Shown one piece after another: positions 1 to 64,000 of a DNA stretch of 64,000 nucleotides (within the stretch, counting starts at the first letter, position 1; every line of letters starts with the position of its first letter). The position numbers and the translations under genes were made by a program. This DNA comes from Prevotella sp. (GTDB taxonomy: Bacteria; Bacteroidota; Bacteroidia; Bacteroidales; Bacteroidaceae), in contig JAFPZD010000072.1 of assembly GCA_017417465.1 (NCBI GenBank), positions 51,493-115,492 on the forward strand, read 5' to 3'. Below the pieces are notes generated by a model. It was not told where the DNA came from and searched no databases. It saw only the letters and a list, made by a program, of their open reading frames with translations.

Positions 1-1179
1 CGTACGCAGCGCCAAGACACTGCTTACAGTTACGGTCGCTACCTGCACCAATATATCAGCGAGATTCGTCAGAAGGGCGCCCACCCAATCCTGATGTCGC
101 TGACGCCGCGCAATGCCTACGACGAGAAGGGCAGGATCGTGCGCAAGCCTCAGACGGAGTGGGCGGCCTACATCGCCGCTACCGAGGGTGTGCCCTTCGT
201 TGACCTGAACGACATCAGCGGCAAAGAGCTCGACTCGTTCAGCCGCTGGAAGGTGGACTACCACTTCTTAGGCGATAAGATACACACCTCGAAGTTCGGC
301 GCCGAGATGAATGCCCATAGTGCCTATCTGGGTATTGTGCAGAGTAACAACCCACAGCTGAAGGCACTCATGAAATTCATGCCCATACCCAACAAGACCA
401 TTTGGAACGTGGACCGCCTCAGCGGCAAGCCCGTGGTCTGGTTCACAGGCGACTCGACGGTGAAGAACGCCGACAACGACGAGGACGGCATGTGGGGCTG
501 GGCATCGCAGGCCAGCACCGTGTTCGATGAGAGCAAGATACAGCTGGTCAACGCTGCCCGTGCCGGACGCTCGACACGCTCTTTCATCCGCGAGGGACTG
601 TGGGATGCCGTCTATCAGGCACTTAAGCCTGGCGACTTCGTCACCATCCAGTTCGGCCATAACGACATCTGTCCCATAACCGACCAGAAGGCACGGGGCG
701 TGATTCCCGGTACAAAGGACACGCTGCATGTCTTTAAAATGGACAACGGTACTTACGAGGTGGTCTATTCGTTCGGCTGGTACCTGAAGAAGATGATTGA
801 CGACTGCCGCGAAAAGGGTGCCACGCCCATCCTCGTCTCGCTGACGCCACGCAACGAGTGGCCCGGAGGCAAGGTGGAGCGCCGCGATGACACCTATGGT
901 CGCTGGTATCGCGAGGTTGTGGAACAGACGGGCGTTGCCTTCATCGACATGCACAACATCAGTGCCGACTTCCTCGACAAGAAGTTCGCCGTGAAATCGC
1001 TGCCCGCCGATAAGGAGAAAGCCCGTGAGAAGGTGGCCGCCATCAAGGAAAAAGCCGGCAACAAGTATTTCAAGAAAGACCACACCCACACCTCCAAACT
1101 CGGTGCGCAGATGAACGCCCAGTCGTTTGCCAAAGGCCTGCGACAGATTGGCAGCCCGCTGGCAAACTACCTGAAGTAG
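1..1179 (+). CDS. Rhamnogalacturonan acetylesterase-type SGNH/GDSL hydrolase, tandem domains, 5' end cut by window
   Basis: The reading frame is open from base 1, so the gene starts upstream of the window. The protein shows the end of one SGNH esterase domain, with a D-x-x-H catalytic pair in GDKIHTSKFGAEMNA, and then a complete second one. The second has the GDS nucleophile block (WFTGDSTVKNA), the oxyanion block (IQFGHND) and a terminal DHTHTSKLGAQMNA D-x-x-H. Repeated phrases such as ILxSLTPRN occur in both halves, which points to internal duplication. Enzymes of this family remove acetyl groups from pectic or other plant polysaccharides, usually in the periplasm or at the surface. The substrate is inferred from the family. 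The signal peptide, if any, lies outside the window. A run of short ACTCCTA repeats follows the stop codon. Confidence 0.85.
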   Translation, partial: RTQRQDTAYSYGRYLHQYISEIRQKGAHPILMSLTPRNAYDEKGRIVRKPQTEWAAYIAATEGVPFVDLNDISGKELDSFSRWKVDYHFLGDKIHTSKFGAEMNAHSAYLGIVQSNNPQLKALMKFMPIPNKTIWNVDRLSGKPVVWFTGDSTVKNADNDEDGMWGWASQASTVFDESKIQLVNAARAGRSTRSFIREGLWDAVYQALKPGDFVTIQFGHNDICPITDQKARGVIPGTKDTLHVFKMDNGTYEVVYSFGWYLKKMIDDCREKGATPILVSLTPRNEWPGGKVERRDDTYGRWYREVVEQTGVAFIDMHNISADFLDKKFAVKSLPADKEKAREKVAAIKEKAGNKYFKKDHTHTSKLGAQMNAQSFAKGLRQIGSPLANYLK

Positions 1180-1238
1180 ACATACAGGTTAAGAACTCCT
1201 AACTCCTAACTCCTCCCTCCTAACTTCTCCCTCCTAAC

Positions 1239-2039
1239 TCATTTCAGCACCGTGGCGCGCAGGATGCGCACGTCGTCCACGGGCCGGTCGTAGTCATCGG
1301 TGAAGACGTGCTGTATACGGTCGACGACGTCAAGGCCACCGATGACCTCGCCAAAGACCGTGTACTGGCCGTCTAAATGCGGTGTGCCTCCCACGTGCCG
1401 GTAAGTGTCGATCTGTTCGGCTGTAAGCACCACTTCGCCATTAGTCATCTTGTCAAGGCGCTGCTGCATCTTTGCCAAGTCCTGCGATGAGAACGTCTTT
1501 CCCCAGACAATGTAGAACTGGCAGCCACTGCTGCGCCGTTCGGGGTTCACGTCGTCGCCCTCGCGGGCCATGGCGATGACGCCACGCCGGTGGTAGTGGC
1601 GCAGGGTGCGGGTGGTGTTGCTGGAATTTCCAGGTTTTCCAGGTTCTCCGGAACTTCCGGGCTTTCCTGTTTCATCAGCGAAGAACTCCGGCGCTATTGT
1701 GTAGCCAATATCACCCTCGCCCAACTCGATGCCAGGCGCAGCGTGGCGACTGTCGGGGTCGCCGCCCTGAATCATGAAATTAGGAATGACGCGGTGGAAG
1801 AGCAGCGAGTCGTAGAAGTGCTCGCCTACCAACCGTAAGAAGTTGTCAGTATGCAGCGGCGTGTCGTCGTAGAGCAGCAGCGTGATATTACCCTCAGTGG
1901 TTTCAAGCAGTACGCAGTGGCTCTGTGCATGGGTGAGCGAGAGGGGCCACATGAGCATGGTTGTCAACAACACCCATACCATTCTTACATGCCTAACCAT
2001 CAGCACATTCATCATTTGTTTCATCGTCAATTTCTCCAT
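1239..2039 (-). CDS. Cyclophilin-type peptidyl-prolyl cis-trans isomerase, exported
   Basis: This is a 266-aa protein with the cyclophilin core: FHRVIPNFMIQGGD, then ARxGDDVNPERRSSGCQFYIVWG, then FGEVIGGLDVVDRI. An N-terminal hydrophobic stretch ending in THAQS looks like a signal peptide, so it should act on prolyl bonds of proteins in the periplasm. Several in-frame ATGs precede the signal peptide. The first is used here, but the MKQMMNVLMV or MVRHVRM methionine could be the real start. Residues about 122-140 are a Gly/Pro/Ser-rich insertion (GKPGSSGEPGKPGNSSN) coded by a roughly 9-10 bp GGAA/TTCC repeat, placed in a loop of the fold. It is flanked on both sides by ACTCCTA repeat spacers, and its nearest neighbour upstream on the same strand is the MATE gene. 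Confidence 0.88.
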   Translation of the reverse strand: MEKLTMKQMMNVLMVRHVRMVWVLLTTMLMWPLSLTHAQSHCVLLETTEGNITLLLYDDTPLHTDNFLRLVGEHFYDSLLFHRVIPNFMIQGGDPDSRHAAPGIELGEGDIGYTIAPEFFADETGKPGSSGEPGKPGNSSNTTRTLRHYHRRGVIAMAREGDDVNPERRSSGCQFYIVWGKTFSSQDLAKMQQRLDKMTNGEVVLTAEQIDTYRHVGGTPHLDGQYTVFGEVIGGLDVVDRIQHVFTDDYDRPVDDVRILRATVLK

Positions 2040-2163
2040 TTATCATTCCCTCCTAACTCCTCACTCCTAATTCCTAACTCCTAACTCCTCCCTCCTAACT
2101 CCTCCTAACTCCTCCTAACTCCTAATTCCTCACTCCTAACTCCTAACTCCTCACTCCTCACTC

Positions 2164-3633
2164 CTAACTCCTCTCCAGTTTTTTATTCCAGTTGCCCATG
2201 AAGAGACGGACGAGGAAGATGATGCCGCGGAAGGTCAGCTCCGTAGCCATGGCAATCCATACGCCTTGCAGACCGTAGCGGGTGGCGAGCCAGGCAGCCA
2301 GCGTCAGACGCACGCCCCACATCGAGGCGAGGCTCATGGCAGCCGGCTTCAGCGTGTCGCCGGCACCGATGAATACGCCGTTGGCCACGATGGAGGCAGC
2401 GAACATCGGCTCGGCCCATGCCTCAATGCGCAGCACGGCAGAGCCTTCGGCAACGACCTCTTCGACAGGCGACATCATCATCATCAGTTCTGGGGCAAAC
2501 ACCCACATCAGCACACCCATCACCGTCATACAGGCGATGCCCAAGGCCACCGACATGTGGGCCAGCGAGCGTGTAAGCAGCCGCTGTCCGGCGCCAATGC
2601 CCTGTCCGACGAGCGTTGTGGCTGCCTCGGCAATGCCATAGCCCGGCATGTAGCAGAGGCTCTCGACGGTAATCGCCAGCGAGTTGGCAGCGATGGCCAC
2701 CGTTCCCAACGGTGCCACGATGATGGTTCCCACGACGTAGGCGCCACCTGTCAACAGGTGTTGCAGTCCCATGGGTGCTCCAATCTTGAAGGCCGTGTGC
2801 ACCACGTCGGCGGTGGGACGGAACCTTTTTAGTGAATAGTTTTTAGTGAATAGTGAATAGTTATGGAGACGGACAGAGTCTTGGCGCACTTTATTGTAAC
2901 CATAACTATTCACTTTAAACTTTTCACTATTCACTTTGTTAAACAGTCTCAGCATATCACTCCGGCAGAGCAGGAAGTAGAGCATCAGCCCAGCAGTGAC
3001 GAACTCAGCGAGGCCAGTGCCAATGGCGGCACCCATGACGCCCATGCCCAGCCGATAGATAAACACATAGTTGAACGCCACGTCGAGACAGCACATCAGG
3101 ATGTTCAGTGCCGACGGCACCTTCATGTTACCCGAGCACTTCAGCATGGAGCCTGCCAGACCTTCCATCTGGAAGAAGATGCCGAAGACGCCAATGAGCA
3201 TGAAGTAGATCGACGCATCGCGGGCAATCTCCTCACTACCGCCGAGCCAGTAAGGCAGCTGCTGGTGAATAGCAATGCACCCCACCATGAGCATCACGCT
3301 CCACAGCAGGGCACACACCAGCGACTGCCGCAGCACGCGGCGCGCTCCCTCAAAGTCTTTAGCACCGATGAAGTGGGCTACCTGGACAGAGAAGCCCATG
3401 TTGCAGGCCGATGCCAGTCCGCCCAACAGCCATGTCGACGACTCCACCAGTCCGATGGCGGCGGTGGCGCGTGCGCCAAGGTGTCCCACCATCGATGCAT
3501 CGATGAAGAACATCACCGTGGCCGATATCTGCGCCAGAATGCTGGGCACCGAAAGCTGCACGATGAGGTGCATCTTCTCCTGGCGGGTCATCGGCCGGCC
3601 GTCGCGAATGTACGAGAGGAGGTCTTTTGCCAT
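2164..3633 (-). CDS. MATE family multidrug/cation efflux transporter with repeat-coded central loop
   Basis: This is a 489-aa polytopic membrane protein with the MATE fold. The N-lobe has FFIDASMVGHLGARATAAIGL, and a related block in the C-lobe has LGTVAIAANSLAITVES. Family members export drugs or other organic cations by Na+ or H+ antiport. Usual length is about 440-460 aa. The excess is explained by about 40 residues (around 229-270, rich in N, S, K and Y) coded by an inverted-repeat element at 2824-2945, between the two six-helix lobes where a cytoplasmic loop is expected. Only 22 bp separate it from the flotillin stop codon, so the two are probably co-transcribed. The spacer downstream is made of ACTCCTA repeats. 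Confidence 0.92.
   Translation of the reverse strand: MAKDLLSYIRDGRPMTRQEKMHLIVQLSVPSILAQISATVMFFIDASMVGHLGARATAAIGLVESSTWLLGGLASACNMGFSVQVAHFIGAKDFEGARRVLRQSLVCALLWSVMLMVGCIAIHQQLPYWLGGSEEIARDASIYFMLIGVFGIFFQMEGLAGSMLKCSGNMKVPSALNILMCCLDVAFNYVFIYRLGMGVMGAAIGTGLAEFVTAGLMLYFLLCRSDMLRLFNKVNSEKFKVNSYGYNKVRQDSVRLHNYSLFTKNYSLKRFRPTADVVHTAFKIGAPMGLQHLLTGGAYVVGTIIVAPLGTVAIAANSLAITVESLCYMPGYGIAEAATTLVGQGIGAGQRLLTRSLAHMSVALGIACMTVMGVLMWVFAPELMMMMSPVEEVVAEGSAVLRIEAWAEPMFAASIVANGVFIGAGDTLKPAAMSLASMWGVRLTLAAWLATRYGLQGVWIAMATELTFRGIIFLVRLFMGNWNKKLERS
2824..2945. repeat. Palindromic TAGTGAA repeat element inside the MATE gene
   Basis: The left arm holds copies of TTAGTGAATAGT, and the right arm carries the reverse complement (ACTATTCACTTT repeats). 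The unique centre of about 35 bp includes GACGGACAGAGTCTTGG. The element keeps the MATE frame open and adds about 40 residues. Its boundaries are approximate. Confidence 0.75.
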
Positions 3634-3655
3634 GGGCGTTTCAGGGCCTCACGCG

Positions 3656-5152
3656 TTACTTGTCTTTCTTGCCAAGGAGGTTGTCGGCGGCATCGCGGGC
3701 CTCGTCGTTGAGGTTGACGTTACGGGTCGTCTTGGCCTCGATGGTGCCAGCACGCATGATGTCGGCCATGTCGACGCCCGTGGCACTCTTCAGCACGTCG
3801 AACGCCTGCTTGATGGCGATAGGTACGTTGCCCGAGACGGCGGCGATGCCCTGTCCGTCACCGCTGCTGTAGATGTTCACATCCTTGATGGCAGCAATGG
3901 GCTTGGCCACGTTCTCTACTACCTGCGGCAGCACCTCGATCATCATCTGCATGACGGCGGCATTGTTATACTTCTTGTAAGCCTCGGCCTTGCGGTCCAT
4001 GGCCAGGGCCTCGGCCTCACCCTTCTTCTGGATGGCGTAGGCCTCGGCCTCACCCTTGGCCTTGATACCGATGGCCTCCTGTTCCAGGCGGTAGCGGGCG
4101 GCGTCCGACTCGGCGTTCTGGGCCAGTGCGCGCTGCTCGGCCTCGTACTTCTGTGCCTCGGCAATGCGCTTGCGCTGTTCCAGGTCGGCGGCGGCGTTCT
4201 TCTCAATCTTGTACTTGTCGGCATCAGCCTGCTTCTCAATCTCGGCGGCCAGCTGGTTCTGCTTAATCTCAATCTGTTCGCGCGAGAGGATCTGCTGGCG
4301 CTTGGTCTTCTCAATCTCGGCCTCGACGGTCTTGATGTTGATGGTCTTCTGCTGCTCCTGCTGCTGAATGGCGTAGGCAGCGTCGGCGTCGGCCTGTGCC
4401 GTGTCGGCCTGCAGTTTCAGGGCGGCGCGCTTCAGTGCCAGGTCGTTGTTCTTCACGGCGATGGCCGTGTCGGCATCCACGCGGGCGTCGTTGGCGTCCT
4501 TGTCGGCCTTCGATACCTCAATCTTCACGTCGCGTTCGGCAACGGCGCGGTTGATGGCGGCGTCCTTCTTAATCTTTGCCGTGTTGTCAGCACCGAGGTC
4601 ACGGATCAGACCTTCGCGGTCGGTGACGTTCTGGATGTTGCACGAGATAATCTCGATACCGAGCTTGGCCATGTCGGGCTGTGCCTTCGTCATCACCTGG
4701 TCCGAGAAACCGTCACGGTCGGTGTTCAGCGAGCGCAGGTCCAGCGTACCGATGATTTCACGCATGTTACCCTGCAGCGAGTCCTGCAGCTGCTCGGCAA
4801 TCTCCTCCGGCCGCATGTTCAGGAAGTTCTTAGCGGCCAGACGAGTGCCCTCGTTGGTAGGCGTCACGCGGATCTTTGCCACGGCGTCAACATCGACGTT
4901 GATGAAGTCGTTCGTCGGCACGCTCTCCTCAGTCTTGATGTCAACGGTGATCTGACCGAGGTACACCTTGTCGAGGCGCTCAAGGAAAGGCACGCGGAAG
5001 CCACCCTTACCGATGAGCACGCGCGGCTGACGCGACAAGCCAGAGATGATAAAGGCCGACGAGGGCGGGGCCTTGACATAAGAGATGAACAACACGAATA
5101 CGAGCAGCAGAATGGCTACTGCAATGATGGCGTAAAGGGTGAATGGTTCCAT
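3656..5152 (-). CDS. Flotillin-like SPFH domain protein
   Basis: This is a 498-aa protein with an N-terminal transmembrane segment (residues about 6-26). The SPFH/band 7 domain follows (VLIGKGGFRVPFLERLDKVYLG...VDVDAVAKIRV). A long charged coiled coil rich in A, E and K then runs over residues about 200-400 (AEAYAIQKKGEAEALAMDRKAEA), as in flotillins and YuaF/YqiK-type proteins. These proteins form large oligomeric cages or scaffolds in membrane microdomains. The partner is unknown here. A TATCTTTG promoter box lies 31 nt upstream of the start codon on the minus strand, divergent from the next gene. Probably the first gene of an operon with the MATE exporter. Confidence 0.93.
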   Translation of the reverse strand: MEPFTLYAIIAVAILLLVFVLFISYVKAPPSSAFIISGLSRQPRVLIGKGGFRVPFLERLDKVYLGQITVDIKTEESVPTNDFINVDVDAVAKIRVTPTNEGTRLAAKNFLNMRPEEIAEQLQDSLQGNMREIIGTLDLRSLNTDRDGFSDQVMTKAQPDMAKLGIEIISCNIQNVTDREGLIRDLGADNTAKIKKDAAINRAVAERDVKIEVSKADKDANDARVDADTAIAVKNNDLALKRAALKLQADTAQADADAAYAIQQQEQQKTINIKTVEAEIEKTKRQQILSREQIEIKQNQLAAEIEKQADADKYKIEKNAAADLEQRKRIAEAQKYEAEQRALAQNAESDAARYRLEQEAIGIKAKGEAEAYAIQKKGEAEALAMDRKAEAYKKYNNAAVMQMMIEVLPQVVENVAKPIAAIKDVNIYSSGDGQGIAAVSGNVPIAIKQAFDVLKSATGVDMADIMRAGTIEAKTTRNVNLNDEARDAADNLLGKKDK

Positions 5153-5183
5153 ACTTTTCGGGATTTAGTTAAGATTTGAATCG

Positions 5184-5191
5184 CAAAGATA
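5184..5191 (-). promoter_or_regulatory. Bacteroidota -7 promoter box for the flotillin operon
   Basis: Reading the minus strand gives TATCTTTG, a match to the TAnnTTTG consensus, 31 nt before the flotillin ATG. No clear -33 TTTG was assigned. Confidence 0.6.
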
Positions 5192-5255
5192 GCCAAAAAC
5201 CCTGAGACGGCCAAAACTTTTGCAGGAAAAGTGCGGAAAATAACGTTTTTTTTCG

Positions 5256-5263
5256 TACCTTTG
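5256..5263 (+). promoter_or_regulatory. -7 promoter box TACCTTTG only 8 nt from the start codon
   Basis: TACCTTTG is followed after 8 nt by the ATG at 5272. With the transcription start expected about 4-7 nt after the box, the mRNA would have almost no leader and no room for a Shine-Dalgarno site. Confidence 0.6.
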
Positions 5264-5271
5264 CGCCCGTT

Positions 5272-5931
5272 ATGAATCAGAACCAGTGGAAAGAGAACCT
5301 CATCATTGCCGATGCTGACTACATCGACCGCACCGCCTTCGACCTCATTGTCAACTTCGAGCGCATGCTCGGACGCCGCGTACAGCAAGCCGACCTGCCA
5401 CGGTGGTTAGAGTGCCTCGCCCTCGACGGCGGGCTACGCCCATCGTCCGAGGAGCACGCCACCACCGCCGATGATCAGCAGACACAGGTGGTGCTCATCT
5501 ACCCCCAAGGCCGTCAGCGCCTGGCAAACTTCCTCCCCGCCGACCTTTGCGCCCTGAACGGTCAGGCGTTCGCGGGTCCCCTCGGCGAGTTCCTCATCTC
5601 GGCCGTCGAGAATCCCTCCCACGCCCTCACTGGCGGTAGCGACTATCTCACCGACGCCGTGCTCATGGCCTGCCGCCAGTCCGAGGTACGCCGCATCATG
5701 GTCGTACCCGGAGAGCAACAATATAATAATGTTCGCGCGAAGCTCCTCGCCCTCGACAGTGAGCTGACTGCCCACGGCGGCACCTCGCTCGCCACGCAGA
5801 AAAGCCTGACGCTCTTCGCCATGCAGCCACTACCAGGCGGTCCCTTCCGTCAGGAGCTGCTCGGCTACTCGCTGATGGCCGCCCTCAACATTCGCGGCGA
5901 CGAAGTCACCGCCAAACTCCCCAATTCCTAA
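5272..5931 (+). CDS. Conserved Bacteroidales protein of unknown function (DUF6621-like)
   Basis: This is a 219-aa soluble protein without signal peptide or membrane helix. The opening ENLIIADADYIDRTAFDLIVNFERMLGRR is the kind of N-terminus I associate with the Bacteroidales-only family DUF6621. That assignment comes from memory and is not certain. No catalytic motif is obvious. It is transcribed alone, divergently from flotillin, from a promoter box 8 nt before the ATG. An ACTCCTA repeat spacer of about 110 bp separates it from the mscS-like gene, and the last codons (KLPNS, from CTCCCCAATTCC) run straight into that repeat. Confidence 0.75.
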   Translation: MNQNQWKENLIIADADYIDRTAFDLIVNFERMLGRRVQQADLPRWLECLALDGGLRPSSEEHATTADDQQTQVVLIYPQGRQRLANFLPADLCALNGQAFAGPLGEFLISAVENPSHALTGGSDYLTDAVLMACRQSEVRRIMVVPGEQQYNNVRAKLLALDSELTAHGGTSLATQKSLTLFAMQPLPGGPFRQELLGYSLMAALNIRGDEVTAKLPNS

Positions 5932-6043
5932 CTCCTCACTCCTAACTCCTAACTTCCAACTCCTCCCTCCTAACTCCCAACTCCTCCCTCCTCACTCCTA
6001 ACTCCTAACTCCTAACACCTAACTCCTAACTCCTCCTAACTCC
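5930..6043. repeat. ACTCCTA-type tandem repeat spacer
   Basis: This spacer is an imperfect run of the 7-bp unit AACTCCT with variants (CACTCCT, CCCTCCT) filling the gap between the 219-aa gene and the MscS gene. The same family occurs at 1194-1238, 2046-2176, 6893-6930, 7660-7700, 7790-7856, 19978-20062, 41403-41475 and 57640-57870, in both orientations. Confidence 0.85.
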
Positions 6044-6892
6044 ATGTCTCCCTTCACTCCCGAAACCCTATCCATGCTGGCCCAGTGGGCCCTCAGTTTC
6101 TGCAAGAACGCCCTTGTTGCACTTGTCGTCTATTTCATTGGTCGTTGGCTCATTAAGTGGCTCACGCGCCTCGTCACCAAGCTGCTGCAGCGCAGCAATG
6201 TCGAACCCTCGCTTTACACGTTCCTCACGAGCATTGTCAGCGTCGTGCTGTGGCTGACGCTTATCATCATCATCGTTTCCATCCTCGGCATCGAGACCTC
6301 CTCGTTCATCGCCCTCTTCGCCTCGGCAGGCATGGCCATCGGCATGGCCCTCAGCGGCACGCTGCAGAACTTTGCCGGCGGCGTGATGATACTACTCTTC
6401 AAGCCCTTCCGTGTGGGCGACTACATCGAGGCCCAGGGGTATGCCGGCACAGTGAAAGAGATACAGATTTTCAACACCATCATCCGCACCCCCGATGCCC
6501 AGACGGTCATCATCCCCAACGGCGGACTCTCCACAGGCTCCATGAAGAACTACTCCTCCGAGCCTTACCGCCGTGTCGACCTCGAATTTCAGTTTGCCTA
6601 CGGTGCCGACTACGAGGAGGTGCGCCAGGCCATCCTCGACATTCAGCGCCAGCAGCCACTCATCCTTCAGGAGCCCGTCGCTGACTCACCCGTCGTGGCT
6701 GCTCCCTGGACAGGCCTGAAGCAGCTGGGCGACAGCGGCGTCGTCATAGCCACCCGCTCGTGGTGCCGCAGTGCCGACTACTGGACGGTCTTCTACTATC
6801 TCAACGAGACCGTCTACCAACAGCTGCGCTCACGCGGTTTCATGTTCCCATTCAACCGCATGGACGTCACCATCTTGAATAAGCATGAGTGA
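6044..6892 (+). CDS. Small-conductance mechanosensitive channel, MscS family
   Basis: This 282-aa protein matches the length of E. coli MscS (286 aa). Three hydrophobic segments are followed by the signature TM3 (FIALFASAGMAIGMALSGTLQNFAGGVMIL) and the beta domain (FRVGDYIEAQGYAGTVKEI...TVIIPNG). It opens on membrane tension and releases solutes during hypo-osmotic shock in the inner membrane. The C-terminal part (YRRVDLEFQFAYGADY...) is the usual alpha/beta domain. The start follows the repeat spacer directly, with no clear ribosome binding site. A gene-free repeat region of about 900 bp follows. Confidence 0.95.
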   Translation: MSPFTPETLSMLAQWALSFCKNALVALVVYFIGRWLIKWLTRLVTKLLQRSNVEPSLYTFLTSIVSVVLWLTLIIIIVSILGIETSSFIALFASAGMAIGMALSGTLQNFAGGVMILLFKPFRVGDYIEAQGYAGTVKEIQIFNTIIRTPDAQTVIIPNGGLSTGSMKNYSSEPYRRVDLEFQFAYGADYEEVRQAILDIQRQQPLILQEPVADSPVVAAPWTGLKQLGDSGVVIATRSWCRSADYWTVFYYLNETVYQQLRSRGFMFPFNRMDVTILNKHE

Positions 6893-7805
6893 GGAGGGAA
6901 GGAGTGAGGAGTAAAGGAGTAAAGGAGGTAAAGTAGAATACTCTACCGCACTGAGTTCCAGCAAAAGGAGCAGTGGTGATGTTACTCTTTATACACATTT
7001 CTGGGGCACCCGATGCCTACGGCATCCATTTCATTTACACAGATGTGTAGAAGACCATCTCATATAGGAGGACGGAGTGATAAGTCCAGGTCAACTTGTA
7101 TATCATTCCTTAAAGTTTTTGGGCAAAAACGATTCAACCCTTCACTTCAACATATACTGCTGTATTTCAGGTAGTTACGGTGAAGGGTTTTAGATAGCTC
7201 TTTCTTTGGGTAAGAAAGTGCCTTTTGGGTGTCTGACTCTCGGGGTTTACAACCTAATTCTCGGGTTTTACGATCTGATTCTCGGGTTTTACGATTTAAT
7301 TCTCGGGTTTTACGATCTGATTCTCGGGTTTTACGATTTAATTCTCGGGTTTTAGAAAAGAAAACGCCTGCTTTTTGGCACGTAAGTCATAAGGTTTACG
7401 ACATGAAAACACCATACTTACGACATGAAAACACCATACTTACGAGAAGACAACAAGACAACTTCTATGATAGAGACAACAAGACATCAAGACAACATCA
7501 ATGATAGGGGAATACGTTCTCTGCGTGGCGCTGCGTCTTCAAAGCTAGGGGAAAATGTGATGCTGAGTCTCAGCTAAAAGAACCCTTCACCAGAACAGGC
7601 TTGCAATGAGGCGGTTACAGAGGAATGTGAAGGGTTGCAAGATTACTGCTTACAGAAAAGTAAAGGAGGAAAGGAGTTGAGGAGTTGGGGAGGTAAAGTA
7701 GAATACCTCTACTACTCTGAGAACCAGCAAAAGTAGCGCAGGCGATGTGTATAAAGAGCACTGGTAATGTGGGATATATCTATCCTACTTTACCTCCACA
7801 TCTCC
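6893..7805. repeat. Gene-free composite repeat block
   Basis: The block carries no convincing gene. In order it holds: ACTCCTA-type repeats; a 43-45 bp direct repeat (6927-6969, again at 7691-7735, sharing GGTAAAGTAGAATA and CCAGCAAAAG); an inverted repeat AACCCTTCAC...GTGAAGGGTT (7136-7145 with 7180-7189); a 21-bp tandem array (7238-7362); short ACGACATGAAAACACC direct repeats (about 7400-7440); CAAGACAAC repeats; a second copy of the same inverted repeat (7581-7590 with 7627-7636); and the second flanking direct repeat. The ordered symmetry suggests a composite element. Confidence 0.7.
7238..7362. repeat. 21-bp tandem array, six copies
   Basis: The core TCTCGGGTTTTACGAT recurs with TCTCGG at 7238, 7259, 7280, 7301, 7322 and 7343, an exact 21-bp step. 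Units alternate between the endings CTGAT and TTAAT. The short ORF over it is a by-product of the period being a multiple of three. Confidence 0.9.
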
Positions 7806-9095
7806 TCAACTCCCTCCCTCCTTTACTCCTTCCCTCCTCAACTCCTCTACTCCTATGGGTAGTATGGCGAGCGTGCGTCCGCCCCTCATCTCAACCCGGA
7901 ATTTGCGGAAACCGTTCAGTATTGACACCACACGCCGCAGGCTGTCACCGCGCTTGTAGAGGAAGTGCATGTGAATGTTGCCAAGCTGCTCGTTCGACAT
8001 CGACACGTCGACATTGAACCATCGCCCGAGCGAGTGGGCAATCTCCGTCAGTGTCGCATCGTCGAAATAGACATAGCCTTTACGCCAATAGACGTAGGGC
8101 TCCATATCCTCGAAGGCCACCACCAAGTCCTGACCGACCAGTGAAGCGCCCAGCCCCGGCCTTAGCAGGGCATGCTGTTTGCCCTTTGTATTCACCTCCA
8201 CCGAGCCAGTGACAAGCGCCACGTGCGGGGTGCTGCCATCATCGCGGCAGCTCACGTTCAGCTCTGTACCCAACACACGGGCCTCCATCTGGTCAGTAGC
8301 TATCACGAAGGGATGTTCGCTGTCTTTTGCTACACGGAAATAGGCCTCACCCTCCAAGTACACGCGTCTCTCAGCTTCCACGAAGTGCGACGGATAGATC
8401 AGTCTGGAGTCAGCGTTGAGCCACACTTCGGTACCGTCGGCAAGCACCAGCTTGAAGTCCTTGCCACAGGGAACCTCCACCGTGTTCGTCTCCACCTCCG
8501 TGCTCACGGCATAGCCCTGCTGCTGCAGTGTCTGATAGTCGAGCACCAGCTGCCCCTGGTTACTTGTCAGCCGCGCCTTTGGCGCTCTAGCGACCTTTTT
8601 CGCCCCATCGATAGCGACAGCCCCGCCCTTGTCGGTTTTAAGAATGATGTCATCGGGCCTCTCGATATGTTCGTAGACCATCATCAGCCCGTCGGCCGTG
8701 TCGTTCCTGCGGAGGAGTTTTGGGTATGAGATGATGAGCGCCAGCAGAATGGCGGCGGCAGCAAGGAGCCAGATCCCACTCCCGATATTTCCGAAACGGG
8801 AGGCGTTTGGCTCGGCATCCTCTTCGTCGCTGAGAGGTGAAAGGTGAGGAGCGAGGGCCACTTCCTCCATCCCTTCGGAAAGGCGGGTAGGCGTGGCAGC
8901 AGAAATAGGGTTGGGCGAGGCCACCACATCGCGCAGGGTCGTAAGCTGGCGATAGACTTCGGCAGCCTCCTTGTCGCCAGTGAGCAGTGCCATCTCGTCG
9001 TCGGTGAGTTGGTGGCCCTCCTCAATCATCTCCACGGCCCGTTCTAAAAGTTCCTCGTGGTTATCAATAATATTATTTAGGTTTTCAGGTTTCAT
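7806..9095 (-). CDS. FecR-type anti-sigma factor / sigma regulator
   Basis: This 429-aa inner-membrane protein has a cytoplasmic N-terminal segment and one transmembrane helix at about residues 109-129 (IWLLAAAAILLALIISYPKLL). A periplasmic FecR domain follows (VPCGKDFKLVLADGTEVWLNADS...VYLEGEAYFRV). The C-terminal DUF4974-like domain (DDATLTEIAHSLGRWFNVDVSM) is the part that contacts the STN domain of the partner TonB receptor. It should hold or activate the ECF sigma factor coded 53 bp upstream. The natural receptor is the STN-containing SusC in the same cluster. The last about 17 residues (GVEELRREGVKEGGS) are coded by ACTCCTA-type repeat, so the tail is probably an acquired extension. Confidence 0.93.
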   Translation of the reverse strand: MKPENLNNIIDNHEELLERAVEMIEEGHQLTDDEMALLTGDKEAAEVYRQLTTLRDVVASPNPISAATPTRLSEGMEEVALAPHLSPLSDEEDAEPNASRFGNIGSGIWLLAAAAILLALIISYPKLLRRNDTADGLMMVYEHIERPDDIILKTDKGGAVAIDGAKKVARAPKARLTSNQGQLVLDYQTLQQQGYAVSTEVETNTVEVPCGKDFKLVLADGTEVWLNADSRLIYPSHFVEAERRVYLEGEAYFRVAKDSEHPFVIATDQMEARVLGTELNVSCRDDGSTPHVALVTGSVEVNTKGKQHALLRPGLGASLVGQDLVVAFEDMEPYVYWRKGYVYFDDATLTEIAHSLGRWFNVDVSMSNEQLGNIHMHFLYKRGDSLRRVVSILNGFRKFRVEMRGGRTLAILPIGVEELRREGVKEGGS

Positions 9096-9148
9096 CTTAC
9101 TATTATGTCGGTTTGAAATCTGTTTCGTATACTTATGGCACGCCGCAT

Positions 9149-9646
9149 TTATGATTTTTTAGCCATTTCTGTCCGCAACACTTTGAGGGCCGTCACGATA
9201 TGCTTCTTAACGCCACTCACGCTGATGCCCAGCTCTTCGGCCACCTCGGCGTAACGCTTACGGTGGAAGAAGCACTGTTGCAGCACGTAGCGGGTACGCT
9301 CAGACAGCTTGTCGAGCAGTTCCATCACCGTGGTGATGAGCCGCTCGTGCTCCTCCCACTCGTCGTCCTCCATCTGACGGCCGTAGAGTTGCAGGTAGAA
9401 CGTGACATAGCGGTTGGCGGCCATCTGGCGGCGCACATGGTCGACGCACTTGTGGTGAATCAGAGTATAAACATAGTTTTTAAGTCGTCCAGCATCTATT
9501 GCCTCTATCTTGCTCCAAGTCTGCTCCAGCGCATCACCGACAATGTCACGGCACGCCTCCTCATCTTCCACCAAGCGCAGGGCATAGTAGAAGAGGGCAT
9601 CGTAGTGCTCGCGATAGAATCGTTCAAAGTCGGATTGTTTGCTCAT
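9149..9646 (-). CDS. ECF-type RNA polymerase sigma-70 factor
   Basis: This 165-aa protein has sigma region 2 (FYREHYDALFYYALRLVEDEEACRDIVGDALEQTW) and region 4 with a helix-turn-helix (LSERTRYVLQQCFF...YAEVAEELGISVSGVKKHI). It is the usual partner of FecR, which lies just downstream. Target genes are inferred to be the SusC/SusD operon nearby. Its ATG overlaps the stop codon of the AAA-ATPase gene (ATGA), which suggests translational coupling and a shared transcript. That is an unusual partner for an ECF sigma factor. Confidence 0.95.
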   Translation of the reverse strand: MSKQSDFERFYREHYDALFYYALRLVEDEEACRDIVGDALEQTWSKIEAIDAGRLKNYVYTLIHHKCVDHVRRQMAANRYVTFYLQLYGRQMEDDEWEEHERLITTVMELLDKLSERTRYVLQQCFFHRKRYAEVAEELGISVSGVKKHIVTALKVLRTEMAKKS

Positions 9647-11232
9647 TCCTTATGGATTGGCTCTACCTGCCAGCTGTTGATGGTTCGCAGCTCGCTATCA
9701 ATGTTGAGTCCTACGGCAAACACAGGACGGCAATCATTGGCAAACAGGGAGGCATAGTTCTTTTCTATGATTTGGTCGACAGCCTGTTTGGCAGTCTTGT
9801 CATACTTTAGTTCAATAATATAGATAGCGTCACTCATCTTCAGCACCATATCCATGCGTCCGGAGGCTGTTTGCGTCTCAGCTGTCACATCAGCTCCAAT
9901 AGCCACAAACACGGCATAGAGCAATGACTGGTAGTGACGTTCGTTCTTATTGCTAATGCTGTAGGGTATCATGGTGTACCATTGGCGTATAGCATCAATC
10001 AGCTGCTCTATAGTTGCTTTTCCAAAGCGCATGTCGTCAAAGACCTTCAGCATCAGGTTTCGCCCAGTCCAGTCACCGTCGGCATAGTAGAGGTAGAGCG
10101 AACTGGCAAACCCACGTCGCACTTCCTCGTTGGGGAATCCCAAAATATAGCACCGCTTCCTACGGTCAATGTCTTTGATGGTCAGGTAGCCACTTTGGAA
10201 GAGCACGGGCACAGGGTCACTGATGCGCTCGGTGGGAGCGTCGAACTGTTCGAGTGTGGCCTCCAAACGTTCCATGCCTGACAGGTCGAAGTGCCTCATA
10301 CGCATCAGCTTGATGAGCGACGTAGGCGTTCCTGTTGAAAACCAGAACTTCTCGATGTCGCCTTTTTCAAATGCGTTGAATAGGCTCCAAGGATTATAGA
10401 TATCGGTCATGCGGCGCGAGAAGTGATAGCCATCATACATACGCTTCAGCTGGGCCACCGTGCCATCATAGTCGATGTCGCCCCAGAACTTCAGACTCTC
10501 TGTCAGCCACTCTATGTCGGGCTGCAACTGTGTCAGCAACTCCTCCTCGGTGATGCCGCAGACACCCTCATAATCGGGGTCAAAGGTCAGGACGTTGAGG
10601 TTGTTGAGTTCGCTAAACACCGATAGCTGAGAGAATTTCGATATGCCGGTCAGGAAGACGAAACGCAGGTATTCGGACTGAGATTTCAGCGGCGAGAACA
10701 GGTTTCGGATGCGCTCACGGATATAGTCCTGAAGGTCGGGTTTGTCTATACTGTCAAGCATCGGTGCGTCATATTCATCTACCAGCACCACCACGCCTCG
10801 GCCAGTCTGTCGCCATGCAGCCTGAATGATGCTTTTCAGTCGGTCATCATAGTTGTATTCGTCGTGCACCTCTACATTCCATCGTTGCTCATGGTCACGT
10901 AGCAGACCGCTGAGCGTGCCATGCAGCCGTTCCTTCTCATAGTATTTGCCATTCGAAAGGTCAATTCTAATGACAGGATAGACCGTCCACTCCGTCTCCA
11001 TCGCGTCGATGGCCAACCCACGGAACAGGTCACGCCGCCCTTCAAAGTAGCAGCGGATCGTATCAAGCAACAGTGACTTACCAAACCGTCGTGGACGGCT
11101 CAGGAAGAAATACTTGCCTGCCGTGTGCGCCATCTTGTAGACGTAGGATGTCTTGTCGACATACACGCCATTGCGTTCGATAAAATCTTGGAACGTCTGC
11201 GTACCTATACCATATCTCCGTTTCTGTGCCAT
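9643..11232 (-). CDS. AAA-ATPase-like / PD-(D/E)XK nuclease-like fusion protein
   Basis: This is a protein of about 529 aa of the family with an AAA-ATPase_like N-terminal region. Seen in the sequence: FLSRPRRFGKSLLLDT as the P-loop and VVVLVDEYDAPML as Walker B. The C-terminal PD-(D/E)XK region has GRMDMVLKMSDAIYIIELKYDK. The start at MAQKRRYGIG is preferred over the longer form (11259), because a TATATTTG promoter box at 11257-11264 sits 24 nt before it and would overlap the longer start. Such genes are present in many copies in gut Bacteroidota and their function is not established. It lies between the SusC/SusD operon and the ECF sigma/FecR pair and is co-transcribed with the latter. Confidence 0.9.
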   Translation of the reverse strand: MAQKRRYGIGTQTFQDFIERNGVYVDKTSYVYKMAHTAGKYFFLSRPRRFGKSLLLDTIRCYFEGRRDLFRGLAIDAMETEWTVYPVIRIDLSNGKYYEKERLHGTLSGLLRDHEQRWNVEVHDEYNYDDRLKSIIQAAWRQTGRGVVVLVDEYDAPMLDSIDKPDLQDYIRERIRNLFSPLKSQSEYLRFVFLTGISKFSQLSVFSELNNLNVLTFDPDYEGVCGITEEELLTQLQPDIEWLTESLKFWGDIDYDGTVAQLKRMYDGYHFSRRMTDIYNPWSLFNAFEKGDIEKFWFSTGTPTSLIKLMRMRHFDLSGMERLEATLEQFDAPTERISDPVPVLFQSGYLTIKDIDRRKRCYILGFPNEEVRRGFASSLYLYYADGDWTGRNLMLKVFDDMRFGKATIEQLIDAIRQWYTMIPYSISNKNERHYQSLLYAVFVAIGADVTAETQTASGRMDMVLKMSDAIYIIELKYDKTAKQAVDQIIEKNYASLFANDCRPVFAVGLNIDSELRTINSWQVEPIHKE

Positions 11233-11256
11233 AACTATTTTGTCCGATTGCGTGTG

Positions 11257-11264
11257 CAAATATA
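11257..11264 (-). promoter_or_regulatory. -7 promoter box for the AAA-sigma-FecR operon
   Basis: The minus strand reads TATATTTG, 24 nt upstream of the ATG at 11232. It also supports the choice of the shorter start. Confidence 0.55.
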
Positions 11265-11371
11265 CGCATTATTTACGTAACCACCAAAAAATAGGCCATT
11301 ATTTTCAACATAGAGCGAAAAGATGGTCATCTTACGATCATGTAAAAACAGTTCCATAATGCCCACAAATG

Positions 11372-11396
11372 GGAGGAGGCCGACGCCCCCTCCCAC
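11372..11396 (-). terminator. Possible terminator after the SusC/SusD operon
   Basis: The minus strand reads GGGAGGGGGC, then a short loop, then GCCTCCTCCC, a GC-rich hairpin about 60 bp beyond the last gene of the operon. There is no T tract, so the call is weak. Confidence 0.35.
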
Positions 11397-11456
11397 AACA
11401 GTCAAACCGACTGCACATCATGGTATCCAACTACTAACATGTTAACCAACTAATTA

Positions 11457-12974
11457 TCAATAAAATGAGATCTCGGCAATGGAAGTGAAGTTCAAGCTGA
11501 AGTAGAAGCCAGAGGGAATCATCAGCATGACATAGCGAGCGCCGAAAGTGGCAGGGAAATTGATGTAGCAGGCTTCACCGTTGGCGGCACCTATCGGGTA
11601 CTGCTCCAAGTAGGTGGCATAGCCCCAGTTGATGCCGTCCTCCGAGAGAAGTACGCGCACATATTTCGGTGCTACTTGTTGCTCTTGCTCATTCTCCCAC
11701 TTACGCTGGACAATCTTTACGCCACTGATGCCCTTCAACTCGCCCAAATCAATGGAGAGCTGGTACTGATAAGCATCCGTTGTGCGCATTGGTTCCCAGA
11801 AAGTACTGAAGTCACCATCGGTCAGGCGGTCGATGTGCGAGTTGTAGCCCATAATGTCCTCCGGATCGACTTTAAAAGTCTTACCTTTCAAATCCATCAG
11901 CTTAACCTTCGGCTCAAAGGGCATTCCCTTCTCCACGAAGAAGTCGGTTGTCTCCAGCTGCGGGTAGTGCTTGTTATAACGCTCTACCACGAGGCCGTTC
12001 AACTCATGCAGCACCTGCAGTGCAAAGTTGCTCGATTCCGGTTCAAGCACTGCATTTTGGGCATAGTTCTCATCGTCCACCTCCGATTCAGGGAAATAGC
12101 GGTGAGCACCCAACACGACCTTCTTCAAGTTGGGGAAATTAAGTAGGTCGATAATCGTATTATAGCTCATCCCATCAAGGTAGAGCACCGTTTGTGATTC
12201 AATCCACTGCTCAGGAATCTCATCAAAGCCCCATACGCGGCGTATATCCTCCTGGAAGTCGGAGTTGAACACGCGGGTGTTGTCGAACTCCATCGGCTCA
12301 AACTCAATCTCGTCCACGCAGGTTTCCAACTTGGCTGTCCTATATACCGTAATGGGCTTGTTGTTGTCCAGCTCGTCTGGAATCAAGTAATACTTCTGCG
12401 CCACGAGGTCGGGTGTCAGTTCCAAATAACCTTGTGAACCGTCCTTCTTCGTGTAGGTCAGATGGGCGGCGTTGATACCTTCCTGCCACTGTAAGAATGT
12501 CAGCACGGCACGGTCGTGTAGCTTATAGGCCGACGACACCAAGCGGTTAAACGCTAACACCTCCTCATGGGTGTTGGTGTAAGGACGACCGTAGACGGTA
12601 TTAGGCAGAGATTCCACACCATCTTCGCTGACCGATGTAAGCGTGATTTCGAAACTACGATCGCCTAATCCTGCGCCACCAACTTTCTCGATGCTATACT
12701 CAGTCGTACCAGCAGGTAGCAGTACTGAGTCCGCTTCCTCGTCGTACTTCCATATAATCTTTATCTGCTTGATCACGGGATCAACATTATTCGTCCACTG
12801 TACCAGGATGCGTTCCCAGCCTGGTGTGGCTGAAATATTCCGGCAACGACCCACGTAGCGGATGGAAGTACCATCGCCAGAGTAATCCTTATAGGTATCC
12901 TCCAGGCTTTCGCCGCAGCTCACCATGAGCAATGCGACACCCAGCAAAGCTGTGATTGTTAGTATCTTCTTCAT
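11457..12974 (-). CDS. Surface lipoprotein with DUF4998-like and F5/8 type C (discoidin) domains
   Basis: This is a 505-aa lipoprotein with lipobox LLMVSC (Cys20). The next region (RYVGRCRNISATPGWERILVQWTN...FEITLTSVSEDGVESLPNTVYGRPY) matches the fibronectin-like DUF4998 type found beside SusD genes. The C-terminal about 140 residues (HIDRLTDGDFSTFWEPM...YQLSIDLGELKGISGVKIVQR...YVRVLLSEDG) form an F5/8 type C carbohydrate-binding domain. It probably acts as a surface glycan-binding protein of the locus. It is the last gene of the operon, 5 bp after the preceding gene, so translation is probably coupled. Confidence 0.85.
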   Translation of the reverse strand: MKKILTITALLGVALLMVSCGESLEDTYKDYSGDGTSIRYVGRCRNISATPGWERILVQWTNNVDPVIKQIKIIWKYDEEADSVLLPAGTTEYSIEKVGGAGLGDRSFEITLTSVSEDGVESLPNTVYGRPYTNTHEEVLAFNRLVSSAYKLHDRAVLTFLQWQEGINAAHLTYTKKDGSQGYLELTPDLVAQKYYLIPDELDNNKPITVYRTAKLETCVDEIEFEPMEFDNTRVFNSDFQEDIRRVWGFDEIPEQWIESQTVLYLDGMSYNTIIDLLNFPNLKKVVLGAHRYFPESEVDDENYAQNAVLEPESSNFALQVLHELNGLVVERYNKHYPQLETTDFFVEKGMPFEPKVKLMDLKGKTFKVDPEDIMGYNSHIDRLTDGDFSTFWEPMRTTDAYQYQLSIDLGELKGISGVKIVQRKWENEQEQQVAPKYVRVLLSEDGINWGYATYLEQYPIGAANGEACYINFPATFGARYVMLMIPSGFYFSLNFTSIAEISFY

Positions 12975-12979
12975 AGTCG

Positions 12980-14338
12980 TTAGTCTTTTTTAGTGTAAAC
13001 TTCCAATTCATGGAATGAAATAATATGAGGATCATTCCTAAAGACAGGAATACCAAAATCGCTGTCGAGATTGAAGGCGTTGTTGACAACAATCTTCAGA
13101 TAGCGGTAGCCATCATTCTGACCAGCAGCAGAGACAACCATTTCCATAGATTCCGGGCCATGGGCACGTAAATCTTCTATGGAAGACAGCCCTTCAAAGC
13201 CTGCATTGGGGAATGTCCAAGGACACCAACGGGCAGCATTTGGCAAATCGGGGTCTTGGAAGAAGCTGGCTACTCGCTTCCAGTTCAGATTGTCCATATC
13301 CTTCTCTTCAAGCGGCGTTGTATCACCATCATCCACAGCTGCAAACAATGTCACATCACAGGGGAGCATCAGAGACTGTCCGTAAGAGCCAAGCCACTGA
13401 TGACTCTGATCACTTACTGTATTAAACAGGAGATTGTAAAGCTTGATTCCGGCTGTGACATAGTTCTTTCGCATATCAATATACATTGGAGTCGGGTCTG
13501 GGCCATAAGCATTAGGACCAGCTGCGAAGGTTGCAATACAACCTAAATTGAAACAAGATTCACCAAGGACATCACCATCAAACAAGAAGCTTGGACTAAT
13601 CTGTTTATATTGATAGTCCTCAATAATTGAACATGCACAATAGAAATCAAACAGTGATGGGGAGAGAAGAGCCTGCTCTAAGAACTCCACGCCGTCAAAT
13701 GCCTTTTCGCCAACACGATTGCCTCGGAAGTCTTCAGTACGAATGACGACAGTGGGCTTTTCAACCGCCTGTTTCACTTTGAAACTAATAGTCTCGTCGT
13801 ATGCGGCATCTTCTAATGTAAAACTGCTAATCAACACTGTGTCAGACGCCCCAGTCTGAGGATCTTTTCCAAGATAGAACACATTGACCAGTCCTTCCGA
13901 ATAGTTGGGCGTGCTGTATCTTAAAGTGAAACCTTCCCAATTACTGAGCACCTCCACGTTCTTCAAAAAATCGACAGGACCGGAGTCTTTCGTACTGAAA
14001 GAAACCATAATGGGGTTTGATTCGCTTCGGTCACGCCGCTGAATATAAACTTCAGCAGGCACATTACTTACAGCTTCATTAAAGCCTGTCAACAACAACG
14101 AGTCATTGGATGTACTGGCCGAGCGTGTCACGGGTTTTCCAAACGCATCGATGTAGCGCACATAGAGCCCTGTAACCTCTGGGTCATTAGGTAACTGATA
14201 GTACATGACGGCACCACCCGTAATGGGTTTGAAGCTGAACGCATTGGGAGTCAGCCCCGAGTCGAAGGTTTCATCGTCCTCTGAGCAGCTCCACAGTGCG
14301 CAGGCCATCAGTGCAATTAAATAATATTTCAATTTCAT
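12980..14338 (-). CDS. Surface lipoprotein, DUF4959/DUF5000-like, SusD-associated
   Basis: This is a 452-aa lipoprotein. The lipobox cysteine is residue 18 and is followed by SEDDE, an acidic stretch of the kind reported as a surface-export signal for Bacteroidota lipoproteins. The arrangement of beta-rich segments (GGAVMYYQLPNDPEVTGLYVRYIDAFGKPV; VEVLSNWEGFTLRYSTPN) and a discoidin-like C-terminus (YRYLKIVVNNAFN...FHELEVYTKKD) fits the DUF4959-DUF5126-DUF5000 family found after SusD. A glycan-binding role is inferred. It is followed after 5 bp by the DUF4998-like gene. Confidence 0.82.
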   Translation of the reverse strand: MKLKYYLIALMACALWSCSEDDETFDSGLTPNAFSFKPITGGAVMYYQLPNDPEVTGLYVRYIDAFGKPVTRSASTSNDSLLLTGFNEAVSNVPAEVYIQRRDRSESNPIMVSFSTKDSGPVDFLKNVEVLSNWEGFTLRYSTPNYSEGLVNVFYLGKDPQTGASDTVLISSFTLEDAAYDETISFKVKQAVEKPTVVIRTEDFRGNRVGEKAFDGVEFLEQALLSPSLFDFYCACSIIEDYQYKQISPSFLFDGDVLGESCFNLGCIATFAAGPNAYGPDPTPMYIDMRKNYVTAGIKLYNLLFNTVSDQSHQWLGSYGQSLMLPCDVTLFAAVDDGDTTPLEEKDMDNLNWKRVASFFQDPDLPNAARWCPWTFPNAGFEGLSSIEDLRAHGPESMEMVVSAAGQNDGYRYLKIVVNNAFNLDSDFGIPVFRNDPHIISFHELEVYTKKD

Positions 14339-14339
14339 A

Positions 14340-14389
14340 ATCTTAGCATTTTAATGTTTCATCTTACATTTTTCATCTTTCATCTTTCC
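14340..14389. repeat. TTTCATCTTT repeat spacer in the SusD-lipoprotein gap
   Basis: Short run of TTTCATCTTACATTTTTCATC-like units. The same 7-8 bp family recurs at 38210-38265, 41271-41325, 41655-41700 and 58885-58925. Confidence 0.6.
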
Positions 14390-16375
14390 TTACCATCCCA
14401 CGTTCTGGGTAACACCTGAGACGAGGATTTCCTCAGCACGGATGGGGAAGAAGTAGTCGCGAGGAGCAGTGAAAGAGCGTTTCTTCCATACGACCTTCGG
14501 TCCCTCATAATTACAATAGAAACCGTCCTGATCGGAAGCCAGAATGTTCCAACCATATTGAGGAGTGTTCAACTCCTGTGGAGCTGTCATCCAGCGGCGG
14601 ACATTCCAGAAGCGGCGGCCCTCGAAGGCAAACTCAATGTTCCACTCCTGATGAATGATTTCACGCATGCCACTTTGTGTGCGGCACTTGTCTGGCGTTT
14701 TAGCATAGCTGGTCCAGGCATCACGGACTGGCAGGATACCGGCACGCTTTCGAATCATATCGAGTGGACCATAGACACGCTCATCAGGTGTATCGAGATA
14801 TTCGTTCCAGGCCTCAGCCGATGCTAACAGTAGATCAGCAAATCGCATGGTAATAAGCGGCGTAGCTCCAGAATCCCATGTATACATACTCCAGGAGTGT
14901 TCTGGATAGATGAATTTCTTAATCCAATAGCCAGTCAAGCACTGAGGCGTGTTTTCATCAATTCTGCGAGTAAGCGTTCCTGCCCATTCGCCACGACGGC
15001 ACTGAATTAACTGAGCATCCATCATACCATAATACTCATCGCTGGCCCGATACCACATGGTGCGGTCGGCAGCTATCATGGCGTAGAAGCGTGGTTCACG
15101 ATGGCGGTGCAGGTTCAGCACATTTTCGTTCATAGGTAGCACATTACGGTATCGCTCATCGTTTTCTTTGCTAATGGCATACTTATTCGGCATCCACGCC
15201 TTGTCTTCGTTCAGAGGAAGTCCATGGTCTGTATAGAACATTTCCACCATGCTCATTGGTGCAGACAGACATCCACGGCTCGACGTGTTATACTGTCCTG
15301 AAGCGCAATATGGCACTATCATATAAGCGAACGGAACGCCGAAAGGCTGTTCACGCCCTGCCCAGGAATCGCGTATGGTCATCAGAGCTTCACAGTTTGC
15401 CCACGTTTCACGAAGATTCTTTCCTTTCCACGTGTATTCTATGTCGGCAATAGTGTTGAGAATAGCATTAGGACGGTCAAGGGTGCCTTGTGCAAGCATG
15501 ATTCCACCCTCAGAAGCAATCTTAATCGCCTCATCGGCAGCCACGGCAGCGCGATGCCAACGCTCCTTGTCGTATTCAGGAAAAAGCAATTCGCCATTCT
15601 TGTTCCTCATCTTTGAGAATGCCTGTGCACCGTTGAATAGTGGCGAAGCAGCATAGAGCAGCGTCAGTGCCTTGACGGTGGCAGCTGCCTCCTTATTGAA
15701 ATAGGCTATACGGTCGTTAGACTTTTCAAAACGATGGGGCAGGTAAGGCATGGCTTGGTCGCAAAGACTGACGATGGTGTCAACCACCTCCGTAATAGGT
15801 CTACGAGGCTGTTGCATCTCATCGTTCGAAGCATTGGTCTCAATATTATGGTTCACAAGGATAAGCGGACCATAGCGACGCATCATGTCGAAGTAGTAGT
15901 AGGCTTTCACAGCCTGTACCTCAGCCCGCCACAGGTTCTTCTCTCCATCACTCATGTTGTAGACATGCATGATGTTGTCGAGGAAGATGTTGCAGTAACG
16001 CAGTGCTGCGAAGTAGCGGTTTTTATGCCACACGTTGCACAGCGGCGAGTTGGAGCCCTGAATACCATCTCCAATGCCAAGCGCCTCACAGTAATCTGGC
16101 TCATTCTTTCGTATATAATCGCCTCCACAATATTCGTCTGCCCCAAGATAGGCAGGATCGTGTAGTTGCTCGGCCGAGTAGATGGTCATAAAGACGTAGC
16201 AGGTCTGCAGCCACTGTTCGGCATCCACACGCTTTTCGAACGTACTCTCGATAGTGGTGATGTCGTTGACCGGCACCACGTCGAGGTAGTCGTCACAGGA
16301 AGTGAGAAGTGATACGTTAAAAGTGATAAGTGCGGCGGCGCCTAACAAATATCGATAATTTATCTTCTTGTTCAT
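14390..16375 (-). CDS. SusD/RagB family outer-membrane nutrient-binding lipoprotein
   Basis: This is a 661-aa lipoprotein with lipobox LLTSC (Cys27), then DDYLDVVP, the typical SusD opening. The TPR-like core follows (FAALRYCNIFLDNI...LWRAEVQAVKAYYYFDMMRRYGPLILV). The C-terminal signature is present (MRFADLLLASAEAWNE...NIEFAFEGRRFWNVRRW). It forms the lid of a SusCD pair that captures oligosaccharides at the cell surface. The specific glycan cannot be read from sequence. It lies 18 bp after SusC. A TTCATCTTT-type repeat fills part of the 51-bp gap to the next gene. Confidence 0.96.
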   Translation of the reverse strand: MNKKINYRYLLGAAALITFNVSLLTSCDDYLDVVPVNDITTIESTFEKRVDAEQWLQTCYVFMTIYSAEQLHDPAYLGADEYCGGDYIRKNEPDYCEALGIGDGIQGSNSPLCNVWHKNRYFAALRYCNIFLDNIMHVYNMSDGEKNLWRAEVQAVKAYYYFDMMRRYGPLILVNHNIETNASNDEMQQPRRPITEVVDTIVSLCDQAMPYLPHRFEKSNDRIAYFNKEAAATVKALTLLYAASPLFNGAQAFSKMRNKNGELLFPEYDKERWHRAAVAADEAIKIASEGGIMLAQGTLDRPNAILNTIADIEYTWKGKNLRETWANCEALMTIRDSWAGREQPFGVPFAYMIVPYCASGQYNTSSRGCLSAPMSMVEMFYTDHGLPLNEDKAWMPNKYAISKENDERYRNVLPMNENVLNLHRHREPRFYAMIAADRTMWYRASDEYYGMMDAQLIQCRRGEWAGTLTRRIDENTPQCLTGYWIKKFIYPEHSWSMYTWDSGATPLITMRFADLLLASAEAWNEYLDTPDERVYGPLDMIRKRAGILPVRDAWTSYAKTPDKCRTQSGMREIIHQEWNIEFAFEGRRFWNVRRWMTAPQELNTPQYGWNILASDQDGFYCNYEGPKVVWKKRSFTAPRDYFFPIRAEEILVSGVTQNVGW

Positions 16376-16393
16376 AGTCGTATCTCCTTTCTT

Positions 16394-19300
16394 TTAGAAG
16401 TTAACTTGCAGTGCCACGGAGTAGGTCTTCTGGATGGGGTACTTGAAGCCGTTCTCTCCCAACTCCACATCCCATAGCTTGAAGCTGGTGAAGCAGAAGG
16501 GATTGTTGGTCAAGAGCGAAATCTTGATGTTCTTCATCTTCCACTTATTGATGAGCTTTCGTGGCAGGTTGTAGGCAATGCCGAGCTGCGTGCAACGCAG
16601 GAAGCGGCACTCGTTCATGAAGTAGGTGCTCTTGCGAATTTCGGCATTATCCTCGTTGTACCAATCCTCGTAGGGATTGTGGTAGCTGATGCTATAAGGT
16701 GTCAGGCGTGGCCAGAAGGGGTGATCCTCCTGATTATCCTCAGACCAGTGGCTATCGGCAATGGCCTGCAACATGGCGTGGTCTTTATAGAACGGTGTCA
16801 CCTTCATGGGGTCGATAAAGAAAGTGCGCTTGCCCGAGCCTTGGAAGCTGCAGGAGAACTCGAGGTTCTTCCAGTTGACGAAGGCGGAGAAACCGTAGAT
16901 GAGTCGGGGCGTCTCAGGGTAGCCGATGAACGTGGCATCGTTCACGTCGATGAGTCCGTCACCATTCAGGTCACGATACTTGATGTCGCCGGGCTGCACG
17001 TCACCATCCTGATGGGGCGAGTTGTCAATCTCAGCTTGGTCCTTAAACAGACCCTCGGCAATGTAACCCATGGCCTGACTGATTTCTTTGCCAACCTTGC
17101 GCTGCCACTCGGGCTTGCCAGTGGCTTCCTCAATCTCCTTGTAGGTAACCTTATTATATGTAAGAGTTCCATTAAGGATAAACCAAAGGTCTTCGCTAAA
17201 CTGGTGCTGGATCTTTGCCGAAAGGTCCACGCCGCGTGAGTAGGTCTTACCGACGTTGTCAAGCGGTGTTATCTCAATACCAAGCGAAGCGGGGATGTTA
17301 ACGCGCTGCGACAGGATATTGTGGCGGAAGCTCTTATAAATATCGGCCTGGAACTCAAGCAGTCCGCCAAACATCTTGGCTTCGAGACCGAGGTTATAGT
17401 CTTCGGCAATCTCCCAAAGGATTTCGTTATTGGGATACGCGACCACGAGGTTACGGTAGAGGGTGCCCATCATTGGAGGACGCAGGTCGGCACGAACATC
17501 GTGATTGTAAAGCTCCGGAGCTGACTCTTGATAATCCCAAAGGTTAGAGATGCTGGGCAGGTAGACATAGCGGGGCTTTAGAATTACACCGTCGTTACCC
17601 ACCTTGCCCCACGAGGCACGCATCTTCAGGAAAGGCACATAGTATTTGGAAAGATTCTTCATCCACGGCTCGCTACTAATCACCCAGCCTGCACCGACGG
17701 AGGGGAAGAAACCCATGCGGTGGCTCTTTGCAAAACGTTCCGAACCATTGTAGGCACCGCTGACTTCGGCGAAATAGCGATCTTTATAGCCGTAAGAGAA
17801 ACGGCCAGAGTAGGTGACGTTGCGCTGGGGCATGGCCTCAAGCACGTCGTTTTCCTGCGGCACGAAGTTGCGCTCGTACCACTGTGCCACACCCGTGAAA
17901 GCGGTCTGGTGGTCGTCCCATGCGGCAGTATGGTAAATGCGCCCTTCGTAGGTGACGCGGGTCTCAGCCTCATGCTTTTTATTATAAATGTCAACGGCGA
18001 GTGTGCGTCGCCCTTGGTTTTCGTTACCCGCGTATGGCTGCAATACATGCTTACCTGTTTCAAAGTCATAGTTGGCTAATGAATAGTAATAGGGTCCCGT
18101 GACAAACGGTGTCTGATAAAGGCCTGTCTGCACATGCGAGGCGATGAGTCGCAACTCTAAGCCCTTCACCAACTTCGACAGATTCTGGATATACTCACCA
18201 CGGTTGATGGTGTTGTAGCGGGTGGCATCCTTATAGCCGCGCTGAATCAAAGCGTATGGGTTGATGTTAGCTAAGGGGCCTGCAGGGGTGGTACCGAAGC
18301 GGAAGTGCGGCCAGCTGTAGGTATCATCGCCCGGATAAGTCGGTGCGAAGTCCACGGGCGATGCGTTGAAGGCGTAGGCGTAAGCCTCGGTCTGGCTCTC
18401 CACGGGACCGTGGTTCTTGTCGAGGGTGGCACTGGAGTTCAGCACGAGCTTGATACCGGCGGTGAGGTCGATGTTCAGGTTGACACGGTACTGTATCTCA
18501 TTATTAATAATGTTACAAGAGAAGTCGTTCAGTTTGTCGGTCTTGATCATACCCTCGTCGTGGTTGAAGTTCACCGAAGCGTAGTATTGTACTTTCTCGG
18601 AACCGCCTCGGATGTTCACGCCTGCATGGTGGTTGACGCTCTGATTCTTGAAGAGCACATCGTACCAGTCGTTGGCGGGATAAACCCAGTCGGGATATTT
18701 GCCGGAGGCCGTGCGCTGGATGCGCTCAACGCTGTACTTCGGCGTACTGGATGCGGTGCGCCCGAAGATGGCCTGGTTGTAGTATTTCATGTAGTTGATA
18801 GGATCTACCACGTCGATGTCGCTGGTCGGCGACGAGACGATGCACTCATAGCGGGTGGCGGTGTAGACGCTTCCCTCCTCACCTTTCTTGGTGGTGACGA
18901 GGATGACGCCGTTGGCACCACGTGCACCGTACATGGCGGTGGCCGAGGCATCCTTCATGACCGAGAAGCTTTCGATGTCCTCGGGCTGCAGGCGGGAGAG
19001 CTCGAGCTTCGAGGTCTCGACGCCGTCGAGCAGGATCAGCGGGTCGGTGTTGGCATTGGTCTGGAACGAGGTGATACCACGGATGTAGAACTTCGTGTTC
19101 ATCTCGCCTTCGGTCAGGGCACCAGGCATACCACCCGTCTGCCAACCGATGACACCTGCAATCTTACCAGCAAAGCCGGCAGTGAAGTCGCTGTTCGAGG
19201 TCTTCAGGTCCATGGGGCGCACGGTGGTGATGGCACCCACGACGCTCTCCTTCTTCTGTGTACCGAAGGCGACGACCTGCACCTCCTTCAGCTGCTGGGC

Positions 19301-19885
19301 ATCGGGACGCATGTCGGTGTTGATGGTCTTGCGGTTCTTGATGCTGACCACATTCTCCTTGTAGCCGACGAAGGTGAAGCGGAGCACGTCGTTGCCGCGC
19401 ACCTTCAGGCTGAAGCGACCATCAACGTCAGTGGTAGTACCCATCTTCGTTCCCACGATAAAAACACTGACGCCCGGCAAGGCGACGCCGTTCTCGTCGA
19501 CCACCTTGCCGGTTAGCAGATAGGCATTCGCATCGTCGTCGTAGCTGTCAATCCGTCCGTTGCCGGAGGGCTTGCTCTTTGTCACGGTGATGTAGTTGCC
19601 ATCGATTGTAAAATAGAGCTTGGTGTCGTCCAGCACCTGCTTCATCAGCTCACTGATGTCGCTGCTGCTGAAGGTTCCGCTCACACGGGTGTTCTTCACA
19701 TCGTCGGTCACGTAGATGACCTTGTAGTTAGTAGCTGTCTCGATGCGTTTGAACACCTTAGCCAATTCTTCACCTGTTGCCTTGATAGTGACTTCCCGGT
19801 CGAGCTTCTGTGCCGCTGTGGGCAACGAGAATAGCAGGCACAGGACTGTCAGGCATAGGCTGAAAGTTCGCAGATGTCTATTCAT
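16394..19885 (-). CDS. SusC/RagA family TonB-dependent outer-membrane receptor with STN domain
   Basis: This is a 1163-aa protein. Signal peptide (about 1-25), then an STN signalling domain (VTIKATGEELAKVFKRIETATNYKVIYV...YITVTKS), a carboxypeptidase-D-like barrel (LLTGKVVDENGVALPGVSV), the plug (about 213-330, with DPLILLDGVE and GARGANGVILVTTKKG) and a 22-strand barrel ending in VALQVNF. It imports glycans with SusD, powered by TonB. The STN domain is the known contact for FecR, so this receptor probably signals to the FecR/ECF pair coded at 7.8-9.6 kb. No TAnnTTTG box is obvious in the 100 bp upstream, which fits transcription by the ECF sigma factor. Confidence 0.97.
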   Translation of the reverse strand: MNRHLRTFSLCLTVLCLLFSLPTAAQKLDREVTIKATGEELAKVFKRIETATNYKVIYVTDDVKNTRVSGTFSSSDISELMKQVLDDTKLYFTIDGNYITVTKSKPSGNGRIDSYDDDANAYLLTGKVVDENGVALPGVSVFIVGTKMGTTTDVDGRFSLKVRGNDVLRFTFVGYKENVVSIKNRKTINTDMRPDAQQLKEVQVVAFGTQKKESVVGAITTVRPMDLKTSNSDFTAGFAGKIAGVIGWQTGGMPGALTEGEMNTKFYIRGITSFQTNANTDPLILLDGVETSKLELSRLQPEDIESFSVMKDASATAMYGARGANGVILVTTKKGEEGSVYTATRYECIVSSPTSDIDVVDPINYMKYYNQAIFGRTASSTPKYSVERIQRTASGKYPDWVYPANDWYDVLFKNQSVNHHAGVNIRGGSEKVQYYASVNFNHDEGMIKTDKLNDFSCNIINNEIQYRVNLNIDLTAGIKLVLNSSATLDKNHGPVESQTEAYAYAFNASPVDFAPTYPGDDTYSWPHFRFGTTPAGPLANINPYALIQRGYKDATRYNTINRGEYIQNLSKLVKGLELRLIASHVQTGLYQTPFVTGPYYYSLANYDFETGKHVLQPYAGNENQGRRTLAVDIYNKKHEAETRVTYEGRIYHTAAWDDHQTAFTGVAQWYERNFVPQENDVLEAMPQRNVTYSGRFSYGYKDRYFAEVSGAYNGSERFAKSHRMGFFPSVGAGWVISSEPWMKNLSKYYVPFLKMRASWGKVGNDGVILKPRYVYLPSISNLWDYQESAPELYNHDVRADLRPPMMGTLYRNLVVAYPNNEILWEIAEDYNLGLEAKMFGGLLEFQADIYKSFRHNILSQRVNIPASLGIEITPLDNVGKTYSRGVDLSAKIQHQFSEDLWFILNGTLTYNKVTYKEIEEATGKPEWQRKVGKEISQAMGYIAEGLFKDQAEIDNSPHQDGDVQPGDIKYRDLNGDGLIDVNDATFIGYPETPRLIYGFSAFVNWKNLEFSCSFQGSGKRTFFIDPMKVTPFYKDHAMLQAIADSHWSEDNQEDHPFWPRLTPYSISYHNPYEDWYNEDNAEIRKSTYFMNECRFLRCTQLGIAYNLPRKLINKWKMKNIKISLLTNNPFCFTSFKLWDVELGENGFKYPIQKTYSVALQVNF

Positions 19886-20253
19886 AAGCTTAATGTTTAG
19901 GGGTTATTGTATACCGTTATATCGTAAAGGCCCTGCAATCGGGCACCTGAAAGCGGCGAAAAAAAACATTGAAGGTTTAAGAGGGAGGAGTTAGGGGGAG
20001 TTGAAGGGTGGAGTTAGGGGGAGTTAAAGGGGAGTTAGGGGGAGTTAGGGGGAGTTAAAGGGACGATAGAATTATTGCAGTAAAAAGGTAATTCAAGTTC
20101 CGCATGCTATGAAGGCTATGCGCAGATAGCCCCGCTAGGGGCGTGAAAGAGGTAGCGCATGCTATGAAGGCTATGCGCAGATAGCCCCGCTAGGGGCGTG
20201 ACAGAGGTAGCCAGTCATTTCAATGGCTGGGGAAAGCCGCAGCTGAGGGAAAA

Positions 20254-20305
20254 GCGTGCCGTAGGTACGCGACAACGGTATTCTTGTCGCGTACCTACGG
20301 CACGC
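20254..20305. repeat. Perfect 22-bp-stem hairpin within a dispersed palindromic element
   Basis: The left stem at 20254-20275 (starts GCGTGCCGTAGGTACG) is the exact reverse complement of 20284-20305, with an 8-bp loop CGGTATTC. It sits inside a larger unit bounded by GGTAGCCAGTCATTTC and GAAATGGCTGGCTACC. Related copies lie at about 37917-38201 and 39270-39400. Confidence 0.9.
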
Positions 20306-20489
20306 CTGCTACACCGCCACCTGTTACCAGCCATTCTTGCGTCCCGTTGGTAGCAAGCGACAAGGTCGAGCGGAAATGGCTGGCTACCACTATCTGATGC
20401 CTGCGGCATCGGCTGCGCAGAACTTGCAGAACCTGAAAAGGTAATATACGATGGCTCGGCCATTATAGAGAAGGCCGGCGGTCTATCCC

Positions 20490-20596
20490 TGGAAGTCTGC
20501 CAGACATCTCCGAGAAGTCTGCCAGACTTCTCCGAGAAGACTGCCAGACATCTCGGAGAGGACTACAAGACTTCTCCGAGAGGACCACAAGTCCCT
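20490..20596. repeat. 22-bp tandem array, five copies
   Basis: Units contain CTGCCAGACATCTCCGAGAA and variants. The aligned position (TCT/ACT/ACC) recurs at 20496, 20518, 20540, 20562 and 20584, an exact 22-bp step. Confidence 0.88.
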
Positions 20597-20713
20597 TCAG
20601 TGCGCGAAAAAGAACGAATGAGAGAGGAGTTAGCAATCCGAGCGTGTGTGGCGGCAGTGGGATAGTTAAGTGTTTTTAACATCCGCCGCCCCCCAAAAAT
20701 GCTTTTTTTTCCG

Positions 20714-20721
20714 TACCTTTG
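20714..20721 (+). promoter_or_regulatory. -7 promoter box for parC
   Basis: TACCTTTG occurs 25 nt before the ATG at 20747. No clear -33 TTTG is present at the usual spacing. Confidence 0.6.
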
Positions 20722-20746
20722 CAAGCAGTTTGAAGAGTAACTATCA

Positions 20747-23542
20747 ATGGACGATATCAGAGACGACATTTTGGAAGAGTCGGGGATTGAGAATCCCGGA
20801 CAACAGGAAAACGAGGACAGCGCTGAGACGACGGAAGGGCACTCCGACTATAAGCCCGTGAACCGCTTCGACGCTGCCGCCGTTCACCACCTGAGTGGCA
20901 TGTACCAGAGCTGGTTCCTGGACTATGCGTCCTACGTCATCCTGGAGCGTGCCGTTCCCCACATCGAGGACGGCCTGAAGCCTGTGCAGCGTCGCATCCT
21001 GCACTCGATGAAGCGCATGGATGACGGTCGCTACAACAAGGTGGCCAACATTGTGGGGCACACCATGCAGTTCCACCCTCACGGCGACGCCAGCATCGGT
21101 GACGCCCTGGTACAGCTCGGACAGAAAGACCTGCTTGTCGACACGCAGGGCAACTGGGGTAACATCCTTACCGGCGACCGTGCCGCCGCACCGCGATACA
21201 TCGAGGCACGACTGTCGAAGTTTGCCCTCGACACGGTGTTCAACCCAAAGACGACGGAGTGGCAGCTGAGCTACGATGGCCGTAACAAGGAGCCCATCAC
21301 GCTGCCTGTGAAGTTCCCGCTGCTCCTGGCGCAGGGCGCCGAGGGCATCGCCGTCGGTCTGTCGTCGAAGATTCTTCCGCACAACTTCTGTGAGATATGC
21401 GATGCGGCCATCAGCTACCTGCACGGCGAGGAGTTCCATCTGTACCCTGACTTCCAGACGGGCGGCAGCATCGATGTCAGCAAATACAACGACGGCCAGC
21501 GCGGCGGCGTGCTGAAGGTGCGTGCCAAGATTGAGAAGCTGGACCAGAAGACACTCGTCATCCGCGAGCTGCCCTTCTCGAAGACCGTCTCGACACTCTG
21601 TGAGAGCATCACGAAAGCCATTGAGAAAGGAAAGATCAAGGCGCGCCGCGTCGACGACCTCACGTCGGCACAAGTAGAGATACTGGTGCACCTGTCACCA
21701 GGCGTCAGCAGCGACAAGACGCTCGACGCCCTCTACGCCTTTACGGACTGCGAAATCAATATCTCGCCCAACTGCTGTGTCATCAAGGACGAGAAGCCCC
21801 AGTTCCTCACCGTCAGCGACGTGCTCATCCACAGTGTGGAGCGCACAAAGGCGCTGATACGCCAGGAGCTGCTCATCCGCAAGAACGAGCTGCTGGAGCA
21901 GTACCACTTCTATTCACTGGAAAAGATCTTCATCGAGGAGCGCATCTACAAGGACCGTAAGTTCGAGCAGGCCCCAACGGTGGACGCCGTCTGCGAGCAC
22001 ATCGACGACCGTCTGACGCCCTACTATCCCACGCTGGTGCGAGAGGTGACGAAGGACGACATCCTGAAGCTGCTGGAAATCAAGATGCAGCGCATCCTGA
22101 AGTTCAACAAGGACAAGGCCGACGAGCTGATGGCCCGCATCAAGGCCGAGATAGACCAGATAGACCGTGACCTGGCGAACCTCACGGAGGTGACGGCCGC
22201 CTGGTTCCAGTTCCTCAAGGACAAATATGGCAACGACCACCCGCGCCTGACTGAGATTCGCAACTTCGACACCATCGAGGCTACGAAGGTGGCTGAAGCC
22301 AACCAGAAGCTCTTCATCAACAGGCAGGAGGGCTTCATCGGCACAGGGCTGAAGAAGGACGAATTCGTCTGCAACTGCTCAGACATCGACGACATCATCA
22401 TCTTCTTCCGCGACGGTAAATATAAAGTGGTACGTGTAGCCGAGAAGCTCTTCGTCGGCAAGAACATGCTGTGGCTCGGCGTCTTCAAGAAGAACGACCA
22501 ACGCACCATCTACAACGTGGTCTACCGCGATGGGCGCAACGGGCCCTGCTACATGAAGCGCTTCAACGTCACGTCCATCACCCGTGACCGTGAGAACGAC
22601 CTGACACAGGGCACGCCGGGCTCGAAGGTGCTCTACTTCACTGCCAACCCCAACGGCGAGGCCGAGGTGATCAAGGTGACGCTCGACCCGTCGGTGGTGG
22701 CGGCCAACCCAAGGGCCAACATGTTCCTGGAGCGCTCGTTTGCCGACATCATCATCAAGGGGCGTGCATCGAAGGGCAACCTACTGACGAAGAAGCCCGT
22801 GCACCGCATCTCGCTGAAGTCGCAAGGACACTCGACGCTGGGCGGGCGCAAGGTGTGGTTCGACCCCGACGTGAACCGTCTGAACTACGATGAGCACGGA
22901 GAGCTGCTCGGCGAGTTCTTCGACGACGACCAGATTCTCGTCGTGCTGCAGAACGGTGACTTCTACCTGACCAACTTCGATGCCAACAACCACTACGAGG
23001 AGAACATCCTGCGCCTGGAGAAATACCAGCCCGACAAGGTGTGGACGGCGGCACTCTTCGATGCCGACAACCAGGGCTATCCCTACCTGAAGCGCTTCCT
23101 CATGGAGGGTGCGAAGCGTAAGCAGAACTTCATGGGCGACAACACTGCCTCGAAGCTTATCCTGCTCAGCGACCAGGTGTACCCGCTGATCCGCGTCACC
23201 TATGGCGGCGCCGACGAGTTCCGCGGCTCTGAGGACATCGATGCGGAGGAATTCATTGCCGTCAAGGGCTTCAAGGCCAAAGGAAAGCGCATCTCTACCT
23301 GGCAGATAGAGAGCATCGTGGAACTGGAGCCGGTAAGATTCCCGGAAGAGACAGAGGAGGCCCCTGAGGAAGCCCCCATTTCGTCGTCCGAGGGGGGCAC
23401 GACAGATGCTGAGCCGGCAGAGAGCATGGGTAACGCTGAGAATTCCGAAAATCCGGAGAACTCGGAAGGATCGGAGAACGCTTCCACCCCTCCACGCCGA
23501 CTTATCGACGAGAAGACCGGCCAGCTCAGCTTTGACTTTTAG
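20747..23542 (+). CDS. parC: DNA topoisomerase IV subunit A (type IIA topoisomerase A subunit)
   Basis: This 931-aa protein has the type IIA breakage-reunion domain (YASYVILERAVPHIEDGLKPVQRRILHSM; HPHGDASIGDALVQLGQ). The catalytic tyrosine is in RAAAPRYIEARL (Tyr151). With the ParE subunit it decatenates chromosomes. No GyrA box (QRRGGRG-like) is visible in the C-terminal domain, which favours ParC over GyrA. The end carries a hydrophilic low-complexity tail (about residues 870-915, NAENSENPENSEGSENA) coded by a GAA/GGAG repeat, before the conserved-looking RRLIDEKTGQLSFDF terminus. The downstream DUF3316-like gene starts 66 bp later. Confidence 0.9.
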   Translation: MDDIRDDILEESGIENPGQQENEDSAETTEGHSDYKPVNRFDAAAVHHLSGMYQSWFLDYASYVILERAVPHIEDGLKPVQRRILHSMKRMDDGRYNKVANIVGHTMQFHPHGDASIGDALVQLGQKDLLVDTQGNWGNILTGDRAAAPRYIEARLSKFALDTVFNPKTTEWQLSYDGRNKEPITLPVKFPLLLAQGAEGIAVGLSSKILPHNFCEICDAAISYLHGEEFHLYPDFQTGGSIDVSKYNDGQRGGVLKVRAKIEKLDQKTLVIRELPFSKTVSTLCESITKAIEKGKIKARRVDDLTSAQVEILVHLSPGVSSDKTLDALYAFTDCEINISPNCCVIKDEKPQFLTVSDVLIHSVERTKALIRQELLIRKNELLEQYHFYSLEKIFIEERIYKDRKFEQAPTVDAVCEHIDDRLTPYYPTLVREVTKDDILKLLEIKMQRILKFNKDKADELMARIKAEIDQIDRDLANLTEVTAAWFQFLKDKYGNDHPRLTEIRNFDTIEATKVAEANQKLFINRQEGFIGTGLKKDEFVCNCSDIDDIIIFFRDGKYKVVRVAEKLFVGKNMLWLGVFKKNDQRTIYNVVYRDGRNGPCYMKRFNVTSITRDRENDLTQGTPGSKVLYFTANPNGEAEVIKVTLDPSVVAANPRANMFLERSFADIIIKGRASKGNLLTKKPVHRISLKSQGHSTLGGRKVWFDPDVNRLNYDEHGELLGEFFDDDQILVVLQNGDFYLTNFDANNHYEENILRLEKYQPDKVWTAALFDADNQGYPYLKRFLMEGAKRKQNFMGDNTASKLILLSDQVYPLIRVTYGGADEFRGSEDIDAEEFIAVKGFKAKGKRISTWQIESIVELEPVRFPEETEEAPEEAPISSSEGGTTDAEPAESMGNAENSENPENSEGSENASTPPRRLIDEKTGQLSFDF

Positions 23543-23608
23543 TAACCATTAAAAGATTAGTTGGTGCCATGTTTATGTATCACTTGGTGGGCTAACACGC
23601 AACAAACA

Positions 23609-24439
23609 ATGAGCACATCACCACATCACATCATAAGAAGAGCGGCGGCACTGCTACTGTGTTCGCTAAGCATCAGCAGCGCCGTGGCCCAGACATCCTA
23701 TCAGGTGGGCGCAGGGACGACCGGCATTCTGGACACCTACCTCTCGCAAGAGAAGTTCAGCGGCACTGGCGTGTCGTTCCTCTCAACACGCATGCGCCGA
23801 CAAGTGCGCAAAGATGTCGGACAGGATGACGAAGAGGGGCGCATCGCCATCGTGCCAACCAACTGGTCGACGCTCGTGCAGAACGAGCTACACCTCACCC
23901 TAGCTGAGGACAGGGCGGGCAACGAGTCGGTGATGGAAGGACGGTACGACTGCTACGTAGGGCGCTACTACGGATGGGAGTTGTGGAACGGCAGGCTGCG
24001 GCTGCAAGCCGGCGGAATGGTGAATGGCGGAGTGGGATTCATCTACAACACCCGCAACTCAAACAACCCCGCACAGGCTCGCATCGGTCTGCAGCTGATG
24101 CCTTCGGGCATCGCCACCTACGACTTCCGGCTCTTCCGCCGCCAGATGACGGTTCGCTATCAGCTCGACCTGCCGTTGGCTGGCGTCGTGTTCAGTCCCA
24201 ACTATGGGCAGTCGTACTACGAGATGTTCTCGCTGGGTAATTACGACCATAACGTGGTGCCCACCACCTTTGTGTCGGCACCTACCTTCAGGCAACAGTT
24301 CTCAATCAGCTACCCGCTGTGGCGTCAAGTCTCTGTCTCACTAGGCTACTTGGGCAACTACCAGCAGCTGCGCGTCAACAACCTCAAGCAACACGTCTTC
24401 TACAACGCGTTTATGGTGGGCGTAACACTGAAGAACTAA
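23609..24439 (+). CDS. Exported outer-membrane-like protein, DUF3316 type
   Basis: This is a 276-aa protein from the ATG at 23609 ([18 protein letters not shown]). That start puts a normal signal peptide ending near SSAVAQ at the N-terminus; the longer form adds 16 unlikely residues. The rest is beta-strand rich, with aromatic alternation ([58 protein letters not shown]), as in DUF3316 proteins. An outer-membrane beta-barrel is likely; the role is unknown. It probably follows parC in one transcript. A CCCTCCCC-type repeat spacer follows. Confidence 0.8.
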
Positions 24440-24545
24440 ACCCACTCAAACCCCACCCCCAACCCCTCCCCAACAACCCACCACCTCAAACCCACCACCT
24501 CAAACCCACCCCCTACCCCTCCCCAAGGGAGGGGAGTTTAAATAG
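24440..24545. repeat. CCCACCCC/CCCTCCCC repeat spacer
   Basis: Runs of AACCCACC and CCCCTCCCCAAGGGAGGGG fill the gap between the DUF3316-like and S41 peptidase genes. The same family recurs inside the S41 signal peptide (24605-24712), at 39210-39245, 39448-39530, 39608-39712 and in 63130-63355. Confidence 0.8.
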
Positions 24546-24556
24546 ATAAGCACGAT

Positions 24557-25678
24557 ATGGAAAAAAAGACCTTACGGCAACGTGTAATCAAATGGTTTCT
24601 CTGCCTCAATACTATCTTAACTCCCCTCCCTTGGGGAGGGGTTGGGGGTGGGTTCTCCCTCAGTACCATCTTAACTCCCCTCCTCTGGGGAGGGGTTGGG
24701 GGTTGTGGACTGCTGCTCACTGCCTGCGTCGACGAGGATACATACGAGGACACGCCGAAGGGGAACTTCGAGGCACTCTGGCGCATCATCGACGAGCACT
24801 ACTGCTTCCTCGACTACAAACAGCACACATACGGCCTCGACTGGCAGGAGGTATATAATAAATATAAGGTACGCGTAGAAGAGAGGATGTCGTCGCAACA
24901 GCTCTTCGAGGTGCTCTGCAACATGCTGGCAGAGCTACGCGACGGGCACGTCAACCTCTCGGCCTCGCACGACTACGGCCGCTACTGGTCGTGGTTCGAG
25001 GACTACCCCACCAACTTCAGCGACACGCTCTACCGCCGCTACATGGGCACCGACTACCGCCTGGCTGCCGGCATGGAATATCGCGTCCTCGACGACAACA
25101 TCGGCTACATACGCTATGAGAGCTTCAAAAGCGCCGTTGGCGAGGGAAACCTCGACGAAGCGCTGATGCACATGGCGTTGTGCAGGGGGCTCATCATCGA
25201 CATCCGCAGCAATGGCGGAGGCGACATCACGAATGCTGAGAAGCTGGCCGCCCGCTTCACCAACGAGAAAGTGCTGGTGGGCTACGTGCAGCACAAGACG
25301 GGGCCTGGCCATAACGACTTCTCGACCATGGAGCCGCGCTACCTGGAGCCATCGGCCAACATGCGGTGGCAGAAGCCTGTGGTGCTGCTCGTCAATCGCG
25401 GCGTCTTCAGCGCCGCCAACGAGTTCACAATGTACATGAAAGCACTGCCGCAGGTGAAAATCGTGGGCGACCATACGGGTGGCGGCTCAGGCATGCCCTT
25501 CAGCAGCTCGCTGCCCAACGGATGGGTTGTCCGTTTCTCAGCCATTCCCATGTACGACGCCCAGCGGCAGTCGTGCGAGTTCGGCATCGATCCACACTAC
25601 AACGTGTCACTCACCCAGGAGGACTTCCTCCGCGGCAGAGACACGATCATTGAGTTCGCCCGCCAGTTGCTACAGTAA
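24557..25678 (+). CDS. S41 family (C-terminal processing) peptidase, lipoprotein with repeat-coded signal peptide
   Basis: This is a 373-aa protein. The mature part begins after a lipobox LLTAC (Cys57) followed by VDEDTYEDTP, an acidic surface-export-like stretch. The S41 domain follows (LFEVLCNMLAELRDGHVNLSA; NIGYIRYESF; GLIIDIRSNGGGD; VVLLVNRGVFSAANEFTMYMK, with the probable catalytic Ser in FSAAN; VVGDHTGGGSG-like). There is no PDZ domain between the helical region and the core. The signal peptide is about 56 aa, double the normal length, because two 54-bp repeat copies (18 aa each, LNTILTPLPWGGVGGGFS and LSTILTPLLWGGVGGCGL) make up its hydrophobic part. Confidence 0.88.
   Translation: MEKKTLRQRVIKWFLCLNTILTPLPWGGVGGGFSLSTILTPLLWGGVGGCGLLLTACVDEDTYEDTPKGNFEALWRIIDEHYCFLDYKQHTYGLDWQEVYNKYKVRVEERMSSQQLFEVLCNMLAELRDGHVNLSASHDYGRYWSWFEDYPTNFSDTLYRRYMGTDYRLAAGMEYRVLDDNIGYIRYESFKSAVGEGNLDEALMHMALCRGLIIDIRSNGGGDITNAEKLAARFTNEKVLVGYVQHKTGPGHNDFSTMEPRYLEPSANMRWQKPVVLLVNRGVFSAANEFTMYMKALPQVKIVGDHTGGGSGMPFSSSLPNGWVVRFSAIPMYDAQRQSCEFGIDPHYNVSLTQEDFLRGRDTIIEFARQLLQ
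24605..24712. repeat. 54-bp direct repeat (two copies) inside the S41 signal peptide
   Basis: Copies start at 24605 and 24659 (CTCAATACTATC / CTCAGTACCATC), each containing CTTAACTCCCCTCC and GGGGAGGGGTTGGGGGT. They belong to the CCCTCCCC spacer family and keep the frame open. Confidence 0.88.
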
Positions 25679-25768
25679 CGACTTGCACAGCACGCGAATG
25701 TTTCCTCCAGAATTTTTCTAACGACCGATTCGGGTTTATCGAGATTTGGCAGAAAGACAAGACGGGAG

Positions 25769-25838
25769 AAGGGGCACTTCCCGACAGAAGAAGGGGCACT
25801 TCGCAGGTTAGGAAGTGCCCCTTCATGGGTTGGGAAGT
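25769..25838. terminator. 22-bp-spaced dyad between convergent genes, probable bidirectional terminator
   Basis: GAAGGGGCACTTC occurs twice (22 bp apart, at about 25769 and 25791). Its reverse complement GGAAGTGCCCCTTC follows at 25811, with a partial copy GGGAAGTGTC after it. Stems can form between the direct and inverted copies, at the junction of the S41 gene and lpd. No T tract is present. Confidence 0.5.
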
Positions 25839-25866
25839 GTCAGACGTAAAAATGAAAAGGATACGT

Positions 25867-27240
25867 CTACGCCTCGGCAGCGGCGAGGACAATCTCGCTG
25901 AGTGTCGGATGGATGTGAACCATGTTGCGCAGCTGGGCAACGGTGGTCTGGCGGCACATCAGTGCGCTGACCTCCTGCACCATGTCGGCAGAGTGGGCTC
26001 CGAAGGCGTGACAGCCCAGGATACGGCCGGCATTAGGCTCACTCAGCAGTTTAAGCATTCCCTCGCTCTCGTTCATGGCCAAAGCCTTGCCGTTGGCACG
26101 ATGGAAAGCCTTGCGGCACTCGTAGTCGATGCCCTGCTCCTTCAGCTGGTCCTCGGTCAAGCCTACACAGGCGGCCTCAGGATTGGTGAAGATGGCAGCG
26201 GGCATGATGCTCAGGTCGATGTCGTCGTCGTGGCCCAGGATGTGGTTCACCACGTGGATGCCCTGCATCTCGGCAGCGTGTGCCAGCATCATACGACTGT
26301 TGACGTCGCCGATGGCATAGATGCCCTTGACAGTGGTCTCGAAGTGATCGTCAACCTTAATGCCCATGCGGGCGTCGTAGTCGAAGCCGGCATTCTGGAA
26401 GTGGTCTTGCACACGGGGTGCTCGGCCCACAGCCATCAGCACGTCCTCGGCGTTGACGGTCTGCTCCTTACTTTTCTTGTCGACGAAGGTGACACCATCG
26501 GCAGTGATGGCGGTGACGCCACACTGTAGGCAGAACTTCACGCCGCGTTTCTCGAGCACCTTGCGCAGGCGCTTGGCGATGTCGCTGTCGAGGGCGGGCA
26601 GACACTCCTTAAGGAACTCCACGACCGTGACCTCGGTACCGAAGGCGTTGAAAATGCTGGCAAACTCCATGCCGATGACACCGGCACCGATGATGCAAAG
26701 GCTTGCAGGCAGGTGGTCGATGGAGAGCAGGTCGGCACTGTCGAGGACAGGACGGCTGGCGGGCTCCTTCAGACGTAGGCTCTTGGAGGCAGAACCGGTA
26801 GCCACAATGATGTGGGGGGCAGTGTAGTGCTCCTCGGCGGCGGGGGCGCCGGCATCGCCACCTACTGGGCAAGCGGCTACCGTGTGGGCGTCGACGAAGC
26901 GCGCCTCAGCACGGACGAGGGTGATGTTAGGATGCGAGAGCAGGGTGTCGATGCCAGAGCGTAGCTGCGTGAGCACCTCGTTCTTGCGGTCGATGACCTG
27001 TTGGAAGCGGAAGTCGTAGCTGAGGTTGTCGAGTCCGAAGAGGCTGGCCTCTTTCAGCGTCTGCACAATCTCGGCATTGCGGGCCATAGCCTTGGTAGGT
27101 ATACAGCCCTCGTTGAGGCAGGTGCCTCCGACGTTGGCGTCCTCGAAGATGACCACCTTCAGGCCGTGCTGGGCGGCATGCCCGGCGGCACGATAGCCAC
27201 CGGGTCCTGCGCCTATGATGATGAGATCAGTCTTTATCAT
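25867..27240 (-). CDS. lpdA: Dihydrolipoyl dehydrogenase (glycine cleavage L-protein)
   Basis: This 457-aa flavoprotein has an FAD-binding IIIGAGPGGYRAAGHAAQHG, the redox pair Cys41/Cys46 in GGTCLNEGCIPTKA, an NAD-binding CIIGAGVIGMEFASIF and the C-terminal His/Glu active-site motif (HIHPTLSEIVLAAAE). It reoxidises the dihydrolipoyl arm of GcvH with NAD+. It is the last gene of the glycine cleavage cluster, 30 bp after gcvPB. That spacer is itself made of GACGATTT repeats. It could also serve other lipoyl enzymes. Confidence 0.96.
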   Translation of the reverse strand: MIKTDLIIIGAGPGGYRAAGHAAQHGLKVVIFEDANVGGTCLNEGCIPTKAMARNAEIVQTLKEASLFGLDNLSYDFRFQQVIDRKNEVLTQLRSGIDTLLSHPNITLVRAEARFVDAHTVAACPVGGDAGAPAAEEHYTAPHIIVATGSASKSLRLKEPASRPVLDSADLLSIDHLPASLCIIGAGVIGMEFASIFNAFGTEVTVVEFLKECLPALDSDIAKRLRKVLEKRGVKFCLQCGVTAITADGVTFVDKKSKEQTVNAEDVLMAVGRAPRVQDHFQNAGFDYDARMGIKVDDHFETTVKGIYAIGDVNSRMMLAHAAEMQGIHVVNHILGHDDDIDLSIMPAAIFTNPEAACVGLTEDQLKEQGIDYECRKAFHRANGKALAMNESEGMLKLLSEPNAGRILGCHAFGAHSADMVQEVSALMCRQTTVAQLRNMVHIHPTLSEIVLAAAEA

Positions 27241-27270
27241 TGACGATTTGACGATTTACGATTTACGATT

Positions 27271-28677
27271 TTAGGCTTCGCTTTTCAGCTGACGCCAGGT
27301 GACGACGGGATGCTTGGCGGCAAGCACATCGTCGACGCGGCCAATGGGCGTGTTGTGGGGAGCCGACTTCACCTCGTCGGGGTTGGTGCGGGCCTCCTCG
27401 GCTATCTGGCGCATCACGGCTATGAAACCATCGATGGTCTCCTTCGACTCGTTCTCAGTGGGCTCAATCATGAGGCTCTCGTGGAACAGCAGCGGGAAGT
27501 AGATGGTCGGAGCATGGTAGCCATAGTCGAGCAGACGCTTTGCCACGTCCATCGTGGTGACGCCCGTGGACTTGTCCTTCAGGCCGTCGAACACGAACTC
27601 GTGCTTGCACAGACCGTCGATGGGCAGCTCGTAGACATCCTTCAGCGACTCCTTGATGTAGTTGGCATTAAGCGTAGCGAGTGGACCAACGAGCTTCACA
27701 TTCTCACGACCGAGGGTGAGGATGTAAGCCAGGGCACGCATCTCGACGGCGAAGTTGCCGTGATAGGGTGACACCACGGGGAAGCAGTCCTCCAGACCCT
27801 TGCGCACACCGACGGGACCGGCACCGGGGCCACCACCGCCATGAGGCGTCGAGAAGGTCTTGTGCAGGTTGATGTGCATCACGTCGAATCCCATGTCGCC
27901 AGGGCGTGCGGCACCCAGCATCGGGTTGAGGTTGGCACCATCGTAGTACATCAGTCCGCCAGCCTCGTGGACCATCTTCTCAATTGCGGGTATCTGCTTC
28001 TCAAAGAGACCCAGCGTGTTGGGGTTGGTCATCATCATGGCGGCAATCTCAGAGCCACGCTGAGCGAGCAGTTCCTTCAGGGCCTCGACATCGACGGTGC
28101 CATCGCTAAGCGACTTCACCTCAACGATGTCCATGCCACAAACGGCGGCCGAGGCAGGGTTGGTGCCGTGGGCCGAGTCGGGCACGATGACCAGGCGGCG
28201 AGCCATGTCGCCACGCTGCTCGTGGTACTTCTTAATGACCATCAGGCCCGTCAGCTCACCATGGGCGCCGGCGAAGGGCTTCAGGGTGAAAGCATGGAGG
28301 CCCGTCAGCTCGCAGAGCAGTTTCTGCAGCATGGCGCAGGCAGCCTCGGCACCCTTCACGGTCTGGGCAGGCTGCAGGGGGTGCAAGGCCGTGAACTGCG
28401 GCAGTGCGGCCATCTCCTCATTGATTTTGGGGTTGTACTTCATGGTGCAGGAGCCCAACGGATAGAAGCCGTTGTCGACACCGAAGTTGTTAGCCGATAG
28501 ATTGGTATAGTGGCGCACGACGGTCATCTCGTCGCACTCAGGCAGCTGTGCGTCCTCTTTACGGCGCATCGAGGCGGGAATCTCATAACTGCCAAAGCGA
28601 TTCTTTGGGAGTGAATAGCCTCGACGGCCTTCCTGTGAAAGTTCGAAAATCAGGTTTCCGTATAGCTTGTTGTTCAT
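27271..28677 (-). CDS. gcvPB: Glycine dehydrogenase (decarboxylating) subunit 2
   Basis: This 468-aa PLP enzyme is the C-terminal half of the split P-protein. The PLP lysine is in NLHKTFSTPHGGGGPG; other family blocks include YHEQRGDMARRLVIVPDSAHGTNPASA and FYPLGSCTMKYNP. It decarboxylates glycine and passes the aminomethyl group to GcvH. The start at MNNKLYGNLIFELS is chosen because the open frame upstream only reads through TATAG repeats and the gcvPA 3' end. The gap to gcvPA is 77 bp of repeat. Confidence 0.96.
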   Translation of the reverse strand: MNNKLYGNLIFELSQEGRRGYSLPKNRFGSYEIPASMRRKEDAQLPECDEMTVVRHYTNLSANNFGVDNGFYPLGSCTMKYNPKINEEMAALPQFTALHPLQPAQTVKGAEAACAMLQKLLCELTGLHAFTLKPFAGAHGELTGLMVIKKYHEQRGDMARRLVIVPDSAHGTNPASAAVCGMDIVEVKSLSDGTVDVEALKELLAQRGSEIAAMMMTNPNTLGLFEKQIPAIEKMVHEAGGLMYYDGANLNPMLGAARPGDMGFDVMHINLHKTFSTPHGGGGPGAGPVGVRKGLEDCFPVVSPYHGNFAVEMRALAYILTLGRENVKLVGPLATLNANYIKESLKDVYELPIDGLCKHEFVFDGLKDKSTGVTTMDVAKRLLDYGYHAPTIYFPLLFHESLMIEPTENESKETIDGFIAVMRQIAEEARTNPDEVKSAPHNTPIGRVDDVLAAKHPVVTWRQLKSEA

Positions 28678-28689
28678 TGTCTTTCTTTT

Positions 28690-28757
28690 TTTTATAGTTG
28701 CTATAGATGCTATAGTTGCTATAGATGCTATAGTTTCTATAGGGGCTATAGTTTTTA
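28690..28757. repeat. TATAG-type tandem repeat in the gcvPA-gcvPB gap
   Basis: Runs of CTATAGTTG / CTATAGATG, period about 9 bp, with a self-complementary CTATAG core. It fills the intercistronic gap and reaches the gcvPA stop codon. Confidence 0.8.
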
Positions 28758-30068
28758 TACTAACGATACTAAACGGTCGATTTCTTCCTTGGTACGCTTC
28801 TCGGTGACGGCGAACATGAGTTGGTCGGCAGCAACCTTGACACCACCGAAGATGCCGTTCTCGAGGAGACGCTGCTGCAGCAGGTCGACGTCGCCATCGT
28901 AGCGGACGACGAACTCGTTGAAGAAAGGCTGGTTGTAAGCCAAGGTGAAGTGTCCTGTAGCCACGAGCTTGTCGCACAGATAGTGGGCACCGGCATAGCT
29001 CAGCTCGGCAGTCTCCTTCAAGCCCTGCTTACCCATGAGTGAGCAGTAGATCGTTGCGAAGAGCGCCATGAGACTCTGGTTCGAGCAGATGTTCGAAGTG
29101 GCCTTCTGACGGCGGATGTGTTGCTCGCGGGCCTGCAGTGTCAGCACGAAGGCGCGCTGTCCACGGTTGTCGAGCGTCTTGCCCACGATGCGTCCCGGCA
29201 TCTTGCGGATGAGCTTCTCAGTGCAGCACATGTAGCCCACATAGGGACCGCCGAACTGCATGGGGATGCCCAGCGACTGGCCGTCGCCAACAGCGATGTC
29301 AGCGCCCAGCTCAGCAGGCGACTTCAGCACGGCGAGGTCGGCAATGATGCTGTTGACGACGAAGAGGCCCTTCGCAGCATGGATGGCGTCGGCAAAGCCG
29401 TCGTAGTCCTCAACGATGCCGAAGTAGTTAGGCATCTGCACCATCACGCCAGCCACACCACCCTCGTCGAGTTTCTGCTGCATGGCGTCACGGTCGGTGA
29501 CACCGTCCTTCTGAGGAATCATCTCAAGAGAGATGCCCTGGAAGTGGGCATAGGTCTTCATCACCTCGACGGTCTTGGGGTCAACGGTCTCGCTGACGAG
29601 GAAGCGCTGCTGCTTCTTGCCTGCAGCGACGGACATCATCATGGCCTCGGCCGAGGCGGTGGTGCCGTCGTACATCGAGGCATTACTGATGTCCATGCCC
29701 GTCAGCTCGGTCATCATCGACTGATACTCAAAGATGTAGTGGAGCGTGCCCTGAGAGATCTCTGCCTGATACGGCGTATAGCTGGTAAGGAATTCAGAGC
29801 GCGACAGCAGGTTGGGGATGACGGAGGGTGTGTAGTGGTCGTAGACACCGGCGCCGGCGAAGCACGTCAGCTGGCGGTTCTGCGAACCCAGCTGCTCGAA
29901 CAACTGGCGCACTTCCAACTCGCTCATCTCCGAGGGAATCTGGTAGTCGCCACGGAACTTCACTTCTTCGGGCAACTCAGCATAGAGGCCCTCAAGGTCG
30001 TTGATGCCAACTTTGTCGAACATCGCCTTGAGGTCAGCCTCGGTATGGGGAAAATACTTATAATTCAT
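28755..30068 (-). CDS. gcvPA: Glycine dehydrogenase (decarboxylating) subunit 1
   Basis: This 437-aa protein is the N-terminal half of the split P-protein (MNYKYFPHTEADLKAMFDKVGI; FAGAGVYDHYTPSVIPNLLSRSEFLTSYTPYQAEISQGTLHYIFEYQSM). It pairs with GcvPB to form the PLP-dependent decarboxylase. The last residues (RLVSLV) are coded at the edge of the TATAG repeat. The 76-bp spacer to gcvH consists of CATTGACCATT repeats, in contrast to the different repeat on the other side. Confidence 0.96.
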   Translation of the reverse strand: MNYKYFPHTEADLKAMFDKVGINDLEGLYAELPEEVKFRGDYQIPSEMSELEVRQLFEQLGSQNRQLTCFAGAGVYDHYTPSVIPNLLSRSEFLTSYTPYQAEISQGTLHYIFEYQSMMTELTGMDISNASMYDGTTASAEAMMMSVAAGKKQQRFLVSETVDPKTVEVMKTYAHFQGISLEMIPQKDGVTDRDAMQQKLDEGGVAGVMVQMPNYFGIVEDYDGFADAIHAAKGLFVVNSIIADLAVLKSPAELGADIAVGDGQSLGIPMQFGGPYVGYMCCTEKLIRKMPGRIVGKTLDNRGQRAFVLTLQAREQHIRRQKATSNICSNQSLMALFATIYCSLMGKQGLKETAELSYAGAHYLCDKLVATGHFTLAYNQPFFNEFVVRYDGDVDLLQQRLLENGIFGGVKVAADQLMFAVTEKRTKEEIDRLVSLV

Positions 30069-30146
30069 TGACCATTAAACATTGACCATTGAACATTGGC
30101 CATTAAACATTGACCATTGAACATTAGCCATTAAACATTGACCATT
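30067..30146. repeat. CATTGACCATTAAA tandem repeat in the gcvH-gcvPA gap
   Basis: About six imperfect copies of an 11-14 bp unit (ACATTGACCATT, ACATTGGCCATT, ACATTAGCCATT) fill the whole intercistronic gap. Confidence 0.85.
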
Positions 30147-30525
30147 ATTTTGCACAGAAAGCCTCGTAGGCGGCGGCATCCATCAGGGCGTCGAGCTCGG
30201 TCTTGTCGGTCAGTTCCACCTTGATGATCCAGTTCTCGTAGGGATCCTCATTGAGGAGCTCGGGCTTGTCGTCCAGAGCCTCGTTCACCTCGACAACGGT
30301 GCCACTGACGGGCGAGATAAGGTCGCTGGCAGCCTTGACGCTCTCGACGGCGCCAAAGTCCTCGCCGGCTTCCACCTCATCGTCCACATCGGGCATGTCG
30401 ACGTAAACCACGTTGCCCAAGGCGTGCTGTGCATAGTCACTGATACCGATGAAACCAAAGTCACCTTCTACCTTTACATACTCGTGCGACTCACTGTAGT
30501 AGAGTCCTTCAATTACTTTTGCCAT
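30145..30525 (-). CDS. gcvH: Glycine cleavage system H protein
   Basis: This 126-aa lipoyl carrier protein has its lipoylated lysine at residue 64 (ESVKAASDL). Other landmarks are HEYVKVEGDFGFIGISDYAQHALGNVVYVDMP and SGTVVEVNEALDDKPELLNEDPY. It shuttles the aminomethyl group from P-protein to T-protein, then reducing equivalents to L-protein. It is encoded 73 bp after gcvT, and the lipoate ligase that probably modifies it is two genes upstream. Confidence 0.97.
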   Translation of the reverse strand: MAKVIEGLYYSESHEYVKVEGDFGFIGISDYAQHALGNVVYVDMPDVDDEVEAGEDFGAVESVKAASDLISPVSGTVVEVNEALDDKPELLNEDPYENWIIKVELTDKTELDALMDAAAYEAFCAK

Positions 30526-30598
30526 AGTTTTTTTCTTTTTTATTTGATGGTTTATTGTTTTTTGTTATTTCGTCATTCCACATAACGGGACGATACGA

Positions 30599-31681
30599 TT
30601 ATTTCTTGTAGTGCTTATCGTAGAAGCGCTTCTTGACGACGACGCCAGGGAACACCTTCTTGCGGATCTGGATGTTCAGCGGCGTGCCAAGCTTGGCGTG
30701 GGCAGCATTGACCAGAGCCATGCAGACGCTCTTGTCAGCAGAGATGCTGTGGTAGCCGGTGGTCACCTCGCCCACCTGCTCGCCCTCCGGGGTAAGCACG
30801 GGGTAGCCGTGGCGGGGGATGGCCTTGTCGTTGAGCTCAATGCCGATGACACGCTGCTTGGGGCCATCAGCCTTCTGCTGCTGCAGGGCCTCACGACCGA
30901 TGAACTCCTCCTTGTCGAACTTGCAAAACATCGAGAGACCGGCCATGACGGGTGTGATGTCGGCCGACAGCTCGTCGCCGTAGAGGGGCAGACCCACCTC
31001 GAAGCGCAGCGTGTCGCGGCAGCCCAGTCCACAGGGCTTGCAGCGTCCGCTTTCCATCAGTTTGTCCCAGTATTCGTTGATCTTATCGGGCGTGGCATAG
31101 ATTTCGAAGCCGTCCTCACCGGTGTAGCCTGTACGGCTGACGATGACGTCGCCAATGGTCTTCACGGTGTAGAAAGCCAGCTCCTTGCACGCCAGTCCCA
31201 GCACCTCTTCGACCACCTTCTCAGCCTCGGGACCCTGGACGGCCAGCTGTCCGTAGTAATCGCTGAGGTTCTTCAGGTCGATGTCGAAGCCTTTGGCCTG
31301 GTCGAGCATCCATGCCCAGTCCTTGTCGATATTAGCAGCGTTGATGACGAGGAAAAAGTCCTGATCGCCCATCTTGTAAACCAGCAGGTCGTCGACGGTG
31401 CCACCGTTCTCGTAGCACATCATGCCATAGAACACCTGTCCGTCGGGAGCACCCTTCACGTCGTTGGTAAAGATGTGCTGCACATAGCGCTCGGCATCGG
31501 GTCCCTTGACGGTTACCTCGCCCATGTGACTGACGTCGAAGACGCCGCAGGCGGTACGCACGGCCACGTGCTCGTCGGTGATGTTACTGTACTGGATTGG
31601 CATGTCGTAGCCTGCGAAGGGCGACATCAGGGCGCCCAAGGCCACGTGTTTGTCGTAGAGACAAGTCTTTTTGTTTTCCAT
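30599..31681 (-). CDS. gcvT: Aminomethyltransferase (glycine cleavage T protein)
   Basis: This 360-aa folate-dependent enzyme has the GcvT signatures GVFDVSHMGEVTVKGPDAERYVQ, SRTGYTGEDGFEIY and CGLGCRDTLRFEVGLPLYGDEL. It transfers the methylene group to tetrahydrofolate and releases ammonia. Its start lies 12 bp after the lplA stop codon, so the two are tightly coupled. Length is normal for the family. Confidence 0.97.
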   Translation of the reverse strand: MENKKTCLYDKHVALGALMSPFAGYDMPIQYSNITDEHVAVRTACGVFDVSHMGEVTVKGPDAERYVQHIFTNDVKGAPDGQVFYGMMCYENGGTVDDLLVYKMGDQDFFLVINAANIDKDWAWMLDQAKGFDIDLKNLSDYYGQLAVQGPEAEKVVEEVLGLACKELAFYTVKTIGDVIVSRTGYTGEDGFEIYATPDKINEYWDKLMESGRCKPCGLGCRDTLRFEVGLPLYGDELSADITPVMAGLSMFCKFDKEEFIGREALQQQKADGPKQRVIGIELNDKAIPRHGYPVLTPEGEQVGEVTTGYHSISADKSVCMALVNAAHAKLGTPLNIQIRKKVFPGVVVKKRFYDKHYKK

Positions 31682-31693
31682 ACTTTGATTTAA

Positions 31694-32665
31694 TTATTGC
31701 AATAATAGGTTGATAAAATCTTCACGTCGGAGGTTTCTCACCACGTCGCCGACCGACTCGGGAAGGGCCGCCAATAGCGCCTCGCGCTCCAAGCGAACGC
31801 CCCGCAGCCGCGAGAGCAGGGCGTCGAGCTCGCCCGTCAGGAAATAGTCACCCATGAGGTTGACGTCGCGCAGCACGCCGCCGCGCACCTCCAAGCGGGC
31901 CTCCAGCTCCCCCACCCCATCGATGCGGGTTCGCTTCACCTCCGTGTAGCGGGGGTTGTTGCCGTAGATGAAAGCATCGCTGAGGTACTCCTGCTCGATG
32001 ACCTCAATGGCTCGCACGTCGTCGGCCGTCAGCCGTAGCTCGCCATCGCAGAGGCTCTGCTGGACAAAAGTCATAAACTCAGGGAGTGTCAGCGTGACAT
32101 AGTCCTTCAGCAGGGCAATGTGTTGGCGAACACTCTGCACGCCTTTCGACACCAGCTTACGGTCGCTGGGCGTGATACTGCCCACCATGTGCTCCATGCA
32201 GGTGTCGTAGAGCATGGTGCCATGCACGATGCTGCGGCCAGGGATGTGGTAGAAGGCGTTGCCACTGACTTTGCGGTCGCCTATCATCACGTCGTTGCGC
32301 CCCGTGGAGCGAGCCTCGACACCCAAACGGCGCAGCACAAGCACCACCATATTAATATAACGGTTGAACGTCAGGTTAACATTCTCGTCCTTGGTGACAT
32401 AGGAGAACATCACGTTCGTCATGTCGGCATAAACGCAGCCGCCACCACTCTTGCGGCGGTACATCTGTATACCATGCTGACGGCAGTAGTCCACGTTCAC
32501 CTCGTTCTCGATGAGCTGGTTGCGGCCAAAAATGACCGTCGGCTCCACCTGCCACATAAAGAAGAGGTCGTCCTCATCCACATGGCGAGCAACATGCTCT
32601 TCCATGGCCAGATAGAACGACAGGCGGCGCTGCGCATTGTGTTCGGGAAGCGAGATGTACTTCAT
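31694..32665 (-). CDS. lplA: Lipoate-protein ligase
   Basis: This 323-aa protein of the lipoate ligase family has the RRKSGGGCVYADMTNVMFSYV active-site block (usual RRxSGGGxVxHD), the upstream LFFMWQVEPTVIFGRNQLIENEVN and a C-terminal accessory region. It attaches lipoate, by way of lipoyl-AMP, to GcvH. It is the first gene of the glycine cleavage cluster, with a TAATTTTG promoter box 28 nt upstream, divergent from dxs. This is a logical arrangement: the modifying enzyme is made together with its substrate protein. Confidence 0.93.
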   Translation of the reverse strand: MKYISLPEHNAQRRLSFYLAMEEHVARHVDEDDLFFMWQVEPTVIFGRNQLIENEVNVDYCRQHGIQMYRRKSGGGCVYADMTNVMFSYVTKDENVNLTFNRYINMVVLVLRRLGVEARSTGRNDVMIGDRKVSGNAFYHIPGRSIVHGTMLYDTCMEHMVGSITPSDRKLVSKGVQSVRQHIALLKDYVTLTLPEFMTFVQQSLCDGELRLTADDVRAIEVIEQEYLSDAFIYGNNPRYTEVKRTRIDGVGELEARLEVRGGVLRDVNLMGDYFLTGELDALLSRLRGVRLEREALLAALPESVGDVVRNLRREDFINLLLQ

Positions 32666-32693
32666 TCGTGTCAGACTATGAGCTAACTGCGTG

Positions 32694-32701
32694 CAAAATT
32701 A
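32694..32701 (-). promoter_or_regulatory. -7 promoter box for the lplA-gcv operon
   Basis: The minus strand reads TAATTTTG, 28 nt before the lplA ATG. The short leader leaves no space for a glycine riboswitch. Confidence 0.6.
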
Positions 32702-32786
32702 CGGAGAAAAAACGGAAGCGCCAAACTTTCTTCCTAAAAAAATCATAACGACAGCACTTTATTTCGCCCCAGCTGAGAATTGAAAC

Positions 32787-32872
32787 TTGCGAAGTGACGG
32801 TTTGCGACTTGCGAAGTGACGGTTTGCGACCTGCGAAGTGACGGTTTGCAACTTACAAAGTGACGTTTTGCA
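32787..32872. repeat. 22-bp tandem array, four copies, just upstream of the dxs promoter
   Basis: Units of TTGCGAAGTGACGGTTTGCG with GAAGTGAC (or AAAGTGAC) at 32791, 32813, 32835 and 32857, an exact 22-bp step. The array ends about 30 bp before the -33 element of dxs and lies in the divergent lplA/dxs region. Confidence 0.9.
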
Positions 32873-32901
32873 CACGAAAAGCAAAAAAGATGGCGCGAAG
32901 T

Positions 32902-32932
32902 TTTGCCGTTTGCGCGATTATTCGTACCTTTG
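32902..32932 (+). promoter_or_regulatory. Promoter of dxs-trkA-trkH
   Basis: TTTG at 32902-32905 and TACCTTTG at 32925-32932 have the standard 19-bp spacing of a Bacteroidota housekeeping promoter. The ATG at 32860 lies upstream of this promoter and therefore cannot be the start. Confidence 0.75.
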
Positions 32933-32949
32933 TCCCCAAATATACTAAT

Positions 32950-35097
32950 GTGGAACAAAAAGAATTGCAATTACTGAACCATATCGAGACGCCCGCTGAC
33001 CTTCGGACGCTCAACACAGAGCAGTTGCCGCTGCTGTGCGACGAGCTGCGCCAGTTCATCGTCGAACAGCTGTCGGTGAACCCTGGCCATCTGGCGTCGA
33101 GCCTCGGCGTCGTAGAGCTCACGGTGGCCCTGCACTACGTCTATAACACCCCAGACGACCGCATTGTCTGGGACGTTGGCCACCAGGCCTACGGTCACAA
33201 GATTCTCACCGGTCGGCGCGAGCAGTTCTCCACCAATCGCAAGCTGCACGGCCTGCGTCCGTTCCCCTCGCCCGAGGAGAGCGAGTACGATGCCTTCATC
33301 TGCGGTCATGCCTCGAACAGCATCTCCGCTGCCCTGGGCATGGCGGTGGCAGCAGCCAGAACGGAGAACGGAGAACGGAGAGCGGAGCGGTTACATCGTC
33401 ATGTGGTTGCCGTCATCGGCGACGGTGCGATGTCGGGTGGACTGGCTTTCGAGGGTCTCAACAACGTGTCGCAGAGTCCTAACGACATGCTCATCATCCT
33501 GAACGACAACGACATGTCGATCGACCGCTCAGTGGGTGGCATGAAGCAGTATCTGCTGGAGCTGAGCACTAGCGAGACCTACAATGCCGTGCGCTTCAAG
33601 GCGGCTCGCTGGCTGGCCTCGAAGGGCATGCTCAGCGAGGCTCGAAAGCAGGGTATCATACGCCTGTCAAACGCGCTGAAGAGCGCCATCGCCCACCAGC
33701 AGAACATCTTCGAGGGCATGAACATCCGCTACTTCGGCCCCTACGATGGCCACGACGTCAAGGAGCTGGTGCGCATCCTGCGCCAGCTGAAGGACATGAA
33801 GGGCCCGAAGCTGCTCCACCTACACACGAAGAAGGGCCACGGCTACGCCCCGGCTGAGGACTACAGTCCCGTGTGGCACGCCCCCGGCAAGTTCAATGCT
33901 GAGACGGGCGAGCTCCAGAAAAGCGACACCAACGGCCAGCCGCCCAAATACCAAGACGTCTTCGGCGAGACACTGCTTGAGCTGGCTCGCCAGAACCCAC
34001 GCATCGTCGGCGTCACACCTGCCATGCCCACAGGTTGCTCGATGTGCATCCCGATGAAGGAGATGCCAGAGCGCATGTTCGACGTAGGCATCGCCGAGGG
34101 GCACGCTGTGACATTCTCGGCCGGCATGGCAAAGGACGGTCTGCTGCCCTTCTGTAACATCTACTCGGCTTTTGCACAGCGTGCTTATGACAACATCATC
34201 CACGACGTGGCCATCCTGCGCCTGCCGGTGGTGTTCTGCCTCGACCGCGCCGGACTTGTCGGTGAGGACGGCCCCACGCACCACGGTGCTTTCGACATGG
34301 CGGCCTTGCGCCCCATACCGAACCTTACCATCTGCTCGCCCATGGACGAGGCCGAGTTGCGCCGACTGATGTACACTGCCCAGCAGCCCGACATGGGGCC
34401 GTTCGTCATCCGCTATCCCCGTGGTCGCGGCGTGCTCGCCAACTGGCGCTGTCCCTTAGAGACCGTCGAGGTGGGCACTGGCAGAAAGCTACGCGATGGC
34501 AACGACGTGGCCGTGCTGTCGATAGGGCCGATTGGCAATGACGTAGAGAAAGCAATCTCTCTAATTGAGAATTCGGAATTGAGAATTGAGAATTCTGGAA
34601 TTGAGAATTATAGTCACACTGAAGGCGATAATGCCGCCAACAACTATAGTCACACTGAAGGCGATAATGCCGCCAACAAAACTAATCATAATTCTCAATC
34701 CCAAATTCTCAATTCTCAATCCTCAATTCTCAATTATAGAACTCTCAATTCTCAATCCCAAATTCTCAATTCTCAATCCTCAATTCTCAATCCTGCTCAC
34801 TACGACATGCGCTTCCTGAAACCGCTCGACGAGCGCATCCTCCATGAGGTGGGACGGCGGTTCAAGCATATCATCACCGTCGAGGACGGCGTGCGCAACG
34901 GCGGCCTTGGCTCGGCAGTCCTCGAATGGATGAGCGACCACGGCTACGCACCGCACATCACCCGTCTGGGGCTACCCGACACGTTCGTTGAGCACGGCAC
35001 CGTCGGGGAGCTGCGCCAGATAGTGGGCCTCGACATCGATTCTATCAAAAAAGCTATAATAGCCTCCTCAGAGGCAGAAGGGGGGACTTGCCTATGA
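32950..35097 (+). CDS. dxs: 1-deoxy-D-xylulose-5-phosphate synthase with a large in-frame repeat insertion
   Basis: This is a thiamine-diphosphate enzyme, first step of the MEP isoprenoid pathway (pyruvate plus glyceraldehyde 3-phosphate). Signatures: [52 protein letters not shown], the transketolase-like pyrimidine domain ([23 protein letters not shown]) and the C-terminal domain ([16 protein letters not shown]). The start is taken as GTG 32950 ([18 protein letters not shown]), because it lies 17 nt after the promoter box and aligns with the usual N-terminus. This gives 715 aa, longer than the usual roughly 620-640. Residues about 537-616 are repeat-coded. The stop overlaps the trkA start (ATGA). 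Confidence 0.93.
34561..34800. repeat. Palindromic repeat element inserted in frame in dxs
   Basis: The left arm has GAATTGAGAATTGAGAATTC-type units. The right arm is the reverse complement type (CCCAAATTCTCAATTCTC units, with a 60-bp block repeated). The centre holds two direct copies of a 36-bp unit (TATAGTCACACTGAAGGCG...GCCGCCAACAA). The element has no stop codon in the dxs frame and codes NSxxx[12 protein letters not shown]-type low-complexity protein. Confidence 0.85.
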
Positions 35098-36452
35098 AAA
35101 TTGTCATTGCCGGTGCCGGCGCCGTAGGCACACATCTGTCGAAGCTGCTCTCCACGGAGAACCACGACTGCGTGCTCATCGACGACGATGAGGAGCGCTT
35201 GCTGAGTGTCGATGCCAACTACGACATCATGGTTGTCAATGCCTCGCCAACCAACATCAAGACGCTGAAGGATGCCGGTGCTGGCGGTGCCGACCTCTTT
35301 GTGGGCGTCACCCGCTACGAGAGCCGCAACCTGTTGGCCTGCATGCTGGCCCACCAGTTAGGCACTAAGAAGACCGTCGCCCGTATCGACAACTACGAGT
35401 ACCTCTCGCCACAGAACCAGCAGATGTTCAAGCAGCTGGGTGTCGACTCACTGGTCTACCCAGAGGTGCTCGCCGCCCAGGACATCATCAGCGGCCTGCG
35501 ACTGTCGTGGGTGCGCCAGCGCCTCGACATCCACGACGGCGCCCTCACGCTGCTGGGCATCAAGCTGCGTCAGGACTGTACCATTCTTAACCGTCCGCTG
35601 AAAGAGCTCTGCGGCCCCGAAGACCCCTACCTCATCGTGGCCATCCGGCGCGGCGACGACACGCTCATCCCCGGCGGTATGGACGAGCTTGAAGTGGGCG
35701 ACCTGGCCTACTTTATGACCATGCCCGAACAGATACCCTACATCCGCCATCTGGTGGGCAAGGCCAACTATGAGGACGTCCACAACGTCATCATCATGGG
35801 TGGCGGCAAGACCTCCATCCGTGCCGCACTCATCATGCCCGACAACATGCACGTGAAAATCATTGAGAGCGACGCCGCCCGCTGCGAGTTCATCAACCAG
35901 TATGTCGACCGCAGCAACGCCATGGTCATCCACGGCGACGGCCGCGATCTGAACCTGCTTGAGGAGGAGGGCATTCATCGCACGCAGGCCTTTGTGGCAC
36001 TCACCGGCAATGCCGAGACCAACATCCTGGCCTGTCTGGCGGCTAAGAAGCTGGGCGTACGCAAGACGGTGGCCATGGTCGAGAACCTCGATTATGTGTC
36101 GATGGCCGAGAGCCTCGACATCGGAACCATCATCAACAAGAAGACAGTGGCTGCCAGCCACATTTTCCAAATGATGCTGCGCGCCGACGTGCGCAACCTG
36201 CGGACACTGATGCTTGCCGACTGCGAGGTGGCTGAGTTCGTGGCTGCCGAGGGAGCACGCGTCACCCGAAAGAAAGTGAAGGATCTGGGCCTACCCTCCG
36301 GCATTACCATCGGCGGACTGGTACGCAACGACCACGGCATCCTTGTCAACGGTAACACGCAGATCGAGACGGGCGACAGCGTGCTCGTGTTCTGCCACCA
36401 GCACAACCTCGAGAAAGTGGAGAAGTTCTTCAAGCGGCTCACGATATGGTAA
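35094..36452 (+). CDS. trkA: Trk system potassium uptake regulatory protein TrkA
   Basis: This 452-aa peripheral membrane protein has two RCK domains. The first Rossmann motif is [17 protein letters not shown], the second [18 protein letters not shown], each followed by an RCK_C region ([40 protein letters not shown]). It binds nucleotides and gates the TrkH channel. The ATG at 35094 is preferred over the TTG two codons earlier and overlaps the dxs stop (ATGA). Its own end overlaps trkH by 7 bp. Confidence 0.94.
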
Positions 36453-37900
36453 ACTGGCGTCTCATCTCCAAAATCCTTGGCTCGCTGCTCTTCATCGAGG
36501 CCCTCTTCATGGCGGTGTGCCTGGCCATGGCGCTCGCCTATAGCGAGAACGACACGCTGGCATTCATCATCGCCACCCTCATCACCTTCAGCGGCGCCTT
36601 CATCTTCCGGTCCATGGGACGTCCGAAGGTGAACGCCCTTTCGCGACGCGACGCCTATGTGGTCGTCTCGCTCACCTGGATCGTATTCTCCATCTTCGGC
36701 ATGGTGCCCTTCCTGCTCGAAGGGTCGGTACACGCACTCACCGATGCGTTCTTCGAGACCATGTCGGGCTTCACCACCACTGGTGCTACTATTATAGATA
36801 ATGTGGAGGCGCTACCCCACGCCCTGCTCTTCTGGCGCTCCCTGATGCAGTGGATAGGCGGACTCGGAATCGTCTTCTTCACCATCGCCATTCTGCCGTC
36901 GCTCGTCGGCGGCAGTGTGAAGGTGTTCGCGGCAGAGGCCACCGGCCCTATGCGGTCGAAGATGCACCCACGGCTCTCAACGTCCGCCAAGTGGATATGG
37001 ACCATCTACATGCTGCTCACTGTCGCCTGCGCCCTCTCGTTCGTTGCCGCCGGCATGAACTGGTTCGATGCCGTCAACTACGCCATGTCAACGACGGCCA
37101 CCGGCGGATTCTCAACCCACAACGGCACCATTTTCCTGGCCTCGCCACTTATCGAGTATCTCGCCATCCTCTTCCAGTTCCTCGCGGGTATTAACTTCAC
37201 CCTGCTCTACATGGGACTCTTCAAGTGGCAGCCACGCGCCTTCATCCAGAACTCCGAGTTCAAGTTCTACTTGGCGATGATCATCAGCGCCACGGCCATC
37301 ATCATGCTGCTACTGCTGACGAAGATGCACTACGCCGTGGAGCCGGCCTTCCGAACGGCACTGTTCCAGGTGGTCTCATTCATCACCACCACCGGCCTGT
37401 CCGACACCGACGCCGGAGCATGGCCGCAGTTCACGTGGGTCATCCTCAGCCTCCTCATGTTCATGGGCGCCTGCGCCGGCAGCACCACTGGCGGCTTCAA
37501 GAGCATCCGTGGCGTCATGATGTTCAAGACCCTCCGCAATGAGTTCCTGCACATCATTCACCCCAATGCCGTGCTGCCCGTGAAAGTCAACGGCCACACC
37601 ATTCCGCAGGCCAAGCTCGTCACGCTGCTCGCCTTCTTCCTGCTCTACATCATCATGCTCCTCATCGTCTGGACCATCATGGTCGTGGCAGGCGTCGACA
37701 TCACCAACTCGTTCACCATCTCACTGAGCCTCATCAGCAACGTAGGCGCAGGACTCGATACCAACATCGGGCCACAAATGTCATGGGCCGACCTCTCCGT
37801 AGGCATCAAGTGGCTCTGCTCACTCCTCATGCTCGTCGGACGTCTTGAAATCATCGCCGTACTCGTGCTCTTCACCCATGGCTTCTGGAAAGAAAACTAA
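36446..37900 (+). CDS. trkH: Trk/Ktr potassium uptake channel subunit TrkH
   Basis: This 484-aa inner-membrane protein is built of repeated M1-P-M2 units with selectivity-filter-like turns (MSGFTTTGATI; STTATGGFSTHNG; FITTTGLSDTD; SNVGAGLDTNIGP). It passes K+ under control of TrkA, whose gene it overlaps. The operon dxs-trkA-trkH joins isoprenoid synthesis and K+ uptake with no clear functional link. A palindromic element about 15 bp after the stop probably marks the operon end. Confidence 0.95.
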   Translation: MVNWRLISKILGSLLFIEALFMAVCLAMALAYSENDTLAFIIATLITFSGAFIFRSMGRPKVNALSRRDAYVVVSLTWIVFSIFGMVPFLLEGSVHALTDAFFETMSGFTTTGATIIDNVEALPHALLFWRSLMQWIGGLGIVFFTIAILPSLVGGSVKVFAAEATGPMRSKMHPRLSTSAKWIWTIYMLLTVACALSFVAAGMNWFDAVNYAMSTTATGGFSTHNGTIFLASPLIEYLAILFQFLAGINFTLLYMGLFKWQPRAFIQNSEFKFYLAMIISATAIIMLLLLTKMHYAVEPAFRTALFQVVSFITTTGLSDTDAGAWPQFTWVILSLLMFMGACAGSTTGGFKSIRGVMMFKTLRNEFLHIIHPNAVLPVKVNGHTIPQAKLVTLLAFFLLYIIMLLIVWTIMVVAGVDITNSFTISLSLISNVGAGLDTNIGPQMSWADLSVGIKWLCSLLMLVGRLEIIAVLVLFTHGFWKEN

Positions 37901-38262
37901 CAGCTTAACTCAAGTTTCACGCAGCTATGAAAACGATGCGCAGCCAGCCCCGTAGGGGCGTGACAGTGGTAGCCAGCCATTTCAATGGCTGGTGTAAAGG
38001 GACGATAGGAAAAGCGTGCCGTAGGTAAGCGACAGCATCCAACCCTTGTAGCGTACCTACGGCACGCCTGCTACACCGCCACCTGTTACCAGCATTCTTG
38101 CGTCCCGTTGGTAGCAAGCGACAAGGTCGAGCGGAAATGGCTAGCTACCACTGTCTGATGCCTACGGCATTGGCTGTGTAGAACTAGCGAAACTTGAACA
38201 GCTTAATTATTTCATCTTTCATCTTTAATTTTTCATCTTTCATCTTTAATTTTTCATCTTTC
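37901..38262. repeat. Spacer with palindromic element copy and TTTCATCTTT repeats
   Basis: The element at about 37917-38201 is a second copy of the unit at 20205-20450 (same GATGCGCAGCCAGCCCCGTAGG start, GTAGCCAGCCATTTCAATGG and hairpin, here with mismatches at the stem tip, stems about 38014-38035 and 38046-38067). It is followed by about 60 bp of TTTCATCTTTAATTTTTCATC repeats up to the manA start. The small minus-strand ORF over the element is not taken as a gene. Confidence 0.8.
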
Positions 38263-39210
38263 ATGTTTAAGTTCCATCCGCTGCTAAAGCAGACACTATG
38301 GGGAGGCAACCGAATCATCCCCTTCAAACACCTCAACGGCAACATAGACAACGTCGGCGAAAGCTGGGAAATCTCGGGTGTTCCAGGCAACGAGACCATC
38401 GTCAGCGAAGGCCCACAACAAGGTAAGTCCCTTAACCAGCTGGTGAGCGAGCTAAAGGGCGCACTCGTCGGCGAAGAGAACTACCGTCTCTACGGCGACC
38501 AGTTCCCCCTGCTCGTTAAGTTCATCGACGCATGCCAGGACCTCTCCATACAGGTACACCCCAACGACGAGATAGCCCATCGCCACGGACAGCTGCGTGG
38601 CAAGACCGAAATGTGGTACTGCATGAACGACGAGGCTTCGCTCTACTGCGGCCTCAAGCGTGTCATCACGCCCGAGGAATATGCCCAGATGGTCGACGAC
38701 GACACCATCACCGACGCACTGGCACGCTACGACGTCCACGAGGGCGACGTCTTCTTCATCCCCGCCGGGCGTATCCATGCCATCGGCGCCGGCTGCTTCG
38801 TGGCCGAGATCCAGCAGACCAGCGACGTCACCTACCGCATCTACGACTTCAAACGCAAGGATAAAGACGGCAACTACCGCGAACTGCACACGCAGCTCGC
38901 CGCAGAGGCCATCGACTACAAGGTGCTACCCGACTACCGCACCTCCTACACGCCACAGCTGGACATGCCACAACAAGTGGTGAAGTGCCCATACTTCACC
39001 ACCGCCGTATACGACCTTACCGAGCCCATGCTCATCGACTACACCGACCTGGACTCCTTCGTCATCCTCATCGGCATCAAGGGCGAAGGAACAATCACCG
39101 CCGATGGTGAGACAACGACGTTCCGCGCCGGCGAGACCATCCTCCTGCCTGCCACCACACAGCAGGTAGAAGTTCAGGGTACGCTGCGCTTCCTAGAGAC
39201 GTATGGGTAA
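38263..39210 (+). CDS. manA: Mannose-6-phosphate isomerase, class I
   Basis: This 315-aa zinc enzyme interconverts mannose 6-phosphate and fructose 6-phosphate. Seen: LLKQTLWGGNRI at the N-terminus, zinc-ligand block LSIQVHPNDEIAHR, EMWYCMND, then GDVFFIPAGRIHAIGAGCFVAEIQQTSDVTYRIYDF. The ATG at 38263 (MFKFHPLLKQTLWGG) is chosen. The longer frame only adds residues coded by the TTTCATCTTT repeat (SSFIFNFSSFIFNFS). The chosen ATG itself lies at the repeat edge (TTTCATGTTT), so the repeat supplies the leader. It is transcribed alone. Confidence 0.93.
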   Translation: MFKFHPLLKQTLWGGNRIIPFKHLNGNIDNVGESWEISGVPGNETIVSEGPQQGKSLNQLVSELKGALVGEENYRLYGDQFPLLVKFIDACQDLSIQVHPNDEIAHRHGQLRGKTEMWYCMNDEASLYCGLKRVITPEEYAQMVDDDTITDALARYDVHEGDVFFIPAGRIHAIGAGCFVAEIQQTSDVTYRIYDFKRKDKDGNYRELHTQLAAEAIDYKVLPDYRTSYTPQLDMPQQVVKCPYFTTAVYDLTEPMLIDYTDLDSFVILIGIKGEGTITADGETTTFRAGETILLPATTQQVEVQGTLRFLETYG

Positions 39211-39755
39211 ATAAAAACCCACCCCTAACCCCTCCCCAAGGGAGGGGAATGTGTATAGTTTTTCCGCGGAAAGGGAGGTAGCAGGCGTGCCGTAGGTACG
39301 CGACAACGGTATTCTTGTCGCGTACCTACGGCATGCTTTTCCTATCGCCCCTTTACACCAGCCATTCTTGCGTCCTGTTGGTAGCAAGCAGAGCTCTAGC
39401 GAGAAGTAGTTAAACCCAAATTGGTCATTAGAACCGTAAGAAACCTGCCCTAACCCCTCCTGTAGGAGGGGGATAAGTTACCTTATCCGCTGCAGGTCTA
39501 TCTTATCCCCCTCCTAAGGAGGGGTTAGGGGAGGTCTCTTGTGCTAACGACCGATTCGGGTTGAATAAGTTACCTTCTCCGCGGATAAACTATACAAATT
39601 CCCCCTTAAAACCCACCCCTAACCCCTCCCCAAGGGAGGGGAATTTGGTTACCTAGTCCGCGGAAAAACTATCTAAATCCCCCTCCCTTGGGGAGGGGCT
39701 AGGGGTGGGTTTTAGGGCCTTAGGGGTGGGTTTTAGGTCTTTAGCCTTTTACTTC
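39211..39755. repeat. Three consecutive long hairpins between convergent genes
   Basis: There is no gene here. Hairpin 1: 39285-39306 with 39315-39336, the same stem as at 20254 with one change. Hairpin 2: 39448-39477 with 39502-39530, CCCTAACCCCTCCT arms around TTATCCGCTGCAGG. Hairpin 3: 39608-39641 with 39680-39712, about 33-bp arms AAACCCACCCCTAACC... and its complement around GTTACCTAGTCCGCGG. CCGCGGA and GTTACCTT motifs recur between them. They may end transcription from both sides, although T tracts are lacking. Confidence 0.85.
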
Positions 39756-40163
39756 TTAGTACGTCACTCTCGGCTCGAGTTCCTTGGCTTGGTCGATCAT
39801 CTTCTGCACCTCGCTGACGGCAGGCACACGGCCGCAGATGCGTTTCTCGGCATTCACTTCCTCCAGCTTCGGCTGCAGGTTCTCGGCAACGCGGTGACGA
39901 AACTCTTTCACGGTGTCCACACCGGCAGCCTCAAGCAGCTCGGCGAACTGCGGGCCTACGCCGTTGATGCGGAACAGGTCGGCATGGTTCGTCCAGCGCA
40001 GGATCAGCTTCTCGCTGATGCCCGTAGCCTCAGCCAGTTCCTTGCGTCCCTTGGGTGCAGCACATTTGTCAAGCAATTCGCTGACCTTGGTGATGCCAGC
40101 GTCCATGAGTTTGGCGGCATAAATCTCGCCTACGCCCTCGATTTCTACAATCTTGTAATCCAT
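39756..40163 (-). CDS. Helix-hairpin-helix protein, DUF4332-like
   Basis: This 135-aa soluble protein has two helix-hairpin-helix-like units (IEGVGEIYAAKLMDAGITKVSELL and INGVGPQFAELLEAAGVDTVKEF), as in DUF4332 proteins. Such motifs usually bind DNA non-specifically. The exact role is not known. It is transcribed alone from a TATCTTTG box 48 nt upstream (40212-40219, minus strand), converging on manA. Confidence 0.82.
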   Translation of the reverse strand: MDYKIVEIEGVGEIYAAKLMDAGITKVSELLDKCAAPKGRKELAEATGISEKLILRWTNHADLFRINGVGPQFAELLEAAGVDTVKEFRHRVAENLQPKLEEVNAEKRICGRVPAVSEVQKMIDQAKELEPRVTY

Positions 40164-40211
40164 AATTTGTACAGGCTTTTAGTTAATAAAAAAAGATACA
40201 TTATTTGTGCA

Positions 40212-40219
40212 CAAAGATA
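40212..40219 (-). promoter_or_regulatory. -7 promoter box for the DUF4332-like gene
   Basis: The minus strand reads TATCTTTG, 48 nt before the ATG at 40163. Confidence 0.55.
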
Positions 40220-40317
40220 AGCAGTTTTCTCGAATATACCATCGAACGCCACCGCTTTTTGTGATTATTTAACTCAACTTATGCAAGCACGGCAGGGCCT
40301 ATCTGCGCAAAAAAGTG

Positions 40318-40325
40318 TACCTTTG
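40318..40325 (+). promoter_or_regulatory. -7 promoter box TACCTTTG 9 nt from the start codon
   Basis: It lies 9 nt before the ATG at 40335. The longer ORF start (40281) is upstream of this box and is rejected. The predicted mRNA has little or no leader. Confidence 0.6.
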
Positions 40326-40334
40326 CAGTCGATT

Positions 40335-41288
40335 ATGCGCATTGTACAATTCCTGAAGACGTGGACACTGCCAGTAGCAATGGGTACTGGCGCACTGCTT
40401 TATGCGCTGTTCGCACTCACACCGTGCCTCGACGCCGCGGGCGACCGCCTGGCGCCCTGGTTCGACACGCTGCTGCCCACGTTCATGTTCCTGGTGCTCT
40501 TCGTCACGTTCTGCAAGGTCGACTTCCACAAGATGCGCCCGGTGTGGTGGCACCTGTGGGTGTCGCTGCTCAACGTGCTGTTTGTGGGCGTCATCACCGC
40601 GCTCATCGTTGGCTTCCGCCTCAAGGGCGACACGCTGGTGCTGATGGAGTCGCTGCTGATGTGCGTCATCGCCCCCTGTGCCACGGCGGCGGCTGTGGTG
40701 ACACAGAAGTTGGGGGGCTCGCTGGAGGAGATCACGACCTACACGTTCATCTCGAATTTCGTATGCGCCGCACTGGTGCCACTGTGTTTCCCGATGGTCG
40801 AGCAGCAGGACGACGTACCGTTTTGGGCCGCTTTCTGCCGCATCCTCTACCAAGTGGTGGCGGTGCTGGTGATGCCGATGCTGCTGGCCTATGTCGTGAA
40901 GCATCGGCTGAAGCGCTTCCACCGCTGGGTAGTCAGCATCCGCGACCTCTCGTTCTACCTGTGGAGTTGCTCACTGATGATTGTCACGGGCGTCACCGTA
41001 CGCAACATTGTGCATGCCCAGGCATCGTCGCTGCTGCTCGCAGCCATCGCCATACTGGGGCTGGTGGTCTGCGTGGTGCAGTTTTCCGTGGGCCGCTATG
41101 TGGGCCGTCGCTGCGGGTGCGAGATGGAGGCGGGCCAGGCGCTCGGACAGAAGAACACGGCCTTTGCCATCTGGATGGCCTACGCCTTCCTGACACCGCT
41201 GTCGAGTGTCGGTCCCGGCTGCTACATCCTTTGGCAGAACATCATCAACAGCGCAGAAATATGGAGGAAGATGAAAGATGAAAGATGA
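40335..41288 (+). CDS. Bile acid:sodium symporter family (BASS-like) transporter
   Basis: This is a 317-aa inner-membrane protein with about nine to ten hydrophobic segments. The first includes TLPVAMGTGALLYALFALTP; conserved-looking crossover regions are MCVIAPCATAAAVVTQKLGG and AGQALGQKNTAFAIWMAYAFLTPLSSVGPG. That second block, with a conserved GQxN, resembles BASS-family Na+ symporters. The substrate is unknown; related proteins carry bile acids, pantoate or other organic acids. The last residues (KMKDER) are coded by the first GATGAAA repeat units of the following spacer. Confidence 0.8.
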   Translation: MRIVQFLKTWTLPVAMGTGALLYALFALTPCLDAAGDRLAPWFDTLLPTFMFLVLFVTFCKVDFHKMRPVWWHLWVSLLNVLFVGVITALIVGFRLKGDTLVLMESLLMCVIAPCATAAAVVTQKLGGSLEEITTYTFISNFVCAALVPLCFPMVEQQDDVPFWAAFCRILYQVVAVLVMPMLLAYVVKHRLKRFHRWVVSIRDLSFYLWSCSLMIVTGVTVRNIVHAQASSLLLAAIAILGLVVCVVQFSVGRYVGRRCGCEMEAGQALGQKNTAFAIWMAYAFLTPLSSVGPGCYILWQNIINSAEIWRKMKDER

Positions 41289-41753
41289 AAGATGAAAGAT
41301 GAAAATTAAAAATTAAAGATGAAATATTTCATCACAGAGAACGCAGAATTGTTCGCCCAAGGGATGCGCAGCCTCAGTGGCCTCCGTGACTCTGTGTGAG
41401 AAACTCCTCCCTCCAAAACTATCGTCTCCTAACTCCCCTTTAACTCCCCCTAACTTCCCTTTAACTCCCCTAAAAAACTCCTCACACGGAGACACAGAGA
41501 ACACAGAGTTATTCGCCCCAGGTACGCGCAGCCTCAGTAGCCTCCGTGACTCTGTGTGAGGAAAAAATATTCTCACACGGAGACACAGAGAGCACAGAGT
41601 TGTTCACCCCCAAGGTATGCGCAGCCTCAGTGGCCTCCGTGACTCTGCGTGAGGAAAATGAAAGATGAAAGATGAAAAATGAAAAATGAAAGATTGAGAA
41701 ATTAGGCCGAAAGTTTTGTGCTTTCACCTTTTTTGCGTACCTTTGCACACGAA
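41289..41753. repeat. Spacer with three copies of a CTCCGTGACTCTGTGTGAG element
   Basis: GATGAAA repeats come first. Three copies follow of a roughly 80-bp unit (about 41333-41403, 41478-41565, 41572-41655): CACACGGAGACACAGAGA, ACAGAGTT, TTCGCCC, GCGCAGCCTCAGTGGCC, CTCCGTGACTCTGTGTGAG. The ends of each copy are imperfect inverted repeats. An AACTCC repeat separates copies 1 and 2. GATGAAA repeats then lead to the promoter of the antiporter gene. Confidence 0.8.
41715..41745 (+). promoter_or_regulatory. Promoter of the antiporter gene, near-leaderless
   Basis: TTTG at 41715-41718 and TACCTTTG at 41738-41745 have 19-bp spacing. The ATG at 41754 comes only 8 nt after the box. Confidence 0.72.
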
Positions 41754-43916
41754 ATGCCAAGACTACTCACTGCGATAGCCGCGCCACTCGTCAGCGACCC
41801 CACGACCATCTTTGTTGTGGTGCTGCTCATCATCCTCTTCGCTCCCATCGTCATGAGCAAGCTGCGCATTCCCCATATCGTCGGCATGGTGCTGGCAGGC
41901 GTGCTCGTAGGCCCCTACGGCCTGAACATCCTGGCGCACGACCGCTCGTTCGAGATCTTCGGCAGCGTGGGACTGCTCTACATCATGTTCCTGGCAGGAC
42001 TGGAGATGAACCTCAACGACCTGCAGAAGTACGGCGCACGCATGACCATCTTCGGGGCACTCACATTCTTTGTGCCCTTCGTCATTGGTTACTTTGTGGG
42101 CGTCACGCTGCTGGGCTACACGCCGGCGGCAGCGATGCTCCTGGCGTGCATCCTGTCGTCGAACACGCTCATAGCCTACCCCATCGTCGCCCGCTACGGC
42201 CTGCAGAAGCACCGCGCCGTGGTGCTAAGCGTAGGCTCGTCAATGCTCGCCCTGTCGCTGGCACTGCTGGTGCTGGCCGCCTTCTCGGCAGCCCATCGGG
42301 GCGGTGCCGATGTATGGTTCTGGCTGCTGTTCATTGGCAAGGTCGCCGTGTTCAGCGCCGCCGAGGTGCTCATCGTGCCACGGCTGACGCGCTGGTTCTT
42401 CAATCGCTACAACGACGCGGTGATGCTGTTCATCTACACCCTCTCCGTGCTCTTCATCAGTGCCGCGGCGAGCAGCGCCATCGGCCTCGAGGGCATCTTC
42501 GGCGCCTTCGTTGCCGGTCTTATCATGAACCGCTACATCCCCTACGTGTCGCCGCTGATGAACCGCATCGAGTTCATCGGCAACGCCCTCTTCATACCCT
42601 ATTTCCTCATCGGCGTGGGCATGCTCACCGACCTGCGCGTGATGTTCAACGGCGCAGCCACCGTCTGGGTCGTGCTGTGCATCGTCTTCTTCGGCACCTT
42701 CGGCAAGGCCATCGCCGCCTATCTGTCGTGCCTGCTGTTCAGGCTCAACCTGCCGTCAGGTCACATGATGTTCGGACTGACCGCTGCCCATGCTGCAGGC
42801 TCCATCGCCATGGTGATGGTGGGCATGGGACTGATGACGGCCGACGGGCAGCCACTGGTCGACAGCACCATGCTCAACGGCGTGGTGATGATGATCCTCT
42901 TCACCTGCATCATCAGCTCGGTCACCGTCGACCGCGCCAGCCAGCAAATCCTCCTCCACACCAAGCTCCACGGCCCTGAGACCAGCGAGCGCCATGGCGA
43001 CGACGAGAAGATGCTGCTGCCACTGGCCCACGACGACGATGCCGACCGCCTGGTGCGTGCCGCCATCCTGATGAGCAACCGACGCCTGAACCGCGGACTC
43101 ATAGGCCTCAACGTCGTCTACGACGACCCCTACAGCACGCGCAAGCAGAACGAGGGGCGCCGACTGCTCGAGAAGGCAGTGGCCACCGCCGCCTCTGCCG
43201 ACGTGCGCATGCAGATGCAGAGCCGCCTCGCCACCAACATCGCCAACGGCATCAAGCATGCCTTCAAGGAGAACGATGCCTCCGAGATGCTCATGGGCAT
43301 GCACCAGCGGCGGTCGCCCGGCGACCCTTTCTGGGGCGCCTACACCCAAGGCATCATCACCGACATCAACCGCCAGATCATGCTGTGCCGCTTCAACCGC
43401 CCCCTCAACCTGCTGCGGCGCATCCAGGTGGCCATCCCCTCACGGGTGGAGTTCGAGGCAGGCTTCTATCGGTGGGTCGAGCGGCTGGCACGCCTGGCCG
43501 AGAACCTCGGCTGCCGCATCGTGTTCCACGGACGGCAGGAGACCACCGCCTTCATCCGCGAATACATCCAGAACCGCCACCCCCATGTGCGCGCCGAGTA
43601 TGTCCTGATGGAACACTGGAAGGAGCTGACGTCGCTCGCCCAGCAGGTCAACGACGACCATCTGCTCGTCATCATCACCGCCCGCAAGGGAACGGTCAGC
43701 TACAAGCCGTCCTTCGAGTACCTGCCACGCGAGCTCGACCAGTTCTTCACCCACTGCTCGCTCATGATCCTCTATCCCGACCAGAACGGTCAGCCACAGG
43801 ACACCATGACCTTCACCGCACCGCAGCAGCAGACCGACGAGAGTGCCTACGAGCAACTCTCAGCATGGCTGTGCCGGAAGGTCTTTCGCAACGGATGGAC
43901 ACGGACGGGGAGTTGA
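41754..43916 (+). CDS. CPA2-type cation:proton antiporter with C-terminal soluble domain
   Basis: This is a 720-aa protein. The N-terminal about 400 residues form a Na+/H+ or K+/H+ exchanger membrane domain (IVMSKLRIPHIVGMVLAGVLVGPYGL; GLLYIMFLAGLEMNL; SSAIGLEGIFGAFVAGLIMNR). The C-terminal about 300 residues (NRRLNRGLIGLNVVYDDPYSTRKQNEGRRLLEKAV...LARLAENLGCRIVFHGR) are cytoplasmic and resemble tandem universal-stress-like folds. It likely balances pH or cation content. The start at MPRLLTAIAAP agrees with the promoter; the 12 extra upstream codons would lie in promoter DNA. Confidence 0.88.
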   Translation: MPRLLTAIAAPLVSDPTTIFVVVLLIILFAPIVMSKLRIPHIVGMVLAGVLVGPYGLNILAHDRSFEIFGSVGLLYIMFLAGLEMNLNDLQKYGARMTIFGALTFFVPFVIGYFVGVTLLGYTPAAAMLLACILSSNTLIAYPIVARYGLQKHRAVVLSVGSSMLALSLALLVLAAFSAAHRGGADVWFWLLFIGKVAVFSAAEVLIVPRLTRWFFNRYNDAVMLFIYTLSVLFISAAASSAIGLEGIFGAFVAGLIMNRYIPYVSPLMNRIEFIGNALFIPYFLIGVGMLTDLRVMFNGAATVWVVLCIVFFGTFGKAIAAYLSCLLFRLNLPSGHMMFGLTAAHAAGSIAMVMVGMGLMTADGQPLVDSTMLNGVVMMILFTCIISSVTVDRASQQILLHTKLHGPETSERHGDDEKMLLPLAHDDDADRLVRAAILMSNRRLNRGLIGLNVVYDDPYSTRKQNEGRRLLEKAVATAASADVRMQMQSRLATNIANGIKHAFKENDASEMLMGMHQRRSPGDPFWGAYTQGIITDINRQIMLCRFNRPLNLLRRIQVAIPSRVEFEAGFYRWVERLARLAENLGCRIVFHGRQETTAFIREYIQNRHPHVRAEYVLMEHWKELTSLAQQVNDDHLLVIITARKGTVSYKPSFEYLPRELDQFFTHCSLMILYPDQNGQPQDTMTFTAPQQQTDESAYEQLSAWLCRKVFRNGWTRTGS

Positions 43917-44055
43917 GCAACGGACGGAAACGGACTTTTGGGGGCAACGGACGAAAACGGACTATAACGGACAAGGGTGTAGAAGGGACGGACGGGGACG
44001 GACAAGGGCGGAGAAGGGACGGACTACGAACGAATAAAGAATGTTATAATAAGCT
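43917..44055. repeat. Left arm of GGACGG/AACGGAC repeats before the GxxExxY gene
   Basis: Units such as CAACGGACGAAAACGGAC, GTAGAAGGGACGGACGGGG and GACAAGGG lie here. They are the reverse complement of the units at 44450-44790, so the 128-aa gene lies between inverted arms. Confidence 0.85.
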
Positions 44056-44442
44056 ATGCTACTATACGAAGAGATATCGAACAAGATTCTGCGAGCCTAC
44101 TTCAACGTGATTGACACTCTGGCGTATGGATACGCCGAGGAGGTTTATGAGAATGCGCTATGCATAGAGTTCGACGAGATGGGAATACCATACGAGCGGC
44201 AGAAACTGCTGAACGTCAACTACAAGGGGCACCTCATCGGCACATTCAAGCCAGACATCATCGTCGATGGTAAAATTATCATCGAACTGAAGGCCATAGC
44301 CAACGTGCTGCCTATTCACGAGGCACAAATCTATAACTACTTGGCCATTACGAGCCTCGACATAGGCTACATCCTAAACTTCGGTGAGAACCGCACTTAC
44401 CGCCGCTACCTGCGAAAGGGCACTAAACTCAACAACCGCTGA
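44056..44442 (+). CDS. GxxExxY protein (PD-(D/E)XK nuclease-like)
   Basis: This 128-aa protein has the family motif GYAEEVY (GxxExxY) at about residues 25-31. The nuclease-like core follows: FKPDIIVDGKIIIELKAIANV, with the P-D and E-x-K residues of the PD-(D/E)XK superfamily intact. It is full length for the family. Function is not established. The gene has no recognisable promoter or RBS. It is enclosed by inverted repeat arms (43917-44055 and 44450-44790) and its GC content is lower than that of its neighbours. These features fit a mobile or repeat-borne cassette. Confidence 0.9.
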   Translation: MLLYEEISNKILRAYFNVIDTLAYGYAEEVYENALCIEFDEMGIPYERQKLLNVNYKGHLIGTFKPDIIVDGKIIIELKAIANVLPIHEAQIYNYLAITSLDIGYILNFGENRTYRRYLRKGTKLNNR

Positions 44443-44810
44443 GCGCCTCCCCACCCGTCCGTCCCCCGTCCATTATAGTCCGTCCCCATCCGTTCCCGTC
44501 CGTTCCCGTCCGTCCCTTCTACAACCTTATCCGTTTTAGTCCGTTTTCGTCCGTTGCCCCAAAAGTCCGTTTTGTCCGTCCCCGTCCGTTCCCGTCCGTC
44601 CCCGTCCGTTCCCGTTCGTCCCTTCTACAACCTTGTCCGTTTTAGTCCGTTTTCGTCCGTTGCCCCAAAAGTCCGTTTTGTCCGTCCCCATCCGTCCCCG
44701 TCCGTTCCCGTCCGTCCCTTCTACAACCTTGTCCGTTTTAGTCCGTTTCGTCCGTTGCCCCCAAAAGTCCGTTTTAGTCCGTTGCTCAAAAACAAATAAA
44801 GAAAGAAGAT
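44443..44810. repeat. Right arm of CCGTCC/GTCCGTT repeats, three long units
   Basis: About three units start CGTCCCTTCTACAACC at 44511, 44617 and 44713 (steps 106 and 96 bp), each followed by GTCCGTTTTAGTCCGTTTT, CGTCCGTTGCCCCAAAAGTCC and six-base CGTCCC/CGTTCC runs. It is inverted relative to 43917-44055. It reaches to within about 30 bp of the lolD-like start. Confidence 0.88.
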
Positions 44811-45569
44811 ATGATTGACATTCACAACATCACCAAGAGCTTCGGCCCACTGCAAGTGCTCAAGGGCATCGACCTCCACATCGACCGTGGCGAGATCGTC
44901 AGCATCGTAGGTCCCAGCGGAGCCGGAAAGACCACCCTCCTGCAGATCATCGGAACCCTCGACAGCCCCGACAGCGGCACCGTACGCGTCGACGGCGTCG
45001 ACACCACCACCCTCTCGCAGAAGGCGCTCAGCGACTTCCGCAACCGCCACATCGGCTTCGTCTTCCAGTTCCACCAGCTGTTGCCCGAGTTCACCGCCAT
45101 CGAGAACATCATGATTCCCGCCTACATCGCAGGGCGCTCCACGCGCGACGCACGCAGCCGCGCCGAAGAGCTCCTCGCCTTCATGGGACTCACCGACCGT
45201 GCCCACCACAAGCCCGCACAGCTCAGCGGCGGCGAGAAGCAGCGCGTAGCCGTCGCGCGCGCCCTCGTCAACAACCCCGCCGTCATCCTCGCCGACGAGC
45301 CGTCGGGCTCACTCGACTCGCGCAACAAGCAGGAGCTCCACCAGCTCTTCTTCGACCTCCGCGACCGCTTCGGGCAGACCTTTGTTATTGTCACCCACGA
45401 CGAGCAGCTCGCCACACTCACCGACCGCACCATCCACATCAAGGACGGGCTGATAGAAGCCCCCCTTTCGTCCCCCGACGCCCCCCTTTCGTCCCCCGAG
45501 GGGGACACGACAGCCCCTGCGGACGAAACGATAGTAGCCCCCTCGGGGGCAGAAGGGGGGACGGTATGA
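44811..45569 (+). CDS. lolD: LolD-like ABC transporter ATP-binding protein with repeat-coded tail
   Basis: This 252-aa ATPase has Walker A (GPSGAGKTT), signature [15 protein letters not shown], Walker B ([12 protein letters not shown]) and H-loop (VTHD). Its closest kind is LolD/MacB, which powers lipoprotein release from the inner membrane or a related export. No permease gene lies next to it. LolD is normally about 220-230 aa; residues about 217-252 ([18 protein letters not shown]...[10 protein letters not shown]) are coded by inverted CCCCCCTTTCGTCCCC / GGGGGCAGAAGGGGGGAC repeats. The stop overlaps the cvfB start (ATGA). Confidence 0.88.
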
Positions 45570-46402
45570 TTAACCTCGGCGACTACAACACCCTGCCCAT
45601 CGTGAAGCACACCGAGCAGGGCCTCTACCTCGACGGCGGCGTCGAGGCCGGCGAGATCCTGCTGCCCCGGCGCTACGTCACCCGCGACATGCGCGTCGGC
45701 GACACCCTCGACGTGTTCCTCTATCTCGATCAGGACGAGCGACTCGTGGCCACCACCGAGCACCCCTACGCCAAGGTCGGCGAGTTCGCCTGCCTCGAAG
45801 TGGCGTGGATCAACAAGTACGGCGCCTTCATGAAATGGGGACTGCTGAAAGATCTCTTCTGTCCCTTCCGTGAGCAGAAGCAGCGCATGGAGCAGGGCAA
45901 GAGCTATGTCGTCTATATCAAGGTCGACGACGAGAGCTACCGGCTCATGGCCACCGCCAAGGTCGAGAAGTACCTCGCCGACGACCGGCCACCCTACAAG
46001 CATGGCGACGCCGTCGACTGTCTCATCTGGCAGAAGACCGACCTCGGCTTCAAGGCCATCGTCGACAACCGTTACCAGGGCCAGCTCTACGACAACCAGA
46101 TCTTCAGGCAGCTGCGCACAGGCAACCGCCTCACGGCCTACATCGACCACATACGCCAGGACAACAAGATCGACCTCACACTCCAACCCACAGGGCAGCA
46201 GCACACACTCGACTTCGCAGAGACCCTCCTGCGCTATCTCTACGAGAACGACGGGCGCTGCGACCTCGGCGACAAGAGTCCGGCAGAGCTCATCTACGAC
46301 CGCTTCAAAGTCTCGAAGAAAGCTTACAAACGCGCCGTCGGCGACCTCTACAAGCGACACCTCATCACCATCGGCGACGAAGGCATCAGGCTGGTCAACT
46401 GA
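45566..46402 (+). CDS. cvfB: S1-like RNA-binding protein, CvfB family
   Basis: This 278-aa protein opens with [46 protein letters not shown] and continues with [34 protein letters not shown], the S1-like domains of CvfB proteins. A winged-helix-like C-terminus ([26 protein letters not shown]) ends the protein. It probably binds RNA and affects translation or virulence gene expression, as in Staphylococcus. It overlaps the LolD-like gene by 4 bp and should be translationally coupled. Confidence 0.9.
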
Positions 46403-46452
46403 ACACCTGCCAAGATTTCGAGAGTGCCAGGCTCCGAGGGGGCTGACACATC

Positions 46453-46630
46453 GCTCGGCAACAAACGACACTTCGCTCGGAGACAACCGACACTTCGCTC
46501 GGAGACAACCGACACTTTGCTCGGAGACAACCGACACTTTGCTCGGAGAAGACCACCAGTCCGCTCCGAGAAGACTAACAGTCCGCTCCGAGCGGACTGC
46601 CATTCTGCTCGGAGCGGACTGTCACTCCAC
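46453..46630. repeat. 22-bp tandem array, eight copies, between convergent cvfB and sprA
   Basis: GCTCGG (or GCTCCG) recurs at 46453, 46475, 46497, 46519, 46541, 46563, 46585 and 46607, an exact 22-bp step. Units carry GCTCGGAGACAACCGACACT, changing to GAAGACCACCAGTCC and AGCGGACTGCC towards the right, where GGAGCGGACT and AGTCCGCTCC make inverted repeats. Confidence 0.92.
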
Positions 46631-46687
46631 CTCGAAATACAAAAAACGTGAATGCGATGATCTGATGGATTCTGCTCGTTAACCACA

Positions 46688-49600
46688 TCACCTTGTGAGC
46701 GAGAACTTCAGTGAGAGTCCGAAGTCCTGGGTGGTGGTGGGATATGACGACGAGGAGAGCAGCGGTGTGTTGGTCTGTCGGTCGTAGTAGGCGGTGAGGG
46801 TAAGGAAGCGCGAGAGGGTGTAGTCGGCTGAAAGCGAAATCTTCAGGGCGGAGTTGCCGCTGCTGGCCGAGGAGACGCCCGAGGCGATGTCGCGGGTGAT
46901 GGCCGCCTGCTTACGGAAGGAGATGTCGAGACGGGTGTTGAGGTCGTGGTTGACGCCTCCCCTGCTGTTCGATTTGCTGTTTGACGATTTGCTGTTTGAC
47001 TTGTCGTCGTCGGCGCCGTTGGCACCCTTCTTGTTACTGCCCTTGATCTTGCGGCTGCTGCCACTGCCGAAGAGGTTGAAGTTCTGAATCTTGTAACCCA
47101 GTCCGATGACCCAGTCCTTTGAGAGCTGCTCGTTGATCTGCACGCTGGTCATCGAGAGGTTGAGCACGCGTGTGGTCTTATACTCGACCTTCGCGGTGAG
47201 GTTGTTAAGGAAGGTGACGTCGAGGCCGAGCAGTGGCGAGAATGACTCGTTGATGCTGACCGTGCTGATGTTGTAGGGCGACGACGGCGTGTAGCTACCA
47301 TCGGCGGCCTGCACATAACCCAGGTCGCCCATGTATTCGAGCCATGAGCTGTAGCTGGCGTAAGAGCCGACGCTGTAGACGGACTTATAGGCATGGTTGA
47401 GGTTGACGGACTTGAAGTGGTCGCGGAACCAAGCGAGCTTGGCGAGACCGGCATAGCGCACCGTCCAGTTGGGGAGGAGGCGCGATAGCGCGGGGAAGAT
47501 GTCGATGGAGGAGCTGCCACCAAGGGTGTAAGTAGAGAGGAACGCGGGCACGAGGACATCGGCGCTGTAGCGGTCGACGGGGTTGATATTGCCCGCCAAC
47601 GCCCCGGAATGCGAGCTGGAAGCCGAGGGATACTGCGCCTGCACACGGTCGCGGAATGCGGCGATCTTTCCACAGAACTCCTCGAACGACTTCGAGTGGT
47701 AGCCGTTGTTGGCATTGCCCATGCCCTCGAGGGCACTCTTGATGCTGATGGTGGTCATGGTGAAGGAGCCGCTGTGGGTGGTGGGCGAGCCGGCATACAT
47801 GAACTGCACGCTCTTGGCGCGGTTGACGGTGCGCGTGGCCGAAAGGTCGATCTTCAGGTCGCGGGCAGGCTCGACGGTGGCCTTGAGCTGCAGGTCCTCG
47901 GTGCTGCTCGACGTCGAGGGCGTGGCCACGGAGTCGGCACGCAGCAGCCAGTTGTTGGCGAGGGCCTTCTGCACATAGTCGTCGCCGGTGAGGCCGAAGG
48001 CGAAGTCGAGGCCCGGCGACATGACACCACCGGTGCGCTGTCCGAACATGTCACCAATGGTAGGCATGAAGCCTGGCAGGGCCATGGACGCCTGATTGCG
48101 GTAGCTGAGGTTGACGGAGCGCACCATCATGAGGAAGCGCGCCGTCTGCTGTGCGACGTTGTACCACAGCTTGTCGTCCAAGGGCGGCTTGGCGATGACG
48201 CTGATCTTCAGGTCGAGAGAGGAGACGACCGGGACCTCCTCGGTGACCACCTCTGGCTCCACGGCGGGCGTAGAGGCCACGGCGGCGGAATCGACGGCCA
48301 GGGAGTCGGAGACGGCGAGGAGCGAGTCGGGCGTGGCGTCCTGGTTGCCCTTACTGCCTTTCGACCGGTCGGCTTTCTTCTTTGACTTGTCACCCTTGCC
48401 CTGCTGCTTGCCACTCTTGCCCTGCTGCTTGTCGCTGAGTGCCTGCCAGACGTCCTTGGGCACCCAGACCTTGATCTTGTTCTCGTCGAGTGCCTTCCAC
48501 TTGATGGCAACAGCCTTGCCGTCCTTGTTCTTGGCAGAGACGATGAGGCGCTTCGACTTCTTGCCGTGCTGCACCTCGATGGTGGTATCGGGCTGGATGG
48601 TGATCTCCTTCTGGAAGGCGTTCTTGTTCTTGGGCAGCTGCTGCTTGTCCTTCGGGTCAGGGGGCGTCTCGCCCTCGGCATCCTTTCCGCCGGGCGTCTT
48701 AGCCTTGAGCTTGTCCTTGGCTTTGTCCTTGCCCTTACCCTTGGGTTCGGGCTTCTTGTTGTTAGCCGCTTTCTTGAAGCGCTCGTTGGTCTTCTTGAGG
48801 AAGGGGATATGGTTGTAGAGCGTCTCAAGGTTCAGCGCGCCATTGATGTTCAGGTTGCGGTTGTTCTGGATGGTGTTGCCCAGGGAGGTACCGTCGTCGA
48901 GCTCGGTGCCGCGCAGCCAGGAGTAGGTGGCGGAGTAGGAGGCGTCGGTCTTCAGCCAGTCGAAGATGGGGAGCTTGTCGAGGGGCACCTGGTAGCTGGC
49001 GGTGAACGACTGCTGGTAGTCGAGCGGCGTTCCCCAGTGGCCAATGGACTGCCACACGGAGTCTTTCCATGCCTGATAGTGGTCGGCGTAGAGGTCCTTG
49101 TTGATGGGCGTGTAGGGCTCCTCAATCTCGGCGTGGGTGGCCGACTGGAAGTTCATGTGCAGGTTCTTGGTGAGGTCCCAGCGTAGCGAGAAGTCACGGT
49201 TCCAGAGGAACTGCTCTGAGAAGGTGAGGGGCAGCGACGGGTTCTCGGTGTTCTCCAGGTCGCGCTCCTGCAGCTCGTAGTAGCTTCGCGAGATTTCGCT
49301 GCTGAAGGAGATGCTCTGCGGCAGATAGTTCAGACCGAAGGCCTTGGGGAACTGCGACCACTTGCTCTGTGAGCCACCCTTCTGCGAGGACTGTGACTTC
49401 TGCGATGACTGCGACTTCTGGCCACCCTTCTGGCTGGCCCCCGACTTCTGCGTCTTGTTGAAAGGCTCCCACGTCTTGTAGACGGGCGAGTACGAGTAGT
49501 TCAGCGAGCCCCGCCACTGGTCCTCGCGCTCCCAGACGGTGGTCTCGCCGGTGGTGTAGCGGTGCTGGTGGCTGTAGGAGACCGAGAGGTTAGCCGGGTC

Positions 49601-52600
49601 GAAGGGCATGGGGTGCCGCTTGTTCTTGATGCCCACGCGGGCGTTGGAGATGGAGAAGTTGCGCGTGGTGTTCTTCGTCACGGCGAGCGACTCGATGCTG
49701 TCGCGCTCCTGCCTGTTGGCAGCGGTCTCGAGGGCATCGTCGAGCTCCATGTCGGTGTCGAGCGGGTTGTATCGCGGACTGATGGTCTCCTTGGTGTAGG
49801 AGTAGTAGAGGGGCGCGTTGACCTGTGCCTTGTCGGGGAAGAACTTACCCAACTCGAGGTTGGCGGTGACGGAGTAGGACCGCTGGTTGTCGGTGGAACG
49901 CTGCATGACAGTCTCCTCGAGTCCGCCGAAGCCGTCGGTGATGTAGCGGCCCGTGAGGTTGACCGAGCCGAAGTCGGAGAGCTGCACGTTCATGGCGCCT
50001 GAGGCAGCCCAGCCACCATCGTTGTTGGCCTCGCGGAGGCGCAGCTCGTTGATCCACACCTCGCCGGACTTCATGCCGCTGGCAAGGTTGCGGACGCCGA
50101 TGATCATGGTCTTCACCTCGCCGAGGGAGGGGTTACCGATGATGGAGATCTTGTTGTTTGGCTTGTCGGGGTCGTAGTCGGTGAACAGCTGATTGTAGCT
50201 GGCTACGCCCTCGGCACGGGCCTTGTTACGAGCCTTCTTCAGGGCGGTGAAGACGCTCATGTTGATGTCGAGCATGTTCTCCTCGGGCCAGACGAGCGGG
50301 CGGTCGGAGGGCACGTTCCAGCGGTAGTTACCCTCGGGTGTGAGCTTCAGGGGGATGAGGTACTCGTAGTAGTTGCTCTTGTAGTCGGAGCCGAGGCGGA
50401 TGAAGACGGCCAGCTGGTTGTCCTCGAGCTGGGTGTTGTTAGGCACGAGGTGGTTGGCGTGTACGAACATCTGCAAGTGCTTGTACTGGCGCAGGTCGAG
50501 GTTGGTGTTCTTGTAGACGGCCTTCGACTCGTTCTGCGAGAGGTTCTTCACCACGAGGCAGAGGGCCTGCTCGTTGTTCTCGGTGAGCTGTGGCTGCGAG
50601 GGGTCGGTGGCGCGCGTGATGCCCGGCGGCAGCACGTAGGCTACGGGCTTGCGGTCGGTGTTCTCCTCGATGTTGACGGCACTCATCTCGAGGGTGCCCG
50701 TCTCAGCGCCGGCGCTGGTCTGCAGGTTCTGCTTGTACTGGCGCCACTCGCCGCGCACCAGGTCGAGGCTGCCGAAGCGGAGCACGATGGGCTGCTCGAA
50801 GCCGGTGAGGAACATGCGCATGAAGCGGATGGAGGTGAAGTCGTTGATGGAGCCCACCTTCTGTTGGTACTCGGTCAGGGGTATGCGGTACTGGTACCAG
50901 CGCACGGTGATGGAGTCGCCATTACGCAGCTTGGCGTTATAGTCGCGGTGGTCGACGATGTAGCTGTCGTCCGACTTCTGTCCGCGGTTGTAGGCCTGCA
51001 GCTCGTCGTCGCTGATGGGTATGCGGTACTGGAAGTAGCGCTCGTACTCGTTGAGGGTGAAGTCCTGGTTGATGTCCTCGACGTCGGGGCCCGTCTTGTA
51101 GCTGGTGTCGTAGGTCTCCGTCTGGTCGTCGGAGGCTGGCGAGTTGCCCTGCGGGTTGTTGATGCGCTTGTAGCGATCCATGATGCTGCGGCGCTCCTCG
51201 TCGAAGTCGGAACCACGGAAGTAGTGGTAGTTGTCGCCGGCGGGGTCCTGCTGCCAGGCCTGTAGCAACGAGTCGTTCTGGACGACGCTGCCGATGCGGC
51301 TAAGCCACTCAGCATAAGCGCCGTAGGTGCGCTCTTCCTCGTCGGTCAGTCCGTTGAGTCCGACGTCCTGCACGTTGCGGTCGGCAGTGTTGTCGAAGGC
51401 GTAGGTCTCGGATGCCTGTACGGGTATCTTTCCCCATTGCGTCTGCTGGATGGTGCTGTTGCCGTTAGGCGTCATGCCACTCTCGTGGAACTTCTTGCCG
51501 TCGCGCAGCACATCCTCGCTGACCTCGCCGAGGTTGATGTAGAGCTCGCCGCTGTAACGGCTGGAGGTGCCCTCCTTGCGGGTATAGATGAAGGGGTCGA
51601 GCATCCAGAACTCGACGTACTCGATGTTGGCCTGCTCGAAGTCGGTGGTCTCGAGCTTGCGCATCATGCCGCCCCACTTCTGGGCGGGGTTGCGCAGGGT
51701 GCCGTCGCTGTTGTAGTCGAGCGTCAGGTTGTAGGGTCCGCGCTCCTGGGGGTAGTAGGCGAGGTTGAGCACGGGCAGCGTCGACGTGGCGCCATTGTAG
51801 GTCGACTGGTCGCGGTTGGGATAGAGCTCCTTGACATACACCTCGCGGACATAGTGGTTCGACAGCTGCTCAAGGTCGCTCTTGATATGGCTCGGCGTGA
51901 GGCTACTGCTGCGACGGGTGAAGATGGGGTCGACGTTGTACCAGGCCAACAGGGCACGGTCATAGCCCGAGGCGACCGACTCCTTGTCGTTGTAGTTGGG
52001 GAACATGGTGGGCACGCTCGAGAGCACCCAAGCCTTCGGGTCGCTGACGTCGAGCAGGTTCTTGGTGTTCTCAAAATCGTCGATGTACGAGGCGTTGTCC
52101 TGCGTGCCGTGGGGCTTACCCGCAATGAGCTGGGCAAACTCGCCGTTGAAGGTGATCTGCGAGGGCTGGGTGAGGTGTAGCAGCGGCAGTCGGTCGAGCA
52201 TGTTGGTGAGCCACTGCGACTCCTGTTTCCAGTTCATGTTCAGGCCCCACAGGGTGTTGTTCAGCGGCTCCTCGCCCATCGACACCTTTGTGGTAAGGGC
52301 CTGCTCGCTGGTGTGCAGCAGGGTACCGCCGAGCGAGAAGTTCTTGGTGAAGTCGTATTGCCAGTTCAGGCCGAGCATGGTCTTGCGCTGCATGCCGTAG
52401 TTGGTGTTGTCCTCGAGCGACACCTTGACGTCGGTGCCGGCATCGATGATGCTCTGGTTGAGGATGGTGACCTCACCGGCGGAGTAGTCGACCGAGTAGT
52501 CAGTGCCCTCCTGAAGGGTGACACCGCCGGCGGTAACGACGACCGATCCCTGCGGGACGTTGTAGGCACCGAGCGAGATGACGCCGCCCTTGGCGCCCTT

Positions 52601-54838
52601 GTACTGCCCCGAGAGGATGAACTTGTCCTTCTCGGCATTCTGCTTGGCCACGGTCTTCGTCGAATCGTAGAGGGCGTCAAAGCAATATTTGTCGGCCAGG
52701 TCGGCCAGGCCTTTCTGCTTGAGGTAGGCGCGCAGGTAGTTGCCGAAGGGCTCGGCGGCGGGCAGGAAGATGCGGCCGTTGGTGACGGTGTAGCCCTGCA
52801 CGAAGTCGAACTGTCCGTTGGCGTGCGGCTTCATGTTGGCATCGAGTCGGTCGAGGCCCATGACTTTCAGCAGGGTGGTCGACTTGAGGCTCTCCTCGGG
52901 CAGGTAGGTGAGGTAGGTGCCGGTGGTGTCGCTCTGGTACTTGATGTCCATGCGGAACTTCTCCTTCTCGACCGACGTGGCCAGGTAGTAGACGTTCTTC
53001 ATCATCAGCCGCCAGTTGGCCTGCTCAGGGTTGCTGCTGGTATTCTTCAACGCCTTGACGAATAGGCACTTGCTGGTCTGGGTAACATCGGTTGAGAACT
53101 CGCCCACCTGATAGGTCTGACCGCCGTAGGTGTACTCGAAGGCGACGGCCAGCACCTGGTCGGTCTGCAGGCCGGTCTTCAGCGAGATGTAGCCGAGGGC
53201 GGTGTTCACCGTGTACTCGCTCGATGTCAGGAGGCGTGCCGACGCCAGCTTCTCGTAGTCGACGCCGCCCGTGAGCTCTGTGAACGACTCCAGGACGTTA
53301 GTCACCTGGTCGATGCCACGCGAGGCTGAGTCGATGCGGCTGACCATTGTCGAGTAGACATCGTTGGCCAGGTTCGACGGCACCTTCATACCCGTGGTGC
53401 TCCACTTGGGGTTCTTGATGTAGCTATTCTCACCCAGGTCGCTGAATGCCACGATGTTGCGGGTGTTGTTGGTATTGCCCGACTTGTTCGTAATCCACAC
53501 TTCCACGCGGTTGATCTTGATACCCGTGGTCATGTTGGGCAGCGTCTGCATGGCGCGGTCGTAGATCTCGCGGAAATTGTGTGCAAGGAAGAAGTGGCGG
53601 TTCTCCTCGTAGTCGGCGACGTCGATCTCGAAGGGCGTAGTCTGTGTGCCGCCCTTCGATGAGACACTCTTCGAGCTGCTCTTCTTCTGCGAGACGACGG
53701 TCTGCAGCTTCAGCTTGCCAAACTGCATGTCGGTGCGTATGCCGAAGAGTGCCGATGCGCCATGAACGAGCGTGTTGTTCGAGGGGAAGCTGACGTTACC
53801 GGCCTCGACGAGCTTGATGATCTCGTCCTCCTTGCCGTCATACTTCAGCTTGAGGTTCTTCGTGTCGAAGTCGAAGGTGGCGTCGGTGTTGTAGTTCAGG
53901 TTCATGTTCACCTTGTCGCCCACCTTGCCGTTGACGCTGAGGTTGATCTTCTCGTCGAAGTCGAAGGCCGTCGTCTTGCGGTTACGGATGGGCAGCGACG
54001 GGTTGTCGATGTTCTTCAGCGTGGCACCCACCTTCAGCTCGGCCGTTCCTTGTGTCTTCACGCGCACGCCGCCAGGGCCGAATATTTTCTCGGCAGGGCC
54101 AAGGTCGAACTGCATGTCGGTGAAGTCGAACTTACTCTCGCCCTTCGTCTTCACGTTGTCGGCATCCTTGACACGGAAGAACTGGTAGCGGGCGCGGCGC
54201 TCGCTCCATTTCATGTATTCCTCGGGCGTCATCACGATGGGCGTGTTGAGGTACGAGTCGCCAATCTTCGAGCCGATGTAGTAGAGATTCAGCGAGTCGT
54301 TGTACTCCACCTCCTGCTTGATGTTCTCAGGCATCTTCAGGTCGAGGGCGCTCGAGTCAAGGTCTTCGACGAGCAACGGCGTGGTGCGCTGGATGCGCCA
54401 GCGGGCGTCCAACAGCGAATCGGGGATGGTCTCGTCCTCCAAGGTGAGGGTCTTGGGCTGCGCTTTCGGCTGGGCCTTTGCCGTGGTGGCAGTGTCGCCA
54501 GCCTGCTTGCCAACATTGCGCGAGGGCAGGTTGGCACGTCCTGGCCGACGTACGCCGGGCCCATTGTCGTCGCCGCCACGGATGCCGCCAGGTCGGTCGC
54601 CGCCACGGAGACTGCCAGGACGGTCGTCAACGCCTCGGATACCGCCAGGTCGGTCGTCAACGCCACGGATGCCACCAGGGCCCTCCCCATTGCCACCGCC
54701 CATGGGTGTCGCGGTTCTCAGCGGGCTCACGCCACCCTTCGACGCGGATTGGTTCTTCCGCGTCTTGTCGTCCTGAGCCATCGTGGTCAGTGCCATGATG
54801 CCTATCAGAATCAGAAGGATGTAGAGTACTCGCTTCAC
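46688..54838 (-). CDS. sprA: Cell surface / type IX secretion translocon protein SprA
   Basis: This is a 2716-aa protein with signal peptide MKRVLYILLILIGIMALTTMAQ. SprA is the giant outer-membrane barrel through which the type IX secretion system exports proteins. Long beta-rich stretches cover most of the length, with blocks such as FDLGPAEKIFGPGGVRVKTQG and ASALFGIRTDMQFGKLKLQTVVSQKK. Family members are usually about 2400-2500 aa. Extra low-complexity segments here are an N-terminal run of PGGIRGVDDR-type 10-aa repeats (about residues 50-95), a K/P/G-rich stretch near residues 2010-2050, KQQGKSGKQQG, and KSNSKSSNSKSNS near the C-terminus. It lies 17 bp after ruvA in one transcript. Confidence 0.95.
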   Translation of the reverse strand: MKRVLYILLILIGIMALTTMAQDDKTRKNQSASKGGVSPLRTATPMGGGNGEGPGGIRGVDDRPGGIRGVDDRPGSLRGGDRPGGIRGGDDNGPGVRRPGRANLPSRNVGKQAGDTATTAKAQPKAQPKTLTLEDETIPDSLLDARWRIQRTTPLLVEDLDSSALDLKMPENIKQEVEYNDSLNLYYIGSKIGDSYLNTPIVMTPEEYMKWSERRARYQFFRVKDADNVKTKGESKFDFTDMQFDLGPAEKIFGPGGVRVKTQGTAELKVGATLKNIDNPSLPIRNRKTTAFDFDEKINLSVNGKVGDKVNMNLNYNTDATFDFDTKNLKLKYDGKEDEIIKLVEAGNVSFPSNNTLVHGASALFGIRTDMQFGKLKLQTVVSQKKSSSKSVSSKGGTQTTPFEIDVADYEENRHFFLAHNFREIYDRAMQTLPNMTTGIKINRVEVWITNKSGNTNNTRNIVAFSDLGENSYIKNPKWSTTGMKVPSNLANDVYSTMVSRIDSASRGIDQVTNVLESFTELTGGVDYEKLASARLLTSSEYTVNTALGYISLKTGLQTDQVLAVAFEYTYGGQTYQVGEFSTDVTQTSKCLFVKALKNTSSNPEQANWRLMMKNVYYLATSVEKEKFRMDIKYQSDTTGTYLTYLPEESLKSTTLLKVMGLDRLDANMKPHANGQFDFVQGYTVTNGRIFLPAAEPFGNYLRAYLKQKGLADLADKYCFDALYDSTKTVAKQNAEKDKFILSGQYKGAKGGVISLGAYNVPQGSVVVTAGGVTLQEGTDYSVDYSAGEVTILNQSIIDAGTDVKVSLEDNTNYGMQRKTMLGLNWQYDFTKNFSLGGTLLHTSEQALTTKVSMGEEPLNNTLWGLNMNWKQESQWLTNMLDRLPLLHLTQPSQITFNGEFAQLIAGKPHGTQDNASYIDDFENTKNLLDVSDPKAWVLSSVPTMFPNYNDKESVASGYDRALLAWYNVDPIFTRRSSSLTPSHIKSDLEQLSNHYVREVYVKELYPNRDQSTYNGATSTLPVLNLAYYPQERGPYNLTLDYNSDGTLRNPAQKWGGMMRKLETTDFEQANIEYVEFWMLDPFIYTRKEGTSSRYSGELYINLGEVSEDVLRDGKKFHESGMTPNGNSTIQQTQWGKIPVQASETYAFDNTADRNVQDVGLNGLTDEEERTYGAYAEWLSRIGSVVQNDSLLQAWQQDPAGDNYHYFRGSDFDEERRSIMDRYKRINNPQGNSPASDDQTETYDTSYKTGPDVEDINQDFTLNEYERYFQYRIPISDDELQAYNRGQKSDDSYIVDHRDYNAKLRNGDSITVRWYQYRIPLTEYQQKVGSINDFTSIRFMRMFLTGFEQPIVLRFGSLDLVRGEWRQYKQNLQTSAGAETGTLEMSAVNIEENTDRKPVAYVLPPGITRATDPSQPQLTENNEQALCLVVKNLSQNESKAVYKNTNLDLRQYKHLQMFVHANHLVPNNTQLEDNQLAVFIRLGSDYKSNYYEYLIPLKLTPEGNYRWNVPSDRPLVWPEENMLDINMSVFTALKKARNKARAEGVASYNQLFTDYDPDKPNNKISIIGNPSLGEVKTMIIGVRNLASGMKSGEVWINELRLREANNDGGWAASGAMNVQLSDFGSVNLTGRYITDGFGGLEETVMQRSTDNQRSYSVTANLELGKFFPDKAQVNAPLYYSYTKETISPRYNPLDTDMELDDALETAANRQERDSIESLAVTKNTTRNFSISNARVGIKNKRHPMPFDPANLSVSYSHQHRYTTGETTVWEREDQWRGSLNYSYSPVYKTWEPFNKTQKSGASQKGGQKSQSSQKSQSSQKGGSQSKWSQFPKAFGLNYLPQSISFSSEISRSYYELQERDLENTENPSLPLTFSEQFLWNRDFSLRWDLTKNLHMNFQSATHAEIEEPYTPINKDLYADHYQAWKDSVWQSIGHWGTPLDYQQSFTASYQVPLDKLPIFDWLKTDASYSATYSWLRGTELDDGTSLGNTIQNNRNLNINGALNLETLYNHIPFLKKTNERFKKAANNKKPEPKGKGKDKAKDKLKAKTPGGKDAEGETPPDPKDKQQLPKNKNAFQKEITIQPDTTIEVQHGKKSKRLIVSAKNKDGKAVAIKWKALDENKIKVWVPKDVWQALSDKQQGKSGKQQGKGDKSKKKADRSKGSKGNQDATPDSLLAVSDSLAVDSAAVASTPAVEPEVVTEEVPVVSSLDLKISVIAKPPLDDKLWYNVAQQTARFLMMVRSVNLSYRNQASMALPGFMPTIGDMFGQRTGGVMSPGLDFAFGLTGDDYVQKALANNWLLRADSVATPSTSSSTEDLQLKATVEPARDLKIDLSATRTVNRAKSVQFMYAGSPTTHSGSFTMTTISIKSALEGMGNANNGYHSKSFEEFCGKIAAFRDRVQAQYPSASSSHSGALAGNINPVDRYSADVLVPAFLSTYTLGGSSSIDIFPALSRLLPNWTVRYAGLAKLAWFRDHFKSVNLNHAYKSVYSVGSYASYSSWLEYMGDLGYVQAADGSYTPSSPYNISTVSINESFSPLLGLDVTFLNNLTAKVEYKTTRVLNLSMTSVQINEQLSKDWVIGLGYKIQNFNLFGSGSSRKIKGSNKKGANGADDDKSNSKSSNSKSNSRGGVNHDLNTRLDISFRKQAAITRDIASGVSSASSGNSALKISLSADYTLSRFLTLTAYYDRQTNTPLLSSSSYPTTTQDFGLSLKFSLTR
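54555..54690 (-). repeat. 30-bp coding repeat in the sprA N-terminus
   Basis: About four copies of a 30-bp unit code PGGIRGVDDR, PGGIRGVDDR, PGSLRGGDR, PGGIRGGDDN, before the mature conserved part of SprA. Confidence 0.8.
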
Positions 54839-54855
54839 CTCTTAGTTCTCAGTTC

Positions 54856-55485
54856 TTACTTAATCTGCTTCAGCGCCAGTTTCACCACCTGCTCCACGGG
54901 CAGCGACGGCTGGTCCTTCAGGATCTGCACCACCACCTTCTGCGTGGGAGCGGGCGAGAAGCCGAGCATCGTCAGGGCGGCCACCGCCTCGTCGCGGACG
55001 GCGTTGTCGACAGGTGTCTGGACGCTGCCGCCGGCAGGAATCTCGCTGGCGATGCCGAGGGCCACAATCTTGTCGCGCAGGTCGACGATGATGCGCTGTG
55101 CGGTCATCTTGCCGATGCCCTTGATGCTTTGCATCAGCTTGACGTTGCCAGTCGAGATGACATTGCAGAGCTCGCCGACACTCATGCTCGAGAGCATCAT
55201 GCGCGCCGTGTTCGTGCCCACGCCGCTGACGGTGATGAGCAGCTCGAACATCTCGCGTTCCTTTTTATTATAGAAGCCGTAGAGCACATGTGCGTCTTCG
55301 CGGATCGCCTCGTAGACGTAGAGCTTCACCTCGCCTCCCCTCGTTCCTCCCGACGGGTGCAGGTGGCCTTGGCATGCAGAATAAGTATTGAGCGAAATAT
55401 TCAGACCATATCCCACCCCGGCTGCCTCAACCGTAGCCAGTGCGGGAGTAAGCTCGGTCAGCTCGCCCCTGATGTATTCAATCAT
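54856..55485 (-). CDS. ruvA: Holliday junction branch migration protein RuvA
   Basis: This 209-aa protein has an N-terminal OB fold ([35 protein letters not shown]). Two helix-hairpin-helix motifs follow ([40 protein letters not shown]), then the RuvB-contacting C-terminal domain ([19 protein letters not shown]). It binds four-way DNA junctions with RuvB. It precedes sprA closely. A gene neighbourhood of ruvA and sprA is, to my knowledge, common in Bacteroidota. Confidence 0.97.
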
Positions 55486-55629
55486 AACTTGTTTCCTCGT
55501 ATATATACAACAAATTAACGTCTTCGAGGGGCGTTTATTGCCTCAGTCTATCTTTTTTCGCGGCAAAAAGGCCGGAAAAGTCGAAAAACCGCCAAAATAC
55601 AAATTGTAGCCGAATTGTAACCGCCATTA

Positions 55630-55661
55630 TTTGCCTATTTTAGCAGGTTTTTGTAATTTTG
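55630..55661 (+). promoter_or_regulatory. Promoter of the Na/Pi-PhoU-winged helix gene
   Basis: TTTG at 55630-55633 and TAATTTTG at 55654-55661 are 20 bp apart. The ATG at 55688 comes 26 nt after the box. Confidence 0.7.
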
Positions 55662-55687
55662 CACCGTAATTACAACATACCATTATT

Positions 55688-57661
55688 ATGACGATTGAAT
55701 TATTATTCAGGCTGCTTGGCTCGTTGGCATTGCTCATCTACGGCATGAAGATGATGAGCGACGCCTTGCAGAAGATGGCCGGACCGAGTTTACGACACAT
55801 CTTAGCCCGCATGACTGGCAACCGACTGACCGGCATGCTGACAGGAACGATGGTGACCTGCGCCGTGCAGTCATCATCGGCCACGACGGTCATGACCGTC
55901 TCGTTCGTCTCGGCAGGACTGCTCACGCTGGCACAGGCCATCTCGGTCATCATGGGCGCCAACATCGGCACCACACTCACGGCGTGGATCATGACGCTGG
56001 GCTACAACCTCGACCTGTCCGTGGTGGTGTTCCCCGCCTTCCTCATCGGCATGGTGCTCATCTACAAGAAGCGCCATCGCGTGGCTGGCGACTTCCTCTT
56101 CGGATTGGCTTTCCTGTTCTGGTCGCTGGTCATGCTGAGCAGCGTGGGGCGCGACATGGACCTCGCCCACAACGCCGATGTGGTCAGCTTCTTCGCCTCG
56201 TTCGACACCAGCAGCTACCTCACTATTATGGCCTTCCTGGCCGCCGGCACCGTCATCACGTGCGTGGTACAGTCGTCGGCAGCGGTGATGGCCATCACCA
56301 TTCTGCTTTGCTCGACGGGTGTCTTGCCCATCTACATGGGTATCGCCTTGGTGATGGGCGAAAACATCGGCACCACGGCGACTGCCAATCTGGCGGCCCT
56401 TGGCGCCGGTACCGAGGCCCGCCGTGCAGCGCTGGCCCATCTGCTGTTCAATGTGTTTGGCGTCATCTGGGTGCTGGTCGTGTTCTATCCCTTCGTCAAC
56501 ATGGTCTGCGGCCTCGTAGGCTACGACCCGACGATGGCCGGACAGGCCGAGCGGATCCCCGTCGTGCTGGCCATGTTCCACACCTGCTTCAACGTGCTGA
56601 ACACGGCCCTGCTCATCGGCTTTATCCCCCAGATGGAGCGGCTCGTCTGCAGGCTGCTGCCCGAAAACGACAAGGAGGCCAAAATGCCCACGACACTGCA
56701 CTTCATCCGTGGCGGCGTCATCCAAACGCCTGAGATCGCCATACTCCAGGCACAGAAGGAAATCGTACACTTTGCCGAACGCATGTTACGCATGTACGGC
56801 ATGACTTGTGCGCTCATCGACGAGAAGGACAAGAAAGAGTTCGACAACCAGTTTGCACGCATCGAACGCTACGAGACCATCGCCGACAACATGGAGATTG
56901 AGATTGCGAATTACCTGGAGCAGGTAGGCAACGAGCACCTCTCGGACGACACCAAGGAGAAGACGCGCGTGATGCTCCGCCAGATTGGCGAGTTGGAGTC
57001 CATTGGCGATGCCTGCTTTAAAATGGCACGAACGGTCGGCCATCTGCGTGAGAACAAGGAGGACTTCACACCCGAGCAGTACGTCAGGCTGCACGACATG
57101 TTCCGAGTGGTGAACGAGGCTGTGGTTCAGATGATTGTCGTGGTGAGCGGGCGGCGCAAGGATCTCTCGCTGGACGAATCGCTCGCCATCGAAAGCGACA
57201 TCAACGCTCTGCGCGACCAACTCAGGGCCGAGACCGTCACGGGCGTCAACTCGCATCAGTATTCCTACGCCCTCGGAACGCTTTACAACGACATCGTGGC
57301 CGACTGCGAGAAGATTGGCGACTACGTGATGAACGTCGTCGAAGCCCGTCTGGGCAAGCATCTGATCAGCTACAACGGCCTGTGCCTGAACATCGACAAG
57401 AAGACGGCAACCGTTGACGGCGACCCCGTGAGCCTTACCCGAACGGAGTTTGCGCTGCTTCACCTGCTCTTGGCAAACCGTGGCAAAGTGCTCTCACGCC
57501 AACAGCTGATGGACACGGTATGGAGTGGCGTCATCGTCTCCGACCGCACGGTGAACGTCAACATCACCCGCCTGCGCAAGAAGCTAGGGCCTTACGCCCA
57601 GAACATTGTCAGCCGCGCGGGGTTTGGGTATGGATTTGAGGAGTTAGGAGTGAGGAGTTAG
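55688..57661 (+). CDS. Na/Pi cotransporter-PhoU protein with C-terminal OmpR-type winged-helix domain
   Basis: This is a 657-aa three-part protein. Residues about 1-320 form a NptA/PNaS Na+/phosphate symporter with the duplicated motifs AVQSSSATTVMTVSF plus GANIGTT and VVQSSAAVMAITILL plus GENIGTT. Residues about 335-555 are a PhoU-like helical region (EIVHFAERMLRMYG...RQIGELESIGDACFKMART). Residues about 558-652 are a transcriptional regulator C-terminal domain (LNIDKKTATVDGDPVSLTRTEFALLHLLLANRGKVLSRQQLMDTVW, then RTVNVNITRLRKKLG and GFGYGFE), with the recognition helix intact. Ordinary family members end after PhoU. No receiver domain is present. The last residues (EELGVRS) read into an ACTCCTA-type repeat. 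Confidence 0.93.
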   Translation: MTIELLFRLLGSLALLIYGMKMMSDALQKMAGPSLRHILARMTGNRLTGMLTGTMVTCAVQSSSATTVMTVSFVSAGLLTLAQAISVIMGANIGTTLTAWIMTLGYNLDLSVVVFPAFLIGMVLIYKKRHRVAGDFLFGLAFLFWSLVMLSSVGRDMDLAHNADVVSFFASFDTSSYLTIMAFLAAGTVITCVVQSSAAVMAITILLCSTGVLPIYMGIALVMGENIGTTATANLAALGAGTEARRAALAHLLFNVFGVIWVLVVFYPFVNMVCGLVGYDPTMAGQAERIPVVLAMFHTCFNVLNTALLIGFIPQMERLVCRLLPENDKEAKMPTTLHFIRGGVIQTPEIAILQAQKEIVHFAERMLRMYGMTCALIDEKDKKEFDNQFARIERYETIADNMEIEIANYLEQVGNEHLSDDTKEKTRVMLRQIGELESIGDACFKMARTVGHLRENKEDFTPEQYVRLHDMFRVVNEAVVQMIVVVSGRRKDLSLDESLAIESDINALRDQLRAETVTGVNSHQYSYALGTLYNDIVADCEKIGDYVMNVVEARLGKHLISYNGLCLNIDKKTATVDGDPVSLTRTEFALLHLLLANRGKVLSRQQLMDTVWSGVIVSDRTVNVNITRLRKKLGPYAQNIVSRAGFGYGFEELGVRS

Positions 57662-57890
57662 AAGTTTTTTTGAGTTAGGAGTTAGGAGTTAGGAATTAGG
57701 AGTTTAGGGTTTAGAGGTATTCTCCTCTACTCCTTTACTCCTCTACTCCTTTACTCCTCTACTCCTCTACTCCTTTACTCCTTTACTCCTTACTCCTTTA
57801 CTCCTTACTCCTTTACTCCTTACTCCTTTACTCCTTACTCCTTACTCCTTTACTCCTTACTCTTTACTCTTTTTTCAACATTTTTCCGCC
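57640..57890. repeat. ACTCCTA/ACTCCTTT repeat spacer before ddh
   Basis: GAGTTAGGAGTTAGGA units run first and CTCCTCTACTCCTTTACTCC units follow, that is, the same 7-8 bp family in both orientations. The 296-bp gap contains no gene; the ddh promoter follows. Confidence 0.85.
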
Positions 57891-57919
57891 AAAACGCTTG
57901 GAAAACCGAAAAAACTTCG

Positions 57920-57927
57920 TACCTTTG
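57920..57927 (+). promoter_or_regulatory. -7 promoter box for ddh
   Basis: TACCTTTG 30 nt before the ATG, with CTTG 19 bp upstream (57897-57900) as a near match to the -33 TTTG. Confidence 0.65.
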
Positions 57928-57957
57928 CAGCGTTTTTCAATACAACACAAAAAGACA

Positions 57958-58857
57958 ATGAAGAAAATCAGAGCAGCCGTCGTTGGTTACGGCAACATCG
58001 GACGCTATGCCGTCCAGGCACTCGAGGCCGCCGCCGACTTCGAGATTGCCGGCATCGTGCGCAGAAACGGCGCAGCCGACCGTCCCGCAGAGCTGGCACA
58101 GTACACCGTCGTGAAGGATATCCGCGAGCTGGAGGCCGTCGACGTGGCCATCCTCGCCACCCCCACCCGCTCGTGCGAGGAATATGCGCGGCAGATACTG
58201 CCCCTGGGCATCAACACCGTCGACTCGTTCGACATCCACACCCTCATCCGCGACTACCGCCGCACGCTGATGGACATCAACCGCCAGACGGGCACCGTCA
58301 GCGTCATTGCCGCCGGCTGGGATCCGGGCAGCGACTCCATCGTGCGCACACTGATGCAGAGCCTTGCTCCTAAGGGTCTGAGCTACACCAACTTCGGCCC
58401 CGGCATGTCGATGGGCCACAGCGTCTGCGTGCGCTCGAAGGCTGGTGTGAAGAACGCCCTCTCGATGACCATCCCCCTGGGTGAAGGCATCCACCGCCGC
58501 ATGGTCTACGTCGAGCTGGAAGACGGAGCGAGCCTCGACGACGTGACCGCCGCCATCAAGGCCGACCCCTACTTTGCCAGCGACGAGACCCACGTGTTCC
58601 AGGTCGAGAGCGTCGACGACGTGCGCGACATGGGCCACGGCGTGAACCTGGTGCGCAAGGGTGTCAGCGGACAGACGCAGAACCAGCGCTTCGAGTTCAA
58701 CATGAACATCAACAATCCCGCACTCACCGGACAGGTGCTCGTCAACGTGGCACGCGCCTCGATGCGCCTGCAGCCCGGATGCTACACGATGATCGAGATT
58801 CCCGTCATCGACATGCTGCCCGGCGACCGCGAGGAGCTCATCGCACACCTGGTGTGA
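57958..58857 (+). CDS. ddh: meso-diaminopimelate D-dehydrogenase
   Basis: This 299-aa NADP-dependent enzyme has the Rossmann motif AAVVGYGNIGRYAVQAL. Substrate-binding and family blocks follow (SFDIHTLIRDYRRTLMDINR; VIAAGWDPGSDSIVRTLMQSLAPKGLSYTNFGPGMSMGHS; MVYVELEDGA). It makes meso-diaminopimelate from tetrahydrodipicolinate in one step for lysine and peptidoglycan. The start at MKKIRAAVVGYGN follows the promoter by 30 nt; the longer frame would overlap the promoter. Transcribed singly or with the CotH gene 54 bp downstream. Confidence 0.95.
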   Translation: MKKIRAAVVGYGNIGRYAVQALEAAADFEIAGIVRRNGAADRPAELAQYTVVKDIRELEAVDVAILATPTRSCEEYARQILPLGINTVDSFDIHTLIRDYRRTLMDINRQTGTVSVIAAGWDPGSDSIVRTLMQSLAPKGLSYTNFGPGMSMGHSVCVRSKAGVKNALSMTIPLGEGIHRRMVYVELEDGASLDDVTAAIKADPYFASDETHVFQVESVDDVRDMGHGVNLVRKGVSGQTQNQRFEFNMNINNPALTGQVLVNVARASMRLQPGCYTMIEIPVIDMLPGDREELIAHLV

Positions 58858-58925
58858 GGGAGATGGGAGATGGGAGATGGGAGAGGGGAGATGAAAGATG
58901 AAAGATGAAAGATGAAAGATGAAAG
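58858..58925. repeat. GATGGGA and GATGAAA repeats forming the CotH leader
   Basis: GAGATGGGAGATGGGA units are followed by five 7-bp GATGAAA units with ATGs at 58891, 58898, 58905, 58912 and 58919. Because 7 is not a multiple of three, the ATGs fall in all frames. Confidence 0.85.
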
Positions 58926-61188
58926 GAGGACCCACGTCGGCAGATGGGCGGTAGTCGTGTGGCTACTGCTCATGCTCCATTGTTCATGGTTCGTCAGCCC
59001 TGCCTGTGCTCAGCAGGCCGACAACTACCGCTCGCGCCTGCGCAACCGTAACGTGAAGATCGAGCAGACCAACCTGCCCATCGTCTTCATCAACGTCAGC
59101 GGCCGCATGATCCTGCGCGACAGCTACATCCTCGGCCGCATGAAAATCATACACAACGGCGACGGACAGCTGAACTATGCCGACACCGTGGGACACCCCG
59201 GACAGACCATCGACTACGAAGGATACATCGCCCTGAAGTACCGTGGCAACACCTCGTTCGACCAGTCGGACAAGAAGCCCTTCGCCTTCCGAACGCTCGA
59301 GACCAACGTGCTGCCCGACTACGGCGGCCAGAAGCAGAAGGTGAAGATCCTGGGCATGAAGAAGGACAACAAGTGGGGATTCATCGCACCCTGGTGCGAC
59401 GAGGCCATGGTGCGCGACGTCCTCTCGTTCGAGCTCGCACGGCCATGGTTCGACTGGGTGCCCCACGCCCGCTTCTGCGAGGTCATCCTCGACGGTACCT
59501 ACTACGGCGTCTACGCCCTCTGCGAGCGCGTCTCGAAGGGCAAGCACCGCCTCGACCTCAACGACCCGGGCGCTGACAACGGCGACCTGACGGGCGACTA
59601 CCACGTGAGCGTCGACCACGGCTACGACCCCTACTACACCTCGAAGCACCACCCCTGGCAGTCGCTCGACGGCAGCCGCGTGGCCACCTGGTACACCATC
59701 AAGTACGAGTACGAAGACCCTGAGGACGACGAGTTCTGGGAGATGCCCGACGGCACCCGCGAGGCCCTGCACGCCGAGATCGACAAGATGGAGGACGCCT
59801 TCGCCGCCGACAACTGGCAAGACCCCGTCAAGGGTTATCGCAGCCATGTCGACGTGCAATCGTTCATCGACTACATGCTGGCCACCGAGCTCTCGATGAA
59901 CATCGACGGCTACCGCCTGTCGACACACCTCTACAAGCACAGCGACACACGGGCACTCACCGACGGCGTCGACGCACGCTGGAAGACGACGCTCTGGGAC
60001 TTCAACATCGCCTGGGGCAACGCCGACTACTACGACGGCGACAAGACCGACCGCTGGCAGTACATGCTCAACATCAACCACCAGGGCGATGGCTGCCCCG
60101 TGCCATTCTACTGGTACCGCATGCTGCAGGACACCGCCTACGTCAGCGCCATGAAGCAGCGCTGGCAGCAGTACCGGCAGACCAACCACGCCGACGAGGC
60201 ACTCATGGCCACCGTCGACTCGCTCACCCGCCTGCTCACCGCCAATGGCGCCTCCGCCCGCAACGAGCAGGCATGGGGCATCTTCAGCCGCGACTACATC
60301 TGGCCCATACCCTACTACGCCGACAACTACACACAGGCCGTCCAGTACCTGAAGAACTGGATCAGCCAGCGACTGCTCTTCATGGACAAGCACCTGCTGC
60401 CACCACGCGTCATTCAGACCACACCACTGGCCGCCGCCGGATGGAATGCCGACATCGTCGTCGACCGACTGCCAGCAGCCCAGAGCACCACCATCACCAT
60501 CGACGGCAGCAACCGCACATTCTACTCAGCACAGGTGCGCGCCAGCGGCGGACTACCCTCCGACGGCGTCATCACCTCGAACAACGAGGGCGTGCGCTAC
60601 CAGCTCGGCGACTACGACGGCGCCAACGCCCTCTCGCTCCACGACGACGGCGCGACCGGCACACTGCTGCTGAAGGTGCCCGCCGCCACCTCCGAGCTCT
60701 TCATCCTCGCCACCAGCGGCAACGGCGCCTCGATGCTCACCGTCACCCTGAACTACACCGACGGCACCAGCGACGAGGCCGGCACCTACACCGTACGCGA
60801 CTGGTCAGTGCGCCAGCCACAGGGCGACGAGGCCGTCACAGCCCTGGGTAACATCGTCCGCGACAACAACCAGTACAGCTCGGACAACCACTACTGCCTC
60901 TTCGACTTCTCAGTGCCCGTCGATGCCGACCGCCTGCTGGAGTCGGTCACCTTCACGGCCAACAACGGCGCCTACGCCGCCATCATGGCCCTCTCGATGC
61001 TCACCACCGACCAGACGGATATTGCCGAGGTATGGGCAGATCGGGGGTACGGAGGTACGGGGGTACGAGGGTACGAGGGCACCTTCGACCTGCAAGGGCG
61101 ACCACTGCCCGCATCATCCTCAGCACGTCATGCCAGCATCACCATCCTCCGCTCGGCCGATGGCACTGTCCGCAAGGTGGTGCGATAA
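58912..61188 (+). CDS. Secreted CotH kinase family protein
   Basis: This is a 758-aa exported protein with signal peptide VVVWLLLMLHCSWFVSPACAQ. The CotH region follows (IALKYRGNTSFDQSDKKPFAFRT; WGFIAPWCDEAMVRDVLSFELARPWFDWVPHARFCEVILDGTYYGVYALCERV; VDVQSFIDYMLATELSMNIDGY; WDFNIAWGNADYYDG). CotH proteins are atypical kinases that phosphorylate surface proteins. The C-terminus (TFDLQGRPLPASSSARHASITILRSADGTVRKVVR) looks like the sorting-type tail of Bacteroidota exported proteins. A GGGGTACGAGG repeat (61044-61080) codes RGYGGTGVRGYEG just before it. The ATG at 58912 is the last of several repeat-borne ATGs in the right frame. Confidence 0.88.
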   Translation: MKDERRTHVGRWAVVVWLLLMLHCSWFVSPACAQQADNYRSRLRNRNVKIEQTNLPIVFINVSGRMILRDSYILGRMKIIHNGDGQLNYADTVGHPGQTIDYEGYIALKYRGNTSFDQSDKKPFAFRTLETNVLPDYGGQKQKVKILGMKKDNKWGFIAPWCDEAMVRDVLSFELARPWFDWVPHARFCEVILDGTYYGVYALCERVSKGKHRLDLNDPGADNGDLTGDYHVSVDHGYDPYYTSKHHPWQSLDGSRVATWYTIKYEYEDPEDDEFWEMPDGTREALHAEIDKMEDAFAADNWQDPVKGYRSHVDVQSFIDYMLATELSMNIDGYRLSTHLYKHSDTRALTDGVDARWKTTLWDFNIAWGNADYYDGDKTDRWQYMLNINHQGDGCPVPFYWYRMLQDTAYVSAMKQRWQQYRQTNHADEALMATVDSLTRLLTANGASARNEQAWGIFSRDYIWPIPYYADNYTQAVQYLKNWISQRLLFMDKHLLPPRVIQTTPLAAAGWNADIVVDRLPAAQSTTITIDGSNRTFYSAQVRASGGLPSDGVITSNNEGVRYQLGDYDGANALSLHDDGATGTLLLKVPAATSELFILATSGNGASMLTVTLNYTDGTSDEAGTYTVRDWSVRQPQGDEAVTALGNIVRDNNQYSSDNHYCLFDFSVPVDADRLLESVTFTANNGAYAAIMALSMLTTDQTDIAEVWADRGYGGTGVRGYEGTFDLQGRPLPASSSARHASITILRSADGTVRKVVR

Positions 61189-61205
61189 AGCCCCCTCCCC
61201 CGCCC

Positions 61206-61312
61206 CACTAACACTTTCTGCATTCCACTAACAATTTCTGCAGCATCCACTAACAATTTCTGCAATCGACTAACAAAAAGTGCTTTTGTTAGTCGTTTCT
61301 TTGTTAGTGTGA
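61206..61312. repeat. 20-22 bp array with perfect dyad upstream of the dockerin gene
   Basis: CACTAACA-type units (CACTAACAATTTCTGCA) start at 61206, 61226 and 61248, with a GACTAACA variant at 61268. Next comes a perfect 12-bp dyad CGACTAACAAAA-AGTGC-TTTTGTTAGTCG and an inverted copy TTTGTTAGTG. It lies directly upstream of the promoter of the next gene. Confidence 0.8.
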
Positions 61313-61335
61313 GTGGGGTTTTCACCTATTTTTTT

Positions 61336-61343
61336 TAACTTTG
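61336..61343 (+). promoter_or_regulatory. -7 promoter box for the dockerin-protein gene
   Basis: TAACTTTG, 60 nt before the ATG at 61404, with a T-tract upstream. The leader carries ACAACA-type repeats. Confidence 0.55.
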
Positions 61344-61403
61344 CAAGGTCAATGCGATGCCACAAACAACACAATTCAACAAATAACATCAACAACAATC
61401 ACA

Positions 61404-63110
61404 ATGAAAACCAAACAACTACTCATCGCCGCAGCCATGCTGTTCATGGCCATCGGCACACAGGCACAGCCACCCGCACCGCTGGAGGTAGAACCCGGAA
61501 GTAAGGGACAACTGCCCGTCAGCCAACTGCCCACATTTGGCCAACTCGAGGAAGGCCACTTCGCAGGCCTGCTGTTCAGGAACACGGCCTACTATCACAA
61601 CACCTACTTCGACAGCTACGCCCTGCGCGCCGTGCTGACCATTCAGGAGCCTGCCATCATGGAGGCCGAGTCGTACACCCTGCAGTACAGGGCACACTGG
61701 GAAGACGGCGAGTGGACAACGGTCGAAGCCGACGACGAGAACTACACCGAGGGCAGAGGCTATGGCTACGACTATGGCTTCGAGCTGAAGCAGTTCCCCT
61801 ACGACGTCACCGACTGGCGCGTCATCATCAACGGCGGTCCCCGCGACGGCTACATCAGCAACACGGCCACCGTGCGCATGCCCGGCAATGGCCAGATCTT
61901 CACCAACCCGGGCGGCTGGAGCATGTCGGGCACCGACATGGACGACCCCAAGCTCGTCGGCAGCGAGTATGGCAGCTCCATGTACCTGACCACCACCAAC
62001 CACCTCTGGGGCGCACCGTCGGAGAGCGACTCCACCTACTACGTCAGCCACGGCTACTACCGCTACCAGTGGTACCTCGTCGACCCCGTCACCTACGAGG
62101 AGAAGGCCATCGAGGGAGCCACCGACTCCATCTACACGCCGACTGTTGCCGACGTGGGCTACATACTGGTGAAGGAGTTCCGCGGCGACGATGAGCACGT
62201 CAGCTTCTACTACCGCTTCTACCTCGGCCAGGTATGCCTGCCCGTAGTGGCATCGTTCGCGTACATCGGCAAGGACGGCTTCATTCTGAACACCGACTAC
62301 ATCATCCCCGAGCCGCAGAAGTCGTTCGTCTACGACCTGGAGTTCTACTGGGACGAGGAGGGCAACTTGCCCGAAGACGGCCACCTGCCCGAAGGCTGCG
62401 TCAGCGAGCGCAAGCCCGGCCAGTACGTCTTCCGCATGAACGAAGAGGACTTCAACTACATGACGTTCACGCTCTCCATCCCCGGCACCGCCCTCAAGGT
62501 GTGCTACATGAGGGAGCGGTGGGACGAGAACTGGGAGAACATCATCGGCTACGAGCCCTGGTATCGTGAGGTGCAGGTGATGGCCGACCGCTTCATTCAG
62601 CCCCTGGTCGTCACGCCTAAGTTCGGCGGCAACATCGTGCCCACCATCATCGACGTCTATGGCGTGAACATCGACAACCAGTACGCCATCGTGGCCACCG
62701 ACACCCTCGCCGCCGATGCCACCGAAGGCCTTTACCTCGATGTGCCCGCGTTTGGCGACGGCGTCTACCTGAAGGCACGCGCCACCGAGACCACGGCCGA
62801 GACCTACTATCCCAGCGCGCTGACCATGGCCCAGGCCACGCTCGTCATGCCCGGCTACGACGACGACTACAACCCGCTTGAGTTCGTCATCGACCTGCAG
62901 CCCGCAGGCGCCACACCCGTCTTCGATGAGGGCGACGTCAATGGCGACGGCGAGGTCGGCATCGGCGACATCGTGGCCATCACCAACGTCATGGCTGGCA
63001 TCAACGCCGACGAGGCCGCCAAGAAGGCTGCCGACGTGAATGGCGACGGCGAGGTCGGCATCGGCGACATCGTGGCCATCACGAACATCATGGCGGGGGT
63101 GAAGAATTGA
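61404..63110 (+). CDS. Secreted protein with C-terminal dockerin-type repeats
   Basis: This is a 568-aa exported protein with signal peptide MKTKQLLIAAAMLFMAIGTQAQ. The middle is beta-rich without a family I recognise (YTLQYRAHWEDGEWTTVEADDENYTEGRGYGYDYGFELKQFPYDVTDWRVIING). The C-terminus has two EF-hand-like dockerin repeats, DVNGDGEVGIGDIVAITNVMAG and DVNGDGEVGIGDIVAITNIMAG (residues about 512-566), almost identical in DNA as well, which points to recent duplication. In Bacteroidota such domains appear on secreted proteins without a known cohesin partner. The start at 61404 gives a normal signal peptide; the longer frame overlaps the promoter. Confidence 0.85.
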   Translation: MKTKQLLIAAAMLFMAIGTQAQPPAPLEVEPGSKGQLPVSQLPTFGQLEEGHFAGLLFRNTAYYHNTYFDSYALRAVLTIQEPAIMEAESYTLQYRAHWEDGEWTTVEADDENYTEGRGYGYDYGFELKQFPYDVTDWRVIINGGPRDGYISNTATVRMPGNGQIFTNPGGWSMSGTDMDDPKLVGSEYGSSMYLTTTNHLWGAPSESDSTYYVSHGYYRYQWYLVDPVTYEEKAIEGATDSIYTPTVADVGYILVKEFRGDDEHVSFYYRFYLGQVCLPVVASFAYIGKDGFILNTDYIIPEPQKSFVYDLEFYWDEEGNLPEDGHLPEGCVSERKPGQYVFRMNEEDFNYMTFTLSIPGTALKVCYMRERWDENWENIIGYEPWYREVQVMADRFIQPLVVTPKFGGNIVPTIIDVYGVNIDNQYAIVATDTLAADATEGLYLDVPAFGDGVYLKARATETTAETYYPSALTMAQATLVMPGYDDDYNPLEFVIDLQPAGATPVFDEGDVNGDGEVGIGDIVAITNVMAGINADEAAKKAADVNGDGEVGIGDIVAITNIMAGVKN

Positions 63111-63143
63111 GAATTGAGAAGTGAGAATTGAAGCCCCCTCCAA

Positions 63144-63170
63144 CCTCCCCCGAAAGGGGGAGGCTTTTTT
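63144..63170 (+). terminator. Rho-independent terminator after the dockerin-protein gene
   Basis: CCTCCCCC, loop CGAAAG type, GGGGGAGG, then CTTTTTTG: a clear hairpin plus T tract, about 35 nt after the stop codon. Confidence 0.85.
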
Positions 63171-63289
63171 GTTACCACTGCCGCGGCATACAGGACGGAG
63201 GAGAGAACACACGGCAGGGACGGAGGAAAGAACAGACGGCAGGGACGGAGGGAAGAACACACGGACAAGGGCAGCGGCAGTGGTAACTA

Positions 63290-63314
63290 AAAAAAGCCTC
63301 CCCCAAGGGGGAGG
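63290..63314 (-). terminator. Rho-independent terminator on the minus strand, for the smalltalk gene
   Basis: On the minus strand: CCTCCCCC-TT-GGGGGAGG followed by CTTTTTTTAG. It is an inverted copy of the terminator at 63144, including the adjacent GTTACCACTGCCGC. It lies 43 nt downstream of the smalltalk stop codon. Confidence 0.75.
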
Positions 63315-63356
63315 TTGGAGGGGGCTGTGGGGGAGGTTGGAGGGGGCTGTGGGGCT

Positions 63357-63470
63357 TTAGAACAGGAGGCCATAGCCCAGGCACGAGGTGGTTCCGATGG
63401 CTGTGAGGAAGGCTGTGAGTGCGGCTACTAGGACCTTCACCGCGATCTCGATGATGCGTTGCTTTTTCAT
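63357..63470 (-). CDS. Smalltalk protein (37 aa)
   Basis: This is a 37-codon gene reading MKKQRIIEIAVKVLVAAL, then TAFLTAIGTTSCLGYGLLF. The K-rich start, the hydrophobic stretch and the GTTSC end match the very short 'smalltalk' family of Bacteroidota, usually found beside an HU-type DNA-binding gene and an amidase. Neither of these is seen here. The Cys after a hydrophobic segment gives a lipobox-like end, but function is unknown. It is too short for usual gene calling. Confidence 0.7.
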   Translation of the reverse strand: MKKQRIIEIAVKVLVAALTAFLTAIGTTSCLGYGLLF

Positions 63471-63505
63471 GGTTGGGATTGGGATTGAGGGGGGGGGCGC
63501 GTTAA

Positions 63506-63853
63506 CAACGCGGCATACAGGACGAAAGGAAGAAAAGGGAGCAGAGGGGGAGGGAGAAGGGGAGGCAGAGAGAGGAGGAGGACGAGCCCGTCTGCGGCTG
63601 GGACGAGCTCCCGCTGCCCTCGCTCTATCCGCGCCGCCACCGCGAACTGCTCCGCTCCATCGTCGCCGTGAAGCTCGCCATCGGTGTCCGCAAGGTCGAC
63701 CTCAAAGCCCTCGATGCCGCCTACAGCATCGTGTTCCCCAACTACACGCCGATAAATGTGAATAAGAAGAGGAAAACCACCCCCAAGAACCCAACACCTA
63801 ACCCAACTTTGACCCCACTTGTCAAAAGTTTGGAAAATTTTGAGGTATTTTGA
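63506..63853 (+). pseudogene. Gene remnant without start codon
   Basis: An open frame runs from 63506 to the TGA at 63853. After a purine-rich low-complexity lead (KRKKREQRGREKGRQREEEE-like) it shows a plausible protein end: VCGWDELPLPSLYPRRHRELLR, then SIVAVKLAIGVRKVDLKALDAAYSIVF and PNYTPINVNKKRKTTPKN. There is no ATG, GTG or TTG in a sensible position before the conserved-looking part. I do not recognise the family. It looks like the 3' end of a gene whose front was replaced by repeat DNA. A start at the ATG 63668 would give only 61 aa. Confidence 0.45.
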
Positions 63854-63941
63854 GCAGTTTTGCCCTTCAGGATGCCTTTGTTTACGTGTTTTTTTGTTTG
63901 GAGTCTGATTTGTAGTACCCAGAAATTTCGCAGGAAAGTGT

Positions 63942-63949
63942 TACCTTTG
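63942..63949 (+). promoter_or_regulatory. -7 promoter box TACCTTTG 8 nt from a start codon
   Basis: It lies 8 nt before the ATG at 63958, the same arrangement as at 5256 and 41738. A partial TTTG (63909-63912) is too far upstream to be a normal -33 element. Confidence 0.5.
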
Positions 63950-63957
63950 CACCCGCA

Positions 63958-64000
63958 ATGCACTTCATCAGCGAGACGAGATACAATCCGAGGACTCAAA
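63958..64000 (+). CDS. Start of an unidentified gene, cut by the window end
   Basis: Only the first 14 codons are present, MHFISETRYNPRTQ. The RYNPRT stretch recalls the N-terminus of some insertion-sequence transposases of Bacteroidota (YxxNPxTG), but this is too short to decide. The promoter box 8 nt upstream supports it as a real gene start. Confidence 0.45.
   Translation, partial: MHFISETRYNPRTQ

Follow-up and report, generated by a model that had tools for sequence, protein, structure and literature searches.

Can a phosphate importer itself carry the DNA-binding domain that controls its expression? This question is raised by one gene in the window, the 64,000-nucleotide stretch of Prevotella sp. 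DNA analysed here. It is not settled by what route a transporter signals phosphate to PhoR and what role PhoU plays between them; in E. coli, PhoR and PhoU have been proposed to sense transporter conformation, and the mechanism of environmental phosphate sensing is stated as not known (both in PMC5775613). The initial annotation read the gene as a Na/Pi symporter, a PhoU-like region and an OmpR-type winged helix in one polypeptide, and proposed a membrane-bound one-component phosphate regulator by-passing a two-component system. The architecture was confirmed here by Pfam, NCBIfam and PDB-sequence matches, and the proposed regulator is the reading best supported by comparison of genomes, in which PhoB and PhoR are each recognised in one of 14 genomes carrying the fusion.

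The gene is a single open reading frame without internal stops (Table 1). Pfam placed Na_Pi_cotrans (two stretches, best residues 15-151, E 2.6e-54), PhoU (two stretches, best 469-552, E 1.7e-7) and Trans_reg_C (residues 578-649, E 9.4e-21) above their curated cut-offs, the PhoU score being weak (whole-protein 31.9 bits versus a cut-off of 23.5). Both models of NptA-type Na/Pi symporters in NCBIfam, TIGR00704 and NF037997, scored above cut-off, QSSS-type motifs of this symporter type are legible in the sequence, and several hydrophobic segments lie between residues 1 and 314. Residues 557-651 align only to the C-terminal positions 130-225 of 225 in the Bacteroidota PhoB model NF053854 (107.6 bits, under the whole-protein cut-off of 270), and the Pfam search found no receiver domain with its phosphoacceptor aspartate in the protein. 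Among PDB sequences, it matched an SLC34A2a transporter and, from E. coli, the PhoB DNA-binding domain. Since the two symporter models are above cut-off and no whole-chain model for symporter, PhoU and winged helix stands among the best 25 of 47 NCBIfam families, annotation probably reads Na/Pi symporter only, so that such chains can be overlooked.

Table 1. Coordinates of the fusion gene, its domains and promoter elements in the window, and of the short kinases at unfused loci
Feature	Position	Strand	Basis
Candidate operator AATTGTAGCCG-AATTGTAACCG, pho-box-like, 11-bp unit directly repeated in tandem	55602..55623	+	42/44 fusion upstreams
Putative -33 element TTTG	55630..55633	+	TTTG-like block 20 bp before TAnnTTTG, 42 promoters aligned
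Putative -7 element TAATTTTG (TAnnTTTG)	55654..55661	+	Alignment of 42 promoters, window reading
Fusion gene, 657 aa	55688..57661	+	Single ORF
Na/Pi symporter domain, residues 1-330	55688..56677	+	Pfam Na_Pi_cotrans, TIGR00704, NF037997; boundary drawn by us
PhoU-like region, residues 336-555	56693..57352	+	Pfam PhoU, two stretches, and junction comparison; boundary drawn by us
PhoB-type winged helix, residues 557-652	57356..57643	+	Pfam, NCBIfam and PDB-sequence matches, conservation
Short PhoR-like kinases, about 305 residues, after npt and phoB	L142:7126-8055, L144:8834-9745, L145:7682-8608		

A chance match of the winged helix is ruled out by the Trans_reg_C E-value of 9e-21; the match that the initial annotation feared might be absent is significant. 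A frameshift or assembly join near position 57361, also raised there, is ruled out by the uninterrupted frame, which is continuous in 38 full-length fusions on public contigs. The window belongs to contig C206 of a 4.42-Mb, 278-contig assembly (G000; 90.8% complete, 5.5% contaminated), and this genome also has a second NPT-PhoU gene without winged helix. Directly 3′ of the fusion gene lie dense low-complexity repeats of the type GGAGTTAGGAGTT / TACTCCTTTACTCC (window 57655-57870), and the minus strand of the window carries a very long open reading frame (46688-54838, 2716 residues), which we take to resemble the gliding/secretion protein SprA.

How widely homologues keep the third domain was assessed by scanning public genome contigs with the winged helix, which gave 73 loci, with 38 full-length fusions and 31 stand-alone regulators among them; L034, truncated by a contig end, and the incomplete L035, L061 and L079 were excluded from the 38. 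A cultured rumen commensal, Xylanibacter ruminicola (strain D31d, L068), carries one of the full-length fusions. Among 150 congeneric genomes, the own genome counted, 14 have the fusion (G000, G001, G005, G027, G031, G032, G034, G037, G055, G071, G073, G117, G119 and G131; assemblies 74-99% complete, with the contig of G131 beginning within the gene), and the hosts are a group of rumen and gut bacteria. Some assemblies have contigs of equal length in both sets and are probably shared by them, and the counts below are of distinct sequences. In 395 genomes across the phylum, no such fusion besides that of the own genome was found among the matches listed, and none of the long-frame matches in G284, G376 and G328 adjoins an NPT domain in the genes listed.

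All three domains of the fusion are under purifying selection. The median dN/dS was 0.059 for the transporter (194 pairs), 0.089 for PhoU (64 pairs) and 0.118 for the winged helix (131 pairs, maximum 0.351), as computed from 45 distinct fusion proteins (990 pairs), of which only pairs with fewer than 0.6 synonymous differences per site were kept. Across 44 fusions, the positions of the recognition helix (about residues 619-632) are conserved at 89-100%, including R620 (91%), T621 (98%), N625 (95%) and the invariant R628, R630, K631 and K632, and R643 of the wing is kept in 98%. These helix and wing positions presumably correspond to the DNA contacts of E. coli PhoB, the equivalence being by alignment only, and the loss of DNA-contacting residues that the initial annotation had considered is not seen at the aligned positions among the fusions. 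W612 (100%) and D619 (89%) are kept as well, and we take them to align with sigma-contacting positions of E. coli PhoB; a change that marks the fusions is D623 of PhoB, which is N in 93%.

As to phoR and phoB elsewhere in the genome, neither was found in the own genome, in which no PhoR match reached E≤1e-30 with profile A1, made of six PhoR proteins drawn from these genomes (assembly 90.8% complete). By the curated PhoB model, PhoB is above cut-off in 84 of the 150 congeneric genomes, namely in 1/14 fusion genomes versus 83/136 others, and PhoR matches profile A1 at E≤1e-60 in 87/150, namely in 1/14 versus 86/136 (Fisher p 1e-4 for PhoB and 5e-5 for PhoR, with kinship among genomes ignored). 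When the comparison was restricted to genomes with completeness of 90% or more and contamination of 5% or less, PhoB was present in 0/4 fusion genomes versus 41/64 others (p 0.02, kinship again ignored). Recognisable PhoB and PhoR were therefore not found in 13 of the 14 fusion genomes (74-99% complete), and one of these, G117, is a single contig, 99% complete, with the fusion present and both proteins absent. The sole fusion genome with PhoB and PhoR, G073 (74% complete), has both on one 3.4-kb contig, which could be assembly contamination; the pair (L141, contig C3, 3453 bp) adjoins an npt fragment. Neither PhoB above cut-off nor the fusion was found in 53 of the 136 other congeners, some of whose assemblies are incomplete, and therefore loss of PhoB does not need the fusion and is common in the genus. 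Among 29 genomes including all 14 with the fusion, a stand-alone PhoU is listed only in G024, a non-fusion genome; a Pit transporter is above cut-off in 2/14 fusion genomes.

The unfused relatives of the gene point to its origin. At the four unfused loci whose genes were read throughout (L142-L145), npt is followed on the same strand by a full PhoB, whose position in L143 was taken from the search for PhoB-like regulators, and then by a short PhoR of 303-309 residues. This kinase lacks roughly the first 235 positions of the PhoR profile, presumably the sensor part, and retains two membrane segments by eye; by our count, 31 PhoR rows begin only at profile position 235-244, leaving out G059 and G138, where the PhoR halves are listed apart. 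A PhoR without the sensor region after npt and phoB suggests that sensing may already fall to the PhoU domain of the transporter in the unfused operon. A quick tree of 112 NPT-PhoU proteins places 44 of the 45 fusions in a single clade (support 100), whose sister clade (support 99, midpoint root) has 21 members, namely 19 genes of the L015-L031/L142-L145 type, one gene of G008 and the second npt of G005. Within the fetched flank, PhoB lies downstream of npt in 11 of the 17 sister loci L015-L031, directly in 10 of them and after about 0.6 kb in L030, and the remaining six are in genomes that have PhoB. The sister-clade npt of G008 (L263) has an upstream region without the promoter repeat described below, in a genome without PhoB above cut-off, and offers a natural control.

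The junction was compared in ten fusions and twelve unfused proteins. The unfused sister proteins terminate in ...VVNVVEARFGK or near it, and the fusions run from ...VVEARLGK directly into the first strand of the winged helix (...ARLGK/HLISY), nearly linker-free; hence the fusion begins at the natural C-terminus of its unfused relatives, and the end of its PhoU-like region falls close to their stop position (...VVEARFGK). The transporter domain encoded in the window is 79-85% identical to those of L015-L031, and the PhoU region 45-51%, being the part most divergent between the fusion and the sister clade. The ancestor was probably an npt-phoB-phoR operon whose PhoR had already lost its sensor region, and the simplest path from it to the fusion looks to be one in which npt lost its stop codon and PhoB its receiver domain, although the direction from operon to fusion is itself what we infer. 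The tree of winged helices has few columns and did not recover a branching order, so it is gene order, junction and transporter tree that speak for derivation from the neighbouring phoB. Weighing against it, a PhoB beside a full-length PhoR (L071, L072) has the nearest unfused winged helix (66-68%).

The 45th fusion (L014/L151, in G005) is a mixed chain. Its transporter domain belongs to another npt branch, and all fusions as one clade are rejected on the transporter columns (AU p 9e-7); on the PhoU columns, the 14 fusions used of the 45, G005 included, form one clade (support 99.8). By these trees, the PhoU part of G005 kept its kinship with the fusions, and exchange or conversion altered the transporter part. 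Compared without PhoB, the G005 winged helix shares 60-63% identity with those of other fusions; with a sister-clade PhoB it shares 65%. As neither a winged-helix clade of all fusions (p 0.97) nor one of fusions with sister PhoB (0.94) is rejected, a separate second fusion is possible as the source of the G005 winged helix. A joint move of PhoU and winged helix was considered: its PhoU half is supported, and its winged-helix half is neither supported nor rejected by the winged-helix tree. This fusion genome without PhoB above cut-off also carries a second, unfused npt (L160 / L305:2451-4139) with an exact box upstream and without the usual -7 spacing, by its sequence a possible second target.

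Pho-box-like direct repeats near phosphate genes, which the initial annotation had proposed to look for, are found before the fusion gene at fixed promoter spacing. Across fusion promoters, the 11-bp unit AATTGTAACCG occurs twice in tandem, close to the promoter, and in this it resembles the E. coli pho box. In 42 fusion promoters, aligned after selection for TAnnTTTG in range and a box score of at least 14 with others excluded, the distance from the end of the repeat to TAnnTTTG is 30 bp in 30 cases, 31 in 11 and 32 in one; a TTTG block lies between, which we take to be the -33 element, and farther upstream no likeness is visible by eye. For counting, the pattern YGTARYN5YGTARY was drawn from the fusions; no more than one mismatch was allowed, the distance to TAnnTTTG had to be 30-34 bp, and identical upstreams were counted once. 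The spaced box stands in 42 of 44 distinct fusion upstreams, and the misses are L057, with only 69 bp of upstream available, and L048, with 123 bp, whose miss falls within the range where the box usually stands. It also stands in 17 of 19 sister-clade promoters (misses L028 and L144), each at a spacing of 32, which equals the 30 of the fusions in that measure. Therefore, operator and spacing are common to the fusion and the sister operon. The spaced box was found in 0/24 npt promoters from genomes without PhoB, the sister-clade G008 included, in 0/1 promoters of the own-genome paralogue, in 0/2320 Markov-shuffled upstreams and in 0/21 npt promoters from genomes with separate phoB-phoR. As these 21, among them L140 where phoB directly follows npt, lack the spaced box, it is not established as a general PhoB box in the genus.

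When the strict spaced pattern was sought in 48 genomes (14 fusion and 34 others), 12 of the 14 fusion genomes had exactly one match each, and every one of these lay at the fusion gene; the exceptions are G131, whose contig starts within the gene, and G005, whose box fails the strict pattern. The 34 non-fusion genomes gave three matches (G084, G144, G046), and a backward control pattern gave one match in the 48. With the box-only pattern (36 genomes), the fusion genomes showed 12 own promoters and two further matches (G000 C21, G032 C30), both inside long open frames. A larger regulon was thus not found with the spaced and box-only patterns, which would miss diverged sites, and the only conserved target found by these sequence searches is the promoter of the fusion gene itself. 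Box-only matches also occur in genomes with neither PhoB nor fusion (four in G016, three in G076, three in G026), and in these same genomes box-like GTAACC/GTAGCC tandem repeats are seen at L254, L258, L261 and L251.

Based on the computed architecture, conservation, selection, operator with its spacing, PhoB/PhoR absence and sister operon, we propose, with a probability of about two in three, that the fusion is a membrane-tethered, PhoU-gated regulator of its own gene that replaces PhoR-PhoB. The Na/Pi symporter part would import phosphate, and the PhoU part, presumably on the cytoplasmic side as the C-terminus of the transporter, would read the transport or phosphate state and pass it, almost without linker, to an attached PhoB DNA-binding domain that has no receiver. 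At low phosphate, PhoU would permit a pair of winged helices to occupy the 11-bp tandem repeat next to each other, and there, just upstream of the -33 element of their own promoter, they would recruit RNA polymerase; at ample phosphate, PhoU would hold them off the DNA. With the receiver gone, pairing of the winged helices on the repeat would have to come from the membrane part or PhoU. The chain would thereby bind DNA, sense phosphate and activate rather than repress, all in a form tethered to the membrane. PhoR would be dispensable after the fusion event, and the two-component system may have collapsed stepwise: the kinase loses its sensor, PhoU becomes the sensor, the receiver is deleted, and kinase and PhoB are lost. 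That a secondary transporter is itself a transcription factor, with its transport cycle driving DNA binding and its regulon essentially its own promoter, is in our estimate an even bet.

The sign of regulation is the weakest step of this proposal. With the same parts, the winged helix could repress its own gene at ample phosphate or abundant transporter, which would also suit a single self-target, as expected for negative autoregulation, and the sequence cannot give the sign. However, the position of the repeat, just 5′ of the -33 element and not over the core promoter, is that of an activator, and activation at low phosphate is therefore favoured; the retention of W612 and D619, presumed sigma-contacting positions, likewise speaks for activation, and we regard repression as unlikely, if worth keeping in mind. 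Another version holds that the membrane keeps an inactive form and that the active one is a soluble fragment, PhoU with winged helix or the winged helix by itself, released by proteolysis or made from an internal start. Such fragments are known for other membrane-held transcription factors, and the G005 chain fits this version in that its PhoU part, unlike its transporter part, stays with the fusions; yet the nearly linker-free junction argues against it, and this version is distinctly unlikely.

Could the repeat serve another OmpR-family regulator, with the fused winged helix doing something else or nothing? A candidate is at hand, as 27 of the 29 genomes searched have a second regulator of PhoB type listed, with about 185-196 bits against NF053854. 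However, it is listed in all 7 genomes of that set that lack both PhoB and the fusion, and npt promoters of this class have the box in 0/24. The listing also omits it for G119 (81% complete) and G027 (79% complete), where fusion and box are both present, so that a different binder seems improbable. That the winged helix is a non-functional remnant of the fusion, kept by chance, is very improbable given its low dN/dS in every pair retained, the kept recognition helix and the conserved operator.

The fusion shares its Na_Pi_cotrans and C-terminal PhoU architecture with NptA-type symporters such as S. aureus NptA. Deletion of the PhoU domain of that NptA changes the output of a phosphate two-component system and nptA expression, according to PMC13170248; there, PhoU acts on a separate two-component system, whereas the fusion has the DNA-binding domain in the same chain and recognisable PhoB/PhoR are absent in 13/14 of its genomes. 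With PhoR-PhoB, exemplified by PhoRB of B. fragilis (PMC3547664), the fusion shares a Bacteroidota PhoB-type DNA-binding domain, but it has no receiver or phosphoacceptor, the kinase is absent in 13/14 fusion genomes, and the only conserved site found for it is its own promoter. The fusion protein is not a response regulator, as the receiver is absent and the kinase missing in those genomes.

ToxR/CadC and the fusion are alike in having an OmpR-type winged helix and a membrane part in one chain without phosphoryl acceptor, as PMC5936718 describes for the former. However, in ToxR/CadC the winged helix is N-terminal, with one transmembrane helix and a periplasmic sensor (same source), while in the fusion the winged helix is C-terminal (557-652), carried through PhoU on a transporter with several hydrophobic segments, and would lie on the cytoplasmic side. 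By analogy, the fusion would work like a ToxR/CadC one-component regulator without being a member of that group, since topology and sensor differ. Transporters also feed signalling outputs in Amt-kinase fusions, where the output is a histidine kinase. In LysP-CadC a transporter likewise feeds a signalling output, but the partners are separate proteins (PMC5936718), and in CbrA with STAC, named in PMC11109136, transporter-linked sensing has an output other than DNA binding in the transporter chain. A chain of Na/Pi symporter, PhoU and winged helix was not found described in the open-licence literature, judged from titles and the starts of abstracts. Within that search, the parts are known and the combined chain is not described; the 11-bp tandem repeat with fixed promoter spacing is new here, and the self-only conserved target goes beyond the initial annotation.

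In conclusion, where PhoU is joined straight to a DNA-binding domain, kinase and receiver are removed and the output of PhoU becomes testable with one protein and one promoter. If the proposal is true, these bacteria would show how a two-component system can turn into a one-component one while congeners still retain the sister operon, and the fusion would represent a natural design for a self-regulating importer.
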